A stretch of 33,844 nt of DNA. Source: Planctomycetota bacterium. Lineage in GTDB: Bacteria; Planctomycetota; Phycisphaerae; Phycisphaerales; Phycisphaeraceae. The DNA lies in assembly GCA_024279865.1 (NCBI GenBank), contig JAJRRC010000086.1:1-33844 (forward strand). The letters run 5' to 3'. This document shows, in pieces, positions 1 to 33,844 of the stretch (its first letter is position 1; every line of letters begins with the position of its first letter). The notes under the pieces were generated by a model. The model did not search any database. It was given only the letters and a program-made list of their open reading frames with translations, and was not told the origin of the DNA. Made by a program: the position numbers and the translations under genes.

Positions 1-53
1 GCCTGCCGCTGGGATGCGGTAAGTTCAATGACTACTTTGAGCGGTGAGTTCAT
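1..53 (-). CDS. Start of an unknown gene, cut by the window edge
   Basis: Read on the minus strand, an ATG at 53 is preceded by a strong ribosome binding site (AAGGAGGAGGG, about 58-68), so this is very likely a real gene start. Only 17 codons are inside the window, beginning MNSPLKVVIELTASQRQ. The stretch VIELTASQRQ loosely recalls the first strand and helix of IS630-type transposases or other helix-turn-helix proteins, but this is too short to name. The IS701-like element lies about 90 bp upstream of its start, so the insertion probably sits in or near its promoter. Confidence 0.5.
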   Translation of the reverse strand, partial: MNSPLKVVIELTASQRQ

Positions 54-141
54 GATCCCTCCTCCTTGATAGATGAATTGTGACTATGAAGAAGTATCGG
101 AATTCGGAATGTCGAACAATTTAACTGCAATAATGCTCTAG

Positions 142-155
142 TACTACAGTTGCGC
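142..155 (+). repeat. Left terminal inverted repeat of the IS
   Basis: TACTACAGTTGCGC matches the complement of 1506-1519 at 12 of 14 positions. It lies directly inside a CTAG target duplication (138-141). Confidence 0.8.
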
Positions 156-207
156 ATATCATTTTGTCGATGAATACTTCCGTTCCGACTTCATTGGATG
201 TGTTGGC

Positions 208-1517
208 ATGGATGCTCAAGAGGTCAAAGGTTGGGATGTTGATTTTGCGAGGATGTGGGGTCAGGCGGGGGACTGCTTTGGCCGACATGATCTGCGGAGA
301 CGGGCGGCAGCTTACGTTCGCGGCCTGCTCGGGGACGTACGACGCAAAAACAGTTGGCAGTTGGCGGAACATGTCGGGGCTGCGACGCCACATGGTTTTC
401 AACGTCTACTGGGACGCGCTTGCTGGGATGCGGATCAACTGCGTGCGTATGCAGTCGATCATCTGTTGACGCACCACGAATCGGGCGTGTTGATTGTGGA
501 CGAGACGGGATTCCTCAAAAAAGGCGACAAGTCGGTGGGCGTGCAGCGTCAGTATTCGGGCACGGCAGGTCGCGTTGAGAATTGCCAGGTGGGTGGGTTT
601 CTGGCCTTGGCGACTTCGCGTGGGAAGGCATTGATTGATCGACAATTGTATCTGCCCAAGAGTTGGTCTGGCGATGCGGTGCGTCGACGTGAAGCAGGTG
701 TGCCTGACGATGTGAGGTTTGCCACCAAGCCGCAATTGGCTGTTGCGATGTTGCGTCGAGTCTTGGATGCGGGTTTGCGTCCACGCTGGGTGCTGGCTGA
801 CGCGGTATACGGTTCAGACAGTTAAACAAGGCATTTTTTGGAATCACGGGGTCAGCCGTACGTGATGGCGGTGATGTCACAACAACGGTTGTGGGTGAAT
901 TTCAAACAACAGCGTGTTGATGCGATCATCAATGAAGTGCCCGAGGACCAGTGGCAAACGCACCGCATTGCTCAGGGTTCCAAGGGCGAGCGTGTGTATC
1001 AATGGGCGGCCGGGAAGTTTGGCATTCCGATTGAACATCTACGCGGCAACCTGCAACCTTGGCTGCTGGTACGTCGCAACGTTGAGGACACGACGCAACG
1101 GGCTTACTACTTTTGTGCTGCACCGTTGGATGCCACGATGGGGGACCTTGCGATCGCTGCGGGGCAACGTTGGGCTGTGGAGACCAGCTTCCAAATGGCC
1201 AAGCAGGAGGTGGGCCTCGATGCCTATGAAGTGCGTTCGTGGACGGGCTGGCATCGCCACGTGACGCTGTTGATGTTGGCGTTAGCATTTTTGTCAGCGG
1301 TGCGTGCTCAAGTGCGTGAGCCGACAAAAAAAGTAGGCCTGATCTGGTCCCGGTGACCGAGCCGGAGATTCGCAAGCTGATGTTGGCCATCGTTTGGCCC
1401 AGGCTCAACAATGTCGAACGTGCGTTAGCTTGGTCAGCCTGGCGACGCCGACATCAAGCCATTGCAAAACAATGCCACTACAAGGCAAGGGCACCTGATG
1501 ATAATGCGGAACTGTAG
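208..1517 (+). pseudogene. IS701-family DDE transposase, broken by a stop and a frameshift
   Basis: The protein follows the IS701 transposase pattern: an N-terminal segment with YVRGLLGDVRRKNSWQLAE, then GVLIVDETGFLKKG carrying the first catalytic Asp, WVLADAVYG with the second Asp, and a C-terminal part with WAVETSFQMAKQEVGLD carrying the catalytic Glu. Two lesions break it. A TAA at 823-825 lies in frame between GSDS and TRHFLESRGQPYVMAV and is probably a former Lys or Gln codon. A frameshift lies at the A7 run 1326-1332. After it the frame reads PDLVPVTEPEIRKLM and ends AWRRRHQAIAKQCHY, a typical IS701 tail, with a TAG at 1515-1517 inside the right terminal repeat. Repaired, the product would be about 436 residues. 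Confidence 0.88.
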
Positions 1518-1519
1518 CA
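1506..1519 (-). repeat. Right terminal inverted repeat of the IS
   Basis: Complement of the left end with two mismatches. It contains the transposase stop codon (1515-1517) and is followed by CTAG at 1520-1523. Confidence 0.8.
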
Positions 1520-1535
1520 CTAGGGAAACTTTCGG

Positions 1536-2537
1536 CTACTTCCGGGGGCGGGGGTAGCCTTGGGGATTTGTTTTGAACCATTCCCATGCGGTTTGAACAA
1601 TCGCGTCAATGTCGGTGTAATTGGGACTCCATCCGGTTGCTTCGCGGAGTTTGTCTGCATTGGCATAGAGCTGAGCGGGATCGCCTTCGCGGCGAGGGCC
1701 GACTTCCACGGGAATATTTTTACCTGTTACGCGTCTAGCTGCGTCGAGGACTTCTTTCACAGAGTAGCCGTTGCCGATGCCGAGGTTGTAGAAGTTTTGA
1801 TCGCCATTTTCCAGATTCGCCATGCACAGGACATGGGCATTGATCAGGTCTTCGACATGGATGTAATCGCGTACGCAGGTTCCGTCAGGCGTGGGGTAAT
1901 CCGTCCCAAACAACGTGACCTTGTCGCGTAAGCCCAAGGCAACGAGGAGCAGGACGGGGATGAGATGGGTTTCCCCCGTGCCATGGTCTTCGCCGATGGT
2001 TCCGTCGGCAGCGGACCCTGCCACGTTAAAATATCGTAACGCGGTAAAAGCGAACTTGGGATTGGCTGCTGCATAGTCTCGCAACACATGTTCGACCATG
2101 AGCTTGCTCATGCCATAAGGGTTGATCGGATGTTGTGGCATCTCTTCGACAATGGGCATCCGGTCAGGCTGGCCATACGTCGCACAAGTCGAACTGAACA
2201 CCAAGCGATGAACGCCCACCTGATTCATCGCACGCAGGAGACTGATACTGCCCGCGGTATTGTTATCGTAATACCAAAGCGGATCACCCACGGATTCGCC
2301 AACATAGGCCAATGCCGCAAAGTGGTAGACTGCAGAGATATGGTGACGTTGTAACACGTCAGCCACCGCATCGGTTTGCCGCAGGTCGATCTGTTCAAGG
2401 ATCACATCCTCGGGAACCGCTTCTTTGTGTCCCCGGGACAGGTTGTCTAGCACGACGACGTTTTGTCCTCGCATTTTAAGTTGTTTCACGCAATGCGAGC
2501 CGATGTAGCCCGCTCCGCCAGTGACGAGTACGTTCAT
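1536..2537 (-). CDS. galE: UDP-glucose 4-epimerase
   Basis: Interconverts UDP-glucose and UDP-galactose in the cytoplasm (Leloir pathway and polysaccharide precursor supply). The N-terminus MNVLVTGGAGYIGSH is the NAD-binding GxxGxxG Rossmann motif. FSSTCATYG and YGMSKLMVE supply the catalytic Ser/Thr and the YxxxK pair, and LRYFNVAG and GTCVRDYIHVEDL are GalE signatures. Its 333 residues match the family. I chose the ATG at 2537 because homology begins there and it lies 2 nt after the stop of the upstream membrane protein gene, suggesting translational coupling. Longer in-frame starts run into that gene. The last codons and the TAG stop (PRPRK, 1536-1553) fall inside a CTTCCGGGGG-type repeat, and an IS lies 12 bp downstream. 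Confidence 0.95.
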   Translation of the reverse strand: MNVLVTGGAGYIGSHCVKQLKMRGQNVVVLDNLSRGHKEAVPEDVILEQIDLRQTDAVADVLQRHHISAVYHFAALAYVGESVGDPLWYYDNNTAGSISLLRAMNQVGVHRLVFSSTCATYGQPDRMPIVEEMPQHPINPYGMSKLMVEHVLRDYAAANPKFAFTALRYFNVAGSAADGTIGEDHGTGETHLIPVLLLVALGLRDKVTLFGTDYPTPDGTCVRDYIHVEDLINAHVLCMANLENGDQNFYNLGIGNGYSVKEVLDAARRVTGKNIPVEVGPRREGDPAQLYANADKLREATGWSPNYTDIDAIVQTAWEWFKTNPQGYPRPRK

Positions 2538-2539
2538 GT

Positions 2540-3190
2540 TTAATGCATCCATTTCATAATAGCGACGCCACCCACGAGCAAAACCACAAAGACAACGCAA
2601 AGTAAGTTGAAGTATTTATCGATCAGCGGGGTTGCCTTGGGACCGACCCAATAGAACAACAATGCCACGCCAAAGAACCTTGTCGCACGTCCGACTAGAC
2701 AAGCCAATGTAAAGATGAGCAAGCTCATTTTTGCAAACCCAGCTGTAATCGTCAGCAACTTAAAAGGGATCGGCGTGAGGGCTGCAATAAAAACATACCA
2801 CTGGCCATGCACTTCAAATTCACCTGCCAGTAAATCCACGCGATCTTGGGTAATGCCTGGAATCATCAACGCCAAATCAATGAGGCTACACCCAATGACA
2901 TACCCCAGATACGCCCCCAAAACACTTCCCAAGGTACAGACCGAGGCAAACCAAAGAGCCTTCTTGCGATTCCCCAGACAAAGCGGCGCCAACAACACAT
3001 CAGGCGGAATCGGAAAAAAACTGGATTCCACAAAACTCAACACAAACAACGCCAGCGTGGCATGTTTGTGACGAGCGAAGGAAATTACCCAATCGTACAT
3101 TCGCCGATGAATCGCCCAACGGCTCACCGTCGGCACCTTTTGCTCTATTGTGTTCGAAACAGAATCATTCATACAAATAGTGTCAGCCAC
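2540..3190 (-). CDS. DedA/YqaA-type membrane protein (VTT domain)
   Basis: A polytopic inner-membrane protein of about 216 residues. Hydrophobic segments include LALFVLSFVESSFFPIPPDV, a glycine-rich segment (LGSVLGAYLGYVIG), VFIAALTPIPFKLLTITAG and a C-terminal helix (LLCVVFVVLLVGGVAI). The ESSFFPIPPDV and TPIPFK(L)xxxxAG elements are the hallmark of the SNARE-associated/VTT (DedA) superfamily, here closest to the YqaA branch. DedA-like proteins are linked to lipid or undecaprenyl-phosphate flipping, but the substrate here is unknown. The start is uncertain: a GTG at 3190 has GAGGAG 12 nt upstream, while an ATG at 3172 lacks a clear site. Its stop is 2 nt from galE, so the two probably form an operon. 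Confidence 0.82.
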   Translation of the reverse strand: MADTICMNDSVSNTIEQKVPTVSRWAIHRRMYDWVISFARHKHATLALFVLSFVESSFFPIPPDVLLAPLCLGNRKKALWFASVCTLGSVLGAYLGYVIGCSLIDLALMIPGITQDRVDLLAGEFEVHGQWYVFIAALTPIPFKLLTITAGFAKMSLLIFTLACLVGRATRFFGVALLFYWVGPKATPLIDKYFNLLCVVFVVLLVGGVAIMKWMH

Positions 3191-3344
3191 GAAGGGCCGC
3201 TTCTCCTCAGTTCATCAATGATAGAACGAACATTTTAACGCCGAATGCAAGAGTCTGCCCAAATATTCGATTGGGAAAATGAAAGAAGTGAGCCACTGGC
3301 CGCTACAAGAAGAAACCAATCGACAAAATCATGTATCGCCTCAT

Positions 3345-3956
3345 TCAACCAAACTGAATGAGATTGCCCTTTTCATCCAAGGGTCGAAAATAACCGTGAA
3401 TGCACTCGGTATTGCGCACCGCAAGTTGAATATGATTTTTACTGGCGAACCCCGCATTGGGATAAATGGGTGCACCTTCGACAAATGCCGCTCGAACGGT
3501 ATCAAAGGGAATATCACCGTTTCCTTCGCGATTTTTATGAAGCATCCGAAAAACCGCACAATCAAGTTTTCGATCTACAAGATCTAAACCACCCGTGTTC
3601 TGAGGCAATGATTCTCCGGCCTTATCCAAGGTCTGAGATAAATCACAATGCGCTTGTTTGACCATTTTGATAAAGCCGCTATCAAGCAAATTAAGACAAT
3701 AGCCCAAGTTAATAATTGCACCTACGACTGCGGGATTCTCAACTGTCTGTTTCGAGGGATGAGAATGTTTTTTTATAGCCACGGCAAAGTCATACGCTCG
3801 TTGGGGATTATGCTCCCAAAAATAAATCCCATTGCCGAGCCAGTCATAATCATTTTGACTGGGTTCAAGGCTTGCTTGGCCTGCAAAAACTTTTTCTGCA
3901 ATTGCTTGGTCGCAACCATGATAACCAAGAATAAAGGAGGGAAGAGCAATTACCAC
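3345..3956 (-). CDS. ADP-ribosyltransferase-like protein, possible toxin
   Basis: About 203 residues. The N-terminus ILGYHGCDQAIAEKVFAG followed by DYDWLGNGIYFWE and PQRAYDFA resembles the PARP/DUF3990-like ART fold: a His in the YHG strand that binds NAD ribose, then a Tyr in GIYFWE. A third catalytic residue cannot be assigned by eye. A central segment (GAIINLGYCLNLLD) and a C-terminal segment (FASKNHIQLAVRN) look conserved. Start is a GTG at 3956, two bases after the stop of the small upstream gene, so the two are probably translated together. The layout (small gene, then a toxin-like enzyme) suggests a toxin-antitoxin module. The ART assignment rests on short motifs and the toxin role is inference. 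Confidence 0.6.
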   Translation of the reverse strand: MVIALPSFILGYHGCDQAIAEKVFAGQASLEPSQNDYDWLGNGIYFWEHNPQRAYDFAVAIKKHSHPSKQTVENPAVVGAIINLGYCLNLLDSGFIKMVKQAHCDLSQTLDKAGESLPQNTGGLDLVDRKLDCAVFRMLHKNREGNGDIPFDTVRAAFVEGAPIYPNAGFASKNHIQLAVRNTECIHGYFRPLDEKGNLIQFG

Positions 3957-3958
3957 GA

Positions 3959-4156
3959 TTAACGATACCGCTTGTCTAACCGAACGCCATTGGGTGATGA
4001 TTGGTGCTCTACAAGAATACCGATTTCAAGCAAAAAAGCGCGAGCCTTCTCCGGGCTGTCCTTGATCTCTTCACGGAGCTTCCGGGATGCAGCCATGTAT
4101 TCTCTGACAACTTGACGAGGATCTGCAGCTCGATTCATACTTGTATTATCGACCAT
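3959..4156 (-). CDS. Small protein upstream of the ART-like gene, possible antitoxin
   Basis: 65 residues, charged and mostly helical, ending in KARAFLLEIGILVEH and LDKRYR. The pattern of ARAFL.E.GI followed by K.YR is one I associate with short proteins beside toxin-like genes. No DNA-binding motif is evident. An alternative ATG at 4138 would give 59 residues (MNRAADPRQ...). The stop at 3959-3961 is 2 nt from the GTG start of the downstream gene. The function is not established; the antitoxin idea rests on size and position. Confidence 0.55.
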   Translation of the reverse strand: MVDNTSMNRAADPRQVVREYMAASRKLREEIKDSPEKARAFLLEIGILVEHQSSPNGVRLDKRYR

Positions 4157-4224
4157 GGCCGCCCCATTGTCCAGAACTCAATTATTCAGTGCAAACACTC
4201 ATCCTTCAACTAATTTAAGGCATT

Positions 4225-4782
4225 TCAGTGCTTATGCCCTGCATGTTTGTCTTCTTCAACAACATGCTCGACCAGCGAGAAATTTCGCAATTGAATCGAA
4301 CCAACCATTGTCCCCAAGAACAATCGCATGGTAGGCAAATTGCCTTCAACAAGACCCTTGGCAGTAAAGGTCAACTTATAGCTTTTCCATTTATTGGAAA
4401 TCTTCACAGGCTTATTCAAGCCATAAGGCTTGTAGGGCTTTCCCTCCTGTAGACAGCTTGTTTGAATCAAAAGTTTCTTTTGATCGGTGTCTTGCTTGGC
4501 ATCAAAGGAAAAATCATACTTTTGGCCTTCTTTTAATGTGACCATCTGGATGAGTTGGACATCGGTCGCCCCACGGGGTTTCTCTAAAATCTCCACCGTG
4601 AGAACACCTTTGTCCACATGCTTTTTGACTGCGGCTTTGGACTTGGGGTGAGCATAAAAAACCCAATGAGAGAGTCCCTTTTTAAAATCCTCGTTTTTCA
4701 GAATTTCATCCGCAGAGACTGCAGTGCTGAGCAACCCCAGAACAAGCAAGCCACAACTGAGGTGAGATAGAAAAAATTTCAT
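4225..4782 (-). CDS. Secreted protein with a carbohydrate-binding-module-like fold
   Basis: Begins MKFFLSHLSCGLLVLGLL with an Ala-x-Ala-like cleavage region (TAVSADEIL), so it is probably exported. The ATG at 4782 is preferred over one at 4800 because GGAAAGG lies about 9 nt upstream of it and the signal peptide then has normal length. The mature part has the layout of CBM4/9-type beta-sandwiches: ILKNEDFKKGLSHW at the start, YDFSFDAKQ in the middle, and LRLxLG-like and IQLRNFSLVE strands at the end. It may bind a polysaccharide. The tail (EEDKHAGHKH) is His- and Lys-rich. It is divergent from the GH5 lipoprotein gene across a shared regulatory region, which suggests a common role in glycan use. 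Confidence 0.7.
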   Translation of the reverse strand: MKFFLSHLSCGLLVLGLLSTAVSADEILKNEDFKKGLSHWVFYAHPKSKAAVKKHVDKGVLTVEILEKPRGATDVQLIQMVTLKEGQKYDFSFDAKQDTDQKKLLIQTSCLQEGKPYKPYGLNKPVKISNKWKSYKLTFTAKGLVEGNLPTMRLFLGTMVGSIQLRNFSLVEHVVEEDKHAGHKH

Positions 4783-4987
4783 TTTGAACGACCTTTCCAT
4801 ATTTAAGGTAAATACTTCTGCCTAGCATCCCAATGACACATGTTTGAGACCCACTTCAAAGAGTAGAACTCTACTTCAACACTGTCAAGGCATTTTTCAA
4901 GATGCCAAGCGTCCCCAACGCCCTTTGAAAGCTAGAACCTACTTCCCAAACCTTCTTTTCCACCCCATCGCTAAAACACCATCAAAG

Positions 4988-4998
4988 TAAACTGTTTT
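4988..4998. promoter_or_regulatory. Operator-like near-palindrome, copy 1
   Basis: TAAACTGTTTT differs by one base from the perfect palindrome at 5107-5117. Two copies 119 bp apart in a divergent promoter region suggest a regulator binding site. No regulator gene is adjacent. Confidence 0.35.
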
Positions 4999-5028
4999 TT
5001 CTTGTTCGCAAAGAAGCCTGCCTATTCA

Positions 5029-5050
5029 AAATACGTTTTTATTCGTATTT
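5029..5050. promoter_or_regulatory. Inverted repeat AAATACG-N8-CGTATTT
   Basis: Perfect 7-bp arms with an 8-nt AT spacer, midway between the two TAAACTGTTT elements. It could be an operator or a weak hairpin. Confidence 0.35.
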
Positions 5051-5106
5051 ATTTTTAACATCAAACAAAAACACAAGGGCACCTTGACTCTGTTCGGCAT
5101 ATTTAA

Positions 5107-5117
5107 TAAACTGTTTA
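5107..5117. promoter_or_regulatory. Operator-like palindrome, copy 2
   Basis: TAAACTGTTTA is a perfect 11-bp palindrome about the central T, 39 bp before the GH5 start codon. See 4988-4998 for its partner. Confidence 0.4.
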
Positions 5118-5156
5118 TCGTCTTTTCCCTGCAATTAAACGGAAGATTCATACCAA

Positions 5157-6278
5157 ATGAAAACCGAATTCAAAAATCTTCGGCCCCTTCGAACAAACGC
5201 ACTTCTTCTAGCTAGTTTGATGCTTGGAAGCCTAGGCGGCTGTTCCACAGCCCGAGCCCAAGACAACCCCATCAAGCTGCCCCCACGGATTCGCAGTATC
5301 AGCATTCATCCCAAAAGCATCACGCCTGAAATCGTTCAGCGAGCGGTGGACTTTGGCGTGAATTTTATCATTTGCAATATCAAGCCAGACCCCGGCACCA
5401 AGGAAGTTCCCACAGAACAGAATCCGCTGTTGCCTTATAAAAAAGCGATTGAAAATTTGCGTCGTATTTTTCCGACATGTCATAAAAACAATTTAAAAAT
5501 TGCCGTCGGCGTGGTTCCCTGGGGACGCAAACAGGACATTTTCTGGACCTCTGAAGAAGGTGGCACGTATCGGGACCATCTGCCCAAGTTCTGGAAAGCT
5601 TTTGCCACGGAATTTAAAGATGAACCTGCGATTGTGGCTTATGACATTATGAGTGAGCCAAACTTTCCAGAAGGTCGCTATGACGTTTGGCAAAAAGATT
5701 TGTTGCCTCGCAGTATTGCAGAAATACGCAAAGTGAATCCGAATATTTGGCTATTCGTGCAACCTGGACCTTGGGGAATGCCTGGTGGCTTTGCTCAGCT
5801 AGAACCCATTGACGACCCTTATGTGGTTTACAATTTTCACCCCTATGCCCCCCATGGCTATCTGCACCAAGGCATCCGGGAAAAAAAGCTAAAAGAAAAC
5901 CCAGCCTACGCCCCCAATCAGACTTATCCGGGAATGCTTCAAATGTTCAACGGAACCCCCCGCATTCATTGGGACAAAGAACAACTCAAAAAGTTCATGA
6001 AACCCGCTTATGACTTCTCTCGCAAACACAATGTCCGCATGCTCGCAGGTGAATTTGGCGTGGTCCGATGGGCGCCCGGCCGAGAAAAATGGATGGCGGA
6101 CATGATTGAAATTTTCGAAGAATGGGGCTTTGACTGGTCCACCTTTTCCCTCGGCGGCTGGAACGGCTGGAACCATACCTTCGGACCAAACGATCGTCCT
6201 TCTCAGGAAAGCTTTGGTAATACCGAAACCGAAATCTTAAAAATCTGGAAAGCTGGCTGGGCTAAAAATTGGGAGTAA
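5157..6278 (+). CDS. GH5-like glycoside hydrolase, predicted lipoprotein
   Basis: 373 residues. The N-terminus has a basic start, a hydrophobic stretch and a lipobox (SLGGC, Cys about 29), so export and lipid anchoring are predicted. The rest is a TIM-barrel hydrolase of the cellulase (GH5) type. The acid/base Glu lies in AYDIMSEPNFP (about residue 168) and the nucleophile Glu in MLAGEFGVVRW (about 299). VVYNFHPYAPHG and WSTFSLGGWNGW line the usual barrel strands. The substrate could be a beta-glucan, mannan or related glycan and cannot be told from sequence. The divergent CBM-like gene and convergent sulfatase gene suggest a small polysaccharide-degradation cluster for sulfated or marine glycans. 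Confidence 0.88.
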   Translation: MKTEFKNLRPLRTNALLLASLMLGSLGGCSTARAQDNPIKLPPRIRSISIHPKSITPEIVQRAVDFGVNFIICNIKPDPGTKEVPTEQNPLLPYKKAIENLRRIFPTCHKNNLKIAVGVVPWGRKQDIFWTSEEGGTYRDHLPKFWKAFATEFKDEPAIVAYDIMSEPNFPEGRYDVWQKDLLPRSIAEIRKVNPNIWLFVQPGPWGMPGGFAQLEPIDDPYVVYNFHPYAPHGYLHQGIREKKLKENPAYAPNQTYPGMLQMFNGTPRIHWDKEQLKKFMKPAYDFSRKHNVRMLAGEFGVVRWAPGREKWMADMIEIFEEWGFDWSTFSLGGWNGWNHTFGPNDRPSQESFGNTETEILKIWKAGWAKNWE

Positions 6279-6303
6279 TCCAAACGTTTCTTTGTGATTT
6301 CAC

Positions 6304-7659
6304 TCAAACAACCCGAGGCGCATCCGTCGGCGAAAAATCGTCGGGATCGTTGACCAACGCACCGGCAGGCGCGGAGATACTTCCTCCAAGCAGCGGATCC
6401 TGCGTTTTGTGCATCCAACGTTCCAAACGGTCACGCATCTGATTGGCGATGTCTTTTAAGAATGGGGCATCAATGCGATTATTGGCTTCATTGGGATCAA
6501 ACATCAAATCGTAAAGCATTTCCGACTCGACTGCGATATCGGATAGACCATGCTCAATCCAGAAAGATCGCGACTCTCCTTCATCACAATTGGACATCAC
6601 GGGCTTGGCTCGTTGGTCATAACGTCGAATGTATTTCCATCGTTTGGTTCGCACGCTTCGCAAAGGTTCATACGCTGCATGAAAATTAACCTCGGCAAAT
6701 AGTTCCTCGTGAAGATCTTCGGTTTCACCACGCACCAACGGACCAAGCGACTGGCCTTCAAGCCAGCTTGGTGGGTCAATTTGCAAAAGATCGCAAACCG
6801 TGGGAAAGACATCAAGATGGCTGACCATGGCATCGATGACCTTGCCGCCGGTGAATTGACCGGGGCCTCGCATGATCAGCAGGACCCCTGTGCCGTTGTC
6901 GTGCAAGTGGCATTTCATTTTGGGAAAGGCAATACCATGATCGGTGGTGCAAATGACCAAGGTATTTTCCGCCAAGCCTTGGCTGTCCAGTGCATCTAAG
7001 ATCATGCCGATTTTTGCATCCAAAGAACGGGCACTGGCTTTGTAGCGGACCATGTCCTCACGCACCTGCGGGGTATCGGGGAAAGGTGTCGGTGGCAAGC
7101 AATAACGAGGATCATCGGCCGCTTCATCAAGCGTGGGGAACTCTCGATGCGTTTCAAAAAAACCAACCGAAAGAAAAAACGGCTCATCCCGCGGCATCTT
7201 TAAAAATTCGACCGCGGTTTCATGGGCGGAATGATAATTTCCCAAGAAATGATCATAGCCAATCACCTCGGGAGCCTCTTTGCCATCGCGTGCGGTGGCA
7301 ATGTGCTGTACACCCGCCAAAGCGGTGGTATAACCTTGTCCGCTTAATTGGTGTAACAAATGCTGCCTATAATCGTTCAAGGTAAATCCGCGATGGGCCA
7401 AGCCCAGCATGCCGTTTTGGTGGGCATAGCTACCGGTCAGCAAACAGGCCCGACTGGGGCTGCATGTGGGATTCACACAAAACGCTTGCCGAAACAACAC
7501 GCCTTCTTCAGCGAGTTGTTGCAAACGCGGGGTGGGGACCGCGTGTCCATAAGGCTGAATGTATCGTCCTGTATCGTGAGAATGAATGTACAAAATATTG
7601 GGTCGCCCCCGGAAGTTTTTGGGGTTTCCCGCAGACTGACTTGTTGGCTGGGCTGACAT
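6304..7659 (-). CDS. Sulfatase (Cys-type, heparan N-sulfatase-like)
   Basis: 451 residues of the alkaline-phosphatase-superfamily sulfatases. CSPSRACLLTGSYAHQNG is the sulfatase signature C-x-P-S-R, whose Cys is converted to formylglycine. RPNILYIHSHDTGR near the N-terminus and TDHGIAFPKMKCHLHDNG provide metal-site residues. LRSVRTKRWKYIRRYD is typical of the C-terminal part. The overall form recalls N-sulfoglucosamine sulfohydrolases, but the substrate is unproven. ATG 7659 is chosen because AAGGAAG lies about 6 nt upstream. No signal peptide is visible, so the enzyme may be cytosolic. A CTTCCGGGGGCG repeat copy encodes NFRGRP just before the first strand. It converges on the GH5 gene with a 25-bp gap. 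Confidence 0.9.
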   Translation of the reverse strand: MSAQPTSQSAGNPKNFRGRPNILYIHSHDTGRYIQPYGHAVPTPRLQQLAEEGVLFRQAFCVNPTCSPSRACLLTGSYAHQNGMLGLAHRGFTLNDYRQHLLHQLSGQGYTTALAGVQHIATARDGKEAPEVIGYDHFLGNYHSAHETAVEFLKMPRDEPFFLSVGFFETHREFPTLDEAADDPRYCLPPTPFPDTPQVREDMVRYKASARSLDAKIGMILDALDSQGLAENTLVICTTDHGIAFPKMKCHLHDNGTGVLLIMRGPGQFTGGKVIDAMVSHLDVFPTVCDLLQIDPPSWLEGQSLGPLVRGETEDLHEELFAEVNFHAAYEPLRSVRTKRWKYIRRYDQRAKPVMSNCDEGESRSFWIEHGLSDIAVESEMLYDLMFDPNEANNRIDAPFLKDIANQMRDRLERWMHKTQDPLLGGSISAPAGALVNDPDDFSPTDAPRVV

Positions 7660-7705
7660 TAAAACTTCCTTACGGATCAAAAAAAACAGAAAAACCTTAT
7701 CAATA

Positions 7706-8602
7706 TTATTCTTTTGAATCCAACGCCGTGTCTCGATCCTGATGCTGGGGACCGGTAAAATAGCCGAGCCTTAAAGGAGCTGAAGGCTTGCCTGCTTGGC
7801 CGACCATGAACTCGCACACGCGAATACAATCGCCACACTCGAGGCAATGGTTGTGACCTGGCGCGTCCATGATGGACAAGCCCGTGCGATTGGTGATCGG
7901 CAAGTTCAACTCGCGAGGTGGCAATGACACCGGGCAAATATTGTCACAAGCATTGCATTCAATACAGGTCTCTTCTTGATTGCGAAAGTGAATGCCAAAA
8001 TAACTGGCGGGCGACATGATGGAATAGTACATGCCGATGGGGCAGACTGTTTTACAAAAATCCCATCGCCACCAACGGCCATGAACAAACGCGCCCGCAA
8101 CACCAAAGGCCAACAACGGCCACATGACCAAAAGCGCCACAGGTGAACCCAGGTAAAACACTCGCAAGTCCACCCACCACGCCAAAACGGACAGCACAAA
8201 CAAACCGCTGTAAGCCCCACCTTGTAGATGGGTCCATCGCCATTGCCAACGGGTCAATTTGGGGCGCTCGACCGCATCGCCGTAACGACAAATTTGACCC
8301 ACCGGACAACCCCAGCCACAAAAAAGACGGCCCGCCACCACGTTACTCAAAAACGTCAATACATACATGGCAGCAATGCCAATGATCACGCCACCCAAGG
8401 CCTGCTTCAGCGAGGTGGGTTCAAAAAACAGACGGTGTTCATCGCCCCAAAAATCGACCCGCGCCAAGCCCGACAAAGGAACCAGAACCAACGTGCCCAA
8501 TGAAAAAGCCTGGCTCAGCACACGCAGCTTCGGATAGCGATGCGAAACTTTTTCTTCCGCTTTAAGCAATTTAACCCGGCGTTTACTGGTATCACGGCTC
8601 AT
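7706..8602 (-). CDS. Membrane-bound 4Fe-4S protein, CcoG/NapH-like
   Basis: 298 residues. About four to five transmembrane segments are interleaved with cysteine motifs: FCGWGCPVGQ, DFCKTVCPIGMYYS, then two soluble 4Fe-4S clusters CIECNACDNICP and CLECGDCIRVCE. This layout is typical of the NapH/MauN/CcoG-type ferredoxin membrane proteins that pass electrons to periplasmic or membrane partners. The partner is unknown because no nitrate, nitrous oxide or cytochrome oxidase genes are nearby. It could also serve formylglycine or other redox chemistry, but that is speculation. It lies 9 bp after scpA on the same strand. Confidence 0.85.
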   Translation of the reverse strand: MSRDTSKRRVKLLKAEEKVSHRYPKLRVLSQAFSLGTLVLVPLSGLARVDFWGDEHRLFFEPTSLKQALGGVIIGIAAMYVLTFLSNVVAGRLFCGWGCPVGQICRYGDAVERPKLTRWQWRWTHLQGGAYSGLFVLSVLAWWVDLRVFYLGSPVALLVMWPLLAFGVAGAFVHGRWWRWDFCKTVCPIGMYYSIMSPASYFGIHFRNQEETCIECNACDNICPVSLPPRELNLPITNRTGLSIMDAPGHNHCLECGDCIRVCEFMVGQAGKPSAPLRLGYFTGPQHQDRDTALDSKE

Positions 8603-8611
8603 GGCAAAAAT

Positions 8612-9787
8612 TTATCCGTCTGTCTCCAAGTCTTCATCTATATCTAATTCATCGTCTAAATCTAATCCGCCCTCTAGGTCCAAGCCTTCCTTTGCATCCA
8701 CTTGGGAATCAACTTGGACATCAGTGTCCTGTGCGTCAGCATCTTCGAACGGTTCGGTGTCCTGAATTTCTTGAGCGGCATCGGCGGCTGTTTCGCCGTC
8801 GGCCGCTTTTTGAGCCTCGGCGAGTTCACGGTTGCGGGCGCGGGTGGCTCGGATTTTTACGCGGCGTTCAGCCCGTTTGCGTGCTTCTTCACTGGGCCAT
8901 TCGTATTCGATTTCCCCGGTCTGAGGGTTTCGCCAATCGGGCGATGTTTTTCCTTCAGCCGTTTCCAGAGAATCTTCGGGGGGGAGCGTTTCGAGGCTAA
9001 TTTCATCTTTGGCAATATTTTGAATCACCCGGATGCGTCGTTGACGAACCAGTTCAAGGGTCGCTAGGAAGAGGCCTATCATTTCACTGCGTGTTTTGCG
9101 GCCGACGAACATTTGTTGGAGGGTCATCGTGCCATCGCGGCCGAGCCTGTCGCAAATATCCTCCGCATGGAGCGCAATGGGCGTATCGTCGTAGATCACC
9201 TCATGGGTCGCAGAGCCGGACCCGATGGATTCGAGGATACGGGAAAAAGCTTCACACAAATCCAATACATTGACATCTTCAAGGTCGATTTCCACTGGCT
9301 GAGCGTTTTCCGCTTCATCGGTAGAGGAAGCCTGTTCACGATCCGCTTTGGAGAGTTTGGTGGGCATCAGTGGGTAGCGTTGCTCCCACTGCTCACGCTG
9401 ATCATCCAATGCCATGGCCGCATCTTTGAATTTTTTATAAGCCAAGAGCTGCTGCACCAATTCGTATCGTGGGTCCGAAGCGCTGAGGCCATCCTCTACG
9501 TCTTCTGCCTCTTCGTCATCGGTGACAGGCACGATCATGCGACTTTTTACTTCGAGCAGTGTGGCTGCCATGACGAGGAATTCACCTGCCACGTCCACAT
9601 TGATCTGTTCGATGAGCCTCATGTGTTGGAGGTACTGCTCGGTGAGCTTGGCCACGGGCAGATTGTGCAGGTCCACTTCGTGGCGTTTGACCAGAAAGAG
9701 CAACAGGTCCAAGGGGCCGTTGTAGCAATCTAAATCGATGCGGTAATCTTCTAGTGTCGGTCGCATGGTATTGGCACTCTTGATCAT
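8612..9787 (-). CDS. scpA: Segregation and condensation protein A, with a long acidic tail
   Basis: The kleisin subunit of the Smc-ScpAB chromosome condensation complex. The N-terminus DCYNGPLDLLLFLVKRHEVDL and EFLVMAATLLEVKSRM are the classic ScpA Smc-binding segment, and FLATLELVRQRRIRVIQ near residue 235-255 is the winged-helix end. The family is usually about 250 residues; here there are about 391. The extra C-terminal part contains a basic helix (EEARKRAERRVKIRATRA) followed by a very acidic tail of Asp/Glu-rich repeats (LDLEGGLDLDDELDIDEDLE). The start at 9787 has AAAGGG 8 nt upstream; ATG 9766 is an alternative. No scpB is adjacent. Confidence 0.92.
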   Translation of the reverse strand: MIKSANTMRPTLEDYRIDLDCYNGPLDLLLFLVKRHEVDLHNLPVAKLTEQYLQHMRLIEQINVDVAGEFLVMAATLLEVKSRMIVPVTDDEEAEDVEDGLSASDPRYELVQQLLAYKKFKDAAMALDDQREQWEQRYPLMPTKLSKADREQASSTDEAENAQPVEIDLEDVNVLDLCEAFSRILESIGSGSATHEVIYDDTPIALHAEDICDRLGRDGTMTLQQMFVGRKTRSEMIGLFLATLELVRQRRIRVIQNIAKDEISLETLPPEDSLETAEGKTSPDWRNPQTGEIEYEWPSEEARKRAERRVKIRATRARNRELAEAQKAADGETAADAAQEIQDTEPFEDADAQDTDVQVDSQVDAKEGLDLEGGLDLDDELDIDEDLETDG

Positions 9788-9828
9788 GGGCTTTGCCCTT
9801 TGTCTGCCTGAATATGATACAGTATTTA

Positions 9829-9857
9829 AGCTATCAGCTATCAGCTATCAGTTGTCA
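9829..9857. repeat. 7-bp tandem repeat AGCTATC
   Basis: AGCTATC is repeated three times, then a diverged AGTTGTC, in the gap between scpA and kdsD. Short direct repeats of this type can slip. I see no function. Confidence 0.6.
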
Positions 9858-9981
9858 GCGAGTCCGTAAGAGGAGAAAATACAGGATCGGAAATGGTCTG
9901 TGGGCTTTGTTCGGATTCCTCCTTTTTTTCTGTTCTAATTTCTTACGGGCAACTGATCGCTTAAAAAAGATTTGGTATCCA

Positions 9982-10986
9982 ATGGAAAAAAAATCAATTC
10001 ATCAATGGGCACAGGACATCCTCAATGCTGAGGCTGCCGCCATTAAGGGCATCGTTATCAATGAAGCCTTTGAACAGGCGGTCGAACTGGCCTACCAACA
10101 CACCAGTGAAAACAAAGCGGGCTCGCTGGTGATTAGTGGTCTGGGTAAGTGTAATTTTATTGCTCAAAAAATTTCTGCCACGCTGGCCTCCACCGGCACG
10201 CCTAGCCACTTCCTGCATCCCACCGAAGCGATGCATGGCGATCTGGGACGCATCCGCAGCTGCGACGTGGTGGTCCTGCTCTCATTCAGTGGCAACACCG
10301 AAGAAGTCATCAGCCTCGCGGCTCTCTTGCGTCAAGACCACGTCCCAACCATTGCCATCACCGGCAACGCGGACAGCCATTTGGCCAAACTTGCCACGGT
10401 CACGCTCTGGATCGGCAACATCACTGAAGCGTGCCCGCATAACCTAGCCCCCACCGCGAGCACCACGGCGATGCTGGCCCTTGGCGATGCCTTGGCGTTG
10501 TGCGTGAGCCGCAAGCGGGACTTCAAGGCAGAAGACTTTCGAAAGTTTCACCCTGGAGGTCTGCTCGGCCGTCAACTCATGCCCGTCACCGAGGCCATGC
10601 GATTTGCGGTAGGTCACTCCCTTGAATTGGCCCACACAGGCATGACACTGGGCGAAGCCTACCAATTGGCGGATGAAAAATCCCAAGGCCGACGGGCCGG
10701 TGCCATGCTCATCGTTAATGAACAAGGCAAACTCGCGGGCATTTTCACCGACAGCGATTTGCGACGGCTCGTGGTCAAAGAGGGTGGACAGGTCATGAAC
10801 CTTCCCATTGAACAGGTCATGACCGCCAACCCCAAACACCTCACTTCCCAATCGCTCGTCCGCGATGCTGTCCAAATGGCCCGTGAACTGCGGATTGATG
10901 AAATCCCGGTGGTCGATGAAAACAACCAACCGCTGGGTCTGATTGATGTTCAGGACTTGGTGGCTTTGAAAGTAATTGAATCATGA
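9982..10986 (+). CDS. kdsD: Arabinose-5-phosphate isomerase (KpsF/GutQ/KdsD family)
   Basis: Converts ribulose-5-phosphate to arabinose-5-phosphate, the first committed step toward Kdo for lipopolysaccharide. The SIS domain occupies residues about 30-200: SLVISGLGKCNFIAQKISATLASTG, FLHPTEAMHGDLG and VVLLSFSGNTEEV. Two CBS domains follow (MTLGEAYQLA..., IFTDSDLRRLV... and VMTANPKHL..., EIPVVDENNQPLGLIDVQDLV). The length, 334 residues, matches the family. ATG 9982 is chosen because homology begins there; the upstream in-frame extension is not protein-like. Its TGA overlaps the ATG of kdsC by 4 nt (10983-10986). Confidence 0.93.
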   Translation: MEKKSIHQWAQDILNAEAAAIKGIVINEAFEQAVELAYQHTSENKAGSLVISGLGKCNFIAQKISATLASTGTPSHFLHPTEAMHGDLGRIRSCDVVVLLSFSGNTEEVISLAALLRQDHVPTIAITGNADSHLAKLATVTLWIGNITEACPHNLAPTASTTAMLALGDALALCVSRKRDFKAEDFRKFHPGGLLGRQLMPVTEAMRFAVGHSLELAHTGMTLGEAYQLADEKSQGRRAGAMLIVNEQGKLAGIFTDSDLRRLVVKEGGQVMNLPIEQVMTANPKHLTSQSLVRDAVQMARELRIDEIPVVDENNQPLGLIDVQDLVALKVIES

Positions 10987-11495
10987 ATGAGGTGCTGGAC
11001 ATTCGCTTGATCGTGTTTGATGTGGATGGCGTTTTGACCGATGGCTCGATCCTCGTCAACGATGAGGGCATTGAGTCTAAGCGTTTTCATGTCCGTGATG
11101 GCTTCGCGATCAAGGCTGCTCAATCGCTGGGGATTCAGATCGGCATTTTAACCGGACGATCCACCCGGGCTGTCGCGTTGCGAATGACCGAACTGGGGGT
11201 GGACCTGGTGATGCAAGGGGTTAAAAACAAAGGCGAAGGCTTTTGCACGCTATGCAAAAAGGCAGGCGTTGAACTTGGGCAGGTGGCCTATCTAGGAGAT
11301 GATCTCATTGACTTGCCTGCGATGAACCAAGCGGGCTATCCGATGGCGGTAGCCGATGCAGCCGTGGAAGTACGCAAAGTCGCCCGCTATGTCACCTCCC
11401 AACCGGGGGGCCACGGAGCAGCCCGCGATGCAGTAGAACATCTACTTAAACAAATGAATTTATGGGATCGCTTTGTCGAATCGTTCAGCCAGTAG
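10983..11495 (+). CDS. kdsC: 3-deoxy-manno-octulosonate-8-phosphate phosphatase
   Basis: Removes the phosphate from Kdo-8-phosphate, the third step of Kdo synthesis. It is a HAD-superfamily C0-type enzyme of 170 residues. The catalytic motif I is LIVFDVDGVLTDG; ILTGRSTRAV is motif II; YLGDDLIDLPAM is motif IV. GHGAARDAVEHLL near the end is the KdsC-specific tail. ATG overlaps the kdsD stop (ATGA), so both are probably made from one transcript. The pair predicts a Kdo-containing outer membrane glycolipid. Confidence 0.95.
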   Translation: MNEVLDIRLIVFDVDGVLTDGSILVNDEGIESKRFHVRDGFAIKAAQSLGIQIGILTGRSTRAVALRMTELGVDLVMQGVKNKGEGFCTLCKKAGVELGQVAYLGDDLIDLPAMNQAGYPMAVADAAVEVRKVARYVTSQPGGHGAARDAVEHLLKQMNLWDRFVESFSQ

Positions 11496-11526
11496 AGTGT
11501 GTTGCATGCTTTGACACCCTCGGACG

Positions 11527-11597
11527 CGCACGCTGTAAGCGTGCGGCTTCTATGAAAACCCGCGGCTCGAATCTACCCGAGGAGCAACGGTTTTCAT
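11527..11597. repeat. Structured intergenic element after kdsC (two hairpins)
   Basis: The first hairpin, CGCACGCT-GTA-AGCGTGCG (11527-11545), has perfect 8-bp arms. The second has outer arms ATGAAAACC (11552-11560) and GGTTTTCAT (11589-11597) enclosing a smaller CTCG/CGAG stem. No U-run follows, so neither is a standard intrinsic terminator. A REP-like dispersed element is possible, and mRNA 3' end protection of kdsC is plausible. Confidence 0.5.
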
Positions 11598-11656
11598 ACA
11601 CGGCTATTTTCAAACGATCCGCTTAAGTCTAATCGTTGTTTATTGATGCAAAACGT

Positions 11657-11683
11657 CTCGCTGCTAGCAAACTTGCTTGCGAG
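11657..11683. terminator. Bulged hairpin between converging kdsC and adk
   Basis: Arms CTCGC (11657-11661) and GCGAG (11679-11683), with an inner AGCAA-AC-TTGCT stem. On the minus strand it lies 48 bp after the adk stop, with a T7 run (complement of 11716-11722) before it. It may help end transcription from adk, but it is not a textbook terminator. Confidence 0.3.
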
Positions 11684-11730
11684 TCTGAGCTGATGTGAAC
11701 AAGCAATCCGCAGCAAAAAAACAAGACGCT

Positions 11731-12348
11731 TTAACCCTGAAACTTCACAAAGTGTGCATCCTGGATCGGCATGACGATGTCCAGTGTTTCACGCAAAACC
11801 TGTGTCGGTGAATTCACCGCATCGACTTCAGCGATCATCTCTGGAGCATAATGCTCCAGAACCGGCTGAGTTTCTGCTTGGTAAATTTCCCAGCGTTTGC
11901 GAATCACCTTTTCATCTGCATCATCGTGACGATTGTCCTTCAGAGCGCGGCGGCGCAAACGCTGGAACATAGCCTCTTCGTTTCGACAGACCAAATGCAC
12001 GACCTGCAAAACGTCGATGTACTCGTCCATGATCTTCGCCTGCTCAAGGGTGCGGGGAATCCCGTCCAATATGAGCATGTCCAATTTGGGCTTGTACTCG
12101 TTGGTCACGGTGCGGCTATGGATGGCTTCTTGCCAAATTTTGACAGTCACATCATCAGGGACCAATTGACCACGGGAACTGTATTCGTAGAAGATCTTGC
12201 CGATTTCACTGTGAATGTCGATGTTGCGAAACACATCGCCACAGGCACAATGAAAATAGCCTGGCACGGTTCCGAGTACTTTGCCTTGGGTTCCTTTGCC
12301 TGAGCCTGGCGCTCCGAACAACAAGATACATTTGTAGCGATTGGGCAT
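11731..12348 (-). CDS. adk: Adenylate kinase
   Basis: Catalyses ATP + AMP to 2 ADP in the cytoplasm. ILLFGAPGSGKGTQG (residues 8-22) is the P-loop; LDMLILDGIPRTLEQA is the signature LxGxPRT motif of the AMP site. The LID is short (RRRALKDNRHDDADEKVIRKR) with no zinc-binding cysteines. At 205 residues it is normal for a short-LID form. A few non-consensus residues near the AMP site (CACGDVFRN rather than STGDxLR) make a related nucleoside-monophosphate kinase an alternative. It lies downstream of nuoA on the same strand. Confidence 0.88.
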   Translation of the reverse strand: MPNRYKCILLFGAPGSGKGTQGKVLGTVPGYFHCACGDVFRNIDIHSEIGKIFYEYSSRGQLVPDDVTVKIWQEAIHSRTVTNEYKPKLDMLILDGIPRTLEQAKIMDEYIDVLQVVHLVCRNEEAMFQRLRRRALKDNRHDDADEKVIRKRWEIYQAETQPVLEHYAPEMIAEVDAVNSPTQVLRETLDIVMPIQDAHFVKFQG

Positions 12349-12428
12349 GATTCTGATTCCTGCTAAAAGAAAAATCTAAATCTCAAAAAAAACACCGCCA
12401 ATGGAAGTGCTATTGTTTCCAAATCAAT

Positions 12429-12899
12429 TTAGGTACGAATGCCATGAGCGGGATCTGTTTCGTCTTCAAGCATTTCGGGGTCACGCTTGGCTAAGCTGGC
12501 CATATCGACACCGGTCGTCCCCTTAATGGAGGTGTTGACCGAGGATCGGACCCAATCAAGGCTGCCTGAGTACCACTCATACGCAAAACCGATAATGAGG
12601 ATTGTGATAAAGGGCATTCCCACCCACAGAGCGGGTATGGGGGCTTCTCGGAAAACCACGGCCCATGGATAAATCAAAGCCACTTCCACATCAAAAATCA
12701 GATAAAACAAAGCCACGATATAGAATCGCAGGTCAAACTGCACCCAACTGGTTCCGATGGTGGGTTCGCCACATTCATAAATCGCTTGTTTTTCACGGTT
12801 GGGCATCGAAGGACGTAAGAGCTTGCCCACTGTCAGATTAACAATGACAAAACCAAATCCGACTGCCAGGAAAAGTGTTATTGAAAGCAGTTGTTCCAT
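12429..12899 (-). CDS. nuoA: NADH-quinone oxidoreductase subunit A, separated from the nuo operon
   Basis: A membrane subunit of complex I with three transmembrane helices: LLSITLFLAVGFGFVIVNL, then FYIVALFYLIFDVEVALIYPWAVVF with its conserved Glu/Asp, and WVGMPFITILIIGFAYEW. REKQAIYECGEPTIGTSWVQFDLRFY is the NuoA loop signature. 156 residues; the last 40 form a hydrophilic extension (VDMASLAKRDPEML...) longer than usual. ATG 12899 is chosen by homology. The longer in-frame start near 13001 arises from a GC-rich repeat copy. nuoB and the other subunits do not follow; adk does. The complex I genes must be elsewhere, or nuoA has moved. Confidence 0.93.
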   Translation of the reverse strand: MEQLLSITLFLAVGFGFVIVNLTVGKLLRPSMPNREKQAIYECGEPTIGTSWVQFDLRFYIVALFYLIFDVEVALIYPWAVVFREAPIPALWVGMPFITILIIGFAYEWYSGSLDWVRSSVNTSIKGTTGVDMASLAKRDPEMLEDETDPAHGIRT

Positions 12900-12980
12900 C
12901 TTTAAGACCGACTCCAGCTTGACTGTAGATCCAACCGAAAGGTTATCGTAACGATCTAATGCCAGTTGAACAACTTGGGT

Positions 12981-13034
12981 CCCCCCCCGGAAGCTGGCCA
13001 TTGGTTAAACACAAGCTCTAGGTTGCCCCCCCCG
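12981..13034. repeat. Single degenerate copy of the 44-bp GC-rich repeat unit
   Basis: Starting from C8-GGAAGCTGG, this copy matches the tandem unit at 18936-19154 with about six substitutions, including CACAAGC and GGTTGCCCCCCC. It lies between nuoA and the HD-GYP gene. The unit is therefore dispersed as well as tandem. Confidence 0.7.
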
Positions 13035-13048
13035 CGAACAACCTAGAG
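13016..13048 (-). terminator. Hairpin just past the HD-GYP stop codon
   Basis: CTCTAGGTTG (13016-13025) and CAACCTAGAG (13039-13048) form a perfect 10-bp stem around a C8-rich loop, 2 nt past the HD-GYP stop on the minus strand. The next bases on that strand (CTTGTGTTT) are not a clean U-run, so termination is plausible but not certain. The left arm is part of the repeat unit. Confidence 0.5.
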
Positions 13049-13050
13049 GA

Positions 13051-14292
13051 TCAGGGGACGGAGGCTTCGTAAGCGCTTTGTGGGTTGACGCGATCTGGAC
13101 GGCCAGCCATGTCTCGTTTTAACTGGTACAAATAGCTGAGGTTTTCATCACCAAACTTGGCAAACCGAAGGCCCGGCTGATCATTGAGACAAAACGGTTT
13201 GCCTAGATGTTCTGGCGGAATCCGCTTGCCTTGGGTGTCAAACACGACGATGACATAGGGTGAAAATGAATCCTGATGGTTGTATTTCACCACCACGGCA
13301 TAGCGGCCGTCATTGAGCTTCATTTTTGCACCAATGGGAAACGGCTGGATCAAGCCTCGAAAAACCTTCGTCAAAGCGGGGTCGTAAAACCGGCGGTTGG
13401 GCCCCAAGCTCATTTCCCACAAAATATTGGCTGGAGATTTGGCTTTTCGAAAAACATGTTCTGCGGTAGCTGCGTCAAAGGAATCGCAAATACGGACAAT
13501 GCGGCTAAAAACATGCAGCTTGTCGCCTAGAATCCCACGTGGATAACCATTGCCATCGTAATTTTCGTGGTGCGTCCGAACCACCATCCGAGCGGCCGCC
13601 ACAATGCTGTCAGGCAACATGTCCGCCCCCACATTGGGATGCTCATAAAGCATGTGCTTCTCATCGACGGACAACGGACCTTCTTTCTTGAAGATACTAC
13701 GAATCGGGTACATGCCCAGATCCATAAACATCGCACCAAGGCCAAGTGGCTTCAGGTCCATCGCTTTGTGGGCGGTGAGGTTGCCCGCAGAAGTTTGCCT
13801 TATCCGTTCCTTGGCAACGTACTCTCCCACTGCACCGCCTAACACCATGCACAAGTAAAACACGTTGCCCGTATGCTCGGACAAATAGCTATCAGAATCG
13901 AGGCTGCGACTGATCAACGCTGAGGAAACCGGGTTGGCGGTAATGTAATCCATCACCTCCGACACCGAATCACTCATGGATTTAAAGTTAATATGACGGG
14001 CATCGGTCCGGGAATTAAACCGTTCCTGAACATGGCTCATCGCTTCAGAAATTTTTGTTTGGGCAGTCTGAGCCACCGTCCGATCATGACGGTCGTCTTC
14101 AAACTCCACCAGTTCATCGAGAACCGGGTCCCCCACCGTTAAACGCACATTGGGAAAACGACGTTTGACGGCATTGATATCCCACTGATCAAGGACCTTC
14201 CCTGCAGGCAACATCACACGATCTTTGAACATCAAAGAATCGCCTAATCGCATCCCAGGTTGTAACTCATCTGTACGGAGAATCAGCGGCAT
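13051..14292 (-). CDS. HD-GYP-domain protein with an altered HD motif
   Basis: 413 residues. The middle carries an HD-GYP domain: HTGNVFYLCMVLGGAVG (first His), then MFMDLGMYPIRSIF, EHPNVGADML, THHENYDGNGYPRG (the GYP motif) and RIVRICDSFDAAT. HD-GYP proteins usually degrade cyclic di-GMP. Here the HDxGK core reads MDLGM, so the His and Lys are replaced while the Asp stays; the enzyme may have lost or changed metal binding. The N-terminus (MPLILRTDELQPGMRLGD... and DRVMLPAGKVL) resembles the adaptor found in many HD-GYP proteins, and the C-terminal 110 residues have the DGRYAVVVKYN type of segment. ATG 14292 is used because the homology starts there. Confidence 0.85.
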   Translation of the reverse strand: MPLILRTDELQPGMRLGDSLMFKDRVMLPAGKVLDQWDINAVKRRFPNVRLTVGDPVLDELVEFEDDRHDRTVAQTAQTKISEAMSHVQERFNSRTDARHINFKSMSDSVSEVMDYITANPVSSALISRSLDSDSYLSEHTGNVFYLCMVLGGAVGEYVAKERIRQTSAGNLTAHKAMDLKPLGLGAMFMDLGMYPIRSIFKKEGPLSVDEKHMLYEHPNVGADMLPDSIVAAARMVVRTHHENYDGNGYPRGILGDKLHVFSRIVRICDSFDAATAEHVFRKAKSPANILWEMSLGPNRRFYDPALTKVFRGLIQPFPIGAKMKLNDGRYAVVVKYNHQDSFSPYVIVVFDTQGKRIPPEHLGKPFCLNDQPGLRFAKFGDENLSYLYQLKRDMAGRPDRVNPQSAYEASVP

Positions 14293-14424
14293 ACCATTAT
14301 GTATCGGACATCCACAAGGAACGGTTGATCTCAAAAGACGGCTTGTCCTCAAAGAAGCAATGCGTAAACTGGAAACAAACGGCCCAAACAAAACCTACTT
14401 ACGAATCAACCTTAAGCCTTTACC

Positions 14425-15333
14425 ATGCGAGAATTAAACCTTCTTCAACATATTTATGCCCATAACGACCAACTGCCCGGGCTGGTTCAAATCCCCCCTG
14501 GCGATGACATGGGAGCGATTCAGCTGGGCGACCAGACCCTTTTATTGGCTGTCGATCAGGTGATTGATGGGATTCATGTGGATTTAAAAACCACGTCACT
14601 CCAACGCATCGGCCGCAAGGCAGTCACGCGGAACCTCTCTGATGTGGCTGCCATGGCAGCGGTGCCTTTGGCGACTTTGGCGACGGCGACTTTGCCTCGC
14701 ACCTTTGGCCAGGATCGAGCTGAAGCCTTGTTCGATGCCATGCGCCAAACCGCCCAGCAGTATCAGTGCCCGCTCGTCGGCGGCGACATGGCTATTGGCG
14801 ATGGCCCCTTGCATCTCACCGTGACGATTTTAGCCAAACCCGATGGCATTGAGCCGGTCCTGCGATCTGGCAGCAATATCGGCGACGTGATTTGTGTCAC
14901 CGGCCAGCTCGGCCGCAGTTTGCCCACAGGCCATCACCTCGATTTCCTCCCCCGCCTCCAAGCAGCCCGAACCTTGGCAAGCGATCCCCGCACCCGCCCC
15001 CATGCCATGATCGACCTCAGTGACGGCCTCGGATGTGACCTCAAACATCTCTGCGATGCCAGCAATCTCAGCGCCATCCTCTTTGAAAACCAACTCCCCT
15101 ATCGTGACCACGCCAACTGGACCGAAGCCGTCGGCAATGGGGAAGATTACGAACTCTGCTTCACGATGGACCCTCAGTCTGTCCCCAAAGAAGCAGCCGG
15201 CGTTCGGATCAGCGTCATTGGTCAAATGATCGAAGTAAAACAAACACCCACGGTTTCTCTTCAACGCCTTGATGGTTCAAGGGTTTGCCTTGACAATCGA
15301 GGCTGGGAACATCAGGATCAGAATCATGTTTGA
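14425..15333 (+). CDS. thiL: Thiamine-monophosphate kinase
   Basis: Phosphorylates thiamine monophosphate to the active cofactor thiamine diphosphate. PPGDDMGAIQLGDQTLLLAVDQVIDGIHV holds the ATP- and Mg-binding Asp residues, NLSDVAAMAAVPLATLATATLP is the ThiL signature, LVGGDMAIGDGPLHLTVTI follows, and AMIDLSDGLGCDLKHLCDAS plus GEDYELCFT close the family pattern. 302 residues, slightly short but complete. It overlaps the tsaE start by 8 nt. The HD-GYP gene is divergent upstream. Confidence 0.94.
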   Translation: MRELNLLQHIYAHNDQLPGLVQIPPGDDMGAIQLGDQTLLLAVDQVIDGIHVDLKTTSLQRIGRKAVTRNLSDVAAMAAVPLATLATATLPRTFGQDRAEALFDAMRQTAQQYQCPLVGGDMAIGDGPLHLTVTILAKPDGIEPVLRSGSNIGDVICVTGQLGRSLPTGHHLDFLPRLQAARTLASDPRTRPHAMIDLSDGLGCDLKHLCDASNLSAILFENQLPYRDHANWTEAVGNGEDYELCFTMDPQSVPKEAAGVRISVIGQMIEVKQTPTVSLQRLDGSRVCLDNRGWEHQDQNHV

Positions 15334-15919
15334 ACTCACATCCACCAGCCCCGAGCAAACCTTACTCCTAGGTGAAGCCATTGCGTCCCAGCTCCAGCGG
15401 GGCGATTGCCTGACCCTTGATGGCGAACTAGGCGTTGGCAAAACCCAGCTCGTCCGAGGTCTCGCCGGCGGCCTGAACATCGACCCCCATCAAGTCGCCA
15501 GTCCCACCTTCGTCGTCATGCACGAATACGAACCGCGCGAGGGGTCCTGCAATAATCCAAATTCCCAAGAAAAAATTTCCGACGAAGTATCCAAGGACTC
15601 AACCCCTACCCAAGGGCCAGCTTCCGGGGGGGCTTCCGGGGGGGCTTCCGGGGGCGGGGGGGGGATTTGGTTGATTCATATTGATGCTTATCGTCTGAAC
15701 GATTCTGCGGAGCTGGACCAATTGGGCTGGAAGGATGAGCAGGATCAGACCATCATGGTCATTGAATGGGCCGACCGCGTGGCAGAAGCATTGCCTGCGG
15801 ATCGCTTGGCCATCTTCATTTCACATGCGGGTCTGGAGCAACGTGACTCGATTTTTACCGGGCATGGCCGCTGGGCCGACCGCCTTGAAACTTTAGAAAA
15901 ACGACTGAGAACTCTCTAA
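15326..15919 (+). CDS. tsaE: tRNA threonylcarbamoyladenosine ATPase TsaE, with a repeat insertion
   Basis: The P-loop ATPase that works with TsaB and TsaD to make t6A37 in ANN-decoding tRNAs. LDGELGVGKTQLVRGLAGGL (residues 31-50) is Walker A, SPTFVVMHEYE is the conserved strand, IHIDAYRL carries the DxYR motif and MVIEWADRV the EW motif. TsaE is usually about 150 residues. This one has 197 because roughly 43 residues (about 71-113) are inserted between HEYE and WLIHIDAYRL, ending in three ASGG repeats and a Gly run. These repeats come from CTTCCGGGGG copies at 15621, 15633 and 15645. TsaE is normally essential, so the insertion must be tolerated in a surface loop. The ATG overlaps the thiL stop. 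Confidence 0.92.
   Translation: MFELTSTSPEQTLLLGEAIASQLQRGDCLTLDGELGVGKTQLVRGLAGGLNIDPHQVASPTFVVMHEYEPREGSCNNPNSQEKISDEVSKDSTPTQGPASGGASGGASGGGGGIWLIHIDAYRLNDSAELDQLGWKDEQDQTIMVIEWADRVAEALPADRLAIFISHAGLEQRDSIFTGHGRWADRLETLEKRLRTL
15621..15664 (+). repeat. Three 12-nt CTTCCGGGGG repeats and a G9 run inside tsaE
   Basis: Exact 10-mer copies begin at 15621, 15633 and 15645, a spacing of 12 nt that preserves frame. They are followed by G5-C-G9; the G9 run is 15656-15664. Four G-runs separated by 1- to 5-nt loops satisfy the usual G-quadruplex pattern on the coding strand. Confidence 0.9.
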
Positions 15920-15920
15920 A

Positions 15921-16106
15921 ATGACAACGCCCCCACCGAAAAAAGACGACCACACCTGTCCGATCTGCGACGCTCCTGCGCCTCAAACGGTTAAGACATT
16001 TCCTTTTTGCACAGATCGCTGTCGCACCCTTGATTTGGGGAAATGGATCAAGGGTGAATACGTCATTAGCCGTCCGATGGAAGAGGCTGACTGGGATGAA
16101 GATTAG
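15921..16106 (+). CDS. yacG: YacG-like zinc protein
   Basis: A small zinc-finger protein of 61 residues. The signature CPICDAP...PFCTDRCRTLDLGKWIKGEYVI has the four-cysteine zinc site (CxxC...CxxxC) and the DLGxW motif of YacG. The E. coli family member inhibits DNA gyrase, which is notable because gyrB lies about 3.5 kb downstream; whether this protein does so here is not shown. It starts 1 nt after the tsaE stop, so it is in the same operon. Confidence 0.85.
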   Translation: MTTPPPKKDDHTCPICDAPAPQTVKTFPFCTDRCRTLDLGKWIKGEYVISRPMEEADWDED

Positions 16107-16271
16107 CGTGTTTATGAATTCACCTGTCGCGTTCAAAAGAATCCGACTCTTCGGCCCCGGGGGACCTTAGAATTCGGCTTTGTCAAAGCTGCACGCGGAC
16201 AGCTTGCGCATCTGGAAAAATTCCGGGGGATCAAAGAACCAAAACAGAATGCTTGGATGACCACGCTTTAA
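16107..16271 (+). other. Open frame past the yacG stop, possibly a gene remnant
   Basis: The yacG frame stays open for 54 codons after its TAG and ends at TAA 16269-16271. It reads VYEFTCRVQKNPTLRPRG, then LEFGFVKAARGQL and KFRGIKEPKQNAW. It has no start codon with a plausible ribosome site. Near-copies of the G-rich repeat occur at 16156-16164 and 16216-16225. It could be a gene decayed at its 5' end, or chance. I cannot name it. Confidence 0.25.
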
Positions 16272-16774
16272 TCGCTTGATTCATTTGCTTCGTTTGCTTC
16301 ATTTGCCGCCTCAGCTTGCGCTTCGGGGGAGATGCCATAGACAACCAATTGATGGCTCACCGGATTAAAGCCGTGTTCTTCGCAGATACGGTCACGGATT
16401 TCTTTGATTTGCGGAGTCGCACAAGCAATAATTTTGTTGGTCTCAAGACAAACCAGATAGGCCATCGGCTCGCGTCCGTAGCTCAATTGATAGTGCGCCT
16501 GTTTGGAATCAATGAGGACTTCACGAATAATTTTTGATTCGAGTAGATGTTTCAGCGTGCGATAGATGGTGGCTTTACTGACTCGGATGAGTGCTTGGCG
16601 CATTTCATCATAGAGTTCGTCTGCTTCGAAAACGCCTTCTCGAGAAAGCACTGCTTCGAGGATTTTAGCCCGTTCGGGGGTAAACTTAAGCCCTTGGCCT
16701 TTCAGAAATCGCCGAAAGATTGAACAGGCAGGCGTAAAGACAACATCATCTATAGCTGGGTCAGAACTGTTCAT
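16268..16774 (-). CDS. Fur-family transcriptional regulator lacking usual metal ligands
   Basis: 168 residues. The N-terminal winged helix reads FLKGQGLKFTPERAKILEAVL, then FEADELYDEM and RVSKATIYRTLKHLLESKII, the standard Fur DNA-recognition arrangement. In typical Fur proteins a HHHH-rich stretch and CxxCG follow. Here the equivalent is PMAYLVCLETNKIIAC, so the histidines and the CxxC pair are missing and only two distant cysteines remain. Metal sensing may be lost or different. The tail repeats EANEAN. ATG 16774 is chosen because homology begins soon after; the longer TTG start (16804) is unlikely. It is divergent from hom with an 111-bp gap. Confidence 0.85.
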   Translation of the reverse strand: MNSSDPAIDDVVFTPACSIFRRFLKGQGLKFTPERAKILEAVLSREGVFEADELYDEMRQALIRVSKATIYRTLKHLLESKIIREVLIDSKQAHYQLSYGREPMAYLVCLETNKIIACATPQIKEIRDRICEEHGFNPVSHQLVVYGISPEAQAEAANEANEANESSD

Positions 16775-16885
16775 AGCGATCCATTCTACGCTGTTACAGA
16801 CCAAAGGTGTAGTGGCCAGAGTAGGCGCGTCTGGCCAACGCGTGTATCTTGTCCCACAGATTCACCTTTTGCAGGAGACAGAACG

Positions 16886-18196
16886 TTGTCACAAGCTTCT
16901 ATTCGCGTCGGCATGATTGGCTGTGGAACCGTGGGCAGCGGTGTTGCTCAACTATTACGAGATCAGAAAGATCTCTACACCACCCGCGTCGGCCGCACCA
17001 TTGAACTCGTTGCAGTCCTTGTCCGCAATGTGGACAAAGCCAAGAACACAGGCTTACTCCAAGACATTGCTGTCACCAATGACCCCGATGCCTTTTTCGC
17101 CAACGACATGGACATCGTCCTAGAAGTCGCAGGTGGCATTGACCCCATCAGCCAATACGTCCAAAGAGCCCTCACTGCCGGCTGTCACGTCGTCACCGCC
17201 AACAAAGCACTGCTGGCAGCCCAAGGCCCCGAACTTTTCAGGCTCGCCAAACAACACAACGCGTCCATCGCACTCGAAGCCTCCTGCGGCGGCGGCATCC
17301 CCATCGTCACCGCATTGACCTTCGGCCTGATGGCCAACCGCTTTGAAGCCCTCTACGGCATCCTAAACGGAACCTGCAACTACATCCTCACGGAAATGAC
17401 CCAAAAAGGTAAAACCTACGAAACCGCACTCGCTGAAGCACAAGAAAAAGGCTTCGCAGAAGCAGACCCCGCCATGGACGTCTCCGGACAAGATGCCGCC
17501 CAAAAACTCGCCATCCTCGCAGCCATCGCCTTCGGCGTACAAATCACCGAAGAACAAGTCCACAGCATCGGAATCAATAACCTCAACCTCGAAGACATCC
17601 AATTCGGTGCTGAACTCGGCTACGACATCAAACTACTCGCCATCGCACAACAAACCAACGCAGGACTCAGCCTCGGCGTACGACCCTGCTTTATCCATGC
17701 AGACCTGCCGCTCGCCCAAGTTCACGGCTCATTCAATGCCTTGTCCGTCTACGGCAACGCCACCGGCCATAGCATGTACTACGGCCGCGGAGCAGGACAA
17801 TTCCCCACCGCAGGCGCCATCGTCAGCGATCTACTCAACCTCGTCGGGCAAGGCTACGCACCAGCCTTCGGGCAAATGAACCTCTGGCCAACGGACCAAC
17901 CCGCCGCAACAGTCGCCTCGGCTGATGAACTCACGAGCCGTTTCTACCTTCGCGTCGATGTCCCTGATGTCCCCAACGTCATGGCCAAACTCACCCGCGC
18001 CCTAGGCGAAGCAGGCATCAGCATCTCAGCAGTCATGCAACATGAAATCGATGCTGGCAACCACGTCCCCGTCGTCATCCTCACCCACCAAGCACGCCAA
18101 GGCGATGTCCTCAAAGCCATCAAGGCCATGAAGACCCAGCTCAGCATGCCCACCGAACCCACATTGATCCACATCGTGGATTTCCCCGAGGGCTGA
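16886..18196 (+). CDS. hom: Homoserine dehydrogenase with ACT domain
   Basis: Reduces aspartate semialdehyde to homoserine for threonine and methionine synthesis. VGMIGCGTVGSGVAQLL is the NAD(P)-binding motif, TANKALLA and EASCGGGIPIV are substrate and signature segments, and GILNGTCNYILTEM with EADPAMDVSGQDAAQKLAIL is the catalytic domain. The C-terminal 80 residues (RFYLRVDVPDVPNVMAKLTRALGEAGIS) form an ACT domain, probably for feedback by threonine. 436 residues, normal. The start is TTG at 16886, chosen because AGGAGA lies 8-10 nt upstream. The Fur-family gene is divergent; control by it is possible but unproven. Confidence 0.95.
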   Translation: MSQASIRVGMIGCGTVGSGVAQLLRDQKDLYTTRVGRTIELVAVLVRNVDKAKNTGLLQDIAVTNDPDAFFANDMDIVLEVAGGIDPISQYVQRALTAGCHVVTANKALLAAQGPELFRLAKQHNASIALEASCGGGIPIVTALTFGLMANRFEALYGILNGTCNYILTEMTQKGKTYETALAEAQEKGFAEADPAMDVSGQDAAQKLAILAAIAFGVQITEEQVHSIGINNLNLEDIQFGAELGYDIKLLAIAQQTNAGLSLGVRPCFIHADLPLAQVHGSFNALSVYGNATGHSMYYGRGAGQFPTAGAIVSDLLNLVGQGYAPAFGQMNLWPTDQPAATVASADELTSRFYLRVDVPDVPNVMAKLTRALGEAGISISAVMQHEIDAGNHVPVVILTHQARQGDVLKAIKAMKTQLSMPTEPTLIHIVDFPEG

Positions 18197-18211
18197 TTTT
18201 TAATTAAAAAT
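18196..18211. terminator. AT palindrome overlapping the hom stop
   Basis: ATTTTTAATTAAAAAT is a perfect 16-bp palindrome starting at the last base of the hom stop codon. It lacks GC pairs, so it would form a weak stem; it may still mark the end of the transcript. Confidence 0.3.
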
Positions 18212-18378
18212 TCTATGACCTACTTTGCGGACTTGGCTTACAACTCCACAAAGAACTGTCATTACGCCCAAAACCTGCCGCTTTGGCCTAATGAATGAAA
18301 CGCTCATCAGCTTGGTCGCGACCCTGCTGGATGATCACTCTTACAGATTGCCGTCTTTTTGATAAAAGGAGTTCATCC

Positions 18379-18846
18379 ATGCCACTTTTTACTTCCAAAC
18401 GTATTTTCTACGCCATCATCGTTGGAGCCATGGGTCTGGGGCTTGCTCAACCCACTTTCGCAGGCTATGGCGGGAACCGGGGGGACCGGGGGGACCGGGG
18501 GGACCGGGGGGACCGGTTCCGTCAATCTGACCGAGGGCATAACCGATACAGTCGGCACAACAACCGCCACCATCGCCGTCATGACAGCCAAACCCGCTTC
18601 TCCATTCAGCTCGGAAACGCTTTTTTTAGCGGATTTTTTGGGTCTTGTTGCAAAAGCGGCTACTACCGCCAAACATGGGTTAGTCCTGTCTATTACACAC
18701 GATACGATCGCTGTGGCAATCCCTATCAGGTCATGATCAGACTAGGATACACACAAAAAATTTGGATTGCTGCAACCTGTCGTGACCCCAATGGGTATTA
18801 CCATCGAGGACACAAAAGACAATCCCATGGCCGCAACACCTATTAA
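18379..18846 (+). CDS. Secreted protein with Arg-Gly-Asp repeats, unknown function
   Basis: 155 residues. The N-terminus is a signal peptide (MPLFTSKRIFYAIIVG... ending TFAGYG). Next comes NRGDRGDRGDRGDRF encoded by four 9-nt repeats, then a basic Arg/His/Asn-rich linker (HNRYSRHNNRHHRRHD). The C-terminal half is a Tyr-rich domain with four cysteines (SCCKSG, YDRCGNPYQV, AATCRDPNG) that may form disulfides. AAGGAG at 18366-18371 sets the start. I do not recognise the family. The RGD runs come from a G-rich DNA repeat, so an adhesion role should not be assumed. A terminator follows at 18895. Confidence 0.7.
   Translation: MPLFTSKRIFYAIIVGAMGLGLAQPTFAGYGGNRGDRGDRGDRGDRFRQSDRGHNRYSRHNNRHHRRHDSQTRFSIQLGNAFFSGFFGSCCKSGYYRQTWVSPVYYTRYDRCGNPYQVMIRLGYTQKIWIAATCRDPNGYYHRGHKRQSHGRNTY
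18478..18513 (+). repeat. Four 9-nt CGGGGGGAC repeats coding for Arg-Gly-Asp
   Basis: Exact tandem copies with a 9-nt period, so frame is kept. G6 runs separated by ACC fit a G-quadruplex pattern. The GGGGGG-A-CC composition resembles the CTTCCGGGGG repeats elsewhere in the window. Confidence 0.85.
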
Positions 18847-18894
18847 GTTGCGGAGCATTCGATCACGCCCAACCATTCTCCCCTCTCCTTGATC

Positions 18895-18925
18895 GCCCAC
18901 GCCCGCCCAGGCGTGGGCTTTTTTT
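18895..18925 (+). terminator. Intrinsic terminator
   Basis: GCCCACGCC (18895-18903) pairs with GGCGTGGGC (18910-18918) around a 6-nt loop, followed by T7 (18919-18925). It ends the transcript of the secreted RGD protein gene, 49 bp after its stop. Confidence 0.9.
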
Positions 18926-18926
18926 A

Positions 18927-21935
<3,009 letters not shown>

Positions 21936-22001
21936 AAACAACCGCTTCCATGCCGCTGCTCCCAGGTTCTTAAAATATCAAAGATTGATCATTTTTAAAT
22001 G

Positions 22002-22038
22002 CAACAAAGACCTCCTTTTTTTTAGGAGGTCTTTGTTG
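22002..22038. terminator. Hairpin terminator after gyrB
   Basis: CAACAAAGACCTCC and GGAGGTCTTTGTTG form a perfect 14-bp stem with a loop of T8 and A, 67 bp after the gyrB stop. The U-rich part is in the loop and only TT-C-T follows, so it may act in both directions or stabilise the transcript. Confidence 0.65.
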
Positions 22039-22274
22039 TTCTATACGTCAATCGACAACCATCGACCCTCAACTCCATTGAACACTGGCATTCAGCAGCA
22101 ACACATCAACCCCATCGCGGCATGAGCATGGCGGCCCACTGAATCATAAACTTCACCGAGCAACTCACTGGCAACATCAATGCCGCATCGGGATGGATGT
22201 CTATTTTTACCTGCCTAATCAGTCTTTCGATAACGGTTCATAACTGCTCTGTAGAGAGAGCCTTTTGCGTTGTC

Positions 22275-22358
22275 TGCGGTAGCCCACGAATAGTGGATTC
22301 CAAACCGAACCGGGATAATGCCCGGCAGAAAGGAATCCACTATTCGTGGGCTACCGCA
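22275..22358. repeat. Palindromic element with 27-bp perfect arms, MITE-like
   Basis: Arms 22275-22301 (starting TGCGGTAGCCCACG) and 22332-22358 (ending GTGGGCTACCGCA) are perfect complements. The 30-nt loop holds a second stem CCGGG/CCCGG (22310-22314 and 22321-22325). It contains no protein. It could be a miniature inverted-repeat transposable element, a REP-type palindrome, or a strong RNA hairpin. Confidence 0.75.
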
Positions 22359-22443
22359 AAGGGTTGTTTTGATAGGTAGGTGCGACTTAGGTAGAACCTC
22401 TGAAGAGATTGCGGATAGTGCGTCTCCAATCAGCGGAATGCAA

Positions 22444-22472
22444 TTGACAGATGCAGCAAACAACTGTCAAAT
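22444..22472 (+). promoter_or_regulatory. Possible promoter and operator of the defence operon
   Basis: TTGACA (22444-22449) is a perfect -35 box; 17 nt later TCAAAT (22467-22472) matches -10 at four of six positions. The same bases form a perfect inverted repeat TTGACAG-N13-CTGTCAA (22444-22450, 22464-22470), so a dimeric regulator could cover the promoter. Inference only. Confidence 0.4.
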
Positions 22473-22491
22473 AAGAACATTAGGATAAGTT

Positions 22492-22716
22492 GTGGTTGAT
22501 CATGTTCGACAGAAAAGAATGGTTGCCATGGCTAAATCAGCACCGGGGACAGGCTTGGGCATCGGGTTCCGTGGGAGTAATAGCATCATGTTCTGTGTCA
22601 ATTTTTCACCTGCTCAATTCATTGATACGGTTTGCTGTCAGAATGATCCTTGGCTTGGGTATTATCACTGCGAAGCGGCTGTCCCCTCGCATCGAGTTAA
22701 CAAGGTGAAATGCTGA
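22492..22716 (+). CDS. Possible small leader protein before the helicase
   Basis: A 74-codon open frame (GTG start at 22492; ATG 22528 gives 62 residues, MAKSAPGTGLGIGFRG...). Its TGA at 22714-22716 shares one base with the helicase ATG at 22716, a typical coupling arrangement. The C-terminal part (FIDTVCCQNDPWLGYYHCE) is Cys- and aromatic-rich. I recognise no family, and a second frame is also open here. It may be chance or a short regulatory leader. Confidence 0.3.
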   Translation: MVDHVRQKRMVAMAKSAPGTGLGIGFRGSNSIMFCVNFSPAQFIDTVCCQNDPWLGYYHCEAAVPSHRVNKVKC

Positions 22717-25601
22717 TGCAAATCTCCCTCTATCAAGCCTGTTACTACGCTCACGAACTCACCCGTCTTGGTGCTGTTGGTGAACTGGATCGACTGAGCA
22801 CGACGCTTTTTGACTCCAAGGTCGATATGAATCCCCATCAGGTTGAAGCGGCACTGTTCGCTATCTCCAACCCGTTGCAAAAAGGTGTGATTCTTGCCGA
22901 TGAAGTGGGGCTAGGCAAAACCATCGAAGCCGGCCTCGTACTCTGCCAGAAATGGGCCGAACGCCGTCGTAAGCTCCTGATCGTTGCCCCCGCCCACATC
23001 CGCAAACAATGGCAAGCCGAATTGACGGAAAAATTCAACCTGCCTTGCATTGTCATTGATAGCAAGGTCTATAAGGCACTACGAAAAGAAGGCAATCCCA
23101 ATCCATTCGACTGTGGCAAAATCGTTGTCATTTCATACGGCTTTGCTGCCAGCATGAAGGATGACTTGCGGGCAATCCCCTTTGATCTGGTCGTCTTTGA
23201 TGAAGCACATAAATTGCGTAATGCTTATCAGCCCAGCCGCAAAGGTGGCCAAGCCGTACGTTGGGCCTTTGAGCTACGCCAAAAACTTCTATTGACAGCG
23301 ACTCCTCTGCAAAACAGTCTGCTTGAACTTTACGGCTTGGGATGGATCATTGATGACCACCTCTTTGGTGACAAGAGCGCTTTTCAAAGCCGTTACACCA
23401 AAGCCGGAGGTGACTTGCCTGGCCTTCGCACTCGTCTTAGCGATTTCTGTCAACGCACCCTGCGTAAGGACTGTCCTTATGTGAACTATCGTGAACGTCA
23501 CGCAATGACACATCACTTCGACCAGACAGATGAAGAAAAGTCTCTATATCAGGATGTTCTGGATTTCATGGACCGCGAAATCAGCTTCGCCTTCCCCCAG
23601 AAGCAACGGCATCTCATTGAAATGATCCTTTTCAAAACACTTGCATCCTCCCCTCAGGCCTTAGCGGGTACCCTGCTGACTATGCGTAAGCGGCTCATTA
23701 CGCTGCGAGATGGCCTGCCCGGTGGCAGCGGTGAGGATGTGCTTGAACAGCTTAGTGAAGACAGCGACCTGAATTTGGATATGGACGATCTACTCGAACA
23801 GGTCGATGGCAGTGAAAATAACGATGAGCAATCCATGCCTCTAATTCAAGGCCGACTTCTAGCTGGGGAACTAAGCCAGCTTGATTCACTGATTAACCGC
23901 GCTCAAAAAATTACCTCCGACAGTAAATCCAAAGCCCTGCTTACCGCATTGGATGCCGCCTTTGACCGCATGCAGACACTCGGCGCCACACGCAAAGCCT
24001 TGATTTTTACCGAAAGTCGTAAGACACAAGCTTTCCTTGCCGACTGTCTGCAAGCTAATGGTTACGCTGGCAAGGTTGTCACTTTTAATGGCTCCAATAC
24101 CCACCCTTCAGCCAAGTTGGCCTATGAACGCTTTACTTCCAAGCATGCAGGCACAGACAAACTTACGGGCTCCAAAGCCGTGGACATACGATCTGCTCTG
24201 ATTGAAGAGTTCCGCGATCATGCTGAAATTCTGTTGGCCACCGAAGCCGCAGCTGAAGGCGTCAACCTCCAGTTCTGCTCACTGGTTGTTAACTACGATC
24301 TGCCTTGGAATCCCCAGCGTGTTGAGCAACGCATCGGTCGATGTCATCGTTACGGGCAGAAGCACGATGTTGTCGTGGTTAACTTCCTCTCGCAACACAA
24401 TCTGGCTGACCGACGCGTTCATGATCTGCTTAAGCAAAAGTTCAACCTTTTTGATGGCCTCTTCGGTGCCAGCGATGAAGTGCTTGGCGCGATTGAGGAG
24501 GGCATTGATTTTGAAAAGCGTGTCCTAGCCATCCTCAAAACATGCCGCACCGATGAACAAATTGAAGTTGCCTTTGATGCGTTACAGCTTGAACTGGAAG
24601 TTCCCATCTCGCAAAAAATGACTCAGGCCCGAGAGCAACTCTTCGAACACTTCGATGCTGATGTTCACGAACGGCTTAAACTCAAAGGTCAAAATGCCCA
24701 ACTTGCACTTGACCGTGTCGGTGAACGCTTCTGGCAGCTCATTCACTGGGGGCTTGATGATCGAGCTAACTTCGATGAACAGAATCTGGAACTTGAACTT
24801 GCTAAACCACCTTCGCCACAGATAGATGCCGGCCGCTACCGACTGATCTCCGCAGCACGTTCTGATGATGATTATGCTGCCACTGAAGCTCATCTATTGC
24901 GACTCTCCAGCGCGCTGGGGCAATGGCTCCTCGATAAAGCTAAGTCCCAAACGCTGCCTGTCGCTACCGTGCAGTTTGATGTCACGCATAACGATCGACA
25001 AATCAGCATGCTCAAGCCCCTGATCGGTCATCGCGGGCATCTGCATCTGGAAAAACTGACCCTAGACAGTGATGCTCGTGAAGAGTTTTTGCTTTTTACT
25101 GCTGTTGATGACACAGGTGAAAATCTCGATCAAGAACAGACCCATCGCCTACTTGACACCCCCGGGGTGGTATTGGGGCCAACGAACCTAGATGACGTTA
25201 TAATGCAACGGCTAGCTGCGGATAATGATCTGCTGGTTCAATCGTCACTTAATCGTGCTTCAGAAGCAGGTAATGTGCGATTCAGACAGGCTCAAAATCA
25301 GCTTAACCAATGGGCAGATGATAAAATTGATGCCGCTCAGCAGCAGCTTGATACCCTGCGTAAGCAGTTACGTGATGCCCGCCGACAGGTTGATCTAGCT
25401 GATTCATTGCAAGTTCAGCATCAAGCCACGCAACGTGTCGCACAACTTGAAGCGCAGCGTCGCCGCGCCCGAAGTAACATAAACGATGTCGAGGACGAAG
25501 TTGAAGCCCAAAGACAGACCCTGATCCGACAACTCCAAGCCCGTTGCCAGCAGCAGCACACGAGAGAAACCCTATTCACCATCCGCTTTGAGGTGGTTTG
25601 A
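22716..25601 (+). CDS. SNF2/HepA-like helicase of a defence operon
   Basis: About 961 residues. Motif I is ILADEVGLGKTIEAG (about 60-73), motif II VVFDEAHKLRN (about 159-169), motif III LLTATPLQN. The second RecA-like domain carries ALIFTESRKTQAFL, ATEAAAEGVNLQ and RVEQRIGRCHRYGQ (motifs V and VI). The final 110 residues form a Gln/Arg-rich coiled coil (AQQQLDTLRKQLRDARRQV). This belongs to the HepA/RapA-like SNF2 group found beside DNA methyltransferases and Res-like helicases. It is probably a DNA translocase. ATG 22716 has AGGTG 8 nt upstream; ATG 22710 is possible. It is the first large gene of the operon, with 19 bp to the next. Confidence 0.88.
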   Translation: MQISLYQACYYAHELTRLGAVGELDRLSTTLFDSKVDMNPHQVEAALFAISNPLQKGVILADEVGLGKTIEAGLVLCQKWAERRRKLLIVAPAHIRKQWQAELTEKFNLPCIVIDSKVYKALRKEGNPNPFDCGKIVVISYGFAASMKDDLRAIPFDLVVFDEAHKLRNAYQPSRKGGQAVRWAFELRQKLLLTATPLQNSLLELYGLGWIIDDHLFGDKSAFQSRYTKAGGDLPGLRTRLSDFCQRTLRKDCPYVNYRERHAMTHHFDQTDEEKSLYQDVLDFMDREISFAFPQKQRHLIEMILFKTLASSPQALAGTLLTMRKRLITLRDGLPGGSGEDVLEQLSEDSDLNLDMDDLLEQVDGSENNDEQSMPLIQGRLLAGELSQLDSLINRAQKITSDSKSKALLTALDAAFDRMQTLGATRKALIFTESRKTQAFLADCLQANGYAGKVVTFNGSNTHPSAKLAYERFTSKHAGTDKLTGSKAVDIRSALIEEFRDHAEILLATEAAAEGVNLQFCSLVVNYDLPWNPQRVEQRIGRCHRYGQKHDVVVVNFLSQHNLADRRVHDLLKQKFNLFDGLFGASDEVLGAIEEGIDFEKRVLAILKTCRTDEQIEVAFDALQLELEVPISQKMTQAREQLFEHFDADVHERLKLKGQNAQLALDRVGERFWQLIHWGLDDRANFDEQNLELELAKPPSPQIDAGRYRLISAARSDDDYAATEAHLLRLSSALGQWLLDKAKSQTLPVATVQFDVTHNDRQISMLKPLIGHRGHLHLEKLTLDSDAREEFLLFTAVDDTGENLDQEQTHRLLDTPGVVLGPTNLDDVIMQRLAADNDLLVQSSLNRASEAGNVRFRQAQNQLNQWADDKIDAAQQQLDTLRKQLRDARRQVDLADSLQVQHQATQRVAQLEAQRRRARSNINDVEDEVEAQRQTLIRQLQARCQQQHTRETLFTIRFEVV

Positions 25602-25620
25602 CGATTGAGGAATTGCCTTC

Positions 25621-28600
25621 ATGTCCACAACCATCACCGATAGCAAGTTCGCTGACCTGAAAAATAAACTCCGTGAACTCTTCGAACTCGACAAGTCTGA
25701 TCTGGACTTTGGCATCTATCGCATCATGGCAGCTAAAAACAAGGAAGTCACCGCCTTCCTCGATCGTCAGCTCCGTGATGTGGTCCGCGAGATCCTCGAT
25801 CAGCATGGTGCAGGTGAATCTGACAAGCTTCAGCACCAGCTTGACGAAGCGATCTCCCATGCCAAAGAACTCGGTGCTGATCCAGATTCGCTCCCAAAAA
25901 TACAACAACTCAAAGCTCAACTCACTTCCACCGGCACCACTTCCGGAGCTTACGGAACTTCCGGGGGGACTTCCGGGGGGCAGCTTGAAGCGGATATCTA
26001 CAACCATCTGCTAGCCTTCTTTAGTCGTTACTACGATGAAGGCGACTTCATCTCCAAAAGACGTTACAAGGGCGACACCTATGCCATCCCCTACAACGGC
26101 GAAGAAGTTACCCTCCACTGGGCCAACAAGGATCAGTACTACATCAAGTCCGGCGAATGGCACAAAGACTACCGCTTTTCTGTGACAGGAACTTCCGGGG
26201 GAACTTCCGGGGGAACTTCCGGGGGGACTTCCGGGGGGGGGAAGTCTGTGCGGTTCCAGCTTGTCGAAGCTTCGCAGGAAACCAACAACAACAAAGAACG
26301 CGATGACTCGAAACGCCGCTACATCCTCGCCCACGAAAACCCGATCCATGAAACAGCATCGGAATTGACACTACGGTTTGAATTTCGTGTGCCAACCGAT
26401 CATGACAAACAACGGGCCGAGGGTGCGGTGGCGATCTTTGGCGGCAAATTTGCCACTGGCAAGAATCCGAAAAAGGGTGATGAACGCGAGCAGTTTTGTG
26501 CCGACGCCGAAAAACGCGCAGTCGCAGCCCTCTCCACAACCTGGCTCAAACGCGTCGCCTCGACCAGCACACATGCCACAGAGACGAAGCCCGCCCGCAC
26601 TTTGCTAGGCAAACATATTGATACCTTCACCGCCCGCAACACCTTTGATTATTTCATCCACAAGGACCTTGGCGGATTTCTTAAACGGGAGTTGGATTTT
26701 TATATCAAAAATGAAGTCGTTCGATTGGATGATCTGGAAAACCTTCCTGCAGATCATTTGGTCAAGGTTCAAGGCAAAGTCAAAGCCATCCGCACCGTGG
26801 CTACCAGCATCATCGACTTTTTAGCTGCCATCGAAAACTTCCAGAAAAAGATGTGGCTCAAAAAGAAGTTCGTCTTAAACACCAATTGGCTCGTCACCCT
26901 CGACCGCATCCCCGCCAAGCTCCGTGACACCGTTGCAGCCAATGATGCCCAGTGGGCTGAATGGGAACAACTGGGTTTCAAACCAGAAACCCCCGCCCCC
27001 GCCCCCGGAAGCCCCGAAAGTGGCGGCCAGCAATCTTTGCTCCCCGCCGCCGATTGGCACACCCGCGAGTATCTTGAAGAAAACGACAAACTCGTCGTCG
27101 ATACCCGCTTCTTTGATCCAATGTTCAAAGCAGATGTGTTGGCGAGTGAAGAGGTGTTGGGCGGTGAAAACTTTGACAAAATTCATTGTGGCACTTTTAT
27201 TAATTCAGACAATTTTAATGCATTGAATCTTTTTCAGAGATTGCTTGATGGACAGATCAAGTGTATTCATATCGATCCGCCATATAACACAGCTTCAAGT
27301 GGCTTTATGTACAAAAATAATTACCAACATTCAAGTTGGTTGTCGCTGATGTACGACCGACTGCAAATTGCCCGTAACATGCTCAAAAATGATGGCGTGT
27401 TTCTTTGTCATATTGATGAGTACGAAATTGAACGCCTTCAAATGTTATTTGATCAGTTGGGTTACGTTGATTCGGGTGTTATGGTTTGGGATAAGGGAAT
27501 GCCAACTGCTGGTGCAATAGGATTGGCTACGCAGCACGAATATGTTTTGTGGAGATCAATTGAAAATGTAAGCGTGCGAGTAAGCAAGCAGAATATCGAC
27601 TCGATGCAAATTGCAGCAAAAACGATTATTGAACAATATGGTTCTGCGATACCTGAGGCATTAGCTGAATATCGAAGTTGGTTGAGAAATGAAAAGTCCT
27701 TGGCAAAATCTGAGATGACGTACAATACAATTGACGATCAAGGTCGGCCATTTCGATCAGATAATATGAGTGCTACAGATCGACGAACTAACCCCAAGTT
27801 TTACAAGCCATTGACACATCCAATTACAGGGAAAGAATGCCCTGTTCCAGAGTACGGCTTTCGGTATACCCCTACTACACTAGCTAGGCTCTTGGAAGAA
27901 GATTTAGTTTTATTTGGCGAAACACATGAAAACATGCCTCGTAAAAAAACATTCTTGGAGAACCAAACAAGTAGCCAAGTTCCTTCTTTATACAAGAGTG
28001 GAAGTCGTGGAAAAATGGACTTGGATAATCTGGGTTTAAATTTTCCATTTGCACATCCAGTTGATCTATACGATTACATGCATATGGCTGCTATTGAGTC
28101 TAAAGGGACTATTGTTGATTTTTTTGGTGGATCAGGTACAGCAGCGCATTCAGCAATAAATGTTAACCGCATGCCAGGAAAGAGTGTTAAATTTATTCTC
28201 GCGGAAATGGGAGATCAATTTACTCGCGCAATACGTCCGCGTATCACCAAGGTTCTTTATTCACCGGAATGGAAAGATGGCAAGGCACAGGTGCATGGAC
28301 AGGGGACTTCGGCGTTGGTCAAATACTTTGCATTGGAGAGTTATGAAGATGCGTTAAACAATCTGCCGACGCCTACGGGGGATTTGTTGGCGGATGCGGA
28401 TGAGGCGACGCAGCAGGCGATGATCGCCTACAGCCTTGACTTGGAGATGGGGCCGAACCTGTTGAACCTTGATGCCTTTGCCGACCCTTGGGGGTATACG
28501 ATCAACGCCCAGCTAGCGGGTGAGGACGCGATCACGCCCCATGCGGTGGACCTGATGGAGACGTTTAATTACCTGTTGGGTTTGAAGGTTCATAGCTACG

Positions 28601-29079
28601 GGCCGATTGAGAAATTCACTGCCGAGTTTGAACGTGCAGAACATGCAGATGATATGGGCCGACTCAAAATCAAAGGCAAGCTCCGCCGCGACATGAAAAA
28701 AGGAACGTTCGTCTTCCAACGTGTCGAAGGTGAACTACTTGATGGCACCCGCATCCTAGTAATCTGGCGCAAACTCCCCCCCGGAAGTGCCCCCGCCCCC
28801 GGAAGTGCCCCCGCCCCCGGAAGTGCCCCCGCCCCCGGAAGGCAAGGCAAGGTAGCCTCGACAAGTGCTGAGCAGGATGCTGCGGTACTTGATGCCTGGA
28901 TGGCCCGACATGGCGAGCAGACCAAAGAGCGAAGCGAACACCGTGACTATCACCAGATCTACATCAACGGTCCGGTGACGCTAGAGCAACCCACCGCTGA
29001 AATTCGCACCGTCATGCCCATTGAGCAAACATTCCGCGATAGAATGTTCGAAGATTGTGATGAGGGAGGCATGCTGTGA
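25621..29079 (+). CDS. Large adenine-specific DNA methyltransferase (Mod-like) with repeat insertions
   Basis: 1152 residues. Motif IV is DPPYNT (about 552-557) and motif I is VDFFGGSGTAAHSAI (about 832-846); this order is the beta class, as in type III Mod subunits. Predicted to methylate adenine N6 and protect host DNA. The N-terminal 500 residues contain LDFGIYRIMAAKNKE and a basic KRRYKGDTYAIPYNG region; the C-terminal part follows the catalytic core. Four repeat insertions lie about residues 113-120 and 191-206 (TSGG units), 459-466, and 1053-1075 (PGSAPA units). Residues about 515-880 are AT-rich while both sides are GC-rich. A G9 run (26233-26241) lies in the second insertion. The stop overlaps the next gene by 4 nt (GTGA). 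Confidence 0.9.
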   Translation: MSTTITDSKFADLKNKLRELFELDKSDLDFGIYRIMAAKNKEVTAFLDRQLRDVVREILDQHGAGESDKLQHQLDEAISHAKELGADPDSLPKIQQLKAQLTSTGTTSGAYGTSGGTSGGQLEADIYNHLLAFFSRYYDEGDFISKRRYKGDTYAIPYNGEEVTLHWANKDQYYIKSGEWHKDYRFSVTGTSGGTSGGTSGGTSGGGKSVRFQLVEASQETNNNKERDDSKRRYILAHENPIHETASELTLRFEFRVPTDHDKQRAEGAVAIFGGKFATGKNPKKGDEREQFCADAEKRAVAALSTTWLKRVASTSTHATETKPARTLLGKHIDTFTARNTFDYFIHKDLGGFLKRELDFYIKNEVVRLDDLENLPADHLVKVQGKVKAIRTVATSIIDFLAAIENFQKKMWLKKKFVLNTNWLVTLDRIPAKLRDTVAANDAQWAEWEQLGFKPETPAPAPGSPESGGQQSLLPAADWHTREYLEENDKLVVDTRFFDPMFKADVLASEEVLGGENFDKIHCGTFINSDNFNALNLFQRLLDGQIKCIHIDPPYNTASSGFMYKNNYQHSSWLSLMYDRLQIARNMLKNDGVFLCHIDEYEIERLQMLFDQLGYVDSGVMVWDKGMPTAGAIGLATQHEYVLWRSIENVSVRVSKQNIDSMQIAAKTIIEQYGSAIPEALAEYRSWLRNEKSLAKSEMTYNTIDDQGRPFRSDNMSATDRRTNPKFYKPLTHPITGKECPVPEYGFRYTPTTLARLLEEDLVLFGETHENMPRKKTFLENQTSSQVPSLYKSGSRGKMDLDNLGLNFPFAHPVDLYDYMHMAAIESKGTIVDFFGGSGTAAHSAINVNRMPGKSVKFILAEMGDQFTRAIRPRITKVLYSPEWKDGKAQVHGQGTSALVKYFALESYEDALNNLPTPTGDLLADADEATQQAMIAYSLDLEMGPNLLNLDAFADPWGYTINAQLAGEDAITPHAVDLMETFNYLLGLKVHSYGPIEKFTAEFERAEHADDMGRLKIKGKLRRDMKKGTFVFQRVEGELLDGTRILVIWRKLPPGSAPAPGSAPAPGSAPAPGRQGKVASTSAEQDAAVLDAWMARHGEQTKERSEHRDYHQIYINGPVTLEQPTAEIRTVMPIEQTFRDRMFEDCDEGGML
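25958..25979 (+). repeat. Two 12-nt CTTCCGGGGG repeats in the methyltransferase
   Basis: Exact cores at 25958 and 25970, with a degenerate one (CTTCCGGAGC) at about 25940. Translated as TSGG TSGG. The upstream CTTCCACCGG at 25924 also resembles the core. Confidence 0.85.
26192..26241 (+). repeat. Four 12-nt CTTCCGGGGG repeats and a G9 run in the methyltransferase
   Basis: Cores at 26192, 26204, 26216 and 26228, then G9 at 26233-26241. Translated as TSGG repeated four times. Loops of 6-7 nt between the G-runs fit a G-quadruplex. The single-base run is the part that could shift frame by slippage. Confidence 0.9.
27002..27011 (-). repeat. Single CCCCCGGAAG copy, reverse orientation, in the methyltransferase
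   Basis: Lies in a GCCCCCGCCCCC context and encodes Pro/Ala-rich APAPGSPESGG, a likely linker. Confidence 0.75.
27165..28260 (+). other. AT-rich catalytic core segment of the methyltransferase
   Basis: Lines sampled by eye run 27-40% GC between about 27181 and 28200, against 57-65% just before (26881-26940) and after (28441-28500). The segment covers motif IV, the likely target-recognition region and motif I. The change is abrupt at about 27165 and gradual near 28260. This pattern suggests that the core and specificity region were exchanged by recombination. Confidence 0.75.
28778..28841 (-). repeat. Four 18-nt CCCCCGGAAG repeats in the methyltransferase
   Basis: Cores at 28778, 28796, 28814 and 28832, spaced 18 nt so frame is kept, in the opposite orientation to the first two insertions. 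Translated as PGSAPA units. Confidence 0.9.
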
Positions 29080-30152
29080 GCAGCGAGATCACACCGGGTA
29101 ACGCAGGCGAATTTTTGCTGTACCAGACTGAAGATGGCAAAACACGAGTCGATGTACGCATCGAAGCAGAGTCGGTTTGGCTGTCACTAATGCAAATGAC
29201 AGAGCTGTTTGGGCGTGATAAGTCTGTTATTTCCAGACACATAAACAACGTATTTGATGAAGGTGAACTGAATCGCGCTTCAACTGTTGCAAATTATGCA
29301 ACAGTTCAAACCGAAGGCAGCCGCACGATCACTCGGCAGGTTGAGTACTTCAATCTGGATGTGATTATTTCCGTGGGGTATCGCGTTAAATCCTTGCGAG
29401 GCACGCAGTTTCGCATTTGGGCAACACAACGCTTACGAGAGTACATCGTCAAAGGTTTCACGATGGACGATGACCGACTTAAGCAGATCGGTGGCGGTGA
29501 TTACTTCCAAGAATTGCTTGATCGCATTCGTGATATCCGTTCATCTGAACGGGTGTTTTGGCGGAAAGTACTCGATATCTATGCGACAAGTATTGACTAT
29601 GACGCAAGCGTGGAAGCTTCAAAAACATTTTTCCAGATCGTTCAGAACAAAATGCACTGGGCAACCCACGGCCAGACCGCAGCAGAATTGATCTACCGTC
29701 GTGCCGATGCTAGCAAACCCCAAATGGGATTGACCACTTGGAAAAGTGAGCGTCCCAAAAAGTCCGACGCAGTCGTGGCTAAGAATTACTTGGCTGAAGA
29801 TGAGATCAAGGCTTTAAATTTGATCGTTACGTCCTATCTAGACTTTGCAGAGTTGCAAGCGATGAGTCGTAAGTCGATGACCATGGCTAACTGGATTTCC
29901 AAACTCGATGATTTTATTAAACTCACCGACCGAGAAATTCTCACACATGCTGGAAAAATTTCCCACGATCAAGCGATGAAAAAGGCCAAGCTGGAATTTG
30001 AGCTATTTAAAAAATCACAGGCACAGCTGCCCCAAGCGGTGGATGAGCATTTTGATCAGGCAATTAACGATGTCAAGCGATTGACAAAATCCAAGCCCGC
30101 CACACCGCCTGCAAAACGATCCAAAGGTAAGAAGGGCAAAGACCAGTCATGA
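29076..30152 (+). CDS. RhuM-family protein
   Basis: 358 residues of the virulence RhuM family. FLLYQTEDGKTRVDVRIEAESVWLSLMQM at the start, FGRDKSVISRHINNVF (a helix-turn-helix-like stretch) and NLDVIISVGYRVKSLRGTQF with WATQRLREYIVKGFTM are the family core. RhuM was named from a Salmonella pathogenicity island and its relatives often lie next to restriction systems, but the activity is unknown. A DNA-binding or regulatory role is plausible. The C-terminus is Lys-rich (TPPAKRSKGKKGKDQ), as is the N-terminus of the next protein. Start is GTG in GTGA overlapping the methyltransferase stop; its own TGA overlaps the next ATG. Confidence 0.88.
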   Translation: MSSEITPGNAGEFLLYQTEDGKTRVDVRIEAESVWLSLMQMTELFGRDKSVISRHINNVFDEGELNRASTVANYATVQTEGSRTITRQVEYFNLDVIISVGYRVKSLRGTQFRIWATQRLREYIVKGFTMDDDRLKQIGGGDYFQELLDRIRDIRSSERVFWRKVLDIYATSIDYDASVEASKTFFQIVQNKMHWATHGQTAAELIYRRADASKPQMGLTTWKSERPKKSDAVVAKNYLAEDEIKALNLIVTSYLDFAELQAMSRKSMTMANWISKLDDFIKLTDREILTHAGKISHDQAMKKAKLEFELFKKSQAQLPQAVDEHFDQAINDVKRLTKSKPATPPAKRSKGKKGKDQS

Positions 30153-33100
30153 GTAAGACTACCGCCAAAAAACCACGCAAGACGACCAAAAAGTCCAAGG
30201 GTGACAAGTCGGACTTTCATAAGCAGACCGTGCTTTTCCACTGGGCAATGTCGAAGCTGGGCGTAAGTAGCCTACAAGACATGCGTGACCGCTTTCAATT
30301 GTCGCCTGATAGTGAGGAAGGGATCGACCCACGCACAGGCAATCACCAGTTCTTTGATGCTATTGTTAATGCATTACCTACGGCAGCAGGCGTGATCCCT
30401 GCTGACCGGCTGGCGAGTTATGAGCAGAATATTCTGGAATATACGCAGGCGCTCAATGTATCGCGTCTGCATCACAGCCAACCCAAGATTGACTGGAAAT
30501 ATCATCAGTATCTGGCGTTGTTATTTACAGAGTTGTATCTGGATTGTTATTTCAATAATGCAGATGGATTGCGCGATGAAATCAATCAGACCATCGCAGC
30601 ACATAATGAGCAGGCAACCCAAGTGGATCAAGTCGAGCCCTTCGACACGCAGGTTGACGCAAGGCAGCAGTTGGCACGATTGGCGTTTTGGTGTGCGACA
30701 GGCAGTGGCAAAACGCTGCTGATGCATATGAATGTCAGGCAGTTTCAGTATTATCAGAAAATGGCTTATCAGGCAGGCAAGTGGCCGAAGCTCGATCAGG
30801 TCATTCTTGTCACTCCCAATGACGGCCTTAGCGCCCAGCATGATGTGGAATTCACCCAGTCAGGATTCAGCGTCATTACCATCGGTGAGCAAGGTGCTAG
30901 CGAACTCTTCGCAGAGCAGACGAGGCAGGCAATTAAAATTCTGTCGATTCATAAATTCCAAGATGACCATGGCAAGACAACCATCGCCACCGAAGCGTTT
31001 GAAGGGTGTAACTTGGTACTTGTCGATGAAGGCCATCGAGGGGCTGGTAGTGGTGAAGACGGCAAATGGATGCGTCGGCGTGACCAACTAGCCAAGGGCG
31101 GTTTCTGTATTGAGTATTCGGCGACCTTCAAGGAAGCCATCGGCAATAATGAAGTCATGCGTAACCGCTACGCCCGGTGTATTCTCTTTGACTATGCTTA
31201 TCGCAGCTTTTACCGCGACGGGTACGGCAAGGATTTCAACATCCTCAACCTTGAAGACGACACCAAACAAAAACGCTATCTGACAGCGGCATTACTGCTG
31301 TATTACCAGCAACTGCGTGTGTGGCGTGATGGCGGCGATGCCATGAAAACCTTTCGAGTGGATAAGCCGCTGTGGGTGTTTGTTGGGCATACCGTGGTGG
31401 GCAAGCTCTCTAATGTGGATGACAAGGCCTCCGTGTCGGATGTGGTGGAAGTGCTGTTGTTTGTTAATGGGTTTCTCTCCAATGTTCAAGCATCTATTGA
31501 GTTGATTCAAAGTTTGCTTGAGGAAGGATTCAAGAACCAAAACGGGTGTGACCTGTTGGCACATCGTCTGCCGCACCTAGATATCTCAGGGAACAAACCG
31601 GCGCTGGCTAAAGAACTGCATGCTGGGATTCTTCGTGAGGTGTTTCAGGCACCGGGTGGGGGTAGTCTGGCGGTGCAACTACTCAAAAATGCAACCGGCG
31701 AACTGGCTGTCAAAGTCGGTGAAGGCGATGCCTTTGGCGTGGTGAACGTGGGCGACCCTATTGCGGTGGCGGACGCATGTGCAGAGCATGGTATCGTTAG
31801 GCTAGAAGACGACCAAGTGCGCGATTCTCTGTTCAAGGGCATCAACCGTGATGACAGCCCGATCAATCTACTGGTAGGTTCCCGCAAGTTCACCGAAGGC
31901 TGGAACTCATGGCGAGTCTCATCTATCGGCCTGATGCGGATGGGCAAGACAGAAGGCACGCAGATCATTCAGTTGTTTGGCCGTGGTGTGAGATTACGCG
32001 GATACCGCATGAGCTTGCGACGATCTTCAGTCCTGACAGGCATCCCTATACCACCCAAAAATCTGAGGCAGGTAGAAACGTTACAGGTCTTTGGCGTCAA
32101 GGCCAGCTACATGAACACGTTCCGTGATTGGATGAAAGACGAAGTTCCCGAGGCGATGGAGAAGCAAATTTGGGATTTACCTGTGGTAAAGAATCTGCCA
32201 TCACGCACACTCAAGACGCTGAGGCTTAAAGATGTAATCGACGGTGTGCAGGTGGAACGAGGACAGGCCTTCCGCAAGTTGGGCCCTTTGGTTCAGTTGC
32301 GTCCGCCGCATGATACGACACCAGAAGATGCTTGGTTACGCAGTCACAAAACGAGGCTGAACTGGTTGCCACGCATCCGGGGGATAGCTGGCTCAGATCG
32401 AAAAATATCTGCTACGGTGGGTGAAGCTGGTGAATTCCCGCATCAGATGTTCACGGCTGTGCACATCGCCTTGCTGAATCTGGATGAATTACTCTTCGGG
32501 CTCGAAGCGTTCAAGGCAACTCGTGGTCTGGATCGACTGCATGCGGATTGTCAGTCCATTGCTGCGATGCTTGCAGCAGGAGGCTGGTATGAATTGCAGG
32601 CCACAACAGATGACATGCGAACTGACCGCTATGAAAATCGATCTCAGTGGCAGCGTATGGCTCAGCAACTGATCAACGCTTATGCCGAACGGTTCTATCG
32701 GTTCACGCGCAATCGATGGGAAGCGCCGTACATTGAAGTTGCTGAGATAGATGAACGTGACTTGGACGGGACGGACTACACGATTGAAACAACCGAGTTA
32801 GTGAAGTCAACTGAAGAAATTCAACAGATCGCAACGTTTGTTGAAAATCTTAAGCAAACTCTTGGTGCAGATTTGCTGGCCCCATGGAGTCAATGGCATG
32901 GCCGCTGGAAAACCGTGCCGTTTGTGGGCCATCTCTATCAGCCGCTTCTGTATGTGGGTAAGAATGCTCAGATAAAAATCAGTCCGGTGGCGTTAGACAA
33001 ACACGAAGCCTTGTTTGTAGAAGATTTGGCGATCTGGTGTAGCAAGAATAAAGGTAAGGAAATTTACTTGCTACGGAATCAGGCAGTGACTGGTCTTGGG

Positions 33101-33463
33101 TTCTTCCAAGCAGCCAACTTTTTCCCAGACTTCCTGCTTTGGGTTCAAGATAATGAACAGCAACATCTGGTGTTCGTTGACCCCAAGGGGCTGCACCACT
33201 TTGACCCATCAGATCCCAAAATCCAATTTGCCACAAGAGACATTCCCCGACTTCAACAAACAGTCGATCAGCAATCACAGGATTTGAAGCTGCACTCATT
33301 CATTCTGTCGAATACGCCCTTTGCCAGTTTGGGCTGGTCGAAGGATGATGGTGATAAGATGTCTAGGGATGAAATCAAAGCGTTGGGGGTGCTCTTTCAG
33401 GTGGATGATGCCACAAGCTATGTTGATGAAATGTTCAATGTCATCCAGCCAGCACTTTCATGA
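30149..33463 (+). CDS. Type III Res-like helicase-nuclease
   Basis: 1104 residues. After a Lys-rich N-terminus, AFWCATGSGKTLLMHMN (about 180-196) is Walker A, LVDEGHRGAG (about 291-300) is a DEGH Walker B, and IQLFGRGVRLRGYRMS is motif VI, with FTEGWNSWRVSSIGLM as motif V. This is the superfamily 2 core of Res subunits. Near the C-terminus, FFPDFLLWVQDNEQ followed by HLVFVDPKGLHH (about residues 994-1018) fits PD-x(n)-D-x-K, the catalytic pattern of Mrr-like PD-(D/E)xK nucleases. The protein is therefore predicted to translocate along and cut unmodified DNA. The ATG overlaps the RhuM stop (ATGA), so production should track that of the genes before it. Confidence 0.88.
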   Translation: MSKTTAKKPRKTTKKSKGDKSDFHKQTVLFHWAMSKLGVSSLQDMRDRFQLSPDSEEGIDPRTGNHQFFDAIVNALPTAAGVIPADRLASYEQNILEYTQALNVSRLHHSQPKIDWKYHQYLALLFTELYLDCYFNNADGLRDEINQTIAAHNEQATQVDQVEPFDTQVDARQQLARLAFWCATGSGKTLLMHMNVRQFQYYQKMAYQAGKWPKLDQVILVTPNDGLSAQHDVEFTQSGFSVITIGEQGASELFAEQTRQAIKILSIHKFQDDHGKTTIATEAFEGCNLVLVDEGHRGAGSGEDGKWMRRRDQLAKGGFCIEYSATFKEAIGNNEVMRNRYARCILFDYAYRSFYRDGYGKDFNILNLEDDTKQKRYLTAALLLYYQQLRVWRDGGDAMKTFRVDKPLWVFVGHTVVGKLSNVDDKASVSDVVEVLLFVNGFLSNVQASIELIQSLLEEGFKNQNGCDLLAHRLPHLDISGNKPALAKELHAGILREVFQAPGGGSLAVQLLKNATGELAVKVGEGDAFGVVNVGDPIAVADACAEHGIVRLEDDQVRDSLFKGINRDDSPINLLVGSRKFTEGWNSWRVSSIGLMRMGKTEGTQIIQLFGRGVRLRGYRMSLRRSSVLTGIPIPPKNLRQVETLQVFGVKASYMNTFRDWMKDEVPEAMEKQIWDLPVVKNLPSRTLKTLRLKDVIDGVQVERGQAFRKLGPLVQLRPPHDTTPEDAWLRSHKTRLNWLPRIRGIAGSDRKISATVGEAGEFPHQMFTAVHIALLNLDELLFGLEAFKATRGLDRLHADCQSIAAMLAAGGWYELQATTDDMRTDRYENRSQWQRMAQQLINAYAERFYRFTRNRWEAPYIEVAEIDERDLDGTDYTIETTELVKSTEEIQQIATFVENLKQTLGADLLAPWSQWHGRWKTVPFVGHLYQPLLYVGKNAQIKISPVALDKHEALFVEDLAIWCSKNKGKEIYLLRNQAVTGLGFFQAANFFPDFLLWVQDNEQQHLVFVDPKGLHHFDPSDPKIQFATRDIPRLQQTVDQQSQDLKLHSFILSNTPFASLGWSKDDGDKMSRDEIKALGVLFQVDDATSYVDEMFNVIQPALS

Positions 33464-33525
33464 AGAGGCAGGCCCTTAAGGAACAATGGGGTAAAAACCT
33501 ACTGCATGTCGTCGGGCCCGCTTAG
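33460..33525 (+). CDS. Very short open frame after the Res-like gene
   Basis: ATG at 33460 overlaps the Res stop as ATGA, exactly as the previous junction does, and reads 21 codons (MKRQALKEQWGKNLLHVV...) to TAG. It may be a decayed remnant of a fifth operon gene, a short real peptide, or chance. Confidence 0.25.
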   Translation: MKRQALKEQWGKNLLHVVGPA

Positions 33526-33844
33526 CAGAAATGATCGCCGCGACCATCAACAATGAATATTGTGTCGTAATAAAATTGCTTACATACAAAAGCCGTAATT
33601 CAAAAATAACCAATATGTAGGTTGCCAAATACCCGTTGTGGAGTCTTGATACCTGTAAGGAACACCACGACTTTGAAACTACTTGATATTGTTATATTGG
33701 GGTAATATACTGCTTCCAGTTGATTTTTCCCGTTTTTACGATGCCTGAATATGAAAGTTTTCCGTCATCAGGCTCTGCAATTCCCGCAAGTATTTTTTGC
33801 GTTTTCGAAAAAAACTTTTACAAGCTTTTTTGAATTCTGCAAAC
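33526..33844. other. AT-rich end region with no recognisable gene
   Basis: About 320 bp. No reading frame of useful length, RNA gene or mobile-element end is evident. It contains one good promoter (33683-33711) and an A/T-rich imperfect hairpin near 33788-33817 (AAGTATTTTTTGCG ... AAAAAAACTT). Confidence 0.5.
33683..33711 (+). promoter_or_regulatory. Sigma-70-like promoter reading out of the window
   Basis: TTGATA (33683-33688), a 17-nt spacer and TATACT (33706-33711): five of six matches in each box at ideal spacing. It should drive a gene beginning beyond 33844. Confidence 0.5.

What the first reader, a model, noticed from the sequence alone, without database searches (positions are those of the whole stretch)
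15326..15919. Essential gene tsaE carries a 43-residue repeat-rich insertion
The insertion splits TsaE between the HEYE strand and the IHIDAYRL strand. It ends in three ASGG units and a G9 run (15656-15664), where a one-base slip would destroy an essential t6A enzyme. That a repeat persists here suggests strong repeat pressure or a tolerated loop. The inserted part before the repeats (CNNPNSQEKISDEVSKDSTP) also has no TsaE counterpart.
Basis: partly seen in the sequence, partly recalled or inferred. Interest (0 to 1): 0.68.

Follow-up and report, generated by a model that had tools for sequence, protein, structure and literature searches.

The report
Genome-wide DNA word inserted in tsaE
The odd extra loop in this essential tRNA-modification protein is built from copies of a short DNA word that is scattered hundreds of times through this planctomycete genome and some of its relatives, and that resembles the DNA address tags by which some bacteria prefer their own DNA.

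Summary
In detail: TsaE (15326-15919) has a 55-residue loop where the 29 relatives read have 13-30, and AlphaFold2 leaves it disordered between two confident strands. But it is not a tsaE peculiarity. [quoted passage not shown] The profile is steep: one-mismatch words reach only 2-4 times expectation, two-mismatch words about 1. In relatives G006 and G026 the word mostly sits in native, gap-free codons; in the window's genome it mostly sits in in-frame insertions, often 12-bp tandems, in loops of housekeeping proteins (TsaE, ThrRS, ValRS, a DnaK paralogue). G015's TsaE carries the word reversed in the same loop, G006's in native codons. Best reading: a DNA-uptake-sequence-like word in a planctomycete family (probably Phycisphaeraceae), multiplied here by tandem insertion. 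The word and the insertions are shown; the uptake function is inferred and untested. Rivals: a methylation- or repair-maintained word, a mobile repeat, a G-quadruplex repeat. The searches made found no printed account.

The parts
15326..15919 (+). tsaE, complete ORF, 197 aa
   Evidence: PF02367 E 1.8e-31; PDB TsaE matches; alignment A1
15545..15664 (+). in-frame insertion (about 38-40 aa), disordered loop between strands 65-68 and 115-120; ends approximate
   Evidence: loop lengths, alignment, AlphaFold2
15560..15619 (+). stretch that looks like decayed units 5' of the exact ones (by eye; limits approximate)
   Evidence: general polarity
15621..15654 (+). three exact words CTTCCGGGGG (15621, 15633, 15645) at 12-bp spacing, coding ASGG ASGG ASGG
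15656..15664 (+). G9 run
1539..1548 (+). single word, near the 3' end of the epimerase-family ORF 1536-2600 (-)
7606..7615 (-). single word in the sulfatase ORF 6304-7680 (-)
12984..12993 (-). single word at the 5' end of ORF 12429-13001 (-)
18929..19152 (-). intergenic array, 44-bp unit x 5.1, with five exact words (18931, 18975, 19018, 19062, 19106)
25958..25979 (+). two words, tandem, in the DNA methylase ORF 25621-29079 (+)
26192..26237 (+). four words, tandem, in the same methylase ORF
27002..27011 (-). one word, reverse orientation, in the same methylase ORF
28778..28841 (-). four words at 18-bp spacing, reverse orientation, in the same methylase ORF

Best explanation
Shown: the tsaE insert is one of many sites of a short word, CTTCCGGGGG (in G006 with flanks MA- and -YG), that is spread through the window's genome and through part of its family. 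In the window's genome it has multiplied largely as head-to-tail 12-bp copies in frame in extra loops of ordinary proteins. Inferred: the word works like a DNA uptake sequence. Fragments that hold it would be taken up and recombined preferentially, so alleles with the word, or with more copies of it, spread by molecular drive wherever protein function allows. In G006 and G026 this mostly converts native codons. In the window's lineage tandem copies in permissive loops are kept as well, which would explain a Gly/Ser loop in an essential enzyme without any function for the loop itself.
For: Top 10-mer in G000, G006, G026 and G030, 231, 166, 50 and 57 times expectation; one-mismatch words 4.3, 3.8, 2.2, 2.2; two-mismatch words 0.9-1.1. 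In G006 exact words (110) outnumber all thirty one-mismatch words together (98), in G000 135 against 84. Counts in 51 family genomes run from 3 to 1180 with balanced strands. The word is not a palindrome. In G006, 95 of 110 lie in called genes (coding 0.89), in all six phases, 48 with and 47 against gene direction, far above codon-shuffled genes (0-2). In G006 flank preference stops at two bases on either side. Word clusters in genes align without gap to homologues in 34 of 42 testable cases in G006 and 13 of 15 in G026, but in 6 of 19 in G000. TsaE shows three states: inserted forward (G000), in the same loop reversed (G015), native codons (G006). Arms-outward pairs exist. A ComEC match is present in 44 of 51 genomes, G000 included. 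These are traits reported for uptake sequences (passages of PMC1939737).
Against: No uptake experiment and no receptor search. ComEC does not discriminate: word-poor genomes have it, and G009 (99% complete, 80 words) and G028 (66% complete, 479 words) show no match. Spacing is not even (variance/mean 1.06-1.93). The replichore test is weak: G009, 78 of its 80 words, p 0.08 (correcting). In G026 and G030 one-mismatch words outnumber exact ones (75 v 54, 30 v 20). Uptake sequences are said to arise by point mutation rather than insertion (PMC1939737), which the window's genome contradicts. In G006 too word sites are gapped more often (8 of 42) than random windows of the same genes (9 of 558).
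Confidence: 0.42

Rival explanations
1. HIP1-like word: an intracellular process (a methyltransferase with biased repair, or a nucleoid or segregation protein) keeps the exact word; tandem copies in G000 arise by slippage.
For: Exact word kept at high copy in native coding sequence across genera, as for HIP1 in cyanobacteria (PMC4390886, abstract and section list seen).
Against: HIP words are palindromes linked to methyltransferases; this word is not a palindrome. No methyltransferase link was sought. It does not by itself explain why insertions carry the word.
Confidence: 0.2
2. Mobile repeat: a small non-autonomous element (REP, MITE or Rickettsia-palindromic-element-like) inserts in frame into genes and decays.
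For: Inserts in loops of unrelated proteins in both orientations; arms-outward pairs 68-92 bp apart in G000, 5 such pairs and no opposite arrangement nearer than 157 bp; rising decay on one side.
Against: In 84 clusters the alignments were confined largely to the unit; a few intergenic arrays share more of their flank. Decay should give many one-mismatch copies, not 84 against 135 exact. Y1 transposase counts do not follow word counts: G028 and G029 have none, with 479 and 270 words. In G006 and G026 most testable word sites are not insertions. No target duplications were looked for.
Confidence: 0.17
3. G-quadruplex tandem repeat of the kind known in Xanthomonas and Nostoc, kept for DNA structure and spread by slippage.
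For: Repeated G-tracts with 5-base spacers in the arrays, G-rich tails.
Against: 54 of 84 clusters hold one word and only 4 hold four, while the known repeats prefer four units and avoid coding regions (PMC4692102, abstract seen). In G006, tandem copies at 12 bp occurred once in 396 kb. A structural role does not require the exact CTTCC part.
Confidence: 0.1
4. Chi-like or segregation signal read by the recombination or replication machinery.
For: Short exact G-rich word at high copy.
Against: No preference for gene direction in G006 (48 v 47); no significant replichore bias in G009 (p 0.08), but G009 is word-poor, so this is weak.
Confidence: 0.08

Closest known systems
DNA uptake sequences: DUS of Neisseriaceae, USS of Pasteurellaceae (PMC1939737, PMC3630211, PMC2346458; passages seen)
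   Same: 9-12-bp non-palindromic exact word, hundreds to about a thousand copies, both strands, many in ORFs, some inverted pairs, steep fall with mismatch
   Different: Other phylum and other word; uptake bias not shown; in the window's genome many copies are tandem insertions, while uptake sequences are described as arising by point mutation
Rickettsia palindromic elements and intragenic REPs (PMC3733652; passages seen)
   Same: Repeats inserted in frame in unrelated proteins, among them replication and repair proteins
   Different: Those are 20-40-bp or longer palindromes; here the unit is a 10-12-bp non-palindromic word with little shared flank
G-rich quadruplex-forming repeats GGGNATC of Xanthomonas and Nostoc (PMC4692102; abstract seen)
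   Same: G-rich short tandem repeats spread over a genome
   Different: Those prefer four units and non-coding DNA; these are mostly single and mostly in genes
HIP1 of cyanobacteria (PMC4390886; abstract seen)
   Same: Short word at high copy across a clade
   Different: HIP1 is palindromic and tied to methyltransferases

Membership tests
TsaE (PF02367) | Family profile and invariant residues (P-loop GxxGxGKT, HxD, EW) present | tested here: met
   E 1.8e-31; G33, G36, G38, K39, T40, H118, D120, E147, W148 invariant in 30 rows; that they are catalytic is recalled
DNA uptake sequence (DUS/USS) | Strongly over-represented exact word of 9-12 bp | tested here: met
   Top 10-mer in 4 of 6 genomes sampled, not in G003 or G005
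DNA uptake sequence (DUS/USS) | Over-representation falls steeply with mismatch load | tested here: met
   231, 166, 50, 57 for exact; 4.3, 3.8, 2.2, 2.2 for one mismatch; about 1 for two
DNA uptake sequence (DUS/USS) | Large share inside ORFs, both orientations | tested here: met
   G006 95 of 110, G026 41 of 54, G000 99 of 135 in called genes
DNA uptake sequence (DUS/USS) | Arises in native sequence by point mutation | tested here: inconclusive
   Ungapped in 34 of 42 (G006) and 13 of 15 (G026) testable clusters, but in 6 of 19 in G000
[quoted passage not shown]
   G009 only, 78 of 80 words, p 0.08
DNA uptake sequence (DUS/USS) | Even spacing (recalled trait) | tested here: not met
   Variance/mean 1.20-1.54 in G006 and 1.06-1.93 in G026
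DNA uptake sequence (DUS/USS) | Preferential uptake of DNA with the word, and a pilus receptor | not testable with these tools
   ComEC match in 44 of 51 genomes only shows a channel gene; no receptor was sought
REP / Rickettsia palindromic element | Palindromic repeated element | tested here: not met
   The word is not a palindrome; the tsaE insert folds no better than shuffles; close hairpin pairs in 13 of 51 genomes, 21 in G006
Quadruplex-forming heptamer repeats | Preference for four units and under-representation in coding DNA | tested here: not met
   Cluster sizes 54, 17, 7, 4, 2 for 1-5 words; 99 of 135 words in genes
HIP1-like word | Palindrome with a matching methyltransferase | tested here: not met
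   Not a palindrome (by inspection); the methyltransferase link was not tested

The most novel reading that the evidence does not exclude
A DNA-uptake-sequence system in Planctomycetota whose molecular drive not only converts native codons but also keeps and multiplies tandem copies of the word as in-frame insertions, so that an address tag has added disordered loops to TsaE, ThrRS, ValRS and other core proteins that gain nothing from them.
Probability: 0.3. Interest if true: 0.86.

Novelty: new variant of a known kind. Interest (0 to 1): 0.66.

Why it matters
Uptake words are known from Neisseriaceae and Pasteurellaceae (PMC1939737, abstract). A word with the same statistical traits in a distant phylum would let the long argument over what maintains such words (mate recognition, drive, or an intracellular role) be tested independently. 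The window's genome would add a case where DNA-level drive visibly reshapes essential proteins. Even if the uptake reading fails, a 10-mer that tops the list of over-represented words in four genera and enters housekeeping genes in frame needs a cause.

Tried and rejected
Considered and dropped. (1) A tsaE-specific insertion: the word occurs 660 times and similar inserts sit in other core proteins. (2) A hairpin in the insert: it folds no better than shuffles. (3) A close hairpin as the general form: 13 of 51 genomes, 21 in G006 among 1067 words. (4) Y1/RAYT transposase as driver: counts do not follow word counts. (5) A REP core: a GACGCG...GCGGCTA palindrome was found 9 times in the 20 G000 stretches (the pattern was too strict and found none); one lies in the DnaK-paralogue insert and, by eye, one between two word arms in L169, none in tsaE. 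(6) Codon usage: codon-shuffled genes give 0-2 words where 95-99 are seen. (7) Even spacing: not found. (8) Word variants in word-poor G003 and G005: their top words look unrelated by eye.

Limits. Genes were called by my own codon-score ORF picker; one search labelled tsaE intergenic, and the overlap rule was loosened. The G000 stretches come from contigs already known to hold the word and are richer in it (0.33 per kb) than the whole genome (0.19 per kb); G006 and G026 stretches come largely from such contigs too. In one search, 42 of 61 (G000), 50 of 92 (G006), 26 of 41 (G026) and 11 of 11 (G030) gene clusters had no homologue to test against. Of 54 other genomes with a TsaE match 29 were read; 6 of 61 had no match, 4 of them under 90% complete. 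In one search one DnaK locus (L188) and several ThrRS loci did not match my motif pattern and were not measured. One search held one mistyped strand; one search repeats it corrected, and its p (0.08 instead of 0.11) does not change the reading.

Full report
OBSERVATION. The ORF at 15326-15919 is TsaE (PF02367, E 1.8e-31; TsaE structures, middle of the query unmatched). Between SPTF and HIDAY it has 55 residues; the 29 relatives read have 13-30, median 16. Residues invariant over the 30-row alignment are kept. The AlphaFold2 model (mean pLDDT 87.4, pTM 0.80) has strands at 65-68 and 115-120 and coil between them, with ten-residue means 66, 56, 53 and 45 for residues 71-110. So the insertion is a disordered loop at a place that also varies in relatives.

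THE INSERT IS PART OF SOMETHING LARGER. The unit's 10-mer, CTTCCGGGGG, occurs 352+308 = 660 times in the 3.42-Mb genome, against 2 for the reversed word. The window has 22: 3 in tsaE, 11 in one DNA methylase ORF in both orientations, 5 in a 44-bp intergenic array, and 3 singles. In 405,735 bp of this genome (20 stretches plus the window) 135 words fall in 84 clusters. Proteins with clusters match, among others, MiaB-like radical SAM protein, DnaX, MutL, DnaA, PurL, Hsp70, ValRS, ThrRS and asparagine synthase (30 proteins scanned, 4 of them without a Pfam match). Alignment to solved structures puts arrays in extra loops: in the DnaK paralogue residues 280-327 fall between neighbouring template residues 204 and 205; likewise ThrRS 190-213 and ValRS 733-759; the AsnB alignment breaks off at the array. 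The long loop of the DnaK paralogue is itself shared: 52-87 aa in the 8 orthologues read (G000 included), against 13 in 12 ordinary DnaK copies. Exact words lie in it in G000, G026 and G030. The ThrRS loop is 11-16 aa in 4 relatives measured, 34 in G000, and 72 with unrelated sequence in G030.

ANATOMY. Decayed units (8 of 10 bases or better) lie 46 times upstream and 13 times downstream of the exact ones in 81 clusters (shuffles 3.0 and 4.3; at 7 of 10 bases 91 and 33, shuffles 24.6 and 31.2), and G-rich tails follow. By eye the 'non-repeat' half of the tsaE insert is a run of such decayed units. Opposite-strand neighbours in G000 with a gap under 100 bp were arms-outward in 5 of 5 cases, exact words; over the other genomes such pairs were few (G006 3 outward and 1 inward, G030 1 and 1).

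THE WORD IN RELATIVES. Over 51 genomes of the family the word count runs from 3 to 1180: G015 1180, G006 1067, G026 727, G000 660; strands are balanced. Of 250 order-level genomes outside the family, 7 have 100 or more (G045, G057, G075, G076, G081, G117, G223). Two words 12 bp apart are found in 22 of 51 family genomes and 6 of 150 outside it; G015 (133) and G000 (115) dominate.

WORD STATISTICS. In samples of about 400 kb per genome the word (or its complement) is the top 10-mer in G000, G006, G026 and G030 (231, 166, 50 and 57 times a second-order Markov expectation), not in G003 (7 against 2.7) or G005 (0 against 0.3). One-mismatch words stand at 4.3, 3.8, 2.2 and 2.2, two-mismatch words at 0.9-1.1. 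In G006 and G000 exact words outnumber all thirty one-mismatch words together (110 v 98, 135 v 84); in G026 and G030 they do not (54 v 75, 20 v 30). This is the trace of upkeep of an exact word, clearest in G000 and G006. In G006 the bases next to the word are biased to MA before and YG after it, and no position farther out passes the same threshold. Linkers of tandem copies in the named loci are YR in 83 of 120 cases, so the unit there is a 12-bp word set head to tail; in the 20 G000 stretches GG is commonest (11 of 24) and YR makes 8 of 24.

TWO MODES. Against homologues gene clusters of the word are aligned without gap in 34 of 42 testable cases in G006 and 13 of 15 in G026, but in 6 of 19 in G000 (Fisher p 3.3e-4 and 1.9e-3). 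Random four-residue windows of the same genes are gapped in 24 of 396 (G000), 9 of 558 (G006) and 14 of 290 (G026), so word sites favour variable places in G006 too. Two words 12 bp apart occur 30 times in the G000 sample, once in G006, never in the G026 and G030 samples. In G000 the phase that gives FRG or PRK holds 10 of 99 in-gene words (binomial p 7e-8 against one third; words in one array are not independent), in G006 25 of 95 (p 0.09): in G000 the protein filters what stays. TsaE shows the states side by side: three words in an inserted loop in G000, one word reversed in the same loop in G015, one word in native codons (NIDPRKVSSPTF) in G006; the other 27 of 29 relatives have none in the stretch read.

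MECHANISM. Known uptake sequences share the exact-word profile, presence in ORFs, some inverted pairs and lack of orientation bias (PMC1939737, passages; PMC3630211 and PMC2346458, passages). Drive by biased uptake and recombination would explain why a word is kept in essential genes whose protein gains nothing. Tandem insertion, as in G000, is not described for uptake sequences in the passages I saw; PMC1939737 speaks of point mutation instead. Against this reading: spacing is not even; a ComEC match is present in word-poor genomes and missing in G009 and G028; no receptor was sought; the orientation test is weak. The word and its insertion are shown; the uptake role is inference, about two in five.

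NOVELTY. Library searches gave no account of this word: planctomycet with G-quadruplex and tandem repeat (1 paper, listing seen), planctomycet with intragenic or short sequence repeats (41 papers, 20 listed), Phycisphaer with repeat and in-frame insertions (20 of 5,157 listed), natural transformation with planctomycet and DNA uptake (4 papers, listing), Phycisphaer with 'uptake sequence' (0), a wider mix (10 of 220 listed), and the word itself (95 papers hold it, its complement or its 9-mer core; the 15 listed concern other matters by title and abstract). Subscription journals are mostly outside that library.

Noticed in passing
window 9830-9851 and other clusters in the G000 stretches: A second repeat family, CTCTTACTGATAGCTGATAGC..., of 7-8-bp units; 67 hits of its 8-mer in 44 clusters, 31 of them intergenic, often between CTCTTACTGA and an A-rich end.
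   Followed up: partly
L164, L166, L168, L169, L174: A REP-like palindrome GACGCGCAAGC..GCTTGCGGCTA, 9 matches in the 20 G000 stretches, one inside the DnaK-paralogue insert and one between two arms of the word in L169.
   Followed up: partly
window 25621-29079: A DNA methylase ORF (PF01555) holds 11 copies of the word in four clusters and both orientations.
   Followed up: no
L206 (G030, ThrRS): ThrRS of G030 has 72 aa where 4 relatives have 11-16, with sequence unrelated to the word.
   Followed up: no
L169 4451-7585, residues 645-710: ValRS of the window's genome has a second extra stretch of about 65 aa that does not contain the word.
   Followed up: no
L179 (G006, Hsp70 paralogue): The long variable loop of the Hsp70 paralogue holds other short tandem repeats in G006 (GGGATCA and GCCATCC units), as if the loop collects repeats.
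   Followed up: no
L248-L267 (G006): G006 has a second over-represented word around TTTCGAGTTTC (39 copies of one 10-mer in 396 kb).
   Followed up: no
window 18472-18516: Five copies of the 9-bp unit GGGGACCGG, coding a GDR repeat in ORF 18295-18846.
   Followed up: no
G000 C59:1-110 and C27:4-103: These two contigs begin inside 45-46-bp arrays of the word, so arrays may break the assembly and their copy number may be underestimated.
   Followed up: no
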